This document shows, in pieces, positions 1-64,000 of a DNA stretch of 64,000 bases. The stretch lies in contig NZ_CP134696.1 in NCBI RefSeq assembly GCF_031851795.1, positions 6,634,001-6,698,000 on the forward strand, read 5' to 3'. The notes under the pieces were generated by a model. It was not told where the DNA came from. It did no database searches and saw only the letters and a list, made by a program, of their open reading frames with translations. The stretch is from Pontibacter sp. G13 (GTDB lineage: Bacteria > Bacteroidota > Bacteroidia > J057). Positions within the stretch are counted from its first letter, which is position 1. Each line of letters opens with the position of its first letter. Both the position numbers and the translations under genes were made by a program.

Positions 1-502
1 GCGCATGGGCATTACAAGAGATTCCTCCTGTGATGATGCCGTGTTTGGCACATTCCTCCATAGCTCCCAACACGTAGGGGGTTGTGCCACTGGCCGTGAT
101 CCCGATGACTACATCAGCGGAAGACACTTCATGCGCTAGCAGATCTTGCCATCCTTGTGTGAGGCTATCTTCTGCAAATTCCACCGCTTTGTGGATGGCG
201 CCTTCTCCGCCCGCAATCAATCCAATCACCCAGCCATGTGGAACGCCGTAAGTCGGTGGGCATTCGGAAGCATCCACGATCCCCAGTCTACCGCTGGTGC
301 CACTACCCATATAGAATAGGCGTCCTCCTTTGGCCATCTTTTCATGGATGGCGTTGATCAGCGGTTCGATTTGGTGAATCACACCCCCAACCACCTCTGG
401 AACCTTTCGGTCCTCCTGGTTGATGGATTCGAGAAGTTCACGGGTCGACATCTTGTCGAGATGGTCGTAGAGCGATGATTGTTCGGTCGATTTTTTCAGC
501 AT
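1..502 (-). CDS. murQ: N-acetylmuramic acid 6-phosphate etherase, C-terminus off window
   Basis: MurQ cleaves the D-lactyl ether of MurNAc-6-phosphate, giving GlcNAc-6-phosphate, in cytoplasmic recycling of cell-wall amino sugars. The first 167 codons are visible. The start is the ATG at 500-502, reading MLKKSTEQSSLYDHLDKMST. Family landmarks are the N-terminal D-x-(M/L)-S-T-x-E-(L/I)-L segment, a SIS sugar-isomerase phosphate loop (FYMGSGTSGRLGIVDASE), the ECPPTYG segment and the start of a second SIS motif (VIGITASGTTPYVLGAM). The rest of the gene lies beyond position 1. It is co-directional with nagB, with a terminator between them, so murQ probably has its own promoter in 503-562. The peptidoglycan context agrees with the call. 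Confidence 0.93.
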   Translation of the reverse strand, partial: MLKKSTEQSSLYDHLDKMSTRELLESINQEDRKVPEVVGGVIHQIEPLINAIHEKMAKGGRLFYMGSGTSGRLGIVDASECPPTYGVPHGWVIGLIAGGEGAIHKAVEFAEDSLTQGWQDLLAHEVSSADVVIGITASGTTPYVLGAMEECAKHGIITGGISCNAHA

Positions 503-550
503 GGTTTGGGCAGGGTTGGGACTGAAAACAAGGGAGGAATTCTCCTCCAG

Positions 551-590
551 TTGAAAAAGATCGAAGAGGGTGGGGCATCCCCACCTCTTC
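551..590 (-). terminator. Intrinsic terminator after nagB
   Basis: GAAGAGGGTGGGG (563-575) pairs with CCCCACCTCTTC (579-590) around a three-base loop, with one bulged base. On the minus strand the hairpin is followed by a T-rich run (complement of 551-560). It lies just downstream of the nagB stop and would separate nagB transcription from murQ. Confidence 0.75.
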
Positions 591-636
591 AATCCCCAAG
601 ACTCAAACTACATTAAAATGATCCTTTTCGATGGAT

Positions 637-2559
637 TCAATCGAAATGATATCTTACGAATGCCTCGATCGCTTCGTATTCCGGTAGGCCCAGTTGGTCA
701 TAGATCTGAGCGGTGTTCCGGTTGCGATCCTCGGCCCGTTGCCAGAATTCCCGCGGGTCATTTCCTGGGAATAAGGCACTGTCTTTTTGTGATTGGTGTT
801 TGAAGATGGCTTCACGCTTTCGCTGCAATTCGATCGGACTGATCGGTACGGCCATTTCAATGTCCTCGATTCCCCACTCTTGCCAAGCTCCTCGGTATAG
901 CCATACCCAACAGTCATCCATCCAAGCTTGATCTTTGAGCCTTTCGATGGCTTCGAAGATTGCTTGCAGGCATACCCGGTGAGTGCCATGCGGATCGGAC
1001 AGATCCCCTGCGGCATAAATTTGATGGGGCTTGATCTCCTCGATCAAGTTCATGATGATCTGCACATCTTCCTCGCCGAGTGGCTTTTTCTTCACAGTGC
1101 CGGTTTCATAGAAGGGCATGTCGAGGAAATGCGCTCTTTCGTCAGGAATTCCACAGTAGCGACAGGCGGACTTGGCCTCTCCTTTTCTGATCAATCCCTT
1201 GATGTATTTGATCTCGTCAGAATCTACATCTCCGGGCTTTTTCCGGTCGAGGAATGACCGGCTTTCCTGATAGAGCTCCGCCACCCGGTCTGCATCTTGT
1301 CCAAACTCCTTGGCAAAGTCCAGGGCAAAGTCGATGAAGCGTACGGCTGCATCGTCAAATACTGCGATGTTTCCCGAGACTTGGTAGGCAACATGGACTT
1401 CGTGTCCTTGTTCGACAAGGCGAATCAAAGTGCCTCCCATGGAGATTACATCGTCATCTGGGTGAGGAGAGAAGATGATGACACGCTTCTTGGCGGGGTC
1501 TCTGCGCTCAGGGCGATACGTATCGTCCGTGTCGGGCTTGCCGCCTGGCCAGCCGGTGATGGTGTGCTGGAGCTCGTTGAATACCTTGATATTTACTCGA
1601 TAGGCTGACCCGAATTCCGTGATCAAGTCGCCCATGCCATGTTCGGAATAGTCATGGTCTGTCAATTTTAGGATCGACTTGTCGACGGTTTGGCACAACC
1701 AGATGACCGCACTGCGAATGAGTTTGTCATCCCAATTGCATCTTCCCACGAGCCAAGGCGCCTTTACTCGGGTCAGTTCTGCTGAAGAGGCCTCGTCCAG
1801 AATGACCGTGGCATTGGGATGTTTTTGTAGGTATGTGGCGGGAATGAGTTCTGACACGGGACCTTCCACCGCTTCTTGGATGATCGGAGCCTTGCCTTCG
1901 CCCCAAGCCATCAAGATGACAGATTTGGCCTCTAGGATGGTGCCGACTCCCATGGTGATCGCACGTTTGGGGACATTGGCCTCGTGGAAGAAATCGGATG
2001 CGGCATCCCGGACGGTGATGTGATCTAGGGAAATCAAGCGAGTGCGGGAGTTCAATGCAGAACCGGGTTCGTTGAATCCGATGTGTCCGGTACGCCCAAT
2101 TCCCAAAATCTGTATATCGAGTCCTCCGAGCTGTTCGATCTTGGATTCGTAACTGGCACAATAGGCCTCTACTTCTTCCAAGGTCAGGGTGCCATCGGGA
2201 ACATGGACATTGGCGGGATCGATATCCACCAAGTCAAAGAGGTATTCACGCATGAACCGGTGGTAGCTCTGGAGTGCTTCCGGCTGCATGGGATAATATT
2301 CGTCGAGGTTAAATGAGACTACGTTTCGGAAACTCAGTCCCTCTTCGCGGTGCATACGGACAAGTTCGTTGTACACACCCACAGGCGTCGAGCCGGTTGC
2401 CAATCCCAGTACGGCGGGCTGACCCTTGCCTTGCTTGTGGCGGATGAGGTCGGCAATTTGTTGCGCGACATCTCTGGAGGCTTTCGAAGAATCGGCATAG
2501 ATCCGCGTAGGGATATGCTCGAATTTGTGTGTGGTCGGATAGGATGAAATGATCATCAC
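637..2559 (-). CDS. nagB: Glucosamine-6-phosphate deaminase fused to PIG-L/LmbE-type deacetylase domain
   Basis: This 640-residue protein has two domains. Residues ~15-270 are NagB, which converts glucosamine-6-phosphate to fructose-6-phosphate and ammonia. It shows the sugar-phosphate loop GLATGSTPVGVY, the catalytic-acid segment FNLDEYY and the signature GIGRTGHIGFNEPGS. Residues ~370-600 form a PIG-L/LmbE-type domain with the zinc-site motif FSPHPDDDVISMGGT and a later DPHGTHR segment. Plain NagB is about 260 residues; the long two-domain form is known in Bacteroidota. The second domain resembles GlcNAc deacetylases, so deacetylation and deamination could be coupled, but its substrate is not shown by sequence. 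It sits between murQ and a DeoR repressor, as expected for amino-sugar recycling. Met-1 and Met-2 are adjacent alternative starts. Confidence 0.93.
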   Translation of the reverse strand: MMIISSYPTTHKFEHIPTRIYADSSKASRDVAQQIADLIRHKQGKGQPAVLGLATGSTPVGVYNELVRMHREEGLSFRNVVSFNLDEYYPMQPEALQSYHRFMREYLFDLVDIDPANVHVPDGTLTLEEVEAYCASYESKIEQLGGLDIQILGIGRTGHIGFNEPGSALNSRTRLISLDHITVRDAASDFFHEANVPKRAITMGVGTILEAKSVILMAWGEGKAPIIQEAVEGPVSELIPATYLQKHPNATVILDEASSAELTRVKAPWLVGRCNWDDKLIRSAVIWLCQTVDKSILKLTDHDYSEHGMGDLITEFGSAYRVNIKVFNELQHTITGWPGGKPDTDDTYRPERRDPAKKRVIIFSPHPDDDVISMGGTLIRLVEQGHEVHVAYQVSGNIAVFDDAAVRFIDFALDFAKEFGQDADRVAELYQESRSFLDRKKPGDVDSDEIKYIKGLIRKGEAKSACRYCGIPDERAHFLDMPFYETGTVKKKPLGEEDVQIIMNLIEEIKPHQIYAAGDLSDPHGTHRVCLQAIFEAIERLKDQAWMDDCWVWLYRGAWQEWGIEDIEMAVPISPIELQRKREAIFKHQSQKDSALFPGNDPREFWQRAEDRNRNTAQIYDQLGLPEYEAIEAFVRYHFD

Positions 2560-2862
2560 AAATAGGTTACACGTTTAGACTCAATCGTGTGCAATTAGGC
2601 TGAAAGACAGAGGACTCACATGCATCGCCAAATCCTTACGAGCGCCAACTCTGGATTTGTCCATGACATGGAAAATGTGTGTCAGATGGTCGAAAGCACT
2701 CGACGGAAGAAGCAGCAGGCAAAAAATCAATAGTAGTTTTGGAAGCAATTCTGAAAGAGTCTGTTTGCCAGATCAGAATATTTAAAGGGTGCCTGTTCCT
2801 GTTTTTGCAGGGTTGCTTCTATCCGAAGAGCTGAAATTTCATCGTCTCATGGTGCTGTGCTG
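2560..2862. other. Intergenic region upstream of nagB
   Basis: About 300 bases between the nagB start and the end of the DeoR-family gene. It must hold the nagB promoter, but I see no convincing TAnnTTTG -7 box on the minus strand and no clear repeat or RNA structure. No ORF of note. Confidence 0.5.
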
Positions 2863-3612
2863 TTATAGAATTTCTATGCCCATCTCAAAGAATGGAGATA
2901 GAAATGGATCTCGTTTCTCTAGGGTGGTCACCAAGGTGGTGATCCGTTGCGGCTCGCAGATGATATAGGGCTGGACCGTTCCGATCTTTTCCTGAATCAC
3001 CATGGACACCACTTCATTCGAAGCCGCCAAAATGGCTCGCTTCACTTTGGTTTCCTCCCAATCGATCTCCGTAATCCCCAGCTTGTCCTGAAGGCTCCGG
3101 GTCCCGAGGAAGCAAATGTCTGCCTTGATTCCGCCCAGTACATCGATGACTTCACTCCCGATGGTGACCTGTGCATTTTTGAGCACCTTGCCCCCGAGAA
3201 AGATGGTCTCGATGAGTGGATGGCCTGCCAATTGTACCGCCACCGGCAGACTGTTGGTGAATATGGTGGCTTTTAGATCCATCGGAAGCCGTTTCGCCAG
3301 CTCCACATTGGTGGTTCCTCCATCCATAATCACCACTTGGTGGTTTCTGATCAACCCCCGAGCCTTTTCGGCCAGTTCGATCTTCTCATTGTGAGCGTAG
3401 ATCTCCCGGTCCTTGTAGTGGTAGGGGTTGAGTGAATGTGACACCGCGCCACCATGTACCTTCTTGATCCTGCCCATTTCGGCTAGCTCTTTCAGGTCCC
3501 TTCGAATCGTGTCCTCGGATACTTCCAGAGATTGACTCAATTCAAAGGTGAGTACTTTATTCTTGGTTCGAAGTTGATCCAAGATGAAACTGTGGCGCTC
3601 GTCTTTCAGCAT
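2863..3612 (-). CDS. DeoR/GlpR-family sugar-phosphate-responsive transcriptional regulator
   Basis: This 249-residue protein has the two-domain DeoR layout. An N-terminal winged helix (residues ~3-58) includes the recognition segment LEVSEDTIRRDLKELAEMG, the DeoR signature, followed by the usual wing sequence KVHGGAVS. A DeoR C-terminal sensor domain (~75-235) has the sugar-phosphate-binding motifs IMDGGTTNVELA, FTNSLPVA, FLGGKV and FLGTRSL. Such proteins are usually repressors released by a phosphorylated sugar. The gene lies upstream of nagB in the same direction, so GlcN6P or a related phosphosugar is a reasonable guess for the ligand. An inverted repeat overlaps its own presumed promoter, which suggests autoregulation. 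The start at 3612 gives the normal family length. Confidence 0.9.
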   Translation of the reverse strand: MLKDERHSFILDQLRTKNKVLTFELSQSLEVSEDTIRRDLKELAEMGRIKKVHGGAVSHSLNPYHYKDREIYAHNEKIELAEKARGLIRNHQVVIMDGGTTNVELAKRLPMDLKATIFTNSLPVAVQLAGHPLIETIFLGGKVLKNAQVTIGSEVIDVLGGIKADICFLGTRSLQDKLGITEIDWEETKVKRAILAASNEVVSMVIQEKIGTVQPYIICEPQRITTLVTTLEKRDPFLSPFFEMGIEIL

Positions 3613-3628
3613 ATTGCAGATTTATGCT

Positions 3629-3645
3629 TGTTTGATACAAACATA
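3629..3645 (-). promoter_or_regulatory. Promoter -7 box and overlapping inverted repeat upstream of the DeoR gene
   Basis: On the minus strand TATGTTTG (complement of 3638-3645) matches the Bacteroidota -7 consensus TAnnTTTG, about 26 nt upstream of the ATG. It overlaps the inverted repeat TGTTTG-ATA-CAAACA (3629-3643). An operator covering the -7 box would fit autorepression by the DeoR protein; that role is inferred. No clear -33 TTG was seen. Confidence 0.5.
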
Positions 3646-3818
3646 CAAAAAGTTGGGAATGCTGCTGCATGTTTATGCATATTTTTTCAAAAAATTATGC
3701 TGACTCTTGCTGGTTTGTGCCAATAGTTGAAAAAGTCATGCCGGAATATTCGTGTTTTGGGGATCTGTATGGGTTCAGTATCTTGAAAGGTATTTCGTCT
3801 TCTTTAGCTCAAATCCCC

Positions 3819-5708
3819 ATGCTTCACCCGCTATTGCCTCGAACACTGCTCCTATTGATCGGGATGTTTTTTTGCGCTATGCAACTCCTTGGTCAGCAAA
3901 TGGATACAAGCTCCGTTGATCTTCATGAATTTGTCCCAAGGTGGCCATTGGAACCCTTCGGAGTGTCCGGAACAAGGAACCATTATCAGCAGTCCGCGGA
4001 GCGAAGTTTGACAGTTTTGAAGAATCAACATGCGGCAATCCCCCTCGAAATGTTGCCTGAAAAACCGATCAAGGTTTGGCTGTCGGGTCGTGAATCTGCC
4101 GGAAATCCTACCTGGGAACATCTGAGATTGCAGGGAAATGTCAATTTCTGGCAGAAACCCGCATGGAAATCGGCACGAAACAGTCAGGAGTGGAAACTGA
4201 TGGCTTTGTATCCCGAAGATTTGGAGCGGCAATCCGATGATTGGAAAATGCTCATCCCTGATAGTCGCACCATCTGGTTGTTCTTCGGGTCAGAGCGCGA
4301 CCTCGCTCAATATCCTGAATTGAAGGAAGTAGGCAGCTTGGTGATGGCTTATCAGTCCGGGTATTACTCGGAACGGGCTGCTGTGGAAATTGTCTTTGGA
4401 GGAATCGGAGCGAGCGGCCTACTTCCCAAGGCCATTGGAAATATCTTTGAAAGAGGCGCAGGAATCCCCACCATTCCGCAGAATAGACTCCATCATACAT
4501 TCCCAGAGGCGCTGGGGATGAATGGTGCCAAGCTGACCCAGCAAGTGGACTCGATGGTGGAGGACGCCGTGAACCTTGGGGCGTTCCCGGGCGCTCAAGT
4601 CTTTGCAGCCTGGAGAGGCAAAGTCGTCCACCATAAGGCCTATGGATATCATACATTCTCCAAGAAGCAGGAGGTGAAACTCACCGATCTGTACGATCTC
4701 GCCTCCTTGACCAAAATTCTGGGACCTACGCCTGCGCTCATGCAACTCGTGGCCAATGGAAAACTGAACCTCGAAGCCAAACTCGAACAATACCTGCCTG
4801 AATACGCCAAGTCAGGAATCGGCGAAGCCAAGCTTCGGGATATATTGGCCCATCAGGCTGGATTGAAGCCGTGGATTCCCTTTTATGCAGAGACTTTGGA
4901 CAAGCACGGCCATTATCGCAATCGCACCTTTCAGTCAGATTCCTCCAAAAAATACCCCATTCAGGTGACGCATGATCTCTACCTACATCGGAGGTTCGAA
5001 AAGAAGATCTACAAAGCCATCAAGAAAGCGCCCATTGAGGATGCGGGAACATACCGGTACTCAGGGTTGGCATTTTTCCTGTTCCCCAAGCTGATCGAAC
5101 GAATCACCGGGCAGGATTATCGCGAGTACCTGAGGAGTTCACTCTACGATCCCATCGGCGCCCATCGGCTTGGGTACCGTCCCCTAGACCGATTTTCCAT
5201 CAGCGAGATTGTGCCAACCGAGTGGGATACCATTTTCCGAGACCGAGTGGTGCATGGGTATGTACATGACGAATCCGCCGCCATGTTTGGAGGCGTTTCC
5301 GGCAACGCCGGGCTTTTTGGCAATGCGATGGATGTGGGAAAAGTCATGCAGGTCTATATGCAGCACGGCCAATATGCAGGAAAGGAATGGCTGCTCCCCC
5401 AAGGAATGAAGGAATTTTCAGATCGGGCTTTTCCCAATACGCCCAATCGTCGAGGTTTGGCTTTTGACAAGCCCCGCTTGACAGATCAGTTGGAGGGATA
5501 TGTAGCTGTGAATGCTTCCGAATCGAGCTTTGGGCATTCCGGCTTCACTGGCACCTTTGCATGGGCAGATCCTGAGACGGGTTGGGTGGTCGTGATCCTG
5601 ACGAACCGGGTGCATCCCACACGTGCCAATCACAAGATCTACGAGTTGGATTTCCGCCGGGACCTGCATCAAATGTTCTACGATGCGACTCCGGGTCAGG
5701 AAGGGTAA
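3819..5708 (+). CDS. Exported serine hydrolase (class C beta-lactamase-like) with an N-terminal GH3 C-domain remnant
   Basis: From the ATG at 3819 the product is 629 residues and starts with a clear signal peptide (hydrophobic core LLLLIGMFFCAM, cleavage near LLGQ). The upstream in-frame extension is rejected because it would bury this signal. Residues ~50-215 resemble the C-terminal domain of GH3 glycosidases (SLTVLKNQ, then FGGIGASGLLPKAIG). Residues ~225-620 are a class C beta-lactamase/esterase fold with the nucleophile motif SLTK (Ser ~296), a YSG tyrosine motif and a GHSGFTG box in place of KTG. Bacteroidota often have a longer fusion of a full GH3 (NagZ-like) enzyme with this serine hydrolase; here the GH3 catalytic barrel is absent. 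It is likely periplasmic and acts on cell-wall fragments or esters. It converges with the M23 gene, leaving a 4-nt gap. Confidence 0.85.
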   Translation: MLHPLLPRTLLLLIGMFFCAMQLLGQQMDTSSVDLHEFVPRWPLEPFGVSGTRNHYQQSAERSLTVLKNQHAAIPLEMLPEKPIKVWLSGRESAGNPTWEHLRLQGNVNFWQKPAWKSARNSQEWKLMALYPEDLERQSDDWKMLIPDSRTIWLFFGSERDLAQYPELKEVGSLVMAYQSGYYSERAAVEIVFGGIGASGLLPKAIGNIFERGAGIPTIPQNRLHHTFPEALGMNGAKLTQQVDSMVEDAVNLGAFPGAQVFAAWRGKVVHHKAYGYHTFSKKQEVKLTDLYDLASLTKILGPTPALMQLVANGKLNLEAKLEQYLPEYAKSGIGEAKLRDILAHQAGLKPWIPFYAETLDKHGHYRNRTFQSDSSKKYPIQVTHDLYLHRRFEKKIYKAIKKAPIEDAGTYRYSGLAFFLFPKLIERITGQDYREYLRSSLYDPIGAHRLGYRPLDRFSISEIVPTEWDTIFRDRVVHGYVHDESAAMFGGVSGNAGLFGNAMDVGKVMQVYMQHGQYAGKEWLLPQGMKEFSDRAFPNTPNRRGLAFDKPRLTDQLEGYVAVNASESSFGHSGFTGTFAWADPETGWVVVILTNRVHPTRANHKIYELDFRRDLHQMFYDATPGQEG

Positions 5709-5712
5709 CGGT

Positions 5713-6339
5713 CTAGCGATGGGTCTGGATAAATGGGGTAGGGGGGATCTGTCCTTGATCGGGGGAGCCATATCCGCCTCCGATAGGCTGGTAGAGGAGG
5801 GTTCTCAGCTCGAAGTGCAGATGCGCCCAATACGCACCATCCGCATTGCCGATGGTCGCGATAGGTTGCCCGCGACTTACCCAGTCTCCGCGAATGGCCA
5901 GCATGGTGTCGCAATGGGCATAGAAACTCTCATACCAAATTTCGGCGGTCGAGTCTCCCCGATGAATGACCCGGAGGATATTGCCCCAGCCCGCTCCTTC
6001 GTGCCGAGCGGAATACACCCATCCATTGGCGGCGGCATAAATGGTGTCTCCCAGATCCGAATCTCCGCCCGTTACTGCGTTCCAATCTTCCCCTAGATGG
6101 ACGTTTCGCCCAAATGGCTGCGCATCATAGTAGCCCTTGGCATCCGGTTTTCCGACCGGAAAATCCCATCGATCGGCGATGCTGGATTCCTCCGATACCG
6201 CAAATACAGAATCAGCCAAATGGGCGTACACTACTTCCTGATGCAGGATTTTGGGGTTTCCACCAGCATCGGTATGCGCTGGCGTATGACAAGATCCGAG
6301 CCAGAGGAGCAGGAAGCATAAGGGCAATGGCGATTTCAT
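5713..6339 (-). CDS. M23-family (LytM) metallopeptidase, probable lipoprotein
   Basis: This 208-residue protein begins with a lipoprotein signal ending in the lipobox LGSC (Cys17), so it should be lipid-anchored. The LytM fold shows first zinc ligands in the H-x3-D segment HLGEDW and the C-terminal ligand motif HLHFELR, with GYVYSA-like strands between them (GWVYSARHEGAGWGN). The family cleaves peptide cross-links in peptidoglycan or activates amidases. Both metal-site motifs are present, so it is probably an active endopeptidase. It sits among murQ, nagB and a serine hydrolase, which supports a cell-wall turnover role. It faces the serine hydrolase gene tail to tail. Confidence 0.9.
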   Translation of the reverse strand: MKSPLPLCFLLLWLGSCHTPAHTDAGGNPKILHQEVVYAHLADSVFAVSEESSIADRWDFPVGKPDAKGYYDAQPFGRNVHLGEDWNAVTGGDSDLGDTIYAAANGWVYSARHEGAGWGNILRVIHRGDSTAEIWYESFYAHCDTMLAIRGDWVSRGQPIATIGNADGAYWAHLHFELRTLLYQPIGGGYGSPDQGQIPPTPFIQTHR

Positions 6340-6652
6340 GATTGAGGAATACTTGTATCCTAAATGCCAGTAGGGGGAATGGTTACAGATGGGGTAGGAT
6401 TATTTTCAATTCCTTGAGGTCGACTTGGGCGTATCCCCGGCGGGCTTGGGAGGAGCATGTCGCTTGGAATGGATGCGCCGGGGCCAGTCCCTTTCGGGCT
6501 TCGCGTTCGCTCCGGTCGGTGGATGGAACACTTGCTCAGACATGAAGCATTGGCACCCCAATGAAAACTTGCTTGAGCCTGCCACTCGCGTCCACCGACT
6601 ACCCCTTCAGGCACTTTACGCCGCGCACCACAGCCGCACATCGAGGGGAATC
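6340..6652. other. GC-rich intergenic stretch, possible dispersed element
   Basis: 313 bases with no credible gene. The part from about 6470 to 6640 is markedly more GC-rich than nearby coding DNA and carries short complementary pieces around GGGGCCAGTCCC and the GCTCCGGTCGGTGG area. Its character resembles the spacers at 7079-7366 and 29102-29360. I could not align them confidently by eye, so membership of one repeat family is only suspected. Confidence 0.35.
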
Positions 6653-7078
6653 CTAATTCTGGGGAATGTCCTTGAGGAGATCTTCGAGGGACTGGATATC
6701 GGCGATACGCGTGAAATCATAAAGATCCGCTTCTTGGGAATTGAGGTATTCCAGTACGCTGAGGGCTTTTTGGAGGCTGTCTCTGGACCGATCGAATTTG
6801 CCTTGCTCAAATGCTACTTCTCCGTCGTATCGGAGCATCTTGGCCATCGCCGACAATTGTTGGGAATGCTGGATGTCCTGCTCCTCGAGAAATTGGATGA
6901 AATCGGCTCCTTCCACTTGGCGGATCTGATCGCCTGTCAGCCCGAAGAAATCCTCGAAGGTCTGTTCAAGCATGCGTTCTGCTTCGTCGTGGAGGCCTTT
7001 GGATTGCAGGCCCATGAGTTTGGCGAGGACGGCGGCAGCCTCCTCGATCATGCGCATGAAATAGTCTCTCTGGAGCAT
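6653..7078 (-). CDS. Small cytoplasmic helical protein, DUF6483-like
   Basis: A 141-residue protein with no signal peptide or membrane segment. It starts MLQRDYFMRMIEEAAAVLAK and is almost entirely helical, with acidic patches and a TPR-like segment near residues 95-130 (AFEQGKFDRSRDSLQKAL). The N-terminal Q/K-D-Y-x-M-R-M-I-E pattern recalls the DUF6483 family of short helical proteins of unknown function; I am only moderately sure of that match. The gene stands alone, with GC-rich spacers on both sides. No function can be assigned. Confidence 0.65.
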   Translation of the reverse strand: MLQRDYFMRMIEEAAAVLAKLMGLQSKGLHDEAERMLEQTFEDFFGLTGDQIRQVEGADFIQFLEEQDIQHSQQLSAMAKMLRYDGEVAFEQGKFDRSRDSLQKALSVLEYLNSQEADLYDFTRIADIQSLEDLLKDIPQN

Positions 7079-7366
7079 ATCTGAGTGTTTGGGTACAAGT
7101 TACGGAATAGATGAATAGAAGATGTGGGATGGCTCGTGCGGCGTCAGGGATGGGAGTGGTGCGAGGTTTCCGAGCAGTCCGGAGCTCCACAGATAGGACT
7201 GGAACGAGTAAGGATGGAAAGCTTCAAATGCCTGTTCGAGTCATCATCGCGTAGGACGGAGCATCGCGACCCACGGAACAGCCCGGTCTGGCGACTGATT
7301 TGCAAGGGGAGATCCATGAATCTCAGCACGCCAGAGACGCCCTGATCATGCCTTTTCACCACATAG
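7079..7366. other. GC-rich intergenic stretch, possible dispersed element
   Basis: About 290 bases without a supported gene. It contains GC-rich words such as GACGGAGCATCGCGACCC and GGAACAGCCCGGTC, of a kind often seen in intergenic repeats of Bacteroidota. No ORF here has a plausible start or composition. A terminator for the downstream minus-strand gene follows. Confidence 0.35.
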
Positions 7367-7397
7367 AAAAAGGGACCGCCAAGCTGACAGTCCCTTT
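7367..7397 (-). terminator. Intrinsic terminator after the modular T9SS protein gene
   Basis: AAAGGGAC (7369-7376) pairs with GTCCCTTT (7390-7397). On the minus strand the stem is followed by a run of T residues. It lies 35 bases downstream of the stop at 7432. Confidence 0.75.
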
Positions 7398-7431
7398 CCG
7401 TGTTCAAAGGATATATGATTGCAATGGGCTT

Positions 7432-10400
7432 TTATCTGATAATCACCAATTTCTGGGTGACTGCATCATGATCGGTAGCGTGGCATCGTACGGTGTACAT
7501 GCCCGGAGCCAATCCTTGGAGCGTGAGATGGACGTTCTGCTTGCCCGTTTTCAAGGAGTGCTGGAATTTACGTACCACACGTCCCTGCCCATCGATCAGG
7601 TCGGTCGTCATGACCACCGAGCGCTCGACTTCCACTGGGACAATCGCCTCAGTGCCTGCAGGGTTTGGATAGATGTCCCGGATGATCCACTTGTCGTCCA
7701 AGGTCAGGGTCGCTTCGTCCTCGTTGGAGGTGAACTCATCCCCGTAGACATTGTGCATCACCACGTAGTAGGTGTGGTTGATCCCGAGCGTGACATCTGT
7801 ATCCTTGTATTCGTAGAAGGTCGGAACTGCGCTGTTTCCTACTGATGGAACCCAAGCGATAGGCTCGTAGGTCATGCCCTGATTGACGCTTCTGAATACT
7901 TCGAAACCAGTGGTGTGTACCTCGCGGGCAGTCTCCCAAGTTACCGAAATCACATTGCGCAAAGCGGTGGCTTCCAATACAGGTGCGGGGACCTGTGGAT
8001 TGCGACATTCGATGGACAATTCGACCTCTCCGTCTGTGCCATTGGTACGGCTGATGTAGATCATGTAGATCTCGCCCACTTCGGAGAGGAACTCAAAGTC
8101 CACGCCCACATTGGAGCATTTTTTCAGCGAACCGGACACACAAGTCCAACCGGTGGTACAATCGCCTGTGTAGACATTGATGTTGGCAGGCATCTCTGTC
8201 TTGCCACAGGTGGAAAGCTTCACGACATCTCCCGTTCCGACGTAGCGATACCAAAGACCAAAGGCGCTTGGTGTCGTGGTACAAGATGGAAGGCCTCCGT
8301 TCAGTCCTTTGGTTCCTTCGGTCGTTCCTCGATAGGAATTCCCGCAATAGATGTCCAGAGGATCATCACAGAATTCGTTTTCAGGTCCTGGGGTGCAATC
8401 CATGGTGAGGATCGACCAAGTGTCGAAGCACTGGAACTGGCTGGGATCAGCCGCCAACAAGGCGACATTGTCTCCATTGTCGTAAGGCCCCAAGTTGTAG
8501 GTTCCAGGCAGGACGCCTGAGATGTTGACAGGATTCAGCAGATCCGCAATCGTAATCGAGGTCGCAGTGGCAGATACGGTGACTACCACTTCAAAGGTCG
8601 TGTCAGACAGACACTGCGTATAGGCGGTATCGATGGCAATGTCACAAAGTTGGACCGGTACACAGTCCCCCGTAACAGGGCCAGCAGAATCCACACAGTT
8701 GACAAAGTCCCAGTCACTCACGATCACGTTGACTTCTGTACTGTTGAGGTAGGGACCAATGGCATGCAAGCCAGCTCCCAGGCTATCCACTAGTGGGTTG
8801 CCTTGATCATCCTGTACGGAGAAGTTGTTGCCAGTACCTGAAATGCCCACATACACGATGAAAGTGCTGTCTGTGAAGCATTCAGCATACAAGGTGTCCA
8901 ACATCAGGTCGCAAGTGGTCTTGCAGCTGTCGGTGATATTGAAGACCGAGTCTGCACAACCTGCTGCGAGATCGCGGACCAGGAAGTTGTAGACGCTGTC
9001 GCTCGCCAAGCTGGAGATCAAGTAGCTACCCGCTGGAATATTCGGGAGATAGACAAACCCGTTGAGGTCCTCCAAGTTGTAGGAGCCAGTACCGCTGAAT
9101 GAAATCGTAGCATCGAACATGCTGTTGTTCACACAGGTAGTGGTCACACTGTCAATGGTCACCAAGCATGGTGGCGTACAATCATCTGTGACTGGTGGGA
9201 GCGAGCTCGCGCATTGTAGGTCAGATGCACTTTTTACACTCACCTGCACCAACGTGCCATTGGGATACACTCCATACGAATAGGTCCCTTGGGACAGGCC
9301 TGTCAATGGAGCGGTCCCTTGACTGTCCTGAATACGGAAGTCATTGCCTACTCCTGTGAAGGTAACGATGACTCCAAAGGTAGAATCTGTCAGACAGACC
9401 GTGATCACAGAATCCAAGTTCACGCTACATGGAGGAGTACAGTTGTCCGTGAATGGTCCAGCCATATCCGTACAGGTAGAGTCGTCCACGCTCGTCACCG
9501 CAATGCTTACTTGGGTGTCGTTGGCGTAAGTGCCGAATGCATAGGTCCCACTGGCCAATCCTGTGATGGGGGCTGTATTCTGGTCGTCGGTGATCTGGTA
9601 GTTAGCTTCATTTCCGGTGAAGCTGACCATGACCTCGAAGGTAGAATCTGTCAAACAGACCGTGTAGACAGAGTCAATCGCCACGCTACATGGTGGTGAA
9701 CAATCGGTTGTCAATCCAGATTCGACAGCCACACATTGTGGATCACCAATGCTCTTGACATTGATTTTGACTACTGTGCCATTTGGATAGGATCCGTAGG
9801 CATACGTTCCTTGAGACAAACCTGTCAAGGCTACCGTTCCCTGATTGTCCTTGATCCGGAAGTCGTTTCGGTTTCCTGTGAATGTGACGATCAGTCCAAA
9901 GGTAGAATCGCTGAGGCAAACCGTAATCACGGAGTCCAAGTTGACGTTGCACGGCGGGGTACAATCATCGGTGAATGGTCCTGCCTGCTCGGTGCAAGAT
10001 GCATCGGAAGCGCTCGTGACAGAGATGTTCACCTGTGTATTGTTGGCGTATGCTCCAAACGCATAAGTTCCACTGCTCAGTCCTGTGAGCGGCGCAGAGT
10101 TCTGATCATCAGCGATCTCGTAATCTGTTCTGTTTCCAGTGATTGTGACGATGACTCCGAAAGTGGAATCGGTCAGACACACGGTGGAGACAGAGTCGAT
10201 GTCGATGGTACATGGAGGTGTACAGTCATCGGTGACAGGTGGAAGAGAGCTCGCGCATTGTGGATCAGATGCGCTTTTTACGCTAGCCTGAACCAACGTG
10301 CCATTGGGATATTCTCCATAGGAATAAGTCCCTTGGGAAAGCCCCGTCAATGGAGTAGTTCCTTGGCTATCCTGAATCCGGAAATCAGTTCTGTTACCAG

Positions 10401-13400
10401 TAAAGGAGACCATCAATCCGAAGGTAGAATCGCTGAGGCAAACCGTAATCACAGAGTCCAAGTTGACGTAGCACGGAGGCGTACAATCATCGGTGTATGG
10501 CCCGGCAGATTCTGTACAAGCGGCGTCGGAAGCGCTTGTAACGGAAATGCTAACAGGTGTGTTATTGGCATAGGAACCGAATGCATAAGTTCCACTGCTC
10601 AGTCCTGTGAGCGACGCAGAGTTCTGATCATCAGCGATCTCGTAATCTGTTCTGTTACCGGTGAATGTGACCACCAGCCCGAAGGTGGAATCGGTCAAGC
10701 ACACGGTGGACACAGAGTCGATGTCGATGGTACACGGAGGCGTACAGTCATCGGTGTATGGCCCGGCAGATTCTGTACAAGCGGCGTCGGAAGCGCTCGT
10801 AACGGAAATGCTGACAGGTGTGTTATTGGCATAAGAACCGAATGCATAAGTTCCACTGCTCAGTCCTGTGAGCGGCGCAGAGTTCTGATCATCAGCGATC
10901 TCGTAATCTGTTCTGTTACCGGTGAAAGTGACCACCAGCCCGAAGGTGGAATCGGTCAAGCACACGGTGGACACAGAGTCGATGTCGATGGTACACGGAG
11001 GCGTACAGTCATCGGTGTATGGCCCGGCAGTTTCTGTACAAGCGGCGTCGGAAGCGCTTGTAACGGAAATGCTAACAGGTGTGTTATTGGCATAGGAACC
11101 GAATGCATAAGTTCCACTGCTCAATCCTGTGAGCGGCGCAGAGTTCTGATCATCAGCGATCTCGTAATCTGTTCTGTTACCGGTGAATGTGACCACCAGC
11201 CCGAAGGTGGAATCGGTCAAGCACACGGTGGACACAGAGTCGATGTCGATGGTACACGGAGGCGTACAATCATCGGTGTATGGCCCTGCAGTTTCTGTAC
11301 AAGCGACGTCGGAAGCGCTCGTAACGGAAATGCTAACAGGTGTGTTATTGGCATAAGAACCGAATGCATAAGTTCCACTGCTCAGTCCTGTGAGCGGCGC
11401 AGAGTTCTGATCGTCTGCGATCTCGTAATCTGTTCTGTTACCGGTGAAAGTGACCACCAGCCCGAAGGTGGAATCGGTCAAGCACACGGTGGATACAGAG
11501 TCGATGTCGATGGTACACGGAGGCGTACAATCATCGGTGTATGTCCCGGCAGTTTCTGTACAAGCGGCGTCGGAAGCGCTTGTAACGGAAATGCTAACAG
11601 GTGTGTTATTGGCATAAGAACCGAATGCATAAGTTCCACTGCTCAGTCCTGTGAGCGGCGCAGAGTTCTGATCATCAGCGATCTCGTAATCTGTTCTGTT
11701 ACCGGTGAATGTGACCACCAGCCCGAAGGTGGAATCGGTCAAGCACACGGTGGACACAGAGTCGATGTCGATGGTACACGGAGGCGTACAATCATCGGTG
11801 TATGTCCCGGCAGTTTCTGTACAAGCGGCGTCGGAAGCGCTTGTAACGGAAATGCTAACAGGTGTGTTATTGGCATAAGAACCGAATGCATAAGTTCCAC
11901 TGCTCAGTCCTGTGAGCGGCGCAGAGTTCTGATCGTCTGCGATCTCGTAATCTGTTCTGTTACCGGTGAAAGTGACCACCAGCCCGAAGGTGGAATCGGT
12001 CAAGCACACGGTGGACACAGAGTCGATGTCGATGGTACACGGAGGCGTACAATCATCGGTGTATGGCCCCGTAGTCTCTGTACAAGCTGTGTCAGAAGCG
12101 CTGGTGACGGAGAGAGTGACCTGAGAATTGTTGGCATAGGAACCGAATGCATAAGTTCCACTGGCCAATCCTGTCAGCGGTGTCGAGCTCTGGTTATCTG
12201 TAATCTGGTAATCGGTTCTGTTTCCAGTGAATGTGATTACCAGCCCGAAGGTAGAATCGGTCAAGCACACGGTGGACACAGAGTCGACATCGATGGTACA
12301 TGGAGGCGTACAGTCATCGGTGACAGGCGGAAGAGAGCTCGCGCATTGTGGGTCAGAGGCACTTTTTACACTGACCTGAACCAGCGTACCGTTAGTGTAT
12401 TCCCCATAAGTGTAAGTTCCCGCGGAAAGCCCCGTGAGAGCGGCAGTTCCTTGATTGTCCTTGATACGGAAATCGGTTCTGTTGCCTGTGAATGTAACGA
12501 TCAATCCGAAGGTGGAATCCGTCAAACATACCGTAGTTACAGAATCCAAATTGACCGTACACGGTGGTGTACAATCATCGGTAAATGGTCCTGACACATC
12601 GACACAGCTTGCCTCCGTAGCATTGGCAACAGTGACGGAAACTTGAGTTCCATTTGCGTAGTGGCCAAAGCTATATGTCCCGGAAGCAAGGCTTCCCATT
12701 GGGGTCGACCCTTGATCATCGGAGAGGATGAACTGGTTTCCATATCCAGTGAAGGAGACGATCAATTCGAAGGTAGAGTCAGTGACACAGATGGTGGAGA
12801 CTGAATCAATCCCGACCGAGCATGGCGTACAATCCGCCGTGATCGGTGCTGTGAGGGTATCGCAACCGGGAATCAGGCCATCTTCAAACGTGAAAATGAC
12901 TTGGGTTTGGTTGGCGTACGGGCCAAAGGTATACGTTCCGGAGGTGGTGTCAGACAGCAGGGATCCCGTGATGTTGTCTGAGACTCGATAGTGCGCACTG
13001 GTGCCGGAAAAGGATGCAACCACTTCGAACGTGGAATCCGACAGACATTGTGTGTAGAGACTGTCGATCGACAGGTCGCATACAGCTGGGCAGCAGGTGT
13101 TGTTGACGTTGATGTCTCCTGTACCCGAGTAGGAACCGTTGTAGAAGAACCAGCCTGAAAGCCCAAAATCTCCTGTCTTGGAGTTGGCGCCCTTTCCGAA
13201 TTGGAATCCGAATTGGCGGTTGGCGGGCATGTGATTCAAGGTAAGGGTGTCACCATCGTAGTAGGTTCCCGGAACTCCAGACAGATAGCTCTCAAGGCTG
13301 TCCATCTCATAGAATCCCCAGGTATTGACATAGGCATTGACCGTATCGATCGGCGCCAATTCAACTTTGTAACCTCTACCAAGTGCGGCCCATTGAGCAT

Positions 13401-13719
13401 AGGTACGCCCATCTCTCAAGACCATTTGCACATCCCACTGAAGATTGGGATTGGTGTCGTGAATGACTCTACCTGTGATGATCACCACAGAATCTGAGTA
13501 CAAGTGCATCAATCCTCCCGGCGCTTCGAAATGATATTCGGGGGAAGGGGTTCCCGGCAAATTGACCAAGTGCAGGGAGTGCCCATTGGGGGCATAGCTT
13601 TGAAGCATACAGACGTACTCGAGGGAATCCTGAGCCTGAGCTTTTGGAGGTCCCCAGACGCACGCCAGCGCTACCAAGAGCTGGAATAAAATCGTCCGAC
13701 GAAACAATGTCCTTTGCAT
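7432..13719 (-). CDS. Very large secreted T9SS surface protein with 18 cysteine-bracketed repeats
   Basis: I place the start at the ATG 13717-13719, which gives a signal peptide ending near PKAQAQ and a product of 2095 residues; the 42-residue upstream extension lacks export features. After an N-terminal domain of ~210 residues come 18 modules of about 87 residues. Each has the pattern IDSV-x-TVC-L-(T/S)-DSTF, then GTY-x-(F/Y)-G-x-Y, and ends DDC-TPPC, so each module carries conserved cysteines likely to form disulphides. Next come a domain of ~120 residues resembling other secreted Bacteroidota proteins (GLWYRYVGTGD, INVYTGDC), a fibronectin-III-like domain (VISVTWET, FEVFRSV) and a type A T9SS sorting domain (DIYPNPAG through GMYTVRC). 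It should be exported and anchored or released at the cell surface, perhaps as an adhesin. I do not recognise the 87-residue module as a named family. Confidence 0.88.
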   Translation of the reverse strand: MQRTLFRRTILFQLLVALACVWGPPKAQAQDSLEYVCMLQSYAPNGHSLHLVNLPGTPSPEYHFEAPGGLMHLYSDSVVIITGRVIHDTNPNLQWDVQMVLRDGRTYAQWAALGRGYKVELAPIDTVNAYVNTWGFYEMDSLESYLSGVPGTYYDGDTLTLNHMPANRQFGFQFGKGANSKTGDFGLSGWFFYNGSYSGTGDINVNNTCCPAVCDLSIDSLYTQCLSDSTFEVVASFSGTSAHYRVSDNITGSLLSDTTSGTYTFGPYANQTQVIFTFEDGLIPGCDTLTAPITADCTPCSVGIDSVSTICVTDSTFELIVSFTGYGNQFILSDDQGSTPMGSLASGTYSFGHYANGTQVSVTVANATEASCVDVSGPFTDDCTPPCTVNLDSVTTVCLTDSTFGLIVTFTGNRTDFRIKDNQGTAALTGLSAGTYTYGEYTNGTLVQVSVKSASDPQCASSLPPVTDDCTPPCTIDVDSVSTVCLTDSTFGLVITFTGNRTDYQITDNQSSTPLTGLASGTYAFGSYANNSQVTLSVTSASDTACTETTGPYTDDCTPPCTIDIDSVSTVCLTDSTFGLVVTFTGNRTDYEIADDQNSAPLTGLSSGTYAFGSYANNTPVSISVTSASDAACTETAGTYTDDCTPPCTIDIDSVSTVCLTDSTFGLVVTFTGNRTDYEIADDQNSAPLTGLSSGTYAFGSYANNTPVSISVTSASDAACTETAGTYTDDCTPPCTIDIDSVSTVCLTDSTFGLVVTFTGNRTDYEIADDQNSAPLTGLSSGTYAFGSYANNTPVSISVTSASDVACTETAGPYTDDCTPPCTIDIDSVSTVCLTDSTFGLVVTFTGNRTDYEIADDQNSAPLTGLSSGTYAFGSYANNTPVSISVTSASDAACTETAGPYTDDCTPPCTIDIDSVSTVCLTDSTFGLVVTFTGNRTDYEIADDQNSAPLTGLSSGTYAFGSYANNTPVSISVTSASDAACTESAGPYTDDCTPPCTIDIDSVSTVCLTDSTFGLVVTFTGNRTDYEIADDQNSASLTGLSSGTYAFGSYANNTPVSISVTSASDAACTESAGPYTDDCTPPCYVNLDSVITVCLSDSTFGLMVSFTGNRTDFRIQDSQGTTPLTGLSQGTYSYGEYPNGTLVQASVKSASDPQCASSLPPVTDDCTPPCTIDIDSVSTVCLTDSTFGVIVTITGNRTDYEIADDQNSAPLTGLSSGTYAFGAYANNTQVNISVTSASDASCTEQAGPFTDDCTPPCNVNLDSVITVCLSDSTFGLIVTFTGNRNDFRIKDNQGTVALTGLSQGTYAYGSYPNGTVVKINVKSIGDPQCVAVESGLTTDCSPPCSVAIDSVYTVCLTDSTFEVMVSFTGNEANYQITDDQNTAPITGLASGTYAFGTYANDTQVSIAVTSVDDSTCTDMAGPFTDNCTPPCSVNLDSVITVCLTDSTFGVIVTFTGVGNDFRIQDSQGTAPLTGLSQGTYSYGVYPNGTLVQVSVKSASDLQCASSLPPVTDDCTPPCLVTIDSVTTTCVNNSMFDATISFSGTGSYNLEDLNGFVYLPNIPAGSYLISSLASDSVYNFLVRDLAAGCADSVFNITDSCKTTCDLMLDTLYAECFTDSTFIVYVGISGTGNNFSVQDDQGNPLVDSLGAGLHAIGPYLNSTEVNVIVSDWDFVNCVDSAGPVTGDCVPVQLCDIAIDTAYTQCLSDTTFEVVVTVSATATSITIADLLNPVNISGVLPGTYNLGPYDNGDNVALLAADPSQFQCFDTWSILTMDCTPGPENEFCDDPLDIYCGNSYRGTTEGTKGLNGGLPSCTTTPSAFGLWYRYVGTGDVVKLSTCGKTEMPANINVYTGDCTTGWTCVSGSLKKCSNVGVDFEFLSEVGEIYMIYISRTNGTDGEVELSIECRNPQVPAPVLEATALRNVISVTWETAREVHTTGFEVFRSVNQGMTYEPIAWVPSVGNSAVPTFYEYKDTDVTLGINHTYYVVMHNVYGDEFTSNEDEATLTLDDKWIIRDIYPNPAGTEAIVPVEVERSVVMTTDLIDGQGRVVRKFQHSLKTGKQNVHLTLQGLAPGMYTVRCHATDHDAVTQKLVIIR
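10472..12037 (-). repeat. Six near-identical 261-bp tandem repeats inside the surface protein gene
   Basis: The word CACGGAGGCGTACA recurs at an exact 261-base spacing (10472, 10733, 10994, 11255, 11516, 11777), and the units differ only by scattered synonymous or conservative changes. They encode modules 5-10 of the 18. Flanking modules keep the 261-base period in most cases but have diverged. This indicates recent unequal crossing-over; true copy number may differ from the assembly. Confidence 0.92.
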
Positions 13720-14112
13720 CCTTTGATTGAAGTTGTGAGAACGGATTACCGTGAATGGAGAAATAGAAATGAATGAGTAAGCCCGTGATAAGCGCCCGGA
13801 AAGCGAACAACTCGACACATTGTTTTTCTGGTGTTGTGTAATCATGGATAATGAACTTCATGCAGGCAAAAGGCCCTGAATGGATCATCATCTACGAGTT
13901 GGTACTGTCTGGAAGTAGCGGCGGAAATAGCCCTGAAAAATTTCCTGCTTTACAGAAAACAAATCTAACAGACATTCTATGTGTCTGCAATATTTCAGCT
14001 TTGATAATATGTGAATGGTCACCCCAATCGGCCTTTCCGCGACGTTACAGCCGGTTTTACATTCTCCTTAATGACAAAAACCATTCCCACGTGCCATTCT
14101 TTCGCCAATGGG
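13720..14112. other. Intergenic region between surface protein and regulator genes
   Basis: About 390 bases upstream of the surface-protein gene, and downstream of the XRE regulator. No gene with a sensible start or composition is visible. It presumably contains the promoter of the surface-protein gene, but no confident -7 box was found. Confidence 0.45.
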
Positions 14113-14144
14113 CAAAAAATAAGCCGCCCCGGATGGGAGCGGCT
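14113..14144 (-). terminator. Intrinsic terminator after the XRE regulator gene
   Basis: AGCCGC (14122-14127) pairs with GCGGCT (14139-14144), with further G-C pairs inside the loop region. On the minus strand it is followed by ATTTTTT (complement of 14114-14120). Confidence 0.8.
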
Positions 14145-14191
14145 AGTAGATCTTTAGTGAAAAAGAAATATATGTCTTTGTAAATGTTTGT

Positions 14192-15721
14192 CTATGAGTG
14201 GATTGTCTCTTGGTTTAGGAGCGCGTCGAGCTTGTGGGCAATGGCTGCCTGTTCGTCAATTTTTTGGACAATAGTCGGCTCCTCAATTCGTTCCGCGCAA
14301 TCGGTCAGGGGGCATCGCTCGCAGGTGGAATTTACTTCCTTGACGATAATAGCGTCGCTGTCCATGAATCTGATTCGCTTTCTGGAATCATTGTCCACCT
14401 GGATCCCCAAGGTCACGCTGACGTTGGTGTTGGGGGTAGGAGTATTGGGCCGTGCAAGCGAAATGCAGAGGTACTCGTTTTTCGTGCCAATGAATTTGGA
14501 ACGCTGGGCATCAATGAGATATCTACTGGATTGCTCGTTGTATTCAGGTGATTTCAATTGCTCCAAAATCCGGATCGATACCCATCTCCGACAGTAGTGC
14601 TCCATCAAATCGTTCTTGTGAGGATTGTGGAGTTGGGACAAATGAAGCTCCTTGGTAATATGAAAGTTGTCCTTCGGCATATCGAGATAGTCATTGAACC
14701 GAAGGAAGAAGAAATTGTCAATCCCAAAATACTTGGGGAGCAGATTGGAGAGTCTGTGCATGAACATCTCTGGACTCGCCTGATATCGCTGCATCATGGC
14801 AAGGAATCCATCCGGCTTCCAGACTTCCTGCTCAAAGAATTGATTCATGTCTTGCAGAAAGAGGTGCCTATTCAGCAGTAACGCCACAGAGAAGTATGAC
14901 GCCTTGAAGTTATTTAATACCTCATCGAATGATCGGACCTTGTACAAGTTAGAGGTATGAGGTCTCGGATTCAGGTTGAGATAATGGAAAGCGATCTCCT
15001 TGCCGAGCTGAAATGCCTGCTGGGTCTCCGAGAGATTGCTGTTGATATATAGGTGCTTTTTCCCCTCCGAAAATACCGATCTGAACTGCTGTAGCTCTGG
15101 ATGCTCATCCAATGTCGTGGAATCAATGGTGTAGCCATAGGATTCCGTCAAGATCTTGCTCAACTGGTCAATGGATACTGGCGGCTGGACCTTCATGTCA
15201 AACTCCTTGACAAAAGCATCCACCGCCCCTTCCAAGTCTTCGAAGTAGTTGTCGTGCATCTCCTGATAGGAGCGCAAGGCCGCGAAGTAGAAGTTCTCCT
15301 GAGACATCTCGTAGTTCCGAGCGATTTTGAGGATCGTGGAGATGAAGGCGTTGATCTTGGTGGGAGCGCTAGAGATCAATTCCAGCAAGGTACTAGCCTC
15401 TAGCCCAAACAGATCTAGAGGCAAGCTTTCGAGGAAACCAGAATTTAAAAGTTCCGCAATTGGCGCAAGCTTCTTGTTGAGTTTCAGCGAAACCAATTGG
15501 TCATAGCTCACCCCCAAGGCCTGTGCCAAAGCAATGATCTTGTCCGTCTTGGGATATTTCTTGCCTTTTTCTATCTCATTGAGATACGAAACCGACACCC
15601 CCGCCGCCTTGGACAACTGGGCAAATGACATCCCCTTCTGTTGTCTCAATTGCTTTAGTTTCAGCCCGAAAATGAGCCGGATGTTCTGTTTATTGATAAT
15701 CATGCGATCCGCAGCTTGCAT
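14192..15721 (-). CDS. XRE/IrrE-like acyl-CoA-type regulator (RamB-like) of the glyoxylate shunt
   Basis: This 509-residue protein has an N-terminal Cro/CI helix-turn-helix (residues ~15-70; QLRQQKGMSFAQLSKAAGVS, then SYLNEIEKGKKYP), a central IrrE/ImmA-like domain (~170-300) and a C-terminal cysteine-bearing domain with CERCPLTDC near residue 470. This is the layout of the short-chain acyl-CoA regulators that include RamB of actinobacteria, which controls glyoxylate-cycle genes. The HExxH zinc motif of true ImmA peptidases is degenerate here (GKEIAFH), so it is likely a ligand-sensing rather than peptidase domain. It is divergent from aceB with about 200 bases between, containing two inverted repeats. 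This strongly suggests control of aceBA; ligand and sign of control are inferred. Met-7 (15703) is an alternative start. Confidence 0.86.
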   Translation of the reverse strand: MQAADRMIINKQNIRLIFGLKLKQLRQQKGMSFAQLSKAAGVSVSYLNEIEKGKKYPKTDKIIALAQALGVSYDQLVSLKLNKKLAPIAELLNSGFLESLPLDLFGLEASTLLELISSAPTKINAFISTILKIARNYEMSQENFYFAALRSYQEMHDNYFEDLEGAVDAFVKEFDMKVQPPVSIDQLSKILTESYGYTIDSTTLDEHPELQQFRSVFSEGKKHLYINSNLSETQQAFQLGKEIAFHYLNLNPRPHTSNLYKVRSFDEVLNNFKASYFSVALLLNRHLFLQDMNQFFEQEVWKPDGFLAMMQRYQASPEMFMHRLSNLLPKYFGIDNFFFLRFNDYLDMPKDNFHITKELHLSQLHNPHKNDLMEHYCRRWVSIRILEQLKSPEYNEQSSRYLIDAQRSKFIGTKNEYLCISLARPNTPTPNTNVSVTLGIQVDNDSRKRIRFMDSDAIIVKEVNSTCERCPLTDCAERIEEPTIVQKIDEQAAIAHKLDALLNQETIHS

Positions 15722-15806
15722 CTTGTTCTACCATCAAAGTACTGAATTATTTGTGGTTTGAGGCAAGCTTCTAGCGAAAGAACCGTCAGAATAGATCGAT
15801 TTGCGG

Positions 15807-15829
15807 ACATTCGTTACATCTGCGAATGT
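15807..15829. promoter_or_regulatory. Inverted repeat, candidate operator in the xre-aceB intergenic region
   Basis: ACATTCG (15807-15813) and CGAATGT (15823-15829) form a perfect 7-bp inverted repeat with a 9-base spacer, about 100 bases upstream of aceB. It shares the TTCG/CGAA core with the second inverted repeat nearer aceB, as expected for two sites bound by one dimeric regulator. Confidence 0.5.
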
Positions 15830-15855
15830 AAGAATCAAAGCGTAAAAACACGTTT

Positions 15856-15899
15856 AGCGAAAATTCGCTTGCAATTGTAATTCGCCGTTCCTATGTTTG
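15856..15899 (+). promoter_or_regulatory. aceB promoter with overlapping operator-like inverted repeat
   Basis: TATGTTTG (15892-15899) matches the Bacteroidota -7 box TAnnTTTG, and TTG at 15869-15871 is a -33 box at a 20-base spacing. The inverted repeat AGCGAA-AA-TTCGCT (15856-15869) touches the -33 box, so a bound regulator would block or contact RNA polymerase. The -7 box is about 27 bases upstream of the aceB ATG. Confidence 0.6.
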
Positions 15900-15926
15900 T
15901 AACAGTTGGTCAAATCCTTCAGCTCA

Positions 15927-17540
15927 ATGAATCCTACTACAACGAAAGCTTATCCTTGCCCTGCGGGAGTCGAAATCCTCGGCGAATTCGATCCTCGCTT
16001 TCTGGAAGTACTCACCCCTGAGGCACTTCAGTTTGTCACAGAGCTGCACAGGAAATTCAATCCCACCCGGCTCGGACTCCTCGATCTTCGCCTTGAGCGC
16101 CAAGCTGCTTTGGACCGCGGCGAAAAGCCCCAATTCCTCGCCCATACCTCTTCCATTCGAGAAGGAGACTGGAAGGTAGCTCCCGTACCTCATGATCTTC
16201 AGGACCGTCGCGTGGAAATCACCGGCCCCGTAGACCGAAAAATGATCATCAATGCCCTGAATTCAGGTGCTAAAGTGTTCATGGCCGATCTGGAAGATTC
16301 CAATTCCCCGACTTGGGAGAATGCCATGCATGGCCAGATCAATCTCCGAGATGCCGTACGGAGAACGATCTCCTTCCATGACGAACGCAAAAACAAAGAC
16401 TATCACCTCAGTGCCGAAATTGCCACATTGATGGTGCGCCCTCGTGGATGGCACATGGAGGAAAAACACATCTTGGTAGATGGGGCGCCTATCAGTGCAT
16501 CATTGCTCGATTTTGGCCTGTTCTTCTACCACAATGCCTTCCAGTTGGTCGCACGTGGTACAGGACCTTATTTCTACCTACCCAAACTGGAAAGCCATCT
16601 GGAAGCCCGCCTATGGAATGACGTCTTCGTGTATGCCCAGAGCATTTTGGGCGTGAGCCTCGGGACCATCAAGGCCACTGTGCTTGTGGAGACCATTTTG
16701 GCTTCCTTCGAATTGAACGAAATCCTCTACGAACTACGGGACCATTCCGCTGGATTGAACTGTGGCCGTTGGGACTACATATTCTCCTACATCAAGAAAT
16801 TCCGCAATCAACCGGAGTTCCTGCTGCCGGACCGGGGGCAAGTGACCATGACGGTGCCATTCATGGATGCCTATTCCAAACTTGTCATTCAGGTCTGTCA
16901 CAAGCGTGGTGCGCATGCAATGGGAGGAATGGCCGCTCAGATCCCCATCAAAGGAGACGACGCAGCCAACCAAGCTGCCCTCGAAAAAGTGAGAGCGGAC
17001 AAGGAACGCGAGGCTCGTGCTGGACATGACGGGACATGGGTGGCACATCCGGGACTGGTGTCCATCGCCAAGGAGGAGTTTGACAAGGTCATGCCCGGTC
17101 CTCACCAGATTCACAGGAAGCTGGATTCTTTGCGGGTGACTCCAGAAGATCTCATCGAGATCCCTCAGGGAACGATCACCGAGCAAGGACTGAAAACCAA
17201 CATCGATGTAGGAATCCAATATATCGCCGCTTGGCTGGATGGAAATGGCTGTGTACCGATCTATCATTTGATGGAAGACGCCGCGACCGCTGAGATTTCT
17301 CGATCCCAAGTCTGGCAATGGATCCATCATGAGGAGGCCAAATTAGAAGATGGCAGACCGATCACTCAGGATCTTTTCCGTGAGTTGCTGCCCGGACAAT
17401 TGGATCATATACGATCTGTGGTAGGAGCTGAACGGTTCGATCAGGGCAAGTTCGCTGAGGCCGCCGAATTGTTCGATGATTTGGTGAGTTCTCCCACATT
17501 GGAAGAATTCTTGACTTTGAAAGCTTACGGACAGCTCTAG
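15927..17540 (+). CDS. aceB: Malate synthase A
   Basis: Malate synthase condenses glyoxylate with acetyl-CoA to malate in the glyoxylate shunt, allowing growth on acetate and fatty acids. With the ATG at 15927 the product is 537 residues, the normal size of the A form; an upstream in-frame TTG at 15906 is less likely because it overlaps the expected 5' leader. Visible landmarks are [17 protein letters not shown] near residue 115, [20 protein letters not shown], the [17 protein letters not shown] core, [15 protein letters not shown] and [10 protein letters not shown], with [10 protein letters not shown] further on. All match the malate synthase A family. It begins a two-gene unit with aceA (91 bases apart) facing an XRE/IrrE-like regulator. 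Confidence 0.96.
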
Positions 17541-17631
17541 ATAGGGCCACTACTTCCCTGGCTGTCCGCTTACGATACTCAATCAAACTGCTTCGTTGCT
17601 TCATGCAACCAAACTCAAACGTTATTTTTCC

Positions 17632-18915
17632 ATGGCTACCAAACTCCAATTAGTCGATGAACTGGTTTCAGAGTGGCTCTCCAATCCCCGCTGGGAAGGG
17701 ATCAAGCGTCCCTACACCGCGGAGGAGGTCATCAACCTAAGAGGCTCCTTGCAAGTGGAACACACCCTTGCGCGCATGGGTGCTGAAAAACTCTGGAAAC
17801 AGTTGAACACTGCCGATCCGGTATGCGCACTGGGTGCACTCACAGGCAACCAAGCCATTCAGGAAGTACAGGCGGGACTCAAGGCCATCTATTGTTCAGG
17901 CTGGCAAGTGGCTGGCGATGCCAACACTGCAGAAACCATGTATCCGGATCAATCGCTGTATCCAGTGGATTCTGTGCCGAGCCTAGTTCGTCGAATCAAC
18001 AATGCGCTGATGCGTACCGACCAGATCCATTGGTTGGAAGACAAGACGGACATCGATTGGATGGTACCATTGGTAGCAGATGCCGAGGCTGGTTTTGGGG
18101 GGAACCTCAATGCCTTCGAATTGACCAAGCACCTGATCATGGCAGGAGCCGCAGGTGTTCACTTCGAAGATCAGCTTTCTTCTGCCAAAAAATGTGGACA
18201 CTTGGGCGGCAAGGTCCTCGTGACCACTCAAGAGGCGGTCAATAAACTCGTGGCAGCACGTCTCGCGGCGGATGTCATGGGAGTTCCGACCTTGGTGATT
18301 GCGCGTACAGATGCTGATGCGGCCACCCTGTTGACTTCGGATGTGGACGATCGCGACAAGCCTTTCCTGACAGGAGGTCGTTCTTCTGAAGGATTCTTTG
18401 AAGTGAAGAATGGGATCGAAGCGTGTATCGCTCGTGGATTGGCCTACGCTCCTTATGCGGATCTACTTTGGATGGAAACCTCCAAACCCAATCTGGAGCA
18501 AGCAAAGAGATTTGCAGATGCCATCCATGCGCAATTCCCCGGAAAAATGCTTGCGTATAATTGTTCGCCTTCTTTTAACTGGAAAGCGAATCTCAGTGAC
18601 GAGGAAATGCGTACGTTCCGCGAGGAGTTGAACAAATTGGGCTTCAAGTTCCAGTTCATCACTTTGGCAGGATGGCACGCACTGAATAACTCGATGTTTG
18701 AATTGGCCCGCGCCTACGCAACGGATGGCATGTATGCCTACTCCCAATTGCAGCAACGCGAATTTGCCAACGAGGGAGACGGATATCGTGCAGTCAAGCA
18801 TCAAGGATTTGTCGGTACCGGATATTTCGATGCCGTACAGAATACCATCACAAGTGGTAAGGCCAGTACAACGGCCATGAAGGACTCGACCGAATCGAGT
18901 CAGTTCTTTGGGTGA
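17632..18915 (+). CDS. aceA: Isocitrate lyase
   Basis: Isocitrate lyase splits isocitrate into succinate and glyoxylate, the first step of the glyoxylate bypass. Starting at the ATG 17632 ([15 protein letters not shown]) the protein is 427 residues, typical of bacterial AceA. The catalytic signature [10 protein letters not shown] is present near residue 190. Other family segments are [44 protein letters not shown] and the late [10 protein letters not shown] motif. It lies 91 bases after aceB on the same strand with no terminator between, so the two are probably co-transcribed under the upstream regulator. A structured RNA element and terminator follow. Confidence 0.97.
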
Positions 18916-18926
18916 TCCCCAACAAA

Positions 18927-19158
18927 AAACGGGCAGCGCCAGCCGTGCTTTTCTTTAGCTCCAGCCATTTGGTCATCAAGACAAAGGTTGTGCGCTGTCC
19001 GTTTGATTCAGCATCCCGCGCTAGTTCATGGCAATGAACCGTGAGATGCTGCTGATTTAGGCAAAATTCACCATCACTTAGTTCTTTAAGTGGGTGATGT
19101 GCATAGGCGTATGTTATTAAACTCAGTGACCCCGGCTCAAGGCCGGGGTTTTGTTTTT
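18927..19158 (+). ncRNA. Candidate structured non-coding RNA downstream of aceA
   Basis: This gene-free stretch of about 230 bases folds into three consecutive helices and a terminator. Helix 1: 18927-18939 pairs with 18992-19004 (13 bp, one G-U) and continues inward as 18940-18944 with 18986-18990. Helix 2: CAGCATC (19009-19015) with GATGCTG (19045-19051), then 19017-19020 with 19040-19043, then GTTCAT-GGCA-ATGAAC (19024-19039), 17 bp in all. Helix 3: CACTTA-GTTCTT-TAAGTG (19075-19092). It ends in an intrinsic terminator. It could be an independent small RNA, a 3'-UTR-derived RNA of aceA, or a leader of the MBOAT gene; I cannot assign it to a known family. Positions 19160-19375 after it show nothing clear. 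Confidence 0.6.
19130..19158 (+). terminator. Strong intrinsic terminator
   Basis: CCCCGGC (19130-19136) pairs with GCCGGGG (19142-19148), followed on the plus strand by TTTTGTTTTTT. It ends the candidate ncRNA or the aceBA transcript. Confidence 0.9.
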
Positions 19159-19375
19159 TGGGGAAGGAGCAACTGACTGATTAACCTTCCTGATACTGCC
19201 ACATATTCCTTCAGTTGGAGGAGCCCATTCCGGAGGTGGGAGCGGGATGATCCAAAATTGCCTGAATGAACATTTCCACCATTCGGCTCGGAAATTCAGG
19301 ATAGTTCTTTTTTCGAACATTCCCCGAATGGCATGGTTTGGAGTACTTTCTATTACCAACCATCGACACACTGTC

Positions 19376-20806
19376 ATGCTTTTCAACTCGATTGAGTTCG
19401 GGATATTCCTGCCGATCGTCTTTGCCCTGTATTGGGGAATCGGCAAACAGCGTATCCGGGCTCAGAATCTCTTACTGCTGGGAGCCAGCTATCTGTTCTA
19501 CGGATGGTGGGATGCCCGCTTCCTATTGCTGATCGCCTTGAGTTCTGTTGTGGATTTTGGGGTTGCTCGGGCCATTTATTCCACAAAACGACCTGCTCGT
19601 AGAAAGTGGCTAGTAGGACTTAGTCTCGCAGTCAATCTCGGCTTGTTGGGCTTTTTCAAATACTACAATTTCTTCCTGACAAGTTTTGTGGAGGCATTCA
19701 CCTTCTTTGGGAATGCGCCAAATATTCAGACGCTCAGCCTGATTCTGCCAGTCGGAATCAGCTTCTATACCTTTCAGACGCTCAGTTACACCATCGATGT
19801 GTATCGCGGCAAATTGAAGCCCAGTCGTAACCTGATCACCTTTTTGGCCTACGTCAGCTTCTTTCCGCAGCTTGTGGCAGGGCCCATCGAACGAGCCACC
19901 AATCTGCTTCCACAATTTGCCAAGCAAAGATCCATGTCCTTCGAAAGCGGGCGAGATGGTTTGCGATTGATTCTATGGGGGCTATTCAAGAAGGTGGTAA
20001 TCGCCGATACCTGTGCGATCTACGCCAATGAAATCTTCCAGCACTACGGCAACTATTCCTCCCCGATCTTGGTGTTGGGAGCCGTGTATTTCGCCTTTCA
20101 AATCTATGGAGACTTCTCTGGATACTCGGATATCGCCATTGGTACCGCCAAGCTGTTTGGGTTTGACCTGATGACCAATTTCCGCTACCCGTATTTCTCC
20201 CGCGATATCGCCGAATTCTGGCGGAGGTGGCATATCTCGCTCTCCACTTGGTTTCGGGATTACCTGTACATTCCGCTAGGAGGAAGCCGTGGAGGATTAT
20301 TTCTGACCATTGTCAATGTCATGATCATCTTCGTGGTCTCAGGGTTTTGGCACGGTGCCAATTGGACGTTTATTGTCTGGGGGGCCTTGAATGGGCTGTA
20401 CTTCATTCCAGTTCTGATCATGGGCCGAAATCGCCAGAATCTAGATACCGTTGATGCCGGAAGGCGTTTTCCCAGATTGAGCTCTCTGGTACAAATAGGG
20501 CTGACATTTGGATTGACGATGATTGCCTGGGTGTTTTTTCGGGCAGAAAGTCTGACACATGCCTGGGGGTATTTGTCCCAGATGGCCGCGATGCAGCTTG
20601 GGCCGATCCCCTGGAAAATGTTTGAATATATGCCGTTGGTTGCGCTTTTGGTGGTGTGGGAATGGATCATGCGGGAGCGTAGACACGGGTTGGATTTTCC
20701 CGATACGCAATGGATGCCTGCCAAATGGGGCTTCTATGTCGGGATGGTTTTCCTGACTTTGTATCATGCAGGCGGCAATGAAACCTTTATCTACTTCCAA
20801 TTCTAG
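19376..20806 (+). CDS. MBOAT-family O-acyltransferase (AlgI/DltB type)
   Basis: A polytopic membrane protein of 476 residues from the ATG at 19376 (MLFNSIEFGIFLPIVFALYW); the upstream extension lacks membrane character and is rejected. It has the features of the AlgI branch of membrane-bound O-acyltransferases: the N-terminal LLLGASYLFYGWWD segment, LPVGISFYTFQTLSYTIDVYRG, the FPQLVAGPIERA region, the FRYPYFSRDIAEFWRRWHISLSTWFRDYLYIPLGG block (two overlapping family signatures) and the catalytic-histidine segment FWHGANWTF. These proteins move acetyl groups across the inner membrane to modify exported polysaccharides. The next gene, 6 bases on, is an SGNH-type partner. The polysaccharide target is not shown by the window. 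Confidence 0.93.
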   Translation: MLFNSIEFGIFLPIVFALYWGIGKQRIRAQNLLLLGASYLFYGWWDARFLLLIALSSVVDFGVARAIYSTKRPARRKWLVGLSLAVNLGLLGFFKYYNFFLTSFVEAFTFFGNAPNIQTLSLILPVGISFYTFQTLSYTIDVYRGKLKPSRNLITFLAYVSFFPQLVAGPIERATNLLPQFAKQRSMSFESGRDGLRLILWGLFKKVVIADTCAIYANEIFQHYGNYSSPILVLGAVYFAFQIYGDFSGYSDIAIGTAKLFGFDLMTNFRYPYFSRDIAEFWRRWHISLSTWFRDYLYIPLGGSRGGLFLTIVNVMIIFVVSGFWHGANWTFIVWGALNGLYFIPVLIMGRNRQNLDTVDAGRRFPRLSSLVQIGLTFGLTMIAWVFFRAESLTHAWGYLSQMAAMQLGPIPWKMFEYMPLVALLVVWEWIMRERRHGLDFPDTQWMPAKWGFYVGMVFLTLYHAGGNETFIYFQF

Positions 20807-20812
20807 CAAACC

Positions 20813-21715
20813 ATGAAACGATTATTGACTCGCTTGATGGGGTTTGCCTGTGTCATCCTGATTTTGGTCGGTGGGATATGGGCATTCAATAGCTGGTCTT
20901 CCAGCCGTCCTATCCAGATTCCAGACAAGATACTGGTCCTTGGAGATTCCCACATGATGACAGGCGTTGATCCGCATCGGATTCCACACGCCGCCAATAT
21001 CGCCCAAACCGGAGAGACCTATTTTGCCAGTTTCTACAAGCTCAAAGCGCTTTTGAAAAGCGACTCTCCCATTGACACGGTTCTGCTAGGGTGTGCATGG
21101 CACAATTTGTCCACCTTCAATGACCGCAAATTTGTGGAGCCACATTGGTCGGGAGAACTCTTTCAGCGAATCTATCCACTTGTCGGCTTACAGGAGTTGA
21201 GGCAATTGCCTGATTTTGATTCCGAAAGCTATTGGCAGACCTGGTTCAAGCAAATGTGCCTGATTCCCAAATGGACCCATCGCAGTTTCATGGGCAAATA
21301 CGCTGGTAGGTCCGATCGCCTCTGTGATAAGCAGCTCGATGTGACAATTGCCGCAGGAAGGCATTTCGGCATGAATGGTAGGACAGAGCAAATCTCTGCC
21401 ACTTCACTGGCCTATTTGGATAGTATCGTGGAATTGTGCCGCGAGGAGGGGGTGTTTCTGGCATTGGTCAATGCCAAAGTTCATCCAGCGTACCAAGCCT
21501 TGGTACCTGTTCCGATGAAGGATCGTTTTCGGAAGTTGGCCAAGGATATGAAATCTCGTCGGGTACCGATGCTGGATTACCAGACATTGAAGCTAGACGA
21601 CACCCAGTTCAAGGATTATGACCACCTCAACCGATTGGGGGCGCAAATTCAGACAGATGCATTGTTGAGAGATTTGCGGGGGATGGATCGCACCACATTC
21701 GCCGAAAACCAATAA
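20813..21715 (+). CDS. Membrane-anchored SGNH-hydrolase-like partner of the MBOAT protein
   Basis: This 300-residue protein has one N-terminal membrane segment (residues ~8-26, FACVILILVGGIWAF) and an extracytoplasmic domain. ILVLGDSHMMTGVD near residue 45 matches block I of SGNH/GDSL hydrolases (catalytic Ser in GDSH), and DYDHLNRLGA near residue 265 matches block V (D-x-x-H). Genes of this kind (AlgJ/AlgX-like) directly follow MBOAT genes and finish O-acetylation of polysaccharide outside the membrane. It starts 6 bases after the MBOAT stop, so the two form one operon. Overall similarity to named families looks low, so the exact subfamily is uncertain. Confidence 0.75.
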   Translation: MKRLLTRLMGFACVILILVGGIWAFNSWSSSRPIQIPDKILVLGDSHMMTGVDPHRIPHAANIAQTGETYFASFYKLKALLKSDSPIDTVLLGCAWHNLSTFNDRKFVEPHWSGELFQRIYPLVGLQELRQLPDFDSESYWQTWFKQMCLIPKWTHRSFMGKYAGRSDRLCDKQLDVTIAAGRHFGMNGRTEQISATSLAYLDSIVELCREEGVFLALVNAKVHPAYQALVPVPMKDRFRKLAKDMKSRRVPMLDYQTLKLDDTQFKDYDHLNRLGAQIQTDALLRDLRGMDRTTFAENQ

Positions 21716-21752
21716 CCCCCTTTCAAAATACATGTCAGTCGGCGGTGAAGTT

Positions 21753-21799
21753 CACCCGCAGCATTCCGATCATATGGATTCGTTGCGGGTGCTTATTTT
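21753..21799 (+). terminator. Probable terminator after the MBOAT/SGNH operon
   Basis: CACCCGCAGC (21753-21762) pairs with GTTGCGGGTG (21782-21791) with one mismatch, followed by CTTATTTTTC on the plus strand, 37 bases after the SGNH stop. Confidence 0.65.
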
Positions 21800-21932
21800 T
21801 CATATCGTTTTTCTCGATCGGAACCACGAATTCTGGGTTACCTCCAAGAAACATACATAAGTTGTCGGCAATGAAACAAGGGAAAGATTGGGTTGGTCAG
21901 ATCAATGCTTTGTAGCCACAGTACGCCGATTT

Positions 21933-22442
21933 CTATTCTTCATCCCAAGATTGTCTATCATACACACCAGGACTCGCATGATCGCCCATTTCAAATTCAT
22001 ATTTCACGAAATTTACATCAGCCAATTCCGTAAATGAATAGGTTGTCGAAATCATAAATTGGTCTGCTCCGGTAGTTCCCATTTGTTGAGTCAGAACCTC
22101 ACTTTGTGGGATTGAAATAACAATGGTGTCATTAATGGTTTTTACATACTTGATTTGAACTTTGGGCCATGTGCTGTTGATGATATTTTCTATCCCCAAA
22201 GGCGTCAAAGTTTCTTGCTTGAATTCTCTTAATTTGATGATTTTGAGGTCATTAGTAGATTCATCGAAATCATACGCCCATATCGCGGCAAGTGAATCAT
22301 CGATCGGTGGGTGTTCAGGTTCCCGAATCGTATCTGTTGAAATTACACGTTCTCCATTTGAATGATGGGGAGATTCTTGGGCATCGTTATTACACCCAAA
22401 AGCCGCAAGCATCAATCCCATACAAAATAATTGTCTTTTCAT
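21933..22442 (-). CDS. Hypothetical lipoprotein, possibly GerMN-like
   Basis: Starting at the ATG at 22440-22442 (MKRQLFCMGLMLAAFGCNND) the product is 169 residues with a lipoprotein signal and lipobox AAFGC. The mature part is short and acidic. Its second half has IKYVKTINDTIVISI, a GTTGADQF segment and a final VKYEFEMGDHASPGVYDR, which together recall the GerMN fold (x-G-S-T-G-A and a late V-x-x-x-x-G pattern) found in spore and envelope lipoproteins. That match is tentative. An earlier in-frame Met (22493) would hide the signal. It follows a membrane-protein gene on the same strand 64 bases upstream. Confidence 0.6.
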   Translation of the reverse strand: MKRQLFCMGLMLAAFGCNNDAQESPHHSNGERVISTDTIREPEHPPIDDSLAAIWAYDFDESTNDLKIIKLREFKQETLTPLGIENIINSTWPKVQIKYVKTINDTIVISIPQSEVLTQQMGTTGADQFMISTTYSFTELADVNFVKYEFEMGDHASPGVYDRQSWDEE

Positions 22443-22506
22443 TTGATGGCTGTTTACTCGATATAGAGGTTTCAAGCACTGCAAATGAAACACTCTTCTG
22501 ATACAA

Positions 22507-22914
22507 TCAGGAAATCCCTTCCTTCTTCGTGAATCTTCGCATGACCATCATGATCCCAGTCATCAAAACACCCGAGAACATTCCCGCGATCAGGCTGGAA
22601 AAAATAGGCATGACAGGTGCAGGAACAGGCATCGGCTCCGACATTTGTTCGGTAATAGCGGGGTTATTGGCGAGGTAGGTATCAAATAGGAAACTTTGAA
22701 GCAATCCATTGATCAAGCCCCACATAACCCCGAGCAGGAGGGCGTGAACTCTGCCTTTCTCCTCGGGCACTTCTTTGATGAGTACCCAGGCACCTAGCAC
22801 GCAGACGACCAGCCAGAGCATCATTTCCACATTCCGAGTGGTGATCCCAAAGATCGCCAGTAGGGCCATGCCAACGGCTGCGAGTGATAGCAGGTTCAAG
22901 ATCCGCCAATTCAT
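22507..22914 (-). CDS. Small integral membrane protein of unknown function
   Basis: A 135-residue protein with four predicted membrane segments: residues ~6-24 (LLSLAAVGMALLAIFGI), ~29-46 (MMLWLVVCVLGAWVLI), ~57-75 and ~100-122 (IFSSLIAGMFSGVLMTGIMM). A proline- and methionine-rich loop (MSEPMPVPAPVMP) precedes the last segment, and the tail is basic. The general look is of DUF4199-type Bacteroidota membrane proteins, but I do not see a decisive motif and leave it unnamed. It is followed on the same strand by the lipoprotein gene. Confidence 0.6.
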   Translation of the reverse strand: MNWRILNLLSLAAVGMALLAIFGITTRNVEMMLWLVVCVLGAWVLIKEVPEEKGRVHALLLGVMWGLINGLLQSFLFDTYLANNPAITEQMSEPMPVPAPVMPIFSSLIAGMFSGVLMTGIMMVMRRFTKKEGIS

Positions 22915-23034
22915 AGAAGGAGTTGTTTGGTTGAATAGAAGCCCAATCTACGTATTTCCGTACTTTCCTCCCAATCGGTGATTCAAACGAAAATCCCCGT
23001 ACGGCCGATGTTTTCTCCTCGTCATCAACCATAC

Positions 23035-23063
23035 AGGGAAGTTCTCCAATGAAGAACTTCCCT
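23035..23063 (-). terminator. Perfect 10-bp hairpin downstream of the MFS gene
   Basis: AGGGAAGTTC (23035-23044) pairs with GAACTTCCCT (23054-23063) around a 9-base loop, 31 bases past the MFS stop. No T run follows on either strand, so it may be an mRNA-end hairpin rather than a classical terminator. Confidence 0.4.
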
Positions 23064-23093
23064 GATATGATCATAGCTAACTACGTAAGGGCA

Positions 23094-24338
23094 TCACGAA
23101 TGCGAAGACTTTCTTTCCCCGTGCTCCTTGAGGTAGAAGGTGATGAGTAGGGAAATGGCACCCAGTACCATCACGAATTTCCAGAAGGTGGCAAACCCAA
23201 ATTGTTCGGACAGATACAGGCCCAGACTAGCGCCAGACACCTGAACCAATGACCACGTCATCCAATAGTAGGACATGTATTCTCCCCGCAATTTGTCTGG
23301 TGCTACATGTACCGGGATGGCATTGTTGAATGGCAAAAAGAGGATTTCTCCGATGGTCAAAATGAGCATCGCCGTGAAATACCAAACGAGATTGCCGTCC
23401 ATCAAAAATGGGAGGAATGAACAGGTCATGATCGTCAATCCTGCCAAAATTGCACGCCTGTTCATGCTTTTTTCTTCCAGATAGTGAACAATGGGCATTT
23501 CGAACATAACCATGATAAAGCTACTCAAGCCCATCACAATCCCGATATATGTTTCGTCGAATCCCCATTCGGTCTTGATGAAGACCGGAACCGTGTAAAA
23601 CCATTGGACAAACCCAAATCCCAACAGCAGGGTCGACACCAAGAATAGCAGGTACTGAGGATTCTGAAAGGGCCGGACGAGTTTTTGTCCTTCCGATACT
23701 TCCTGTTTCACCTGTGTTTTTGGGGATTCTCCAGCTTGTTGCTGCAGCTTTTTCCAGTGTTGAGAGGCGATTCCGAAATAGGTGGCAGCTGCCATACAGG
23801 TAATTCCATCGATCCAGAAAAGGAATTTATACCCGAGGGAGACTGCTACAAACCCACCGATGGCAGGAGCTGCTGCCATGCCCAGATTGATGGCAAGTCG
23901 GATCATAGACATGGAACGACTCGTCTGGTGTTTGGGGACGTAATCCCCGACGGCGGTTGTCATGGCGGGCCGGTAGGCTTCACCAAACACAGAGGTTACA
24001 AAAATCAGGGTCAACAGGGCATTGAAGCTCGTCGCAAATTGAAGGCAGAACAGCAATATTCCACCCGTCAAAAGGCTCACGAACATCACCTTGTTGGGGC
24101 CATACGTGTCGGAGAGTTTGCCTCCCACATAGGCGCCCACAAATGCTCCTGCGCCAAAGGCGCCTGTCAAGATTCCCGCTTGCTGTAGTGAAAAATCCAA
24201 CACCGTAGTGAGATACACCGACAGAAACGGAATGACCATCGTCCCGAGACGATTGATGAATGTAAGGATGGCCAGTGTCCAGATTTCCCGAGGGTGCCCG
24301 GAATAGGCATCCTTAAACAATTGCAAGGTTTTTTCCAT
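23094..24338 (-). CDS. Major facilitator superfamily transporter
   Basis: From the ATG at 24336-24338 (MEKTLQLFKDAYSGHPREIW) the protein is 414 residues with about 12 membrane segments in two six-helix halves split by a charged loop (residues ~190-215, HWKKLQQQAGESPKTQVKQE). The MFS loop 2-3 signature is present as GGKLSDTYGPNKVM. The organisation resembles MdtH/YfcJ-type drug or solute exporters. Substrate cannot be told from sequence. The earlier in-frame GTG-type start is rejected because it only adds a non-helical proline-rich leader. It stands alone between two unrelated genes. Confidence 0.87.
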   Translation of the reverse strand: MEKTLQLFKDAYSGHPREIWTLAILTFINRLGTMVIPFLSVYLTTVLDFSLQQAGILTGAFGAGAFVGAYVGGKLSDTYGPNKVMFVSLLTGGILLFCLQFATSFNALLTLIFVTSVFGEAYRPAMTTAVGDYVPKHQTSRSMSMIRLAINLGMAAAPAIGGFVAVSLGYKFLFWIDGITCMAAATYFGIASQHWKKLQQQAGESPKTQVKQEVSEGQKLVRPFQNPQYLLFLVSTLLLGFGFVQWFYTVPVFIKTEWGFDETYIGIVMGLSSFIMVMFEMPIVHYLEEKSMNRRAILAGLTIMTCSFLPFLMDGNLVWYFTAMLILTIGEILFLPFNNAIPVHVAPDKLRGEYMSYYWMTWSLVQVSGASLGLYLSEQFGFATFWKFVMVLGAISLLITFYLKEHGERKSSHS

Positions 24339-24468
24339 GCGAAATTGGGTGGTTGGTGGTAAGGGCAAAAGTACGCAAACCACCTTCGGTAGTTGGAGAA
24401 AAGCCTGCTTATTTGACGGGTATTTTTGGGGAGAACCTCACCTCTCAGAAATGAATGTTTGACGGCCT

Positions 24469-25515
24469 TTAAGCATCTTGTTCCATCGGACGATTGGCGT
24501 GTACCAATATTTCGCCTAGCTGCTTGATAGAGCGGATATCCTCGATGACTTTTTCCACCTCCTCGATATTGGGGACGCCTTCCTTGAGATCGCATTCGAA
24601 GAGATCGTGGCCATAGTGAACGGCCATAAAAAGGTGGTGACGAAATCTGGAAATCACGAGTGGATAACCCGCTCGCAGGTAGAATGCCGTCAATCCCTCA
24701 TAAAACGCCTCAGGAAGTCGAGGATCACCACTGGAAGTCATCTGGAAATGCGACCGGAATTCGGGCGTTCCCAGGGATTGAGCCTCTCCGACTCGCTTGT
24801 AGATGGGTTCCGAAATGTGGAAGATGGATTTGTCCTTCGGGAAGATGACGGTATGCCCATCCGCCTGACGAATCTCCGGCAATACAACATGGACAAAAAG
24901 TCCTCGCATCATGGTGACATAGCTTTCGCCCCCGCCGAGACCGCCGTCATCTCCACCAAAACTGCTGTCTCCCGAAAACGCCAGATCCAGTACGAATTCC
25001 CCTGCCCATTTTTTTAGGGAGAATTTGGTGGTCTGTAGGTGGCAATCAAATAGGTTGATTTTTCCTTCTCCAAGGACACCGGAGATATGATCTTCCAATC
25101 GGGAGTTTTCGATGGAAGACTTGAACAGCTTGGATGCCTGAATTTGCTTGAGGGTTTTGTCTTCCTTCTTGAATTGATATTTCCAATTGGGGTCCACCAA
25201 CCTGATCATTTCAGGCATGATTTCGCTTTTGTAGCGCTCCTCGATCTTGACATCTGGGGTTTTGAACACAAAACGATACAGCAGGAGATCAACCACAAAG
25301 AGGACCCCACCACCGATGATAACGGGCAAGAAAAATGGAAGCAAAAATGGAAGGAGTCCTGATGCGATGGTACAGATGACCGCAATTGCCAAAAGCGGCT
25401 TGACCGGTTTGTGGAGGAAATCATAGATCCTAAGCGAGCGGTATTTGCGCTTCCGCCATTGTTCAAATTCGTCTAGCTTCTGTTGGAATTCTGTCAGGTC
25501 GATAGAGGGCTGCAT
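24469..25515 (-). CDS. DUF3137-family membrane protein
   Basis: The protein is 348 residues from the ATG at 25513-25515 (MQPSIDLTEFQQKLDEFEQW). Two adjacent membrane segments (residues ~37-80) are followed by a cytoplasmic or periplasmic domain. That domain has ENSRLEDHISGVLGEG, FDCHLQTT and FVHVVLPE-type strands and a glycine-rich insert (FGGDDGGLGGGES). This matches DUF3137, a family of galactose-like beta-strand proteins of unknown role in which two N-terminal helices anchor a conserved domain. Function is unknown. It is divergent from the helicase gene, with 139 bases shared between them. Confidence 0.75.
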   Translation of the reverse strand: MQPSIDLTEFQQKLDEFEQWRKRKYRSLRIYDFLHKPVKPLLAIAVICTIASGLLPFLLPFFLPVIIGGGVLFVVDLLLYRFVFKTPDVKIEERYKSEIMPEMIRLVDPNWKYQFKKEDKTLKQIQASKLFKSSIENSRLEDHISGVLGEGKINLFDCHLQTTKFSLKKWAGEFVLDLAFSGDSSFGGDDGGLGGGESYVTMMRGLFVHVVLPEIRQADGHTVIFPKDKSIFHISEPIYKRVGEAQSLGTPEFRSHFQMTSSGDPRLPEAFYEGLTAFYLRAGYPLVISRFRHHLFMAVHYGHDLFECDLKEGVPNIEEVEKVIEDIRSIKQLGEILVHANRPMEQDA

Positions 25516-25654
25516 GGAGATATTCGTTTGAATGGCAATATCGGTAAAATCTTGAATTCCGAAGGATGGGGTAATATGGTGGTTGTTGGAATCCTTTCTA
25601 TGCATCGTTTTTCCCTATCTTTACATCCCCAACCCACTTCCTAGCAGCCTATTT

Positions 25655-28600
25655 ATGCCCCATCTTATTTCTGAAGAACATGCACAACGCCTTTTTCAAC
25701 GATTGATCGAAGAAGGGTTGGATGAGTCGCAGCCCTTGGGCGTCAGGCTCATGGGGATTTATCGGGTAGTGGAGGGGACCTATCGCCAAGTCGTTCGGGA
25801 AGAAAAGCGATTTTTTCAGGGGCTGTTCAGCATGCAGGCATTTACCGCAGAAAAGTACGCGGTGCCCGAGGATCTACAAGCTGAGTGGGAAGTTCTCAGG
25901 AAAATTTGCCGTCAAGCTGCGCGATCTCTGGAATTTTCGGTCAAGGACGTGACCTATTGGTCGATCGTGCGGGAGGCTGCTGCCTGCATCCATTATTTTT
26001 CGGAAGTCGATATTCCGGAGGAACTTGAACAGGCTTCTCTCCTGTCGGAAGATTTACCCCTGAGTCAGCCTCGGACTTATTATCAGCAGATTCCTGCCCT
26101 GCGAATCTCATTGGCCGAAGTGGGGGAAAGGATTCAAGATGCCAAGGGCAATCATTTCTGCACGCTCAAGGGCAGGAGCGATGATCCCGATATCGGCAAG
26201 GTCGAAATCCGACTCTGGGACATTCCCTCCAAAACCCGTAAAGGGGAAGATCGCACCATCTACTACTCCGAGATGGGCACTTGGCTCTGGAAATACGCCA
26301 CGATCCAGCTGTTCGATCTGGAGTTGATCGACCGTGATCAAGCCATATATTCCACCACCCGAAATACGCAGGTCGTATTGGAGCCCGACTTCCTCATCGA
26401 TGCAACTGAGGTGGCCGAATGCTTCCAATCTGACCGACTTCATGGGCGATACGCCAACCATCGGCTGGCACTCCTTCGGCGGATGACGCCCTTTACCTCC
26501 TCTGCACCTGCATTTCGGGGAACGATCGTCAATGAAATGCTGGATGCCCTGATTCAGGACCCGCGCGTTTCCACCGGAGAGATTTACAAACAGACCCTCC
26601 GCCGCCAAATTCTCACTTCTGTGGCGCTGGGAGGCGATGCTCTTCTGGATATCCGCACGGAGATCGATCAGTTCCATGTCCGAAACCTGCAATGGGTTCT
26701 GGACAATTTTGAGGAAAAGGAAACCCGGATCGAACCGACATTTTATTCGGCAGAATATGGCCTACAGGGTCGATTGGATGCACTTGTCGAATCCGAGGTG
26801 GAAACGGATGCCGGAAAGCATCTGCACAGAGAGATCTTCGAGTTGAAGGCCGGGAGTGTGCCCTATCGCGAAACTTGGCCCAGCCATCAGATGCAGTTGG
26901 TGGCCTATCATCTCCTCCTGAGATCGGTGTATGGCAAAAAGGGAATTGGTACTGCCTCCATTTTCTACTCCAAGGCAGAGCAGGAGCCTTTGCGGAATGC
27001 CATTGCGACCCGTCGGGATGTGCAGCAATTCTTGGTGGTGCGCAATCAGATTGTCCGCGATCTGTACGAATTGGCAGCCAATGACGATCGCGCGCTCAAG
27101 GACATCCATCCCGATCGGTTTGGGCCAGTGCCTGCTTATTCGGGGGATTCGGTGCGGCACTTTGGGTTTGGGTACGATGCGGCCATTCCACCCGTGAAGG
27201 CCTATTTGCAGCAGTTTTTGGGATTTATCCTGCGGGAATTGCAGGCCGCCAAAGTGGGCGAACCTTCAGAATTTGACCAGCGGAGGGCGGGATTCTCGGC
27301 ATTGTGGAAGCAGGGAAGGATCGAAAAGGACCGAAGCTATCAGGTCATCCGGCGTTTGCGCTTCGAATTGGAGCATCCCGAGTCCAAGACCTTGCGGTTT
27401 CACTTCGATTCGAACACAGCCACCTACAGCTTGCGGGCGGGTGATATCGTGTTGCTCTACCCAGAGGATCGGGAAGGACTTTTTCCGCTGAAGTACGAGA
27501 TCCTCAAAGCAGTCATACAGGAGATGGGAGCTGACTATCTGGTCCTGTCACTCCGAAATCCACTCGTGGATCATGGATTCCTCAAAGCCTCCAACTATTG
27601 GGTGGTGGAACAGGATTTCATGGACAACACTTTCCGCGATTTGATGAAGGCGACGCAGGAATTGATGCTCGCTCCCGAGGCCAAACAGCGGATGTTCCTC
27701 GGAATGGATCGCCCGCGCCTTATCGATCCCCCTAGTGAATTGGCAAGTGCGCCGCTTCCGTTCTCCCCGCTAGATTCGCAGCGAGCAGTGATCATGCAGG
27801 CGCTGAGGGCAAGAGATTTCTGCTTGATTCAAGGCCCTCCGGGAACAGGAAAAACCTCGACCGTATTGGCGGGAATGGTGGATCATCTTCATCGAACTTC
27901 TTCGGAAACGGTGGTCGTACTCGCTTTCACGAATCGGGCCGTCTCGGAGATCGCGCAGAAACTGGCCAGCCGCCATTTGTCATTTCTCCAGATCGGGGGC
28001 CATGATTCGCCGTATGGGATCGATCGTCAAACTGCCGGGAAGAACTATCGGGACTGCGAATCGCTGGTGAAGGGGACCCGGATTTACCTCAGTACCATTG
28101 CCAGTTTCCTGAGCCGGAAGCACACGTTGATTCGGCCTGAGATCCGATTGGGGACCCTGATTGTCGATGAAGCGTCCCAATTGCTCGATCCACATCTGGC
28201 GGGAATCTGGCGCGAGTTTGAGCGGGTGATCCTGATCGGAGACCAAAATCAATTGCCTTCTGTCACCCTTCAAGGTTCAGTAACGAGTAAGACTGACGCT
28301 CCCGAATTGAATGAATTGGGCTTTGGCGATATGCGTGTGTCACTGTTTCAGCGTCTCTGGGATCGTTGCAAATCTCAAGGCTGGGACCATGCCACAACCA
28401 TGCTGACCGAGCACTTCCGGATGCACGACCAGATCGCCCAATTGGTGAATCGCTACTATGGGGATGCCCTCAAGAGCAAGCTCAACAGTCAGTGTGCGCC
28501 CAAACTCGCGGCTATGGGAAGTGTTTCTTCTGACTTGGGAGAAAAGCTTTTGACGGAACGAGTGGTCTTCATCCCCTCTCCCCATGATCCTATGGACAAA

Positions 28601-29101
28601 TGCCACGAACTGGAAGCGATTCGGGTGGCGGCCTTGTTGAAAGCGGTCCGAGAGCGCTATGGCCACCGGTTTGATCCGCTGAAAACGGTGGGCGTGATCA
28701 CCCCTTGGCGGGCCCAGATCAACACCATAAAAAGCCTCATCCACGATGAGCAGTTGCTGCAGGTCCAAATCGATACGGTGGAGCGGTTTCAAGGAGCGGA
28801 GCGCGAAGTCGTGATTCTCTCCTTGGCGGTGAATTCTCCCTTGCAGATGGGGATGCTCTCTTCGCTCACAACCTATGAAGGAGCGGAAGTAGACCGGAAA
28901 CTGAATGTGGCCCTCTCACGTGCCAAGGAACAGGTCATCATCTTGGGTGATCCATCGGCATTGGCGGGGAGTCCGCACTATCAGGCGGTGATCGATGCTA
29001 CCCGGCGACCGGACCATGCCTGGGCAAATGCCGACATCGAAGCATGGTTTGAGCCCTATCTGGCGGAAATCCAATCCGACAAACTCAAGGATCTGATCTA
29101 A
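25655..29101 (+). CDS. PD-(D/E)XK nuclease fused to SF1B (Upf1/Dna2-like) helicase
   Basis: From the ATG at 25655 the product is 1148 residues. Residues ~330-450 show a Cas4/RecB-type nuclease core: LQGRLDAL (~372) supplies the aspartate and IFELKAG (~395) the E-x-K, followed by a QMQLVAYHLLL helix. Residues ~700-1100 are an SF1 helicase with Walker A QGPPGTGKTST (~725), Walker B LIVDEASQL (~836), GDQNQLPS, TLTEHFRMHDQI, DTVERFQGAEREVVILSL and VALSRAKEQVIILGD. The nuclease-then-helicase order is that of eukaryotic Dna2 and some bacterial relatives. Likely roles are DNA repair, end processing or defence against foreign DNA; the choice is open. No partner gene is adjacent. A TATCTTTA box lies about 40 bases upstream of the start. 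Confidence 0.85.
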   Translation: MPHLISEEHAQRLFQRLIEEGLDESQPLGVRLMGIYRVVEGTYRQVVREEKRFFQGLFSMQAFTAEKYAVPEDLQAEWEVLRKICRQAARSLEFSVKDVTYWSIVREAAACIHYFSEVDIPEELEQASLLSEDLPLSQPRTYYQQIPALRISLAEVGERIQDAKGNHFCTLKGRSDDPDIGKVEIRLWDIPSKTRKGEDRTIYYSEMGTWLWKYATIQLFDLELIDRDQAIYSTTRNTQVVLEPDFLIDATEVAECFQSDRLHGRYANHRLALLRRMTPFTSSAPAFRGTIVNEMLDALIQDPRVSTGEIYKQTLRRQILTSVALGGDALLDIRTEIDQFHVRNLQWVLDNFEEKETRIEPTFYSAEYGLQGRLDALVESEVETDAGKHLHREIFELKAGSVPYRETWPSHQMQLVAYHLLLRSVYGKKGIGTASIFYSKAEQEPLRNAIATRRDVQQFLVVRNQIVRDLYELAANDDRALKDIHPDRFGPVPAYSGDSVRHFGFGYDAAIPPVKAYLQQFLGFILRELQAAKVGEPSEFDQRRAGFSALWKQGRIEKDRSYQVIRRLRFELEHPESKTLRFHFDSNTATYSLRAGDIVLLYPEDREGLFPLKYEILKAVIQEMGADYLVLSLRNPLVDHGFLKASNYWVVEQDFMDNTFRDLMKATQELMLAPEAKQRMFLGMDRPRLIDPPSELASAPLPFSPLDSQRAVIMQALRARDFCLIQGPPGTGKTSTVLAGMVDHLHRTSSETVVVLAFTNRAVSEIAQKLASRHLSFLQIGGHDSPYGIDRQTAGKNYRDCESLVKGTRIYLSTIASFLSRKHTLIRPEIRLGTLIVDEASQLLDPHLAGIWREFERVILIGDQNQLPSVTLQGSVTSKTDAPELNELGFGDMRVSLFQRLWDRCKSQGWDHATTMLTEHFRMHDQIAQLVNRYYGDALKSKLNSQCAPKLAAMGSVSSDLGEKLLTERVVFIPSPHDPMDKCHELEAIRVAALLKAVRERYGHRFDPLKTVGVITPWRAQINTIKSLIHDEQLLQVQIDTVERFQGAEREVVILSLAVNSPLQMGMLSSLTTYEGAEVDRKLNVALSRAKEQVIILGDPSALAGSPHYQAVIDATRRPDHAWANADIEAWFEPYLAEIQSDKLKDLI

Positions 29102-29360
29102 GCGGGAGCCGATGCCGAGCGAACCGCGTGAGGGATCGTAGGTGCGCGACCTTGGGAGCGGTCCGAGGGGTGCGCACATGCGTATTTGGGGGAATGAGTC
29201 CAAGCGTCGGCAAGCCTTTCATACGATCCATTTTTCCCGAGGACGGAAGCGCCAGCGTACCACCGCAGTGCCCGACCCCGCGCATTTTGGTCAAGCGGAT
29301 ACCGAATGCTCAGCTCGCGGGGGCACGCCCAAAACATCCTCCCAAGCATCATCTGAAACC
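29102..29360. other. GC-rich intergenic element between convergent genes
   Basis: About 260 bases with no supported gene. On the minus strand it contains GGGCGTGCCC (complement of 29321-29330), then GCGCGGGGTCGGGC (around 29271-29284) and CGCTTCCGTCCTCGG. Words of the form GGGCGTGCCCC...GGGGTCGGGC recur in intergenic repeats of Bacteroidota as I know them. It is markedly richer in G+C than the flanking genes. The overlapping ORFs on both strands have no coding character. Confidence 0.45.
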
Positions 29361-29398
29361 AAAAGCCCTGCAAGGAATTTCATCTATGCAGGGCTTTG
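29361..29398. terminator. Bidirectional terminator between helicase and hydrolase genes
   Basis: AAAGCCCTGCA (29362-29372) pairs perfectly with TGCAGGGCTTT (29387-29397), 11 bp with a 14-base loop and A/T flanks on both sides. It lies between the two convergent stops. Confidence 0.75.
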
Positions 29399-29419
29399 TC
29401 GAACGACGCGAATAATCGC

Positions 29420-31294
29420 CTATCGTGGGTTCTGATCCTCCTGAAGAATCGTCACTTGGATGCTGGAAGGGTACTTGGCGCTATGGTGAATGGTGTGGGT
29501 CTGCGCCTGGAAATCCTCCTCGTCGGCTTCGAAAATGTTGGGGACGAACGTCTGCGGGTTGCGGTCGATGTAGGGGAACCAAGAGCTCTGGACCTGAATC
29601 TGGACCTTATGTCCCTTTTTGAACGTGTGAAATACGTCCTGAAGTTGGACATCGACAGGCGTGACCTTGTTGGGTTTGAATGCTTTGGGGGTGGCGAAAT
29701 CCTCGCGATAGCGTCCACGCAAAACCTCGGAGCGCACGAGCATGTGGTAATTGCTCATCTTGAGGTGATCCTGCATCTCATCAGGATCTTCGGCGTCGGC
29801 TGGAAATACGTCGATGACCTTGACGACCCAATCCGCATCGGTCCCTGTAGTCTCCACCTGAAGCTGCGCCAAAATCGGTCCGGCCAGAGTGAGATCTTCC
29901 TCCAAAACCTCGGTCTCGAAGACCAGTACATCCGGACGGCGAGCTGCAAATCGCTGGTCATCCGTCATGAATTTGCGGGGCGTGAAGACCAGTTTGATGT
30001 CTTCGGAGTAGGGAACAGGCTTGTGCGGGTCGGAGATAAATTGCGTCTGCTCGGGTTCGTCCTTGGTAGGCGCGGCATCGCTGAGGATTTGGCCACCGTG
30101 GAGGTACCAAGTGGTCGGCTGGACATTTTGTGGCGGCCATTGGTCGAATGTGCTCCACGCCAATGAGCCAGAGTTGTACATGTAGGCTTCGGGAAGATCC
30201 GCCTCCTCGTCCTTGAGGAATTTGTTGAAGAATCTGCGCTCGATCTGGTACTGGTAGAACTCGGAGATGCCTTCGCCAAAATAGACATTTCCGACTGCCT
30301 GGCGGCCTTTGGCGCGTGCCCAATCCCCGTGGCTCCAAGGACCCATGACAATGGTATTGTAGGTCTCAGGATTGTTGCGCTCAATGGTCTGGTAGGTGTT
30401 GAGCGGTCCGTAGAGATCCTCTGCATCGAACCAACCGCCGACAATCATCATGGCGGGCTTGATGTCGTTGAGGTGCTGGATGATCCCGCGTTTTTGCCAG
30501 AATTCATCGTAGTCTGGATGCTCCTTGAGCTGCTTCCAGAAGAAGTTGTCCTCGCCGTAGTACTGGTCGAGATTTTTGAGCGGGCCAGCATCTAGGAAAA
30601 ACTGGTACTGGTCTTCCGTGCCCAAATCTGGGAATTCGTACCAAGACTTGGTCGTCGGTCCATCGTGTTGGATTCCGAACAGTGGAGTCACCCGCCAGTA
30701 GCTGAGGAGGTAGGCTCCTTGGTGGTGGAAGTCATCGAAGTAAAAATCCCCGATACAGGCCTGTGGAGAGATCGCCTTGACCGCAGGGTGGGCTTCGATC
30801 GCAGACGTGGTGGCATAGAACCCGGGATAGGAAATTCCATATACCCCGACTCGGCCATTGTTGTGTGGGATATTCTTGACGAGCCAATCGACTGCATCAT
30901 AGGTATCGGAGCTTTCGTCGATGTCTTGGTTGGAGGTTTTGTTGGGGACATGCGGGCGCATATTGTCGTACTCGCCCTCGGACATCCAGCGTCCACGGAC
31001 ATCTTGATAAACGAAGATGTACCCGTCTTGCATGAGGTATTTGTTGTAGCTCAGTTGCTCGGGATACTTGTCGGGTCCGTACGGATAACAGGAATACGGG
31101 GTCCGCATCATGAGCATGGGGTAATCGCGGGTAGTGTCCTTGGGGATGTAAACCGCGGTGTACAACTCCACGCCATCTCGCATGGGGATGCGATGCTCGA
31201 ATTTGTCGTAGTGGGTTTTGGGATAATCCCAGTCTTGGGCAAATCCCGAGAGGCAAATGGCCCAACTTGCCATCAGGCAAAAAAGCAGTCTCAT
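29420..31294 (-). CDS. Secreted CocE/NonD-family hydrolase (S15 X-Pro dipeptidyl-peptidase type)
   Basis: From the ATG at 31292-31294 the protein is 624 residues with a signal peptide (LLFCLMASWAICLSGFAQ). The alpha/beta-hydrolase domain has the IPMRDGVELYTAVYIPKD start typical of the family, the oxyanion region YQDVRGRWMSEGEY, and the nucleophile elbow GISYPGF (Ser near residue 180). The later GGWFDAEDLYGPLNTY and MGPWSHGDWA segments carry the Asp and His of the triad. A C-terminal jelly-roll domain (~400-620) ends the protein. Members cleave acyl esters, beta-lactam side chains or X-Pro peptides; the substrate here is not evident. Export suggests use of external peptides or esters. Confidence 0.9.
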   Translation of the reverse strand: MRLLFCLMASWAICLSGFAQDWDYPKTHYDKFEHRIPMRDGVELYTAVYIPKDTTRDYPMLMMRTPYSCYPYGPDKYPEQLSYNKYLMQDGYIFVYQDVRGRWMSEGEYDNMRPHVPNKTSNQDIDESSDTYDAVDWLVKNIPHNNGRVGVYGISYPGFYATTSAIEAHPAVKAISPQACIGDFYFDDFHHQGAYLLSYWRVTPLFGIQHDGPTTKSWYEFPDLGTEDQYQFFLDAGPLKNLDQYYGEDNFFWKQLKEHPDYDEFWQKRGIIQHLNDIKPAMMIVGGWFDAEDLYGPLNTYQTIERNNPETYNTIVMGPWSHGDWARAKGRQAVGNVYFGEGISEFYQYQIERRFFNKFLKDEEADLPEAYMYNSGSLAWSTFDQWPPQNVQPTTWYLHGGQILSDAAPTKDEPEQTQFISDPHKPVPYSEDIKLVFTPRKFMTDDQRFAARRPDVLVFETEVLEEDLTLAGPILAQLQVETTGTDADWVVKVIDVFPADAEDPDEMQDHLKMSNYHMLVRSEVLRGRYREDFATPKAFKPNKVTPVDVQLQDVFHTFKKGHKVQIQVQSSWFPYIDRNPQTFVPNIFEADEEDFQAQTHTIHHSAKYPSSIQVTILQEDQNPR

Positions 31295-31471
31295 AGGGTT
31301 AGGTTGTCGTGAATGAAGCCAGAAGATAGGGAAAAATGGGGAATGGGGGAGGAGATCGGCAGGAATTGGCAACTGGCACGGGAGGGAGGTCATCCCAACA
31401 AGGAAAGCCAACGGGATGGTTCATTTTCTGAATGAAAATCCCCTATCTTGGATGCTCAAAATATTCGAGAT

Positions 31472-31909
31472 ATGATTCGTTTCAGCCTCCTGCTGCTCAT
31501 GACTAGTTTCGCCTTCAGTACTTTCGCCCAAAACAAGGACGAAGGCGACAAATCTTCCCCAGTGTCATCCCTTGAATCGCTTTCCGAGGAGAGCCAGATC
31601 TACGAAATCGTGGAAGAACCCGCTGAGTTTCCCGGCGGGATGAGTGCCATGATAGGGTTCATTCAGGAAAATCTCCAATACCCGCCAGATGCTCGTCGAA
31701 TGGGCATCGAGGGGAAAGTCTACCTATCATTCATTGTGGAAAAGGACGGCTCGCTCAGTGATGTCAAGGTGCTGCGATCCGTCTGCGAAAGCATTGATAC
31801 CGAGTCCATCCGGTTGGTGAAATCCATGCCCAGATGGAAGCCCGGCACGCAGCGAGGCAAGCGCGTAAGGGTGAAATTTGTGCTGCCGCTGGGGTTCAAG
31901 CTGAGCTAG
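31472..31909 (+). CDS. Exported stand-alone TonB C-terminal-domain protein
   Basis: From the ATG at 31472 the product is 145 residues with a cleavable-looking signal peptide (FSLLLLMTSFAFSTFAQ) rather than the usual TonB membrane anchor. Residues ~55-145 are a TonB C-terminal domain: PAEFPGGMSAMIGFIQENLQYP, GIEGKVYLSFIVEKDGSLSDVKV, then MPRWKPGTQRGK and VKFVLPLGF. Domains of this type occur in Bacteroidota both in energy transducers and in periplasmic proteins or antirepressors. With no proline-rich spanning region it cannot be a normal TonB transducer, so a periplasmic binding role is likelier. It overlaps the 3' end of the convergent next gene by 4 bases. Confidence 0.82.
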   Translation: MIRFSLLLLMTSFAFSTFAQNKDEGDKSSPVSSLESLSEESQIYEIVEEPAEFPGGMSAMIGFIQENLQYPPDARRMGIEGKVYLSFIVEKDGSLSDVKVLRSVCESIDTESIRLVKSMPRWKPGTQRGKRVRVKFVLPLGFKLS

Positions 31910-32667
31910 CTGTTGGCTCTGCTGGAAGTCTTGGGCATGACCAGTTTGTGCCGAAGGACAAAAGGCCGATTTGTGGATTTGAGGTAGCCGGAGAATAATC
32001 GGATGAGATCCCGTTTGGTGTACCGAGTACGTTCGAGTTTGGGAACAACGTTGGGCCAGTCCGCCATATATCGATGAAGTTCTCCTTTGTAGCGGTTGTT
32101 TTGAAGGACTTTGGAGCGACTGGGAGGTCCGGAGTTGGGGCGGCTTGTATTGGCAATGATCTCTCCATCTGGCCCTGCAATGAAATTTTTGCCTGAGACT
32201 GCCAGATACTCCTTGAAACTCAGTAGCTGAAATTCCCCTTCCTGTAGGATATAAAACAAATCATTGCCCCTTGGAGCATGATAGGTATACAATCCTCTTT
32301 CTGCGTCCACCAGCACCTGTAGAAATACCCATTGGGAGTCAATCTCCAACGCTGCGGTCGTTCGTCTGAAACCATTCCTGCGGGGACTGGTTTCCACGGC
32401 TACAAATCCCCCGATATACCGCTGATTGTAGAACTGAAAGGATTCCACATCCTGTGGGTTGTAATTCTGAAAAGCCTCGTCAGATGCCTGTTGGAACTGG
32501 ATGGTATGGAGAGTTCCTGTGAGCGATTGAGGATGAATGACCCCAGTGAGCGTATCTCCTGTCCGCAAAGTGAGGGAAGCGGGAGCGCCTCGGAGTTGGG
32601 CGTGGAGCGAAACGGAGGTTGCCCATAAACTTATTACGGCTAGACCTAGCTTGAATAGCGATTTCAT
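31906..32667 (-). CDS. Exported protein of unknown function
   Basis: A 253-residue protein with a signal peptide (MKSLFKLGLAVISLWATSVS, cleavage near LHAQ). The mature part is rich in beta-strands (SLTLRTGDTLTGVIHP, YIGGFVAVETSP, FLQVLVDAERGLYTYH) and ends in a basic, loop-rich tail (RSKVLQNNRYKGELHRYMADW, then MPKTSSRANS). The opening pattern resembles Bacteroidota proteins that begin with a small SH3-like strand domain (GDTLTGVI), but I do not recognise a named family. It reads toward the TonB-C gene (4-base overlap) and lies downstream of a terminator that isolates it from the OmpA genes. Confidence 0.7.
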   Translation of the reverse strand: MKSLFKLGLAVISLWATSVSLHAQLRGAPASLTLRTGDTLTGVIHPQSLTGTLHTIQFQQASDEAFQNYNPQDVESFQFYNQRYIGGFVAVETSPRRNGFRRTTAALEIDSQWVFLQVLVDAERGLYTYHAPRGNDLFYILQEGEFQLLSFKEYLAVSGKNFIAGPDGEIIANTSRPNSGPPSRSKVLQNNRYKGELHRYMADWPNVVPKLERTRYTKRDLIRLFSGYLKSTNRPFVLRHKLVMPKTSSRANS

Positions 32668-32771
32668 GGCTTTTGTGGTAAGGTTGGATAATTCCGGCCG
32701 CGAATATCTGAAAATCTCGAAATTATCCCATGAAGAGGTTAAGAAAAATCATCTCAGTTTTTCCAATATTG

Positions 32772-32812
32772 AAAAGCCCTACAAGTAGAATGAATCTCCT
32801 TGTAGGGCTTTT
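32772..32812. terminator. Terminator after the first OmpA-family gene
   Basis: AAAAGCCCTACAAG (32772-32785) pairs perfectly with CTTGTAGGGCTTTT (32799-32812), a 14-bp stem with A/T tails on both sides, 22 bases past the OmpA stop. Confidence 0.85.
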
Positions 32813-32833
32813 GGATTGATAGAAGCTTAGGAT

Positions 32834-35500
32834 CTATCGAACATCCCCCGTGAAGATGATCTCGACACGTCTGTTGCGTCTTCTGCCAGCATCGGTTTCG
32901 TTGCTGTCGATGGGTTTGGCAGAACCATAACCCACGGTTTCCATGGAGGATTCGGGAATTCCCATCGAAACGAGATAGGCCTTGACTGCTTCCGCCCGGA
33001 GCGCTGAGAGCTGCTGATTTTGCTCGGGATCGCCCTTGTTGTCGGAGTGTCCGCCAATTTCCACCGTGCGATTTCTGGCCAAAAGGAGCTCGGCAATTCG
33101 CTTAAGCTCGGGTTTGGAGCTCGGCAAAATTTCTGCGCTATTGGATTCGAAGAACAAATTGTTGAACCGAATCTCCGCTTGGGTACGGATGGCTTCTTCC
33201 ATGGTCATGATTTCGATATCCTCCTCGATGTGCTCGAAACCGGAGGATTGGAGAAAATCATAATTCTTCGAAATGGGTACCAACATGGTGTCTTTGGTGT
33301 AAAGGCCGATTCTGGCTCCCAATGGGACAACGATGAAGTAGCTCCCATCCTTGGGGTTGCTGGTGTAGCTCCCGAGTTGTTCGCCATTGTCCAGATTCTC
33401 CACGTAAATGGTCGTGCCGATAGGACGCTCATAGTCATCGAGGAATGCACCAGAAATGGTCGCGACAGCCTCTGGGCGTGCAAATTCCGGCAACGTCACC
33501 GAGAAAATGTCCTGAGCCTCTCCATCCATGTTCGCGAAATAGGCCAATTCCCCGTCGGTGGAAATCTTATATCCCCAGTCCTTTTCAGGGGTGTTGATCT
33601 CCTTGCCGAGGTTGAGTGGGGAACTCCAATCGGTCCATGCATGGTGATCTTGCCGCTTGGCCATGAATACATCCAGATCGCCATATCCTCCCCATCCGCC
33701 GGAGGAGAAGAACAGCGTCTTCATGTCGGAGTGAATGAAGGGAGTTCGTTCGTCGGCTAGGGTGTTGATGCCCGGACCCAAATTCATCGGGGCGCTCCAA
33801 GTGGAATCCTCTTTGAAGGAGATGAAGATGTCCAAATCACCTCGGCCTTCCACTTCCTTGACGAATAACAGGGCACGATTGTCAGGCGTGAAGATCCCGT
33901 CTGCCTGCCAGGTGCTTGCGTTGATGACTGCTGGAAATGGGTTGAAATCGGTCCATCCATTGCTTCCATAGGTCCCGAGATAGAGCTTCCCGGTCATGAA
34001 GGCGATCAATTGCGTACCGTCGGAGGAAATGCCCAGTGGAGCTTCATCACTTTCCCGGTTGATGCCTTCCAGTAGTTTGGGCTGTCCCCAAACGCCATTG
34101 CGTTTGCGCGACACGAAAATATCTTCCTGCGCATGAGAGTCGTCCCGATCTGTGGCACAGAAGTACAGGTATTTGTTGTCTGCCGAAATGACTGGGAGGT
34201 ATTCCGAACCATTGGGGGTATTCACGGGATTGCCGAGATTGACCTTTTTGATGGAAGACTGTGCATGCGTCAGATTGTGATAGCGAGCCATGACGAGCGG
34301 ATTCTGCGTGCGTACGGCTTCTGGGAGGCTGTCGATTTTGGCAGCCGCCAATTCCCAATTTTGGCTGGCGAGTTCTGATTGGATCAATTTATCCACCACC
34401 AAGAATGCCAAATCCGTCCCGGGAGATTCCGTGAGAAACAGATAGAGATTGCGGGATTGGATGGTCAGTGGCTCTTCCTTGAGGAGATCCCGGCCCATGC
34501 GCGCCCATTTTTTGTCTGCTTGAAGGCGTTCGTTGTCCGGAAAATGCTCACCAAAGGTCGTCTCGAATGTGCGGAGGGTTTTGATCGATCCGTCTCGCGT
34601 GTATTTCTCATAGAAGGAAGTCCAATATCCCGCTACATCTGCGGTTCCGCCTCTAGCCTTCATGACTTCTGCCAATACCTCCAAAGGAATCTGATCGGGT
34701 TTTTGTGCCAATATGGAATCCACAATCACAGGGATCAAATCACTTCCGGGATGGGTCTGGATGTATCGGTAGTAATCGGGCAAATGCCGACTCTCCAGCA
34801 ACGTCCTGGAAGTTAGATAGGCAATTTGTTCTTTCGCTTCTGCTGCGTATCTGCCTGCTGGATTGGTGCGTGCGAATCTCGCCAATTGGGCGATAGATTC
34901 TGAATTCCTGACCTGCTCATACCTCATGGAATCGCGGTACTGGATGGCCGTGAGCTGCACCGGATATCCCACTGCGAAATTGATGAACGCATTCACGGAA
35001 TCCATGGAGGGTTCAGGGAGCATCTCTTCCCAACGGATCAATGCCTTGCCCGCCCGTGCAGAATCCAGTAGGTGTTCTTCAGCCTTGTACACTTCCAAAA
35101 AGTGGTCATAGGCCACAACGGTATGGGTATCTTTGGCCTGTTGAAGCGCCGCCAAGGTGATGTAGGCACGCCGTTTTTTGAGCGATGAAGCAGTCAGGTG
35201 GAATTCCTTGTACTTCCGCTTGTTTTCCGCGCTGGCTTTGCGATAGTAGAAGATGGCCTTTCGGCAATGGAAGTACGCCGAGTCCAAATCCTTGTAGGGG
35301 GGAGGAGCGGCTTCCAACATCACGGACAGGTCGTAATTGGCTAATACAGAGGCGGGGTTACGGCTGTATTCGTCTCCGACCAGCATGAAAATCTCATAGT
35401 ACTTCTTTTCCTTGAAGTATTGACGATAGCGAAATTGACCGAACAGGGCATTCGACTGGAGGATTCCCACCAGTAGAAAAAGGAGGACTTGGCGTATCAT
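32834..35500 (-). CDS. PorE-like outer-membrane protein: TPR, PD40 propeller, CRD and OmpA domains (copy 1)
   Basis: From the ATG at 35498-35500 the protein is 888 residues with a signal peptide (VLLFLLVGILQSNALFGQ). The long N-terminal half (~20-430) is helical and TPR-like. Residues ~440-690 contain PD40/WD40-like propeller repeats (EYLPVISADNKYLYFCA, TPFIHSDMKTLFFSSGG). A carboxypeptidase-regulatory-like domain follows (ATISGAFLDDYERPIGTTIY), and the last ~110 residues are OmpA-like peptidoglycan-binding (FNNLFFESNSAEIL, IGGHSDNKGDPEQNQQLS, GYGSAKPIDSNETDAGRRRNRRVEI). The same domain set occurs in PorE, which anchors the T9SS to peptidoglycan, but here the N-terminal part is much longer. 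The next gene is a close paralogue. A link to the T9SS is inferred from domain order only. Confidence 0.85.
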   Translation of the reverse strand: MIRQVLLFLLVGILQSNALFGQFRYRQYFKEKKYYEIFMLVGDEYSRNPASVLANYDLSVMLEAAPPPYKDLDSAYFHCRKAIFYYRKASAENKRKYKEFHLTASSLKKRRAYITLAALQQAKDTHTVVAYDHFLEVYKAEEHLLDSARAGKALIRWEEMLPEPSMDSVNAFINFAVGYPVQLTAIQYRDSMRYEQVRNSESIAQLARFARTNPAGRYAAEAKEQIAYLTSRTLLESRHLPDYYRYIQTHPGSDLIPVIVDSILAQKPDQIPLEVLAEVMKARGGTADVAGYWTSFYEKYTRDGSIKTLRTFETTFGEHFPDNERLQADKKWARMGRDLLKEEPLTIQSRNLYLFLTESPGTDLAFLVVDKLIQSELASQNWELAAAKIDSLPEAVRTQNPLVMARYHNLTHAQSSIKKVNLGNPVNTPNGSEYLPVISADNKYLYFCATDRDDSHAQEDIFVSRKRNGVWGQPKLLEGINRESDEAPLGISSDGTQLIAFMTGKLYLGTYGSNGWTDFNPFPAVINASTWQADGIFTPDNRALLFVKEVEGRGDLDIFISFKEDSTWSAPMNLGPGINTLADERTPFIHSDMKTLFFSSGGWGGYGDLDVFMAKRQDHHAWTDWSSPLNLGKEINTPEKDWGYKISTDGELAYFANMDGEAQDIFSVTLPEFARPEAVATISGAFLDDYERPIGTTIYVENLDNGEQLGSYTSNPKDGSYFIVVPLGARIGLYTKDTMLVPISKNYDFLQSSGFEHIEEDIEIMTMEEAIRTQAEIRFNNLFFESNSAEILPSSKPELKRIAELLLARNRTVEIGGHSDNKGDPEQNQQLSALRAEAVKAYLVSMGIPESSMETVGYGSAKPIDSNETDAGRRRNRRVEIIFTGDVR

Positions 35501-35731
35501 GTATTTGCAGAACAGTTGATGGACGCGATGCGAGTGCGGTACCATGAGTCGTGACCTCAAAGCATGCCTTCACACCGAAATATCAGGTATTATATGATTT
35601 ATTCTGCTTCGAATCAGCCAATCGGGGAAATATTGTGGGAAAAAGGCTCAGCTTGGACCCTGATTAGATTTTATGGGAGATAAAATGGAGGAATATCAAT
35701 CAGTTCGATTTATTCATTCCCGTGAAAATGT

Positions 35732-35761
35732 GCCCCATTTGCGCAAAAAGGCAAATGGGGC
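35732..35761 (-). terminator. Terminator after the second OmpA-family gene
   Basis: GCCCCATTTGC (35732-35742) pairs perfectly with GCAAATGGGGC (35751-35761) around an 8-base loop, followed on the minus strand by a short T-rich stretch. It lies between the two tandem paralogues, so each probably has its own transcript. Confidence 0.8.
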
Positions 35762-35776
35762 GTCAGGATAAACGTT

Positions 35777-38449
35777 TTATCGGACAGATCCCAAAAAGGA
35801 AATTTCCACTCGACGGTTGCGAGCACGTCCTGATTCCGTCTCGTTGTCGGCAATGGGTTTCGATTCTCCATACCCTGCGGTACTCATCAATTCCCCTGAG
35901 ACTCCCAATGAAATGAGGTAGGTACGAACGGATTTTGCCCGACGGGTGGAGAGGTTGAGATTTTGGGTGGCTGCTCCAACATCATCCGTATGGCCAGCGA
36001 TTTCCACCTTTCGATTCTGGACGATCAGCAGATCCGCAATCCTGCGCAACTCTGGTTCAGATGCGGGCAGAATCTCATGACTGTTGGTTTCGAAGAAGAG
36101 ATTGTTGAACTGGAGATCCACGGATGTTTTGATGGCCTCCTCCATGGTCACCGTTTCCATGTCCTGATCGACGTGTTGGGCACTGGTGGCTTGCGTGAAG
36201 TCGTAGTTTTCTGAAATGGGGACAATGAGTGGGTCCTTGGTATAGACGCCGATCCGGGAGCCCAAAGGCACCACGATGAAGTAGCTTCCGTCGCGGGCAT
36301 TGCTGGTGTATTCGCCCAATTGCTCGCCTGTATCGAGGTTCTCCACGAATATTTTGGCGCCGATGGGATTGGATTGCTTATCCTGTAAAGTCCCCGAAAT
36401 GGTGGCCACCGCCTGTGGTCTGGCAAATTCGGGAAGACCTACAGAGAAAATTTCCTGATGGCCATCCATAGGATTGGCAAAGTAGGCCAGAGAACCATCC
36501 GTGGAGATTTTGTACCCCCATTCCTTCTGGTCCGAATTGATCTCCTTGCCCAAGTTGATCGGAGGACTCCAATCTGTCCATGAATTCCGGTCTTGACGGG
36601 TGCTCTTGAACACATCCAAGTTCCCAAATCCGCCCCAGCCTCCCGAGGAAAAATAGAGCGTCTTCATGTCCGAGTGAAGAAATGGCGTCCGCTCGTCGTC
36701 CGGGGTGTTGATGGAAGGCCCAAGACTGATGGGATCGCTCCAGCTATTTTCGGTTTTGAAAGAAACGAAAATGTCTAGGGCTCCCTCTCCGTCGGAGTCC
36801 CCATTTCTGACGTAGAGCAAGGCCCGGTTGTCTGGCGTAAAAATGCCGTCTGCCTGCCACCAAGCGGAATTGATCATGCTTGGGAATGGATTGAAATCTG
36901 TCCAGCCTTCCGTTCCATACGTCCCGAGATACAATTTTCCCGAGATGAAGACGATCAGCTGAGTACCATCCGAGGAGATGCCCAAGGGCGCCTCATTTCC
37001 GCTCGATTCGATTCCTTCCAGCAGTTCAGGCTTTTGCCAAACACCCCCAATATTTCGCGACACAAAGATGTCCTCCATCGAATGATTGTCCTCCCGGCCG
37101 CGGGCACAGAAGTACAATTGCTTGCTATCCGCTGATATGACGGGGAGGTATTCGGAGCCTTCGGTCGAGTTTACGGGCTGCCCCAGATTAACCCGCACGA
37201 TTTCCGGCTGGTCTGTGGTCAAATTGCTGTAGAGCGCCTTGACCTGAGGATTATGAATCCGAACCACCTCGGGCAGACTGTCGATTTTGGCAACGGCCTT
37301 TTCCCATTCACCAGCTTCCAATTCATCCTCGATGAGTTCATCGACAATCAAGAATGCCAATTCTTTCTGGTAGCACTTCTCTAGATAATCAGCCAATTGG
37401 GCAGTTTGGAGGTTGAGGTCGTAACTCCGGTTGAGCGTTTCTCCGATTTTTGCCCATTTGAGGTCTTCTTCCAGACGCTCAGACTGCGGGAAATGGGTAC
37501 CGTACGCCTGCTTGAAATTTCCCAGAGACTTGGTTTTGCCATCTCTCGTGTATCTTTCATAGAACGGTGTCCAATAGGCTTCTACCTTCGATTGATCGCC
37601 TCGTTGCTTCATCACGACCTGAAGGATTTCGTAGGGAATCTGCTTGGGCTTGAGGGACAAAATGGAATCCACGACTTGTTCGGCCAAATGGCTGGAGGGA
37701 CTTTCGCGTAAAAAGCTGTAGTAGGTGGGGAGATGTCGGGAAGTCAACATGGATTGGGCTTCCAGAACCTCGGCACGTTGGAGGGCTTCCTTGGCATAAG
37801 GACTTCCCTCGTGCATGGCGGCATAGTTCAGGAACGCCGAAGGATTTTTGCTGGGCCGAATCATGTCGAACTCCAGGGAATCTCGCCACGATTCTGCCAA
37901 ATCCTGTTGAGGAAAGCCTGCTGTACTCGCGATAAATGCATCGAGACTATCCATAGATGGATGGGGAAGCAGCGCCTCCCAGCGAATCAGGACCTTGCCC
38001 GCCTTGGCCGAGTCGGCAAGCGATCCAGCACCACTGAAGGTGGCGAGGAAATGATCGTAGGCCTCAATCGTGTGTAGGGTTTTGGCATCCTTGTACCCCG
38101 CTCGGCAGATCAATTTCAGACGCTTCTTGAGCGCTTCAGGGGTGAGTTTGTAGGACCGGTACTTGGCCTTATTCGAAGGATTGGCCTTTTTGTAGTAAAA
38201 CATGGCCTTGCGGCAGTGGTAGTAGGCCGAATCCACATCGCGGTATTCTTCGGGGGCAGAACTCAGCAAAACCGCCAGGTCAAAATTGGCAAATACCGAG
38301 GCTGGATTCTTCTGGTATTGCTCGGTGGCTTGGGCAAATACCTCCTCGTATTTGCCTGCCTTGAATTGAGCGTGATACCGAAATTGGGTAAATGCAGCGG
38401 TCGACTGCAAGCATAGCAGGAGCAGGACCGCAGAGGTAAAGCGAATCAT
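35777..38449 (-). CDS. PorE-like outer-membrane protein, tandem paralogue (copy 2)
   Basis: From the ATG at 38447-38449 the protein is 890 residues with a signal peptide (SAVLLLLCLQSTAAFTQ). It has the same order as the downstream copy: a long helical TPR-like half, PD40 propeller repeats (EYLPVISADSKQLYFCARG, TPFLHSDMKTLYFSSGGWGG), a CRD segment (ATISGTLQDKQSNPIGAKIF) and a C-terminal OmpA domain (FNNLFFETNSHEIL, IAGHTDDVGAATQNLNLS). The two proteins are similar throughout, including blocks such as WGYKISTDGxLAYFAN, so they arose by tandem duplication. The N-terminal halves differ most. A 38-base signature separates each from its own terminator, which suggests independent expression. Confidence 0.85.
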   Translation of the reverse strand: MIRFTSAVLLLLCLQSTAAFTQFRYHAQFKAGKYEEVFAQATEQYQKNPASVFANFDLAVLLSSAPEEYRDVDSAYYHCRKAMFYYKKANPSNKAKYRSYKLTPEALKKRLKLICRAGYKDAKTLHTIEAYDHFLATFSGAGSLADSAKAGKVLIRWEALLPHPSMDSLDAFIASTAGFPQQDLAESWRDSLEFDMIRPSKNPSAFLNYAAMHEGSPYAKEALQRAEVLEAQSMLTSRHLPTYYSFLRESPSSHLAEQVVDSILSLKPKQIPYEILQVVMKQRGDQSKVEAYWTPFYERYTRDGKTKSLGNFKQAYGTHFPQSERLEEDLKWAKIGETLNRSYDLNLQTAQLADYLEKCYQKELAFLIVDELIEDELEAGEWEKAVAKIDSLPEVVRIHNPQVKALYSNLTTDQPEIVRVNLGQPVNSTEGSEYLPVISADSKQLYFCARGREDNHSMEDIFVSRNIGGVWQKPELLEGIESSGNEAPLGISSDGTQLIVFISGKLYLGTYGTEGWTDFNPFPSMINSAWWQADGIFTPDNRALLYVRNGDSDGEGALDIFVSFKTENSWSDPISLGPSINTPDDERTPFLHSDMKTLYFSSGGWGGFGNLDVFKSTRQDRNSWTDWSPPINLGKEINSDQKEWGYKISTDGSLAYFANPMDGHQEIFSVGLPEFARPQAVATISGTLQDKQSNPIGAKIFVENLDTGEQLGEYTSNARDGSYFIVVPLGSRIGVYTKDPLIVPISENYDFTQATSAQHVDQDMETVTMEEAIKTSVDLQFNNLFFETNSHEILPASEPELRRIADLLIVQNRKVEIAGHTDDVGAATQNLNLSTRRAKSVRTYLISLGVSGELMSTAGYGESKPIADNETESGRARNRRVEISFLGSVR

Positions 38450-38656
38450 GAGATTAGTTGAGCAAGTGGAAAGGAGTAAGAAACTATGGGTTGTGCGGTA
38501 ATCACTTCCATAGAATCTCAAGCGCCTGTAATATCATGGTTCGGATGATTTTTTCATACTGGAAGAAGCCAATCGTGGAAATAATGTGGAAAGATTGACT
38601 AATTCCGTTAGGGAATGGTGGTCTTCGGAGAATAGCTGATCCCCCAAAAAGGGGAT

Positions 38657-38684
38657 GGGCATCAGGAGATTTCCCCTGATGCCC
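38657..38684 (-). terminator. Terminator after the cytochrome c peroxidase gene
   Basis: GGGCATCAGG (38657-38666) pairs with CCTGATGCCC (38675-38684) around an 8-base loop, with a T run a few bases further along the minus strand (complement of 38646-38650). Confidence 0.75.
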
Positions 38685-38715
38685 AATGGAAGGTTGGCAA
38701 TAGACCTCCGCGCAG

Positions 38716-40221
38716 CTATTCCTTGATGAATTTTTGGGTGCCCATCGGACGATGATTGGCATCCTGCAGGGTGGCGATGTAAACGCCCGCTTTCAACGCA
38801 GAGAGATCAATTGTTTGGGAAGATCCGCGCAATGCCACTTGGCGAATTTGTTGCCCTCGCGTGTTGTAAATCATCAGGGTACAACGATCCAATTTCCCCG
38901 ATAGGGTCAGTTGATCGACCACCGGATTGGGGGAGATGGTGAATGCAAATTGATCTTCCAGTTCACCGTCGATGGAAACGCCAGCCCCCGTCAGCGTGAG
39001 TTGACCATTGGCATCGAACGGATCGGCCCACTTCTCATTGGTGTAGACATCTGTGCCTGTGAGCGTCGAAAGGAATGCGTTGATCTTCTGGCGCTCGTTC
39101 GGGTTGGAATTCATGAGGAGCCCGATCCTCCGGCCCGTCGTGGGACTGATCTTGGTGAGGCGGGGGTCGAGGTTGGTGTTGTCCACGGTATCCAATCGCC
39201 GGAATTCGTAGTGTCCAAAGATATCTTGCAGGAAGTGCGCCTGTCCGGAGTGGAACATGCCGCCATTCAACGTGACACCATCCGCCTGGATCAAATCTCT
39301 CAAGGTTGGGGAGCGTGTGCCATCCAGCCACGAAGGTTCATTGGGATGATTGGAGGCAGGCCGCACAAAAGCGTTGTTGAGGGAATTCGGGTCAATGTCG
39401 AACTCTGGAGGCATGTGGCAAGTCGCGCAATTGAACCCGCCGCTGATCCGCTTAGCCACATCAAAGGTGCCTCCCGGATCGCCCGGCACATCGCCCACCG
39501 TGATGGTATCTTCCACCCACTGGAAGTCCTGGATAAATAGCCGTTTGCCATCGTTTTCATCCGAAGTGAAGTTCGGAAAGTCTGTCAAGTCATCTGCGAC
39601 TTGGGCACGCCCGATGTCGTATTTCGAATCGAATGACTGGATGCTTCGGACGAATTGAGCCAAAGCTCTTGCCATGCGTTCCTCGGTGATCATCGCATCC
39701 CCAAATGCCAAGGTGAACAATTGCGGATAGTAATCGGTGGAGTCCAGTTTGCTGATAAGATCTGCGAAGCTCGGCATCCCGTTTTGTCCGCTGTACCCCA
39801 TTTCCGCTTCCTGTTTGATGGGGATGATCATCTGATCCTCCAAGTTGGCGGCAGTTTCGTCCCAGCGAAACTTCTCCTCCGCCCCAAATCGCGCATTGAC
39901 CAACCGCATCGAATGCCGCGGTGTGAGATTGCCATTGATCCCGATGCTGACATTGTTGGTGTCGGAAAACGCATATTCCTGAATATGGCAGTTGCTGCAG
40001 GAGACGGTATTGTCAATCGAGAGCTTTTTGTCATAAAACAGCACCCGACCCAGCGTAGCCCCTTCATCCGTGATGGGATTGTGTGCGGGGGTATTGTCTT
40101 TGGTGATGTAGGAAGGAATGGCCTGGTTTGCGTAGTTGAATAGATTGTCCAGATCGATTGTCCCGGACTTCAGGACAAGTGTGGCGACAATGAGCGCGCA
40201 CACCAGCAGAGATTTTTTCAT
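38716..40221 (-). CDS. Di-haem cytochrome c peroxidase (MauG family) with a C-terminal T9SS domain
   Basis: A 501-residue exported protein starting MKKSLLVCALIVATLVLKSG. Two haem c sites are visible, CSNCH (residue ~75) and CATCH (~265), with the family segments LGRVLFYDKKLS, RHSMRLVNARFG and ARALAQFVRSIQSFDSKYD. The segment GMFHSGQAHFLQDIFGHYE sits near residue 340. These mark the bacterial di-haem peroxidase/MauG family, which reduces peroxide or oxidises protein side chains in the periplasm. The last ~80 residues (FTISPNPVVDQLTLSG through GVYIATLQD) are a type A T9SS sorting domain, so this enzyme is predicted to reach the cell surface. Surface display makes the electron donor an open question. 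Confidence 0.9.
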   Translation of the reverse strand: MKKSLLVCALIVATLVLKSGTIDLDNLFNYANQAIPSYITKDNTPAHNPITDEGATLGRVLFYDKKLSIDNTVSCSNCHIQEYAFSDTNNVSIGINGNLTPRHSMRLVNARFGAEEKFRWDETAANLEDQMIIPIKQEAEMGYSGQNGMPSFADLISKLDSTDYYPQLFTLAFGDAMITEERMARALAQFVRSIQSFDSKYDIGRAQVADDLTDFPNFTSDENDGKRLFIQDFQWVEDTITVGDVPGDPGGTFDVAKRISGGFNCATCHMPPEFDIDPNSLNNAFVRPASNHPNEPSWLDGTRSPTLRDLIQADGVTLNGGMFHSGQAHFLQDIFGHYEFRRLDTVDNTNLDPRLTKISPTTGRRIGLLMNSNPNERQKINAFLSTLTGTDVYTNEKWADPFDANGQLTLTGAGVSIDGELEDQFAFTISPNPVVDQLTLSGKLDRCTLMIYNTRGQQIRQVALRGSSQTIDLSALKAGVYIATLQDANHRPMGTQKFIKE

Positions 40222-40377
40222 CGCGAGGATCGTGAATGTGTGAGACTAATGCGGGTTAGAGGAGGGGAGTAGGGGAAGGTTTAACGAAGGCGAACGATTT
40301 TTTCTCGAAGTTGGGAATTTCGGGAGAATGGGAAGAGTCGCCCATGTGCAAAGGTACCGAATCTCGTGTTCAAACGC

Positions 40378-40421
40378 CCGCAGCTCCAACCCCCTCGAAT
40401 TCGAGGGGGTTGGAGCTGCGG
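40378..40421. repeat. Perfect 44-bp palindrome at the trailer end of CRISPR array 1
   Basis: Two 22-base arms with no loop: the arm starting CCGCAGCTCCAACCCCCTCG (40378 on) is the exact reverse complement of 40400-40421, and the centre is GAATTC. It overlaps the most degenerate repeat of array 1 by two bases. As RNA from the minus strand it would form a very stable hairpin at the end of the array transcript, so a terminator or RNA-end role is likely. No long T run follows. Confidence 0.9.
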
Positions 40422-41858
40422 AGGAATCCACATTGAGGTGGAGGTAGGTTGGGAAGCTTTCAAGGAAAAAGCAAAAGCCTTTTACGAAGGTAAGTTTCAA
40501 TCCACATTGAGGTGGAGGTAGGTCGGGAAGCTAGTCGCCCTGTGCGTTGTGGCTACTGCTGCGATGGGTTTCAATCCACATTGAGGTGGAGGTAGGTCGG
40601 GAAGTCGCATGGGGTGATGGCCATTCCTTCATGTACTGGGAGTTTCAATCCACATTGAGGTGGAGGTAGGTCGGGAAGCTAGTCGCCCTGTGCGTTGTGG
40701 CTACTGCTGCGATGGGTTTCAATCCACATTGAGGTGGAGGTAGGTCGGGAAGTCGCATGGGGTGATGGCCATTCCTTCATGTACTGGGAGTTTCAATCCA
40801 CATTGAGGTGGAGGTAGGTCGGGAAGCTCAGGACGACGCAAACCAGTACACATGCCGCTTCGTGTTTCAATCCACATTGAGGTGGAGGTAGCACGCTAAG
40901 TCTGAGTTATGAAAATTGACTTTCAAGGGAAACTGAGTTTCAATCCACATTGAGGTGGAGGTAGCCCGGGAAGGCGACTTCCTCACAGCCTCTTTTTCCC
41001 CCAGATCTAGTTTCAATCCACATTGAGGTGGAGGTAGCACGCTAAGATCGCAATCCATGAGGCGTTGCACAAAAACGACATGTTTCAATCCACATTGAGG
41101 TGGAGGTAGCTCGGGAAGCCAGGAGCGGGCGGGAAGTATCGCTTTGGTATCAAGTAGTTTCAATCCACATTGAGGTGGAGGTAGCACGCTAAGCCTTAAT
41201 ACTGGAAAAATGGACCTTGACAGGACGTCGTTTCAATCCACATTGAGGTGGAGGTAGGTCGCTAAGACGCTGCGAATGAATCGAGTGATGGTTATCTTGG
41301 ATAGCGTTTCAATCCACATTGAGGTGGAGGTAGCACGCTAAGGTAAGTCTGCCTACCCTTTCGGTTATAACGAAAATCGTTTCAATCCACATTGAGGTGG
41401 AGGTAGGTCGCTAAGCAGAGCGCAACAAAGGCTGCATTAGTTGGAGTAGGGTTTCAATCCACATTGAGGTGGAGGTAGGTCGGGAAGTGTCAACATCCGT
41501 GTTGCCTTTTGTATCATGTGTTTGGTTTCAATCCACATTGAGGTGGAGGTAGGTCGCTAAGGCGAGTGGGCCTTTGTCGATGTCTATTTCCGGCGCTTTG
41601 TGTTTCAATCCACATTGAGGTGGAGGTAGCTCGGGAAGAAGCAGTAATACAAAATCGCAACATTCGCGAGCATACGTTTCAATCCACATTGAGGTGGAGG
41701 TAGCTCGGGAAGCACTCGGCGAAATTGCTTTTTCTAGGCATTTCGACAGTTTCAATCCACATTGAGGTGGAGGTAGCTCGGGAAGAAAAGGCTGACGATG
41801 TCAAAACGAAAGTCGAGGAGCGTTTCAATCCACATTGAGGTGGAGGTAGCCCGTGAAG
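40420..41858 (-). CRISPR. CRISPR array 1, 20 repeats and 19 spacers, type I-B
   Basis: Repeats are 37 nt with unit lengths of 72-77. In crRNA orientation (minus strand) each repeat ends ATTGAAAC, the usual 8-nt type I 5' handle, preceded by a hairpin TCCAC-CTCAAT-GTGGA, so Cas6 cutting there is expected. The low-coordinate repeat at 40420 is degenerate at its handle end, and a conserved leader motif lies on the high side, so the leader is at 41859 onward and the oldest spacers are near 40.4 kb. Repeat starts on the plus strand: 40420, 40494, 40568, 40642, 40716, 40790, 40864, 40937, 41010, 41082, 41157, 41230, 41306, 41379, 41451, 41525, 41602, 41676, 41749, 41822. The repeat end away from the handle varies greatly here (12 units with GGGAAG, 7 with GCTAAG, 1 with GTGAAG). 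Confidence 0.97.
40494..40789 (-). repeat. Tandem duplication of a two-spacer block in array 1
   Basis: 40494-40641 and 40642-40789 are identical 148-base blocks, each with two repeats and two spacers (starting CTAGTCGCCCTG and TCGCATGGGGTG). It lies near the old end of the array and must come from recombination or slippage, not new acquisition. Confidence 0.93.
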
Positions 41859-41944
41859 TCGTGAGTTGATTTATGGTGCTGAAAATGAGCTAAATACGAG
41901 ATGTTTGTAGTCGGCCAAAATGGAAGAATTCATACGTCAAAGAT
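41859..41944 (-). promoter_or_regulatory. Leader of CRISPR array 1
   Basis: The motif AAATGG...AAT-CAT-AC-GTCAAAGAT (41917-41944) recurs at the same distance beyond array 2 (about 58 bases from the last repeat), as expected for a shared leader. On the minus strand its core reads GATCTTTG, one change from the TAnnTTTG box that is intact in the array 2 leader. About 100 bases of non-coding sequence remain before cas4. Confidence 0.55.
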
Positions 41945-42048
41945 CGTCAAATATGCCAACATTAGCAAGATGTGCGCATGGTTAATGGGTTGTCAATTAG
42001 GGACTTATGGCCTGGATCTCCCTTGGCTTCCAAAAATTGACCACCGGA

Positions 42049-42630
42049 CTACCGGATGCACACATTTCTATAGGTACAATCTACACATCTTTTCTTGACT
42101 TTCGTTCCTTTTGGGTAGTAGTTTGATTCAATGATATGAAAAATCTGGTCGACGTCATCTTTGAGTCTCATTTTGTCATTTTCTCCAATTGGAACCTCTA
42201 CTAACTTGTGCCTACTTCTGGTGTACACCAAAAATCCTTTTTCCACTTCAGACCCAAAATTTTCCTCTATCAACAGCGCGTAACAGACCAGTTGAGTCCG
42301 ATAGGTCGAATAAACGCGATCCTTATACTGGGCAAATTTGAAGTCCAATGGGGCCATGTTCCCATCCGCCAGCCATAATACTTCATCGATTTCACCTCTA
42401 AGTCCATGCCCTGTCAGATATACTTGAACCTGCTTGCGTTGGACCCCGATTCGCCTTCGCAGATATTCGGCTTGTGAAGCAGCTTTTTCTTGATGAAGTT
42501 CTCTGCCTTTGACGACCTTGTATCTCCTGTCTTCTTGTTTGGGGAGCTGAAGCACATGCTGGAAATAGGTAAATCTCGGACAATAGTGATAATTGATGAG
42601 ATGGGTAGGAGTCAGTGTTCTGTGATCCAT
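42049..42630 (-). CDS. cas4: CRISPR-associated exonuclease Cas4
   Basis: A 193-residue Cas4 protein. The four iron-sulphur cysteines are present: one near residue 17 (YHYCPRFTYF) and three at the C-terminus (CVDCTYRNVC). The PD-(D/E)XK nuclease shows GEIDEVL and PLDFKFAQYKD, giving the D and D-x-K. Cas4 trims prespacers and selects the PAM side during spacer acquisition together with Cas1-Cas2. It is last in the operon, 3 bases after cas2; in many type I-B loci it precedes cas1 instead. It appears intact, but its acquisition partner Cas1 is broken here. Confidence 0.93.
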   Translation of the reverse strand: MDHRTLTPTHLINYHYCPRFTYFQHVLQLPKQEDRRYKVVKGRELHQEKAASQAEYLRRRIGVQRKQVQVYLTGHGLRGEIDEVLWLADGNMAPLDFKFAQYKDRVYSTYRTQLVCYALLIEENFGSEVEKGFLVYTRSRHKLVEVPIGENDKMRLKDDVDQIFHIIESNYYPKGTKVKKRCVDCTYRNVCIR

Positions 42631-42633
42631 GAT

Positions 42634-42924
42634 CTAGAAAAATAAGGCCCGTATTTCATCGGTTACCAGTTTCTTGTCAAATGCCTGACCCAGTAGCTCC
42701 GTTTCCACCAGTTGTTGACGAGTCATTGGAAATATGTATACCCGATCTTTATCCTCATCTATCCATTCCTCAATAGCCAAGGAAAGGGTGTCCTTTTCAT
42801 TGGAATTGAGCGATCCTAAAAACACCGAATATTGCACCCGGTAGAGTCCCGCTTGCTTACAAAGTTTAGCTACTCGATTACGGGCTTTGTCATTGGATAT
42901 GTCATAGAGTACCCAGCAAATCAT
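42634..42924 (-). CDS. cas2: CRISPR adaptation protein Cas2
   Basis: A 96-residue Cas2 with the N-terminal strand MICWVLYDISNDKARNRVAK (D in the YDISND motif), the following YRVQYSVFLGSL segment and DRVYIFPMT. It forms the central dimer of the Cas1-Cas2 integrase. The ATG overlaps the stop of the cas1 3' part (ATGA), the normal coupling, which shows the adaptation genes were once a working unit. The gene itself looks intact; downstream translation is likely affected by the insertion in cas1. Confidence 0.94.
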   Translation of the reverse strand: MICWVLYDISNDKARNRVAKLCKQAGLYRVQYSVFLGSLNSNEKDTLSLAIEEWIDEDKDRVYIFPMTRQQLVETELLGQAFDKKLVTDEIRALFF

Positions 42925-43226
42925 GGCGAGTCGATCAATGCGTTGGCATAGGTGTGCGCATCCAATTGCAAGGCATGTTGGCGAGTGAGGCTTCTACCAC
43001 GATGCCGAATCTTGGAACCTTGCACATATTCATTGAAGGCTTCCACCACCAAGGCTTTTCCGGCTTTGGTGAGTCCCACTCCGTTGGTGATGGATTGCCA
43101 ATGCGTCTGGTTGACACCTTTGCTGGAGAATAGTCGGAATACCACCCCCTTTCAGCCCAAATTCGATAGGGCTCGATAAAATCGTATACTGGAATTGCTA
43201 CAAAAAAGTGGACAGGAGCTAAAGGG

Positions 43227-44057
43227 CTAAATGGCCTGAAGAGATAAAAACTTTTTCTCAAAGTATTGTGAGGGAGTCAGATAATCCAGACTCATATGCA
43301 TTCTCTTGCGGTTGTACCAGATCTCGATGTATTCGAAGATATCCATCTCCGCCTCGCGCTTGGTCCTGTAGTCCCTTCCTGCGATCCATTCAGATTTCAG
43401 GGATTTGAAGAAGGCCTCGGCCACGGCGTTATCCCAGCAGTTTCCCTTTCGGCTCATTGACTGCACGACTGTCTTGCCCCTGCCCAGTTCCTCCCTAAAT
43501 TCGGCAGAGGAGTACTGGCTTCCCCGATCCGAATGGAAGATCAATCCTGAGCGGACCTCGCGGTTGGTCCGGGCCATCCTCCAAGCGGGCACGACGGTGT
43601 CGATGGCCTTCATCGAATGGCCCAGGGACCAGCCGATGATCTGCCGGTCGGCCAGATCCATAACCATGGTCAGGAAAATCCATCCTGCCCGGGTCCAGAT
43701 GTAGGAGATGTCCGAGACCCAGGCCCTCCCGAAGGTCCCCACCTCGAAATTACGGTCGAGGACGTTGGGACTTGCCAGTTGGTCCGGGGCAGTCCGGGTT
43801 CCCGGAAACCGTCGCCTGTTCACCTTGCTCCGCAAGCCCGCTGCACGCATCAGGCGCGCCACCCGTGGCCTCGACACCCAAATCCCACAATTCCTCAACG
43901 CCCGGGTGATTCGCAGACTGCCGAAGCTCCTGCGGCTCTGGGCATGGATGATCCGGATCTTCTCCAGGATCTGGCGGTTCTCAATGGCCCGGCGAGATTG
44001 GGGGCGATTCCGCCAGGCATAATAGCCGCTGCGACTCACTTCCATCACCTTGCACAT
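43227..44057 (-). CDS. IS3-family transposase OrfB (DDE catalytic subunit)
   Basis: This 276-residue stretch from the first ATG is the integrase part of the transposase. The DDE triad is visible: D in WVSDISYIW, D in LIFHSDRGSQYSS and E in NCWDNAVAEAFFKSLKSEW (35 residues after the second Asp). The N-terminal helix region (SGYYAWRNRPQS, SFGSLRITRAL) matches HTH_21 of IS3 OrfB. The natural product is likely the OrfAB fusion made by a -1 frameshift at 44138-44144, in which the frame enters OrfB as GHRHLFQAKRKIYEFIGRHR before the internal ATG. Confidence 0.95.
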   Translation of the reverse strand: MCKVMEVSRSGYYAWRNRPQSRRAIENRQILEKIRIIHAQSRRSFGSLRITRALRNCGIWVSRPRVARLMRAAGLRSKVNRRRFPGTRTAPDQLASPNVLDRNFEVGTFGRAWVSDISYIWTRAGWIFLTMVMDLADRQIIGWSLGHSMKAIDTVVPAWRMARTNREVRSGLIFHSDRGSQYSSAEFREELGRGKTVVQSMSRKGNCWDNAVAEAFFKSLKSEWIAGRDYRTKREAEMDIFEYIEIWYNRKRMHMSLDYLTPSQYFEKKFLSLQAI

Positions 44058-44089
44058 CCTTTCAACGGAAAATTCCCCTCGATGTCGCC

Positions 44090-44407
44090 CTATGAATTCA
44101 TAGATCTTCCGTTTCGCCTGGAAAAGATGCCGATGGCCTTTTTTAGAATGGCCAGCTCCTCGTCCCTAATCGCCAGCTCGCGCTTCAGCTGGGAAATTTC
44201 GGCCTCCTCAGGACTCATGGCCTTTCGGCCCGCTCCGGGAAAGCTCTGCTCCATCCCCTGCTTGGAAAACTCAGACCGCCAACGATAGATCAGTTCCGGG
44301 CGAAGGCCCAGATCCCGGGCAAGTACGACTATGTTGTCGCAGGTATAGCTCATTTCTACCGTCTTGAGCTTAAAAGTGCGGTCATACCGTCCTCTTGAAT
44401 TTGCCAT
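44090..44407 (-). CDS. IS3-family transposase OrfA (DNA-binding)
   Basis: A 105-residue protein from the ATG at 44405-44407 (MANSRGRYDRTFKLKTVEMS). It has the helix-turn-helix of IS3/IS911 OrfA (LARDLGLRPELIYRWRSEF, ~30-50) and a C-terminal leucine-zipper-like helix (EISQLKRELAIRDEELAILKKA). It starts inside the IS. OrfA stops at 44090, 33 bases before the OrfB internal ATG, in a different frame. Confidence 0.93.
   Translation of the reverse strand: MANSRGRYDRTFKLKTVEMSYTCDNIVVLARDLGLRPELIYRWRSEFSKQGMEQSFPGAGRKAMSPEEAEISQLKRELAIRDEELAILKKAIGIFSRRNGRSMNS
44138..44144 (-). promoter_or_regulatory. Programmed -1 frameshift slippery heptamer AAAAAAG
   Basis: On the minus strand the heptamer A-AAA-AAG falls in the OrfA frame (CTA AAA AAG) near the OrfA end, the standard IS3 arrangement. 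A -1 slip joins OrfA to the long OrfB frame. Confidence 0.88.
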
Positions 44408-45193
44408 AACAATCAATCATTTATGGGTTAACTGACTGTCCACGAAAAGGTATACACTCCATACCATGCTTTTGTGGTTATAATCATCGCGATGGAGATA
44501 GCCCACGTAGGGATCAATGCCAGCGATGATTAGGGATTTTTCAACCAGGCCATACAGCATCCCATAAGCATAGTTGAGGAAGGCATTGAAAGGATCTTTC
44601 GCGGGGCGGGAGCTTCTACCGTGGAAGGTATATCGAGCAGGAATGGCTTTTCCGAGCATCTGGAAATATAATCTGCCAGCTGTCCCCTCCCATCCTCTCA
44701 ATGTGTCCGAAAGACCATCGCAGCTATCCGCTTGGCTAGCAGTGATTTTGAATTGAAGGGAGGCAATTTTTTCTGCGGCTTCCTTCAAATCGTCCTGAAG
44801 GGTTTTTCGGTGTTTTCCGAGATCCACCAGAAATGCCTGCTGGTTTTCCAGCTTTTTCCCCAGCCATGTCTGAATGGCTTCAAGTCCTTCCTGTCCCAGA
44901 GAGGCTTTCAATTGTAGCTTTCTGATCTTGGTGGTACTTCCCAATTTGGCGTGCCAAATGCGACTATGCGGAAATCCATCTGATTTGACAAACAGGATAT
45001 CCACATGATACTTCATGGCCAATTCGATCGCATCTGTACTTAGGGCAGCTCCGCGACTCATCAAGATCCGGGAGACTTTCTGGGCGGCAAATTGATGGCG
45101 TTCAACCTGGCCCTCGACCTTTTTACGGACTTCAAACATGGCCTCTCGCACATGTAAATAGGTTCCCGGTGTGTTGATAAATAGGTCCATGAT

Positions 45194-45859
45194 TTACCTT
45201 CCAATCGTGTCAATGGGCAAAACTGCTCCGAACCCTCGGGCTGAACCTTTTCCCAAACCAATGGCGGGAGGCAGGAGCACATTGGTGGAGAATGATCCTG
45301 TGAACACCTTCATTTTGTTGTTCTTGAATTGTGATGACCGTTCCCGAAGGTTGGAGTGGACCTTGACAGGTTGAGAGGTGTCCAGATTAAATGCCTTGAG
45401 GAACCCTACCAAATGATTGCACAGGATGCGTTGCAGGAGGGATTCCCGCTCCATAGGTTTCCCAGTCCGGTATTTGGGATAGTTTTTCTGGTTGAGACCC
45501 ATGTAGGGATTGGCAAATCGGTAAATGAATGCTTGGTCTGCAATCCCAGCCTCAACGGTCTTGCAAGTGAGTTCCTTGGTCCTGACAGGGATGATCCGGT
45601 CTTCGATCTGGATCTTGTCAATCTTCGTATAGAGTTGGATCAGCAGTTGGCTGCCTGCTTCCAGCCCAATTACCTGAGGCACTCCTCCAATGACCTTGTA
45701 CTGGATAAGTGGATATTCATTGCGAAAAGTTCCGTCCTCAGTATGGTTGTGGAGTAGGGGAGAGACCTCGCGGAATTGATCCCCAAAGAATCCTCGGAGT
45801 TTATGTCCGTCGCGTATCCGGAGTTGGATTTCGGGGAATGAGATGTTGGTGTATTGCAT
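45194..45859 (-). CDS. cas6: CRISPR-associated endoribonuclease Cas6
   Basis: A 221-residue Cas6-type protein. The C-terminal glycine-rich loop typical of RAMP Cas6 proteins is present (PPAIGLGKGSARGFGAVLP), and the body has the strand pattern of a ferredoxin-like RNA nuclease (NISFPEIQLRIRDGHKLRGF at the start; PVKVHSNLRERSSQFKNNKM). It cuts the pre-crRNA 8 nt from the repeat-spacer border, giving the ATTGAAAC 5' handle seen in both arrays. It lies 5 bases after cas3 and 3 bases before cas1, so translation is coupled. The catalytic histidine is not identified with confidence. Confidence 0.85.
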   Translation of the reverse strand: MQYTNISFPEIQLRIRDGHKLRGFFGDQFREVSPLLHNHTEDGTFRNEYPLIQYKVIGGVPQVIGLEAGSQLLIQLYTKIDKIQIEDRIIPVRTKELTCKTVEAGIADQAFIYRFANPYMGLNQKNYPKYRTGKPMERESLLQRILCNHLVGFLKAFNLDTSQPVKVHSNLRERSSQFKNNKMKVFTGSFSTNVLLPPAIGLGKGSARGFGAVLPIDTIGR

Positions 45860-45864
45860 GGGGG

Positions 45865-48300
45865 TTAGAGGATGTGAGTATGTTTCGTTTTGTCGGAATT
45901 TCGGATGAAACCTGTATCACAGGCATATCTCTCCGAAAGGGATTGACGATCGATCAGTCTGATAGAAAGCACCTTTTCGGAAATTAAGGGTAGGTCCTCT
46001 GTCAAATACTTAGGGATGGTGAGTAGATGCTGTTGGAATATTTTTTTGAATGATCGATCAAATTCATGTTTTGATATCGAAGATTGGGGTCTATCCTCGC
46101 CATATAAATCCTGAAATGCCCGGAGTGCATTTGATGCTTGAGGTAACTCGATGAAAACCTGATCATATCTGTTGGACTCTTCTATGACCCGAAATGCACC
46201 GACTGAGTGTTTGGAATCTCCGTCATATTCAAGTCGTTTTACCGCATCATACAAACCTCTCGAATCCGCATAGGTATCATCAGAGATGGCTTTGAAATAC
46301 ATCTGGGTCAACTCAAAGTACTCAGGTTCTGGAATTGGAGAATCGGATAATGCCTTTCGAGCATGAAGCCGGGTATTGGGCCCATAGATCTTTGCGCAAT
46401 CTCCCAGGTCCACGATGTGCAGGGGGGATAAGGCCCTTTCTGGTGCGTTCTCTCGATTAATTCTTCCAGCTACTTGGACGATCGAATCAATAGGCCCCAA
46501 ATCTCTGATTCCCATATCAAAATCCAGATCAACGCCGGCTTCGATGACTTGTGTGGAAATAAGGATCGGAGCCTTCCCTGATTCGATGGCTTGTTTGATT
46601 TCGGAAATTCGATCTTTTCGAACGGCGGGAACCACATTGGTGGACAGATAAAATACAGGATTTTGAATCTCCAATTTGTCCTTCAAGGCTTGGATATCCC
46701 GATGAATGTCCAAGGATCGCTGTACGGTGTTTAATACAATCAAACAAGATTGGCTGGTATCCCATTCTGATGTCATTAGTTCGAGCAGGGGGCTATTGGA
46801 GTCTACCTCTTCATGAAAGTGCGTAATGATTTGAGTTCGGGAAAACTCACGGAAAAGAGGCTTTGGGTCCTCAATGAGATTGAATACTTCTGGCTGAGCT
46901 GATGCTTGGTTTGCTTCCAGAGACAAGATATGTTCATCTGCCAGTTCGAAAATGAGGGGCTGTGTGGCTGTCATCAAGACAAATCGACATCCCAGATATT
47001 GGGCCGCCATGTAGAGCATTGTGCCGATGAATGGCACCTGCTCGAGTCTCAAGCTCTGGACTTCGTCCATGATGATAATAGCTCCCGCCAGATGGTGGAA
47101 TTTCTTGAGGGTTTTGTTTTTGTTGGAAATGAGGGTTTGTAGCAATTGGACAAAGGAAGTGATCACAATATCGGCTTGCCAAGTATCTAATTGCATCACC
47201 TTTTGCTGATATGTCAACCGCGAGTCGGTGCTTCGAAGCGTTTGGTCGTCCGCCATCACATCGGCGTATTGATAATGCGCCAAAATTGTGGCATCTGTGC
47301 TCTCGAAAACAGATTGATACACGTCAAGCGTTTGCTCGATGATATTGATAAATGGAAGCGCTGTGATGATTTTGGCGGTGTATCCCTCTTCATCATAGAT
47401 TTTCTCCCTGAGCCCAATAGCAAAATCCAAGGCAGTCAAGGTCTTGCCAATCCCGGTCGGAGCAGTCAACACAAACAGACGCTTGGATAGAATATGGGGA
47501 TTTGCCAGATGTCCGACCACCTCTCTGCGAACTCGTTGACGAACCTCGGTATAGGGATTTTGGGGAGGGTTGAGCCGTTCGAGGAAATCATCTACAGCAC
47601 CAGCTGGTAGCCTGAAGGGTACATGAATAGGAGTATTTGATGCATCTAATTTATCAGCCTCGATCAGCAGGGAAAACAGGTAATTGACTAGGAAATAATG
47701 TTCAATATTTCCCTCCTTGGGAAAGAGTTTTCTTGTGAAGGACTTCCTGATTTCGAAAGGGGGAGAGAGATGCGCTTCAGATAGCTCAATCCTCATCTCT
47801 TGATTGATGATTCCTAGATTGGGAATAATTTGTTCTCGTTGTACCTCGAAGATGTTCGCTATTTCGCGCTGCTCGCTTCTTAGCATCCATTTATCCTGAA
47901 GGTTGTCTGGATTTTCTCGTGGCCAGAATAAGTTTCGATGATGACAAAGGATCATGAAATACGAAAAATAGGCCTTCTCAGGAGTGCCACTTTGGTCTAA
48001 GATATATTGAAAGAGGGCAAAAGCACCAAATCTACTGTGTTGCTTGAATGGCTGATCAGAGGGAGGAAGGTTCCCAAGCAAATATGTCTGAAAAAAACCG
48101 GTGTACTTCCCCAAGTCGTGAAAACCAATGAGCAGGTCAATCCATTTCTCCAAATCATCTACTGAGTAGCTGAAATTGAGCACTGGCGGGAGTTTACCTG
48201 ACACCGTATTACGAAGTCCCTGAATATGTTGACTCATGGTCTTGGAACCTTCAATCGTCCCATCTGGTCCCAATTGAGAATGAGAATAGAAGCTTTCCAT
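45865..48300 (-). CDS. cas3: Cas3: HD nuclease fused to DEAD-type helicase
   Basis: An 811-residue Cas3. The N-terminal HD nuclease (~1-220) shows an early SHSQL, GFHDLGKYTGFFQTYL (HD dyad) and QHSRFGAFALF. The helicase has Walker A TAPTGIGKTLTALDFA (~270), the DE(V)Q box IIIMDEVQSL, LMTATQPL and a final VAGRINRE. It is recruited by Cascade to nick and unwind target DNA. No internal stop or shift is seen, so interference should be possible. The start overlaps the cas5 stop by one base (TAATG). A late cysteine-containing tail (CDTGFIRNSDK) is less conserved. Confidence 0.93.
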   Translation of the reverse strand: MESFYSHSQLGPDGTIEGSKTMSQHIQGLRNTVSGKLPPVLNFSYSVDDLEKWIDLLIGFHDLGKYTGFFQTYLLGNLPPSDQPFKQHSRFGAFALFQYILDQSGTPEKAYFSYFMILCHHRNLFWPRENPDNLQDKWMLRSEQREIANIFEVQREQIIPNLGIINQEMRIELSEAHLSPPFEIRKSFTRKLFPKEGNIEHYFLVNYLFSLLIEADKLDASNTPIHVPFRLPAGAVDDFLERLNPPQNPYTEVRQRVRREVVGHLANPHILSKRLFVLTAPTGIGKTLTALDFAIGLREKIYDEEGYTAKIITALPFINIIEQTLDVYQSVFESTDATILAHYQYADVMADDQTLRSTDSRLTYQQKVMQLDTWQADIVITSFVQLLQTLISNKNKTLKKFHHLAGAIIIMDEVQSLRLEQVPFIGTMLYMAAQYLGCRFVLMTATQPLIFELADEHILSLEANQASAQPEVFNLIEDPKPLFREFSRTQIITHFHEEVDSNSPLLELMTSEWDTSQSCLIVLNTVQRSLDIHRDIQALKDKLEIQNPVFYLSTNVVPAVRKDRISEIKQAIESGKAPILISTQVIEAGVDLDFDMGIRDLGPIDSIVQVAGRINRENAPERALSPLHIVDLGDCAKIYGPNTRLHARKALSDSPIPEPEYFELTQMYFKAISDDTYADSRGLYDAVKRLEYDGDSKHSVGAFRVIEESNRYDQVFIELPQASNALRAFQDLYGEDRPQSSISKHEFDRSFKKIFQQHLLTIPKYLTEDLPLISEKVLSIRLIDRQSLSERYACDTGFIRNSDKTKHTHIL

Positions 48301-49085
48301 TATCGTGAAGGGATAGGTTCAATAAAGGTGATTCGCTCCAGGCCCGTCTGGGATTTGATCTCAGAATACGGACCCGTATAGACCGCACTGAATGGCTTTC
48401 CGGAAGTAGAGAAAAGCATACGACTCATGGATTGGAGCTCTCTGCTTTCATTTTCCTTGAATTCTGCGGGTAGTAATTCTTCAGTCAAGTGAAAATCTGA
48501 ATCGGGGGCGTGGATGATCGACTGAACCCCATGTGAATTGATGGCTGAGTGAAAAGTCAATTCCGCTTCATCTGCATGCTTCTCCGCCGTTTGCTCGATG
48601 AATTCAGCATGGGTTAAGCTTGCGTGGAAATTGGCCGTTCCAAATGTGAGGTTGAAGAGATGGTTTCCATTCAAACAGCATTCCTGTATTCTTTCGAATA
48701 GCTCAGCGTTCCCCGATGGGGTTAAATAAATGGCATATTGAAGGTCCTGAGTGGCTAAATCCTCCGGCATGACAATCTCAAAGGGGATCTGGGTATGTGC
48801 ATTGAATTTGTTGCTTCCATTCAGGTCGCTCGGACTGGATACTTTCAGGTGATTGAGCACATGGATAGATTTTCGTACTGCTCCTTTTACAGATATTCCG
48901 ATCCGTAGATTCTCATGCTGAAAGGCTTCATGATAGGAACCTTTCTCCAATCCCAACATGCTGGCTAGCATGCCCATGATCGTAGTTCTAGGCGGGATGG
49001 AATACGATAAGGCGGTACTGTTGCCGTAGAATTTTCGGAAGTGGGCCAGTTTCCCGGCCACTTCCAGTTTCAAGATGGGGTTCAT
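48300..49085 (-). CDS. cas5: Cascade subunit Cas5 (type I-B)
   Basis: A 261-residue Cas5 starting MNPILKLEVAGKLAHFRKFY. The opening beta-strand, the FRKFYGNSTALSYSIPPRTT segment and MGMLASMLGLEKGSYHEAF are the N-terminal Cas5 signature. Cas5 holds the 5' handle of the crRNA in Cascade. Its ATG overlaps the cas7 stop by four bases (ATGA), and its own stop overlaps cas3. The C-terminal part is divergent, as usual for the family. Confidence 0.9.
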   Translation of the reverse strand: MNPILKLEVAGKLAHFRKFYGNSTALSYSIPPRTTIMGMLASMLGLEKGSYHEAFQHENLRIGISVKGAVRKSIHVLNHLKVSSPSDLNGSNKFNAHTQIPFEIVMPEDLATQDLQYAIYLTPSGNAELFERIQECCLNGNHLFNLTFGTANFHASLTHAEFIEQTAEKHADEAELTFHSAINSHGVQSIIHAPDSDFHLTEELLPAEFKENESRELQSMSRMLFSTSGKPFSAVYTGPYSEIKSQTGLERITFIEPIPSR

Positions 49086-50074
49086 GCGAGTTGGAGATCA
49101 GGTGAATATTTGAAGATGACATCTTCGATACAGTCTTCTGTTGCCTTGAGGTGCTCAATGGCATTTTGTAGGGGACTGATATCCAATTCCAGATCTTTGA
49201 ATGCCAATACTTGCCGTGGTTCTTTTCCGGCTACCGGAGCGGTAGAAATCAGGTTCCGCAAATCGCCCAATTTTCCGTTGGCCACGCCGGGCTTGTATTT
49301 GACCTCCAAGTATAGTTTGGGATATTGGTTGAGCTTGGATCTAGTGGGGGAGGCTGTTGTTCCCTCCCAAATACTCGTTCTGAATAGGTCTAGGTCTTCT
49401 TCGCGGACATGGGTTTCACGGGCCGCATGTGCATTGATCGATCCATGAAAGGCCAATAAGCTATATTTCACTCGGTAATCTTTGCCCATCGTCGAATTGC
49501 CATCATTCATGATACTGGTGATCGTGGGAGACTCCATCAAAAAAACCTCGTTGAGCGAATAGCCCCAATTGAGCTGGATGGGACCGGTAATGTTTTTGGG
49601 GTACCCTTTGATCGCCAATGCGCTACCAAACCATTGGATATCCTGAAAAACATTCCTTACCAGATAATCTACCAGTACAATGAAAATTTCCCCTTTTTTA
49701 TCTGCTCGGATTTTTTTCAAAGTTTCAACTGGAGATTTTCCGATCAATTTTTCAAAATCCGCTACCAGTTCAGGGGTTCCTAGAATGCCCTTCACATATT
49801 CTGAATCTTGTAACAGGTCTTGCAGAACGCTTTCAATGCGAGTTTCCATTCCCACCTTTTCGCCGGATTCAGTATCGATGAATATCTGCTTACCAGTTTG
49901 CTTCAAATATTCCCGAATATTGCGCTTTACCCGTACATCCGTGACCAGATTTCGGTTGGTATCATAATCCATGCGCGGACGATTTTCCTGATCTGGGTCT
50001 CCATTGGGATTACACATGATGGCTTCGTAGAGAAACAGGAAGTCGGAATTCTGCTTGATGGTATTATTGCTCAT
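49082..50074 (-). CDS. cas7: Cascade backbone subunit Cas7 (Csh2/DevR type)
   Basis: From the ATG at 50072-50074 (MSNNTIKQNSDFLFLYEAIM) the protein is 330 residues; a longer in-frame upstream part overlaps cas8 and is not used. The CNPNGDPDQENRPRMD segment at residues ~20-35 is the Cas7 signature of type I-B, followed by TDVRVKRNIREYLKQTG. Further on are WFGSALAIKG and a TGPIQLNWGYSLNEVF segment. Cas7 coats the spacer part of crRNA. It overlaps the cas8 3' end by 11 bases, so the two are translationally coupled. Confidence 0.92.
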   Translation of the reverse strand: MSNNTIKQNSDFLFLYEAIMCNPNGDPDQENRPRMDYDTNRNLVTDVRVKRNIREYLKQTGKQIFIDTESGEKVGMETRIESVLQDLLQDSEYVKGILGTPELVADFEKLIGKSPVETLKKIRADKKGEIFIVLVDYLVRNVFQDIQWFGSALAIKGYPKNITGPIQLNWGYSLNEVFLMESPTITSIMNDGNSTMGKDYRVKYSLLAFHGSINAHAARETHVREEDLDLFRTSIWEGTTASPTRSKLNQYPKLYLEVKYKPGVANGKLGDLRNLISTAPVAGKEPRQVLAFKDLELDISPLQNAIEHLKATEDCIEDVIFKYSPDLQLA

Positions 50075-51965
50075 CTTGTTGGGGTTGTTCTGTTTTTTTG
50101 ATAGATGAAATCGGATATGTATAGCCTGCCAGTAGATAGAAAACCGATTCTTTGGGGTCCATTTTCCATTCGGCGGCATTAAACAATTGCTGAAACTTTG
50201 TCCAGTCGTAGGTAACTTTTTCAGATACACCGTATTGGACGGCTTTTTGGAAGACATCTGTTGCCAGTCTTTGGATCGCACGTTGGTTCATGCCATTGTA
50301 GTCGATCTTTTCAAGGACACGGCGCTTGTTGTTTTTTCGGTTCTGTTCGTAGGAGATGCGGCCTATGACCTTTCCCAAGAAGAACAGCCCTTGCTGTGAT
50401 TCGGAAAAAGCCAATCGCTCGAAATACTCCTGAATACTTGGGTCGTATTGCATGGTATTTTTTGAGAGTTGTATAGATGAAGGGATCAGCTCAAGCTTTC
50501 GGACCAGTTCGATAAATCCCAGATATTGAAAGACTGCTCGCTGATATTGGAAAAATGCTTCCCCTTTAAGATGGATATTGACATACCCCCCTGGTCGAGT
50601 ATCTGGATATCGTACACATTGAGCGTATTCACAAAACGCACTGTATAAGGTAGGAAGATGGATTTTTCGGGCTTCCAGTACATTCTTGAATAATTGCAAG
50701 CATGGGGTCTGACGGTCAATTTTTATGGCAGTGTCTTTTTTTCCATTTTTTCTAATGGGAAAATGGAAGTAAAAGGTACCCAGAGAGAATGGCCCTTTCA
50801 TTCCCAATGCATTCAATGCCTGGGTGATCTGCTGATTGGATCGAAGGATCTGATTGATTCTTGAAGCAGGTACGTCCTTGATCTGATTGATAACCTTGGT
50901 AGACTTTCCATCAGATTTTATTCCCACATAATTCATCCTGAAACCTTGTACACTTTCTTCTGACAGCTCAGCTAGATATTCGTCCAATGTTTTCAGGGAA
51001 AATATCCATTCAGAATGCAGCCGGTAATCTTCCACCAATTCAAGGCTCAGCGGAGTAGATGAGAATGAGGGGATTTCGGGGATCGCAATGTGGGGCAACC
51101 CTGCAATGAAGAGCGAAGCATGTTTTTGGAGATAGGTGCCGCCCCGATCAATGAACTTTTCAGTCTCTTTTGAACACTGGAAATGCTCATGATAGCGCTT
51201 TCCCGAAATATTCGGCGCTGTATGGATATGAGTCGTTCCGAATATCTTCTGGATATCTCGATTTCCATAAGAGGGCGCTTGGCATTCAATTGCATATTGG
51301 CCCGTCAAATAGTCCAGTTTGGGTGAACCTCCTTCTTGGGAAATAGGCTTTTCGATGAAGGCGGAAAATTCTTGCTCAATCAGATCGAACAAATCCGGAT
51401 CAGAGAAAAGGGGAATGGGTCGATTGTCTGTGGTGGAATCCTGAATATAAACTGATACCAAATGAATTTTCAGATTCTCTGCACCATCTACTTTTTTAGA
51501 GATTTGGGTGAGGTTGTAGTTCCCTTTTGGAGTCTTAAACCATTCGTTGATTTGGCCAACTTGGCCTTTGATTGTCTCTAGCCGCTCAAAAAGGGTCGTT
51601 TCCTGTAGTTGTGGATACTTCTTTTCAATGAGGGCGATCAGCTCCGGCTCTCCCGATTTGGTACCAATGCCCCAGAGCGTTTTCAGGAGGGTGTCGAATT
51701 TGCTGGCAAGTACTGAAACGTACTTCTTTTTCGACTTGCCTCGCAACAGACCTACCTTGATCAATCCAATCCGTTTCCGATGCGCCAAGCTATTGTCTAG
51801 CCTCACGAACTCAGGCTCGACCATTCCTGTCTCCAGATCAAATACCAAGTTCAGTTGACGGGCTTGATCGGTCAACAACTTTTCCGGAATCTCCTCAAGA
51901 ATATCTTCCCAGGGATCTCGGTCCTCACTCAACTGCCTTCCGATTTCATACAAAGTTTCCATCAT
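50064..51965 (-). CDS. cas8b: Large Cascade subunit Cas8b
   Basis: A 633-residue protein in the position and of the length of the type I-B large subunit (Cas8b; TM1802/Csh1 class). It starts MMETLYEIGRQLSEDRDPWE, as Csh1-type proteins do (x-L-Y-x-I-G-x). No enzymatic motif is seen; this subunit recognises the PAM and helps recruit Cas3. Two cysteine-bearing segments (YAIECQAPSYG, HEHFQCSKET) may mark a structural metal site, as in some Cas8b zinc fingers, but this is uncertain. Family assignment rests on context and the N-terminus. Confidence 0.8.
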   Translation of the reverse strand: MMETLYEIGRQLSEDRDPWEDILEEIPEKLLTDQARQLNLVFDLETGMVEPEFVRLDNSLAHRKRIGLIKVGLLRGKSKKKYVSVLASKFDTLLKTLWGIGTKSGEPELIALIEKKYPQLQETTLFERLETIKGQVGQINEWFKTPKGNYNLTQISKKVDGAENLKIHLVSVYIQDSTTDNRPIPLFSDPDLFDLIEQEFSAFIEKPISQEGGSPKLDYLTGQYAIECQAPSYGNRDIQKIFGTTHIHTAPNISGKRYHEHFQCSKETEKFIDRGGTYLQKHASLFIAGLPHIAIPEIPSFSSTPLSLELVEDYRLHSEWIFSLKTLDEYLAELSEESVQGFRMNYVGIKSDGKSTKVINQIKDVPASRINQILRSNQQITQALNALGMKGPFSLGTFYFHFPIRKNGKKDTAIKIDRQTPCLQLFKNVLEARKIHLPTLYSAFCEYAQCVRYPDTRPGGYVNIHLKGEAFFQYQRAVFQYLGFIELVRKLELIPSSIQLSKNTMQYDPSIQEYFERLAFSESQQGLFFLGKVIGRISYEQNRKNNKRRVLEKIDYNGMNQRAIQRLATDVFQKAVQYGVSEKVTYDWTKFQQLFNAAEWKMDPKESVFYLLAGYTYPISSIKKTEQPQQDEQ

Positions 51966-52014
51966 GGCTTTTGGCTTTGAGGGTCAATTAAAGGAGGGAG
52001 TGTGTCAATGAGTG

Positions 52015-52815
52015 TCATTGATCCAGTTGTGTTAATATTTTTTTTGCCCGGATGATCATGTATTCCTTCAGGGCTGGAGGTTGGATCACCCGGATATCCA
52101 TGCACATCCCCATGACAAACCGGCCAATCCCGGGGAGCCCATAGACCACGGTAGAGAATCTGAATCGATCCGAGTGGTCGATCGGCCAGATGTAGGATTC
52201 TGCAGCCGGATATTCTTCGATGAGGATTTGTTTGGCGAAATGACTGAGTTCAAGCTCCACCGTGAGTGCCTCTGATTCATCTCCGGAAAACCCGAATAAG
52301 TCTAAGGTTTCCATGGGGTCGGGAAATTGGATGGGGGTTTCCAACACCTCAAGGTCATCTATGCGGCTCAATTTGAAATTCCGGATGCCCTGCTTGTGGG
52401 TGTCGTAAGCCAGTAGGTAGGCTTCGTCAGTTGACAGAGAGCGAGGCTCCACGACCCGCAGGCCGGATACTTGATTCTGCGAATTATGATACCCCGAGAT
52501 TGACACCTGCACTTCATGCTCCAGCGCAAATCTGATGTCCTTGAGGATCTCGTGTTGGCGAATCCGATGGAGGTTCTCAGCAAGGGGAATAATATGGTGG
52601 TCTTCCCCTCCATTTTGGGGGATAGAAATATAAGGGTTAGATCGGTAATCCTTGTCAATTGTATATCCAACAGACTCTAATGTTTCGATATATCGATAGA
52701 TAGAACGCCGGGAAGTGGAGAGGATTTTTGCTAGTTGTTCCACACTGTGGCGGGGGATTCGGGAGAGTAACCGTATCAACCTCAGGCATCTATCGAGGGT
52801 GGCTTGGGTGCTCAA
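52015..52815 (-). CDS. HTH-WYL-domain transcriptional regulator heading the cas operon
   Basis: A 266-residue protein with an N-terminal helix-turn-helix (LLSRIPRHSVEQLAKILSTS then RRSIYRYIETLESVGY; ~10-60) and a WYL domain (~110-200; SGLRVVEPRSLSTDEAYLLA, YDTHKQGIRNFKLSRIDDLE). A C-terminal WCX-like extension follows. WYL proteins bind nucleic acids or nucleotides and often control CRISPR and other defence genes. It is the first gene of the minus-strand operon, 49 bases before cas8b, so it may sense infection and control the cas genes. Between it and array 2 are 101 AT-rich bases with no terminator. Confidence 0.85.
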   Translation of the reverse strand: MSTQATLDRCLRLIRLLSRIPRHSVEQLAKILSTSRRSIYRYIETLESVGYTIDKDYRSNPYISIPQNGGEDHHIIPLAENLHRIRQHEILKDIRFALEHEVQVSISGYHNSQNQVSGLRVVEPRSLSTDEAYLLAYDTHKQGIRNFKLSRIDDLEVLETPIQFPDPMETLDLFGFSGDESEALTVELELSHFAKQILIEEYPAAESYIWPIDHSDRFRFSTVVYGLPGIGRFVMGMCMDIRVIQPPALKEYMIIRAKKILTQLDQ

Positions 52816-52916
52816 AATATTGAATATTCGTTATTTGAATTGATCATTTAAACCATCTGGAATTCTGAATATAGGGATATAGAGAAATATAAAAAATGAC
52901 TGATAGTTAGAGAAGC

Positions 52917-55453
52917 GTTTCAATCCACATTGAGGTGGAGGTAGCACGCTAAGTCGATCGAGATACAGGAAGATCCGAATGCCCAATTCGCGTTTCAATC
53001 CACATTGAGGTGGAAGTAGCACGCTAAGCCTGTGACCAAAACCCTGCATATCGAGCGATTCAGGTTTCAATCCACATTGAGGTGGAGGTAGCACGCTAAG
53101 CTAGAACTTTCCTTAACTGCGCTTTCTCTACCCCATGTTTCAATCCACATTGAGGTGGAGGTAGCACGCTAAGTGGAGTATGTTTTGAAAAAGAGATAAT
53201 TTGGAAGAAAGTTTCAATCCACATTGAGGTGGAGGTAGCACGCTAAGCTTCGCAGGCGGCGAACCGAAATCAGAATACCGTGAGTTTCAATCCACATTGA
53301 GGTGGAGGTAGCACGCTAAGAAAGTACATCTCGACGACCTACGGATATGGGGTATAGTTTCAATCCACATTGAGGTGGAGGTAGCACGCTAAGACGAACA
53401 TCATCACTCCATCCCAGCTAACTCACGAGTTTCAATCCACATTGAGGTGGAGGTAGCACGCTAAGAGCTTTCGCGGGCAAATCTGAGCTTTCAGAACGTC
53501 CGTTTCAATCCACATTGAGGTGGAGGTAGCTCGCTAAGATAGACCCAGACATGTGAACCGTCAAATCAATACACTAGTTTCAATCCACATTGAGGTGGAG
53601 GTAGCTCGCTAAGATAGGTTACGTGATTGCTCATCCTCCAAATGATTGATTTTCAATCCACATTGAGGTGGAGGTAGCACGCTAAGCTATTTCTATCATT
53701 TGGTGTTAACACTCAAGCATGAGTTTCAATCCACATTGAGGTGGAGGTAGCACGCTAAGCGTACCTTTCGAAAAAGAGATCATTTGGAAGAGCGACCGTT
53801 TCAATCCACATTGAGGTGGAGGTAGCTCGCTAAGAAGCCGGAATCGAATGATACATGATCACACAAAGAGTAGTTTCAATCCACATTGAGGTGGAGGTAG
53901 GTCGCTAAGAAAGCATGTATACACTCACTTCCTTACTGGATTGCAGTTTCAATCCACATTGAGGTGGAGGTAGCACGCTAAGCCGAGATAATCCGGTCTT
54001 GGTCAACAGAGATGTTCCGTTTCAATCCACATTGAGGTGGAGGTAGCACGCTAAGCGAAACTAAGAATCGAAAAGTAAGGCGTAGGGATCAGTTTCAATC
54101 CACATTGAGGTGGAGGTAGCTCGCTAAGATAGACCCAGACATGTGAACCGTCAAATCAATACACTAGTTTCAATCCACATTGAGGTGGAGGTAGCACGCT
54201 AAGACTAGCTTTTTTAACTGGCGTAATGTACGCTTTTGGGTTTCAATCCACATTGAGGTGGAGGTAGCACGCTAAGCGAAAGAGCCCGTCGGAGGTACCC
54301 AGCCTCTGACCAAGTTTCAATCCACATTGAGGTGGAGGTAGCACGCTAAGCGATCAGGAGGACTTGTCGCAAATAGCAAGGGAGCTGTTTCAATCCACAT
54401 TGAGGTGGAGGTAGCACGCTAAGTGAGATCCGCTTACAATCTGTCAAATTTTCATGAGGAGTTTCAATCCACATTGAGGTGGAGGTAGCACGCTAAGCCA
54501 GATTCACGCCAAAAATCTCCTTAAGGAAGTCTTGTTTCAATCCACATTGAGGTGGAGGTAGCACGCTAAGTTTGTATGATCGAGACAAGACCGGCATCGC
54601 CCAAGCGTTTCAATCCACATTGAGGTGGAGGTAGCACGCTAAGAGTTGGAAGAATTTACAGCCGATGACTATGACGCTAGTTTCAATCCACATTGAGGTG
54701 GAGGTAGCACGCTAAGCGCGGATCTGCTTTTTGAGGAGAATGCCGCGGCGCTGTTTCAATCCACATTGAGGTGGAGGTAGCACGCTAAGTGTATCAATAC
54801 GCTCAAGGAAGGCGGATATATCCACCGTTTCAATCCACATTGAGGTGGAGGTAGCACGCTAAGAAAGCCGCAAGCCCATTTCGGCATATTTTGCGGCCAG
54901 TTTCAATCCACATTGAGGTGGAGGTAGCACGCTAAGCCAATCGTCATACCCATCACCGTATCACGGTTGAGAAGTTTCAATCCACATTGAGGTGGAGGTA
55001 GCACGCTAAGCCTTGAGGTCAAGCAGGAAAACAGCTTCCTACTTGTGTTTCAATCCACATTGAGGTGGAGGTAGGTCGCTAAGGCAAAGGTGATATTATC
55101 GTATTGCTTGACTATGAGGGTTTCAATCCACATTGAGGTGGAGGTAGGTCGCTAAGTTTTTTGTTAGTTGCTCAGCCACCTATTCCTACCCAGTTTCAAT
55201 CCACATTGAGGTGGAGGTAGGTCGCTAAGAATGGTGCCAATTCGAGCGAAGGGGCACCTAGTAAAGCGTTTCAATCCACATTGAGGTGGAGGTAGGTCGC
55301 TAAGGCGCCACTAGTTTCAAATTTCTTTCGCTCATAATCTAGGTTTCAATCCACATTGAGGTGGAGGTAGGTCGCTAAGATTGCAGCGGCAGGGGTTGGT
55401 GCGCTCGGAGTTGGGCGTTTCAATCCACATTGAGGTGGAGGTAGGTCGCTAAG
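52917..55453 (-). CRISPR. CRISPR array 2, 35 repeats and 34 spacers, type I-B
   Basis: The 37-nt repeat matches array 1 with units of 72-75 bases. Most units end GCACGCTAAG on the plus strand; repeats at 53502, 53577, 53798 and 54092 have GCTCGCTAAG. The one at 53873 and the six at the leader end (55047, 55120, 55193, 55268, 55343, 55417) have GGTCGCTAAG. The repeat at 53650 begins with T instead of G, and that at 52992 has one internal G-to-A change. Spacers 53539-53576 and 54129-54166 are identical. Transcription is on the minus strand from a leader at 55454 onward, toward wyl-cas. Confidence 0.97.
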
Positions 55454-55545
55454 CCGTCAGTCCCGAAAATCGACTGTGAACCAGTTGGTTACGATTGTGT
55501 GCAGCTTCTGTAAATGGTTCAATCATCACATGTCAAAGATAAGAT
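55454..55545 (-). promoter_or_regulatory. Leader and promoter of CRISPR array 2
   Basis: The motif TAAATGG-TTC-AATCATCACA-TGTCAAAGAT (55511-55540) matches the motif beyond array 1. On the minus strand it contains TATCTTTG (complement of 55534-55541), a perfect TAnnTTTG -7 box about 80 bases before the first repeat. The rest of the gap to 55768 holds no credible gene. Confidence 0.6.
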
Positions 55546-55750
55546 TGAGGGTGGATTTCGGAAGTTTGCGCATAGGCAAGTACTTGATCGTGAGGTGGAT
55601 ATAAGCCCGTTTTGTAGGCTTGTCCCAAAATTGCCTCCCGGAGAAATCCCTCATTCGAGACCAATATACCAAATCATTTAAAACGATGGTACTTTTCGCC
55701 TCTCGGAATTGATTATTCAATCACAGGATCGGTCTCCCGCCTTTCTATTC

Positions 55751-55802
55751 ATTTGCCCCCAAAAAAACAACTCCGCCCCGTCGAAAGGACGGGAGCGGAG
55801 TT
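55751..55802 (-). terminator. Intrinsic terminator after the PKD-repeat protein gene
   Basis: AACTCCGC (55769-55776) with following CCCGTC pairs with GACGGG-A-GCGGAGTT (55787-55802), one bulged A. On the minus strand the stem is followed by GTTTTTTT (complement of 55761-55768). Confidence 0.85.
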
Positions 55803-55822
55803 TCAATCCAGGGTATTGTAAA

Positions 55823-58800
55823 TTATCGTAGGAGCGTGATGCTGCCACTCAGCAGGAAGGGTTTGCCGTCATTGGCCGTCGCGACTACTTTGTAGACATA
55901 GACGCCTTCTGGTGCTGGCATGCCCTTGTAGCGGCCATCCCAGCTGTCAAACAGGCTGTTGGATTGGAAAATGAGTTCTCCCCAGCGATCGAAGATTTGG
56001 ACCTCAAAGGTGTTGATGTAGATGCCCCTGAAGGTGAAGTACTCATTGGTCCCGTCGCCATTGGGAGTAAACGCGTTCGGTGCCTCCAGCCTTGGCGTAA
56101 TCGGCACGCAGACCTCATTGGAGAAGCTCGTGGCTCTTCGCCCTCCCCGCTCATGCGCAACAATCCGATAACAATATTCGGACTGGTCGATGAAGGTCGT
56201 ATCCGTGTATCCGAGCTGTTGATTGTTCACCACTCCCACTTGGATGTAATCTCCTGCGGCCTGATGGTACAGCTGAATTTCATAGAAATCGACATCCCCT
56301 GCCCATTCGAAGTAAGGCGTCCAATTGAGGTAATTCACGAAATTCTCCGTTCTCGCTTCCAGCAGGATGGTCGTCCCGATGTTGCTGTAGGGGGAGGTGA
56401 ATCCGCAACTGTCCTTGGCCACCAATCGATAGGTGTAGGGGCTTTCCTGAACGTTCACTTCGGTATCGAGGTATTGGACATCTGTTGGCGGCAATTGTGC
56501 CACGGTCAGCCAGTTGCTACCATTGTCGGCACTTTTCTCCAAGAAAATGTCGGTGATGTCCCGCATGATGAATGGCTCCCATTCGATCAGGATATCCTCG
56601 TTGTTTTCCACAGTCGCACGGATCAGATCGGTCGCCTGACTAGGCTCGGATTTCTGGTTGATGGCATGAGTGGTGTCGGACCAGGATTCATGCAGCGGTT
56701 CCATGCCTACAGCCTCGACTCGGTAGGTGTAGGAGTTGAAGCAATTGGTCGCGGAATCTACATAGGCATTGACGAATCCGGGCACGATATCGAGGAATTG
56801 GGCCGCAGCGGTATTGTAGCTTGGCGCTCTGAAAATCTCGTAGTGGTCGACTTCATTCCAGCCTTGGTAATGATTCCAGTTCAGGACGATCCGGTCTGGA
56901 ATCGGATTGGCTTCCACCTCGATGGTACAATGCGTCCTTGCTGCGTTCAGGCTTCCTTCTGTTCCGCAATAGTTGCGGTGGGTGACTTTGTAGCAATAGC
57001 TGTTGAGGCGGGTATTGAGCACCCCAGCTCCAGCATCAACAAACAAGGTGTCAAAAGCGGAAGGCGTCTCGTGAATGAGGATCCAAGTTCCGGGGTTGTT
57101 GACGTCCTCTCGGTAGAGGAGATAGACGCCGAAATCATCTTCCAGAACAGGTTCCCAGGCGATTCTCACATCCTCGTCATTCAGGACCGTGACATAATGG
57201 ATGGTGACCGGATCAGGAATTCTCACCCCATAGACAGCCACTTCCGCCGGTTTGTCAATGGTCGTTTCGCAGCCCAATGAGTCCCGGAGCACCAGCGAAA
57301 TGTCGTAGGTACCCGTGTCCAAATAGGTGTGGATGTAGGGGTTTCCGTAGGCGGTATTGCCGTCACCGGTATTCCAGTAGAATGATTCGATGCCTCGTGG
57401 GCTATTACTGGTCGCGGTGAATGTGGCCTGAATGGGCGGACAGTCAGGGGTGTATTGCACCACAAAATCTCCCTCTGGACGACTGAGGTGAATGAAATCT
57501 TCCTTGATCAGGGAGTCTACACATCCGTTGATGTCGGTGACTACCAGCTGGATGCTGTAATCGCCATCCTCGGCATAGGTGTGAATGGGATTCTGCACAT
57601 TGTCTCCATTTCCATCGCCAAAACTCCATTCGTAGGAAATGCCCAGTCCCGGCGTGCTATCACTGAAAATGATGATGGCTGGCGCACAACCCACCGTGTC
57701 TGATGCCCCAAAATCCACATTGGGGGTGGGGTTCACGGTGATGGTTTGGGTGGCGGTATCAGGACATCCGTTTCCATCCACAATCGCCAACGAAAGCTCG
57801 TAGGTCCGTACTGAATCCAGCAAGAAGGTCGCAAGCGGCCCGGAGGCGGTCACCTGTCCGTCGAGCAGCCAGACCCATTGGGTGATGGCATTGACGGGAG
57901 TAGCGTCCTGTGCATCCAACACGTAAGGCACACAGCCCTCCAAACTCGGGACTGTGAATGCCGCTTCTGGGGTCTGGTAGATTTCCACGGCTTGCGGGAC
58001 TGTGACGGTATGGGTACAGCCCAGCAGGTTGGTGACGGTCAAGGATACGTCATACAAACCTGACTGCGAATAGGTGTAGGATGGTACAGGAAGGGTAGAG
58101 CTATCTCCTGTGCCAAATTCCCACAACCATCCGACCAGGGTGGTATCCGCGATGGATTGGTCGGTAAAGCTGACGGTGGTTCCGGGACAGCCCGGGCTAT
58201 TGATCGTGGCAAATTGGGCGGTAGGCTCTGTCACCTCGATGAGATTCGGCGCGATCAGCGTATCCACACAGCCATTCACATCGAAGGCCACCAAAGTCAC
58301 GGTGTAGAATCCAGCAGCCTGATAAGCATGCGTAGGGTTCTGTAGATTGGAAATGTTCCCGTCTCCAAAGTCCCACAGCCAAGTGTCCATGGCAAATAAT
58401 CCCCCACTCAAATCGGTGAAGTCCACTTGCTCGCCCACGCAGAGCAGGGTCTTGCTAGCGATGAAATTGGTGGAAGGGGGGCCGTAGACCTCGACTTGTT
58501 TCACGATGGTATCGGTACAACCTCGTGCATCGGTCGCCACCAATTCAATATCGTACATCCCCGGGTTCAAGTAGGTGGAGACCGGATTGGGGTTGCTGGC
58601 TTGGTTGAAATTGCCCAGATCCCAATTCCAGCCCGAAATGGCGACTCCTACTCCCGTGGAAATATCTCCAAAGGAAACCGTCAAAGGCGCACATCCTGCA
58701 GTATCAGATCTCGCAAAATTTGCCGTCGGTGGGTCCCAAACCTGCACAGCCTGAATCAGGGTGTCGCTCGCCGAGCATCCCAAACTATCTGTCGCAGTCA

Positions 58801-61800
58801 AGATGACGGTATAGGTGCCCGGACTGGTGTATGCATGGGTTGGATGCTGTTCGGCGGAAAGTCCTCCATCCCCAAATTCCCAGAACCAGCTGGAGAAGGT
58901 CGTGTCAGAAACCGATTGATCGGTAAAGCTCACCAAAGCGCCTTCACAAGCGGTCGTGTCGCTCAAGGTGAATGACACCTGGGGATCATCGAAGAGAATG
59001 AAGGAAGGTTTGGTCAAGGAGTCTTTGCATCCATTGGCATCGGTGACCACCAATGTGATGTCGTAGTAGCCATTCACCCCATAGAAATGCGTGGGATTGG
59101 CTGCCGATGAAACGCCCCCATCTCCAAAGGACCAGGACCAGGTAGATACGCCCACAGGTCCACTCGTGGTGGAGGTGAAGTTGATTGCCTTGGGGGCACA
59201 GCCTTGTGTTTCGCTAGCTTGGAAATCTGTCACCGGAAGGTCATAGACCTCAATGGATTTGATCTCTGAATCGCTACAGCCGTTCTGGTCCGTGACCGTC
59301 AGGGTGATATCGTAGATTCCAGCTGTGGAATAATTCTGCATGGCGGTCTGCCCCGCAAAATTATTTCCATTGCCGAAGTCCCAGAAGAAATTGACAAGGG
59401 GGGCATCTCCCGCCTGAGAAGTATCCGACAAGGTCAAGTCAAAGGGCAGACAACCCGCGATATCCGACAAGAGGAAATCGGCTGTCGGTAGCTGGTAAAT
59501 CGAAACTGCTCCGGGCTTGGTCACCGTCTGGGTACATCCATTGGCATCGCTGATGGTGAGCGTGACATCGTAGGAGCCTGAGGTTGCGTAGCTGTGTGTG
59601 GGGTTTGGGGTGTTGTCCGAATTGCCATCTCCAAAATCCCATAGCCAGTCCACAATCGTGGTGTCGGAGGTGGAGGCATCTGCGAAATTCAGGATCACCC
59701 CCGGACAGGCTTTGATGCTATCCGGAACGAAATCCGCTTGGGGACCGCTGATGACCACCAGATCTTGTTCTGTCAGGGAATCGGTACATCCATTGACGTC
59801 GGTGACCCATAGTGTCACGTCGTAGCTTCCGTTGGCCCCAAAGGAATGGGAGGGGAATTGCAAATTGGAGGTGGTCCCATCTCCGAAATCCCATTGGAAG
59901 GAAGAGATCAGCGAAGGTGGGGGATTCTCTCCGATAAATTGGAACGCACTACTGGCACATCCTACCGAGTCGGAGACGGAGATCGCTGCCGTAGGGGGAT
60001 CGTACACCACCACTGGTTTGATGAGGGTGTCGGAACACCCATTGACGTCGGAGACAATATGGGTGACCGTGTAGCTTCCCGGGACTGCATACAAGGAGGA
60101 GGCATTGGGGGAGTTGCTGACGATGCCATTTCCGAAATCAATGGAATAGGTGAAGATGGGGCTGCCGCCCGCCGTGGAATTGGAAAATGCATCCAGTGTC
60201 GCAGGTGCGCACAAGAAGGAATCCGAAAGGGTCAAGTCCGCCACTGGAGGGGTATTGATCTGGACATGTGCGGTATCAACCAGCGTGTCTTGACATCCCA
60301 GTGCATCGGTCACGACCAGTGTGATGTCGAATGTGCCCGTTTGATAGTAGACATGCGTGGCAAACGATCCCGTACCTGTCGTTCCATCTCCGAAATCCCA
60401 GAAATAATCCACCAAGGTTGTATCTCCATTACTGGGATTGGCATTGAACGCGGAGGCAAGAGGTGGACATCCCGGTGCAACATTGGAGACAAACGCTGCC
60501 GTAGGTGGAGAGAGGACCACCAAATCGGGTTTCAAATTCGTCCCTACACATCCATTCACATCCGTCACAGTCAGCCCGACATCAAACTGGCCGTTGACTT
60601 GATACTGGTGGAGGGGATTCTGTGCGTTGGAGGTGTTTCCATCTCCGAAGTCCCAGAACCACGTGGCAATCGCGTTAGAACTCGTAGTCAGGTCGGTAAA
60701 CTGGACATCCTTTGGGGCACACCCGACTTGGGAAGAGACGATGAAGTCTACTACCGGTGATGCCGCAACCGTCACGATCTGGGAAATGCTGTCCACGCAG
60801 CCATTGAAATCCGTGATTACCAATTGGATGGTATAGAGTCCCGGCGTGGTGAAGACATGATTGGGAGAACCTCCTGTAGCAGTATTTCCATCCCCGAAAT
60901 CCCACTGCCAGTCCACAATGGGTACAACCCCTTGCGAACTATCCGAAAAGGATACAGGAAGGGGGGAACACCCACTATTGGTGGACATGACAAAACTGGC
61001 CGTCGGGGGCGTATTGACCGAAATGTTCAGCGGGGTGTTCAGGGAATCCACACAGCCGTTGGCATTGATGACGGTCAAGTTGACGGGATAGGTGCCCGGA
61101 CCTGCATACACATGTTGGGGGTTGGGATTGCTGGAACCGGTCCCGTCTCCAAAATCCCAAATGTATTGGGTAATGGGGACAGCGGAAAAAGATTGATCCG
61201 TGAACGAGACGGTCTGGCCTGTACAGGTTTGGGTGACATCTATGGTCAATCCCGGAATCGGTCCTGCCTGAACTACGATCGAGTCACTTGCCTGAATTGC
61301 CAGCACACATCCAGCAGTATCTTCCACCACCAGGGTGGGGAACGCAATCGTGTCTTGGGTATAGATATGGGAAGTAGTCTGGCCAAATCCCAAAGCTCCA
61401 TCGCCAAAGTCCCATGTCCAATTAACGGCTCCGACTGTGGTCGCCGTGAAATCTACCTCAAGCGGAGAACAACCCGCCAATGGGGTAAATGTGAATGATC
61501 CCTCTGGTCCGGAGAGGTCGATCAGATCATCCATCACGAGGGTGTCGCGACATCCTTGAGCGGTCTGGACAATCAGCGTAACCGTGTAATCCCCGGGCAG
61601 TCCGTAGATCTTGTTGGGGTTGGGGAGGGTAGAGGTGCTTCCGTCTCCGAAGTCCCAAAACCATTGGGTGGCATTGGCGCTGGACTGATCTGTGAAACTC
61701 ACATTCAACGGCGGGCAATTCTGCTGGGTCGGTGCGGCAAAGAAATTCGCCGTCGGAGGTCCCACGGATACCAAGTCATTGACCGAAGTGGTGGATACAC

Positions 61801-64000
61801 AGCCGTTGACGTCCGTGACCGTCAAGCTCACGGTGTAGGTGCCTTGATTGGTCGGATAGACATGGACCGGGTCCTGAACCGCAGAAGAGGTTCCATCTCC
61901 AAAGTCCCATTGGTAGGTAATTCCGAATCCAGTCGATTGGTTAGTGAAGCTCACCAGTCCTCCGGGACAGATCGTGGTATCATTGGTCGTGAAGGCGGCC
62001 GAAGGGAAGGTCGGATTGATCATGCCGGGTTGAACCAGCGTATCCGTACATCCCAAATTGTCCGAAACCACCAAGGTGACATCGAAGCTTCCCGGTGTCT
62101 GGTACGTGTGAGCGGGGTTCTGCGCATTCGAAGTGTTCCCATCTCCGAAATCCCATTGCCAACCCGTGATATTCGAAGTGGCCGGAACAGTCGTGGCCGT
62201 GCTGGTAAATAAGACGCCAAGCGGTGCACAGCCATCGGTGGTATTCACAGTGAAGTCAGCGATCGGGCCTGTGATGTTGACGACGTTGTTGACGATCATG
62301 GTGTCCAGACAGCCATCGGCATTTTGGACGATCAGGGTCACATCGAAATTCCCCGGGGTGGAGTAGAGGTGCGAAGGATTGGCTACGGTAGAAGTGTCTC
62401 CATCTCCAAAGTCCCAAAAATAGGAGACCGCATTGGTGGAATTATTGGAGAAGTCAATCAGCTGTCCGGTACATCCATTGGGGGATGAAGCGGTGAAATT
62501 GGCAACTGGTGGGAAGATGTTAATCGTCTGGGTTGCCGAGCTTGCACATCCCGTGGAATCATTGGTCACCACAAGGGTCACGTCATAGGTCCCGTTGGCG
62601 GTGTAGGTATGGGAGGTGTTTTGGGTGGTGTCGGAATTGCCATCTCCAAAGTCCCAATACCACGTGTGCGGCATCAGGGAAGCATCGGTGAGGTTGACAT
62701 TGAGCGGTACTTCGCATCCGGTAGTCGGAGTCATGAAAAAATCCGCAATCGGTCCCAATACCTGAATGTAGTCGGGCTTGACCAAGGTGTCGAGACAGCC
62801 ATAATTCTCCACGATCAGGACGACATCAAAGGTACCGGTATCGCCATACTGGTGGGTGGGATTTTGAAGCTGCGAAAAGCCGCCATCTCCAAAGCTCCAT
62901 TCCCAGTCGGTCCCGACATTGGACTGGTCGAGGAAGGACACCGGGTCTTCGGCACAGACAATAACTGGATTGGCTGCGAACTGAACCGTAGCTGGAACCC
63001 CAGCTTCGATGAATTGATAGACCGCTGTATCTCTACAGCCAGTGGCCGTCTGGACGATCAGTTGAGACTCAAACAGTCCCACTGCGTTGTAGACATGATT
63101 GGGAGATTGAATGAAGGAAGAACCGCCATCTCCAAAATCCCAGATCCAGTTTGTGATGGAGTCATTGGGGGAAACCGACAGGTCAAGGAAATCTACCGAC
63201 AATGGAATACACCCAGCCACCGAATCTGGCACAAATGCTGCGGTCGGCCTCACGATCTGGACATAATTGGGCTGGTTGAGGGTATCGGTACAGCCATTGG
63301 CATTTTCCACGATCAGCGTGATGCTGTAGAATCCCGGGGTCGTGTAGACATGTGAGGGATTGGAAACGTTGGCCGTTGTGCCATCCCCAAAATCCCAAGT
63401 CCAAGCGACCACATTGCTGGAAGTGTCCGTGAAATTGACGACAAAAGGAACCTCGCAACCCAATGGATCGGAGCTCATGAATTGGGCGCTCGGGCTTTCC
63501 CCAACTGTCATGAACGCCGATTGAACCAAGGTGTCCTGACAACCTGCTGAGTTCGTGGTGATCAAGGTGACGTCGTAGCTGCCGGGAGTCTGGTAGACAT
63601 GCTGAGGCATCGGCCCCGAGTAGGTCGTTCCATCTCCATAATCCCAAAAGAAGGTCGCGCCACCTATCGAATTGTTGATGAATGTGACGGTCTCACCTAC
63701 ACATGCGGAATTGCTCGGAACGCTGAAGGCAGCTACCGGAGGATCGAGCTGGATCGCATTGGGCGCGATGATGGTGTCTGCACAACCGCCCGGATCAGAA
63801 ATGATCAGGGAAACCGTATAGATGCCCGCTGCGGTGTAGGTGTGACCGGGGTTGGGTTGGGTGGAGGTGCCGCCATCTCCAAAGTCCCATTCGTAGCCAT
63901 AGGTTCCCGCTGGAGTCACCGAAGAGGTGAAATTGACCGAGTAGGGAATCTGACAGGACTGTGGCGAGCTCCAGGCGATAGACCCATTGGGCGCTTGGGT
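55823..64000 (-). CDS. Giant PKD-repeat cell-surface protein with CHU_C T9SS domain, N-terminus off window
   Basis: About 2725 C-terminal residues are visible and the frame is open to position 64000, so the apparent GTG start at 63919 is not a real start. Twenty-seven PKD-type modules of about 83 residues follow one another. Most carry the core WDFGDG, an HxY/T-x-x-G-x-Y-x-V-x-L segment and an NGC-x-D pair of cysteine-bearing segments (GC near the start and NGC near the end of each module), suggesting one disulphide per module. After them are four fibronectin-III-like units (for example VRIAWEPV, IVLNWNHYQGW, ILIEWEPF, NYLNWTPYFEW) and a gliding-motility-type C-terminal domain (APNAFTPNGDGTNEYF, IFDRWGELIFQS, GVYVYKV). 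The protein should be exported by T9SS and may be an adhesin or gliding filament. Confidence 0.92.
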   Translation of the reverse strand, partial: TQAPNGSIAWSSPQSCQIPYSVNFTSSVTPAGTYGYEWDFGDGGTSTQPNPGHTYTAAGIYTVSLIISDPGGCADTIIAPNAIQLDPPVAAFSVPSNSACVGETVTFINNSIGGATFFWDYGDGTTYSGPMPQHVYQTPGSYDVTLITTNSAGCQDTLVQSAFMTVGESPSAQFMSSDPLGCEVPFVVNFTDTSSNVVAWTWDFGDGTTANVSNPSHVYTTPGFYSITLIVENANGCTDTLNQPNYVQIVRPTAAFVPDSVAGCIPLSVDFLDLSVSPNDSITNWIWDFGDGGSSFIQSPNHVYNAVGLFESQLIVQTATGCRDTAVYQFIEAGVPATVQFAANPVIVCAEDPVSFLDQSNVGTDWEWSFGDGGFSQLQNPTHQYGDTGTFDVVLIVENYGCLDTLVKPDYIQVLGPIADFFMTPTTGCEVPLNVNLTDASLMPHTWYWDFGDGNSDTTQNTSHTYTANGTYDVTLVVTNDSTGCASSATQTINIFPPVANFTASSPNGCTGQLIDFSNNSTNAVSYFWDFGDGDTSTVANPSHLYSTPGNFDVTLIVQNADGCLDTMIVNNVVNITGPIADFTVNTTDGCAPLGVLFTSTATTVPATSNITGWQWDFGDGNTSNAQNPAHTYQTPGSFDVTLVVSDNLGCTDTLVQPGMINPTFPSAAFTTNDTTICPGGLVSFTNQSTGFGITYQWDFGDGTSSAVQDPVHVYPTNQGTYTVSLTVTDVNGCVSTTSVNDLVSVGPPTANFFAAPTQQNCPPLNVSFTDQSSANATQWFWDFGDGSTSTLPNPNKIYGLPGDYTVTLIVQTAQGCRDTLVMDDLIDLSGPEGSFTFTPLAGCSPLEVDFTATTVGAVNWTWDFGDGALGFGQTTSHIYTQDTIAFPTLVVEDTAGCVLAIQASDSIVVQAGPIPGLTIDVTQTCTGQTVSFTDQSFSAVPITQYIWDFGDGTGSSNPNPQHVYAGPGTYPVNLTVINANGCVDSLNTPLNISVNTPPTASFVMSTNSGCSPLPVSFSDSSQGVVPIVDWQWDFGDGNTATGGSPNHVFTTPGLYTIQLVITDFNGCVDSISQIVTVAASPVVDFIVSSQVGCAPKDVQFTDLTTSSNAIATWFWDFGDGNTSNAQNPLHQYQVNGQFDVGLTVTDVNGCVGTNLKPDLVVLSPPTAAFVSNVAPGCPPLASAFNANPSNGDTTLVDYFWDFGDGTTGTGSFATHVYYQTGTFDITLVVTDALGCQDTLVDTAHVQINTPPVADLTLSDSFLCAPATLDAFSNSTAGGSPIFTYSIDFGNGIVSNSPNASSLYAVPGSYTVTHIVSDVNGCSDTLIKPVVVYDPPTAAISVSDSVGCASSAFQFIGENPPPSLISSFQWDFGDGTTSNLQFPSHSFGANGSYDVTLWVTDVNGCTDSLTEQDLVVISGPQADFVPDSIKACPGVILNFADASTSDTTIVDWLWDFGDGNSDNTPNPTHSYATSGSYDVTLTISDANGCTQTVTKPGAVSIYQLPTADFLLSDIAGCLPFDLTLSDTSQAGDAPLVNFFWDFGNGNNFAGQTAMQNYSTAGIYDITLTVTDQNGCSDSEIKSIEVYDLPVTDFQASETQGCAPKAINFTSTTSGPVGVSTWSWSFGDGGVSSAANPTHFYGVNGYYDITLVVTDANGCKDSLTKPSFILFDDPQVSFTLSDTTACEGALVSFTDQSVSDTTFSSWFWEFGDGGLSAEQHPTHAYTSPGTYTVILTATDSLGCSASDTLIQAVQVWDPPTANFARSDTAGCAPLTVSFGDISTGVGVAISGWNWDLGNFNQASNPNPVSTYLNPGMYDIELVATDARGCTDTIVKQVEVYGPPSTNFIASKTLLCVGEQVDFTDLSGGLFAMDTWLWDFGDGNISNLQNPTHAYQAAGFYTVTLVAFDVNGCVDTLIAPNLIEVTEPTAQFATINSPGCPGTTVSFTDQSIADTTLVGWLWEFGTGDSSTLPVPSYTYSQSGLYDVSLTVTNLLGCTHTVTVPQAVEIYQTPEAAFTVPSLEGCVPYVLDAQDATPVNAITQWVWLLDGQVTASGPLATFLLDSVRTYELSLAIVDGNGCPDTATQTITVNPTPNVDFGASDTVGCAPAIIIFSDSTPGLGISYEWSFGDGNGDNVQNPIHTYAEDGDYSIQLVVTDINGCVDSLIKEDFIHLSRPEGDFVVQYTPDCPPIQATFTATSNSPRGIESFYWNTGDGNTAYGNPYIHTYLDTGTYDISLVLRDSLGCETTIDKPAEVAVYGVRIPDPVTIHYVTVLNDEDVRIAWEPVLEDDFGVYLLYREDVNNPGTWILIHETPSAFDTLFVDAGAGVLNTRLNSYCYKVTHRNYCGTEGSLNAARTHCTIEVEANPIPDRIVLNWNHYQGWNEVDHYEIFRAPSYNTAAAQFLDIVPGFVNAYVDSATNCFNSYTYRVEAVGMEPLHESWSDTTHAINQKSEPSQATDLIRATVENNEDILIEWEPFIMRDITDIFLEKSADNGSNWLTVAQLPPTDVQYLDTEVNVQESPYTYRLVAKDSCGFTSPYSNIGTTILLEARTENFVNYLNWTPYFEWAGDVDFYEIQLYHQAAGDYIQVGVVNNQQLGYTDTTFIDQSEYCYRIVAHERGGRRATSFSNEVCVPITPRLEAPNAFTPNGDGTNEYFTFRGIYINTFEVQIFDRWGELIFQSNSLFDSWDGRYKGMPAPEGVYVYKVVATANDGKPFLLSGSITLLR

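Follow-up and report, generated by a model that had tools for sequence, protein, structure and literature searches.

An IS3-family insertion splits cas1 in a type I-B-like CRISPR-Cas locus of a genome that carries a second, intact cas1-cas2 pair

Damage to cas genes by insertion sequences (IS) is documented, and we draw throughout on excerpts of the relevant reports. Sheng et al. (2023) count 163 natural IS insertions into cas genes, in 57 genera and from 20 IS families (PMC10359306), and in Shigella IS insertions and frameshifts are described across cas genes (PMC2886076). In Beijing-like Mycobacterium tuberculosis, an IS3-family transposase is found where cas1 and cas2 would be (PMC10333696). 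Broken cas1 genes are also described in the type I-C system of Streptococcus mutans UA159, which stands beside a second, acquiring system (PMC7316486), in truncated type I-B loci of Bacteroides fragilis (PMC5704556), and in Thermus thermophilus HB27c, where several Cas1 copies occur per cell, some of them broken, and arrays adjoining cas1 remnants did not expand (PMC7515739). Expansion of the type III arrays of T. thermophilus required their own Cas1, the I-B Cas1 being no substitute (PMC7515739), and Sulfolobus islandicus cells with several interference complexes draw their spacers from a single adaptation module (PMC4390879).

The locus that we analyzed lies in a window of 64,000 nucleotides, the whole stretch of DNA considered here, and is a further case of this documented IS damage. 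It shares with the cases of Sheng et al. an IS and a target duplication within a cas gene, but the portion of that survey we cite stresses the loss of immunity (PMC10359306), whereas here the integrase was hit and the interference genes look intact. As in M. tuberculosis, an IS3-family element sits at the adaptation genes; there cas1 and cas2 are described as replaced (PMC10333696), while the window locus, which is type I-B-like, has a simple insertion and a frame change. The S. mutans system resembles ours in its company, but according to the text cited its effector is broken too, with both cas1 and cas8c truncated (PMC7316486), and the B. fragilis loci, although likewise truncated in cas1, are additionally described as lacking cas3, cas4, cas7 and cas8b6 (PMC5704556). 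The HB27c remnants are presented in the excerpt as truncated fragments with no IS insertion and were tested by experiment (PMC7515739), in contrast with our case, which is read from sequence alone. Literature searches on interrupted or truncated cas1 returned no publication on the window locus. Its value is that of a clean natural example: visible damage is confined to the integrase, the interference genes read through and another system is kept.

Two CRISPR arrays flank the cas operon, and genes and arrays alike are on the minus strand. Array 2 (35 repeats, 52917-55453) is followed by a gene for a WYL-domain regulator (52015-52815), which separates it from a cas8b-like large subunit gene (50064-51965), and then by cas7 (Csh2-like, 49082-50281, with a true start, judged by eye, probably near 50068), cas5 (48300-49085), cas3 with HD and helicase domains (45865-48300), cas6b (45194-45859), the split cas1, cas2 (42634-42924) and cas4 (42049-42630). 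Array 1 (20 repeats, 40420-41858) adjoins cas4 with its leader end, and in both arrays the leader end is at the higher coordinate. Cas7/Csh2 membership is supported by TIGR02590 (172.6 bits against a cut-off of 171.55), and all family models for Cas3 (TIGR01587 and TIGR01596) and Cas6b (Cas6b_N and Cas6b_C) score above cut-off, as expected of type I-B. The Cas8b/Csh1 model TIGR02591 gives 93.7 bits, below its curated cut-off of 104.05, and the Cas5b model TIGR02592 gives 69.5 bits, below 97, with the general Cas5 model TIGR02593 at 37 bits, above 17.8. Because Cas8b and Cas5b score below their subtype cut-offs, we regard the type I-B label as probable and not as proved. Each of cas2, cas3, cas4, cas5, cas6b, cas7 and cas8b is an uninterrupted frame in the list of open reading frames and has a family match, so that cas2 and cas4, the other genes of the adaptation module, are intact, and the statement of the first-pass annotation that cas8b, cas7, cas5, cas3 and cas6 carry no visible lesion is borne out.

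The cas1 gene (42921-45190) starts at 45190 and ends in a C-terminal frame whose TGA overlaps the ATG of cas2, in agreement with the extent originally assigned to it. Its 5' part (44462-45190, minus strand; TIGR00287, 186.7 bits) comprises 243 codons with the conserved Glu and His, and continues for 14 codons inside the IS to give a 257-aa frame. The IS itself (1,272 bp, 43190-44461, minus strand) lies between two copies of the trinucleotide TAC, at 44462-44464 on the right and 43187-43189 on the left, and cas1 resumes beyond it with a first piece, VYDFIEPYRIWAE (43150-43189, minus strand), that holds the conserved Asp. The earlier claim that cas1 is cut just before its YDFIE segment, with the conserved Glu and His parted from the Asp, is therefore accurate: the split falls after residue 243, ahead of YDFIEPYR, with the His upstream of it and the Asp of YDF downstream. 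At the corresponding site, the related loci L026-L028 encode one continuous chain, ...HRDDYNxxSxVYDFIEPYR.... We take the conserved Glu, His and Asp of Cas1 to be its metal ligands, and a full-length chain carrying all three is absent, owing first to the IS and then to a change of frame. Thus, the assembled sequence encodes no full-length Cas1. A complete IS3-family element has transposed into cas1 between the part bearing Glu and His and the part bearing Asp.

That the insertion is a complete IS3-family element, with both ends, TAC on either side and intact transposase frames, had been claimed before and is upheld. The element ends in TGGA...TCCA, and at its borders with the target duplication the terminal repeats match at 16 of 26 positions as imperfect inverted repeats. 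On the plus strand the flanks read ...GTATAC and TACCATGC..., which gives the 3-bp TAC duplication. By itself, a 3-bp duplication is weak support for the borders; they are also fixed by Cas1, whose N-terminal part ends in V243, aligned with a Val in two relatives, and which resumes on the far side with VYDFIEP. Other borders, with AAA or AAAA duplications, were rejected since they came from a border scan whose range left out the true ends. The upstream transposase frame, orfA (44090-44416, minus strand), matches HTH_Tnp_1, and orfB (43227-44057, minus strand), encoding the DDE transposase, matches HTH_21, rve, rve_2 and rve_3, all above cut-off. A slip site, A_AAA_AAG, is present in the orfA frame at element position 318, and the orfB frame, in -1, is open from position 297, that is, across the slip site. 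Elements of the IS3 family have an orfA with an HTH domain and an orfB, in the -1 frame behind an A6G-type slip site, with a DDE (rve) transposase domain; their terminal inverted repeats are imperfect with TG...CA ends, and they duplicate 3-5 bp of the target. The features of the window element fit an intact member of this family. It is the sole copy detected in the 7.67-Mb genome. A partial match (70% over about 400 bp) occurs in one of 21 further genomes from the order, and 78 of 72,556 plasmid records match partially, none of them covering 80% of the element. Thirty viral loci match it, the best at 45% over OrfB residues 2-265.

A second lesion, missing from the first-pass annotation, is found downstream of the IS, where the frame of cas1 changes over a run of five G (43145-43149, minus strand; C5 on the plus strand). 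Since the IS and its duplication together measure 1,275 bp, which is divisible by three, and the 5' part and VYDFIEPYRIWAE share one frame, the frame change is either a separate lesion or an assembly error. Beyond the run, the 3' part of cas1 (42921-43144, minus strand), VVFRLFSSKGVNQ...ANALIDSP, is in a different frame; judged by its 58% identity to L026 over 74 residues and by its stop overlapping the cas2 ATG, this frame is real. The five nearest relatives, L026-L030, have a single open cas1 frame of 330-346 aa that reads through the G-run site. A coding-frame model was too coarse for the 13-codon piece, fused orfB with the 3' part of cas1, the two being in one frame, and did not resolve the change at 43145; of the 12 same-strand frame changes that it placed in the window, 10 fit the table of open reading frames by eye, and the exceptions, near 7239 and 31724, have no exact fit there. 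The data support a loss of acquisition at this locus, and if the second lesion is real they do so more strongly than first claimed.

It is possible, though we would not bet on it, that the frame change is a sequencing or assembly error and that only the IS is real, in which case the locus would remain broken. Such errors typically occur at homopolymer runs, and the remaining 3' part is well conserved. However, 62 of the 79 runs of at least five G or C in the window lie inside 23 listed open reading frames, including frames of 2,698 and 2,137 aa, and the assembly is therefore not generally poor at such runs. Were the change an error, precise excision of the element could in principle repair the locus; were it real, cas1 would remain broken even without the IS, and an IS-free cas1 in most cells, which the first-pass annotation had named as a refuting observation, would carry less weight.

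A further alternative, similarly tentative, is that the frame change came first, so that the IS entered, as a passenger, a cas1 that was already dead and decaying. One gene with two lesions would suit this order, and cas1 also dies without an IS in related loci: L040 has an in-frame stop and L037 a C-terminal frame change. Yet a single genome cannot give the order of lesions, and no further lesion was seen in cas1, cas2 or cas4. The two broken relatives come from a crude test of 80 related Cas1 loci, 10 of which have fewer than 290 open codons after the start of the match; by this test two of the 80 show a break, neither caused by an IS. In L040 (10001-10996, from Algoriphagus alkaliphilus) the stop is at codon 101 of a cas1 beside type III RAMP genes, and the broken cas1 of L037 lies from 10001 onward. 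We rejected L093, where the gene runs off the contig, and L097 and L101, where the match starts within an open frame; the remaining five, L098 and L102-L105, were judged solely by the stretch of 38-372 open codons that precedes the match.

The insertion had been called recent, and indirect support for this comes from the intact IS frames, the conserved pieces of cas1 and the small amount of private change in the 28-nt repeat cores. The N-terminal and C-terminal parts of the split cas1 are 60% and 58% identical to L026, compared with 59% and 62% between L026 and the intact cas1 of L028; since the broken gene is about as similar to L026 as an intact one is, there is no excess decay. In the window, the 28-nt core is changed in 2 of 54 repeats (with the trailer-end repeat set aside), a count that omits the variable 9-nt 5' part and is compared with changes over whole repeats in other loci: 1 of 48 in L003, the second CRISPR locus of this genome, 1 of 104 in L028, 2 of 9 in L026 (one shared variant) and 0 of 23 in L030. 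On this footing, the share of changed repeats is below that of L026 and somewhat above those of L003 and L028. The intact IS frames and the low decay of cas1 and of the repeat cores thus favour a recent loss.

In a rough survey over whole repeats, which found arrays in 40 of 82 sources (the window, L003 and L026-L105), the window was the third most variable of the 40, and some of the variation elsewhere was one-base over-extension (L095 and L087). Repeats with multiple substitutions are described as frequent in type VII loci, which have no adaptation modules, in the excerpt cited (PMC12669027). We therefore considered whether varied repeats might mark the window arrays as frozen, and rejected this because the variation of the 37-nt repeat falls mainly at positions 4, 5, 8 and 9, in a few shared, interleaved states, and looks like shared history and not like private decay. 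The 28-nt 3' core is almost invariant, with positions 4, 5, 8 and 9 variable. In array 1 the repeat states follow one another in nearly random order (13 runs, where shuffling predicts 15.8), and those of array 2 are partly grouped in blocks (9 runs, where shuffling predicts 17.7); blocks are what simple copying of the leader-end repeat would produce, and the closest parallel to the window pattern is L101.

The first-pass annotation had described the locus as adaptation-dead and had named a second intact cas1-cas2 pair elsewhere in the genome as the observation that would speak against it. On searching, exactly such a pair was found. The second cas1, on contig 1 near 1.663 Mb, encodes 343 aa and matches TIGR03641 at 417.6 bits, above cut-off; its type I locus (L003) also has cas2, cas3, cas6 and a cas4-like gene that scores just under cut-off (TIGR00372, 60.2 bits against 65), together with an array of 48 repeats of 29 nt, 47 of them identical, whose sequence is unlike that of the window repeats. 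A search of the genome with PF01867 gave these two cas1 places and no third. The description thus probably holds for the locus, on account of the IS and then the frame change, and fails for the cell, which has a second intact cas1-cas2. Our main reading, to which we assign a probability of about 0.8, is that the type I-B-like locus lost its own integrase while its interference genes remained uninterrupted, and that the cell keeps a second system capable, in principle, of acquisition.

Given the established role of Cas1, integration by Cas1-Cas2 into both adjoining arrays should be blocked. Existing spacers may still be used, as the crRNA-processing and interference genes are uninterrupted, and the interference competence of the locus, which we read only from the absence of visible lesions, may persist. 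The cell would in principle still acquire immunity through the second Cas1-Cas2 and its array, probably not into the window arrays. The loss would then be apparently recent and ordinary IS damage to a dispensable defence gene. Should sister isolates come to light, they could reveal for how long immunity persists once its store is no longer updated, and also whether the Cas1 of one subtype can serve the arrays of another. None of the 53 spacers of both arrays matched a phage collection, and three of the 53, searched as 26-mers, had no match in viral contigs.

We doubt strongly that the loss of acquisition was itself favoured by selection, for example by stopping a costly uptake of self-like DNA. 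One spacer of array 1 does match a chromosomal hybrid two-component gene exactly over 23 of its 39 nt; however, this is one spacer only, it lies away from the leader end, and its other 16 nt fall outside the exact block, so that it is probably not a working self-target. Comparably improbable is that selection has kept the locus as a fixed memory after acquisition was lost, with the second type I system doing all new learning; if true, a frozen archive and an updatable one would divide the work of immunity between them. In the array 1 spacer with the chromosomal match, the block at 41266-41289 equals L140:5203-5226, 24 nt when one repeat base is counted. The matched region is the AraC-like end of the hybrid two-component gene and the rest of the spacer reads, by eye, as a related AraC segment, so that a paralogue or the chromosome of a relative may be its source. 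Searches of the genome itself with both arrays gave nothing beyond this one partial chromosomal spacer match, and the 28-nt core, within two mismatches, occurred in this genome only among 395 genomes of the class, its own included.

Acquisition at the window arrays would continue despite the broken cas1 if the second Cas1-Cas2 served them in trans. The intact cas1-cas2 and cas4-like gene in the same genome, the intact cas2 and cas4 of the window locus itself and the similar ends of the repeats of both systems (GGATTGAAAC and GGAATTGAAAG) would allow this, and the shared module of S. islandicus offers a parallel in the text cited (PMC4390879). Against these, the two Cas1 proteins are 27% identical over a 102-residue stretch, the repeats differ in sequence and in length (29 nt in the second system versus 37 nt in the window), the leaders look unlike by eye, and array 1 begins with a repeat whose 5' part is unique in the arrays, which speaks weakly against very recent acquisition. 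Because of the 27% identity, the different repeats and the Thermus precedent, in which type III arrays needed their own Cas1 (PMC7515739, as excerpted), rescue by the second Cas1 across such different repeats is unlikely, and we give it very little credence.

Among the relatives, L027, L028 and L030 match the window in all cas genes compared, whereas L026 and L029 match it in cas6-cas1-cas2-cas4 with effectors that are much more distant, and no cas8b match was found in these two. Of the 12 other genomes of the family that were searched, none belongs to the same genus. The same cas6-cas1-cas2-cas4 block (42049-45859 in the window) thus stands beside distant effectors in L026 and L029, and a past exchange of effector and adaptation modules is probable. 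Within the arrays themselves, a two-spacer block of array 1 (40493-40788) is present as an exact tandem duplication, and one spacer of array 2 occurs twice, at the repeats at 54119 and 53529.
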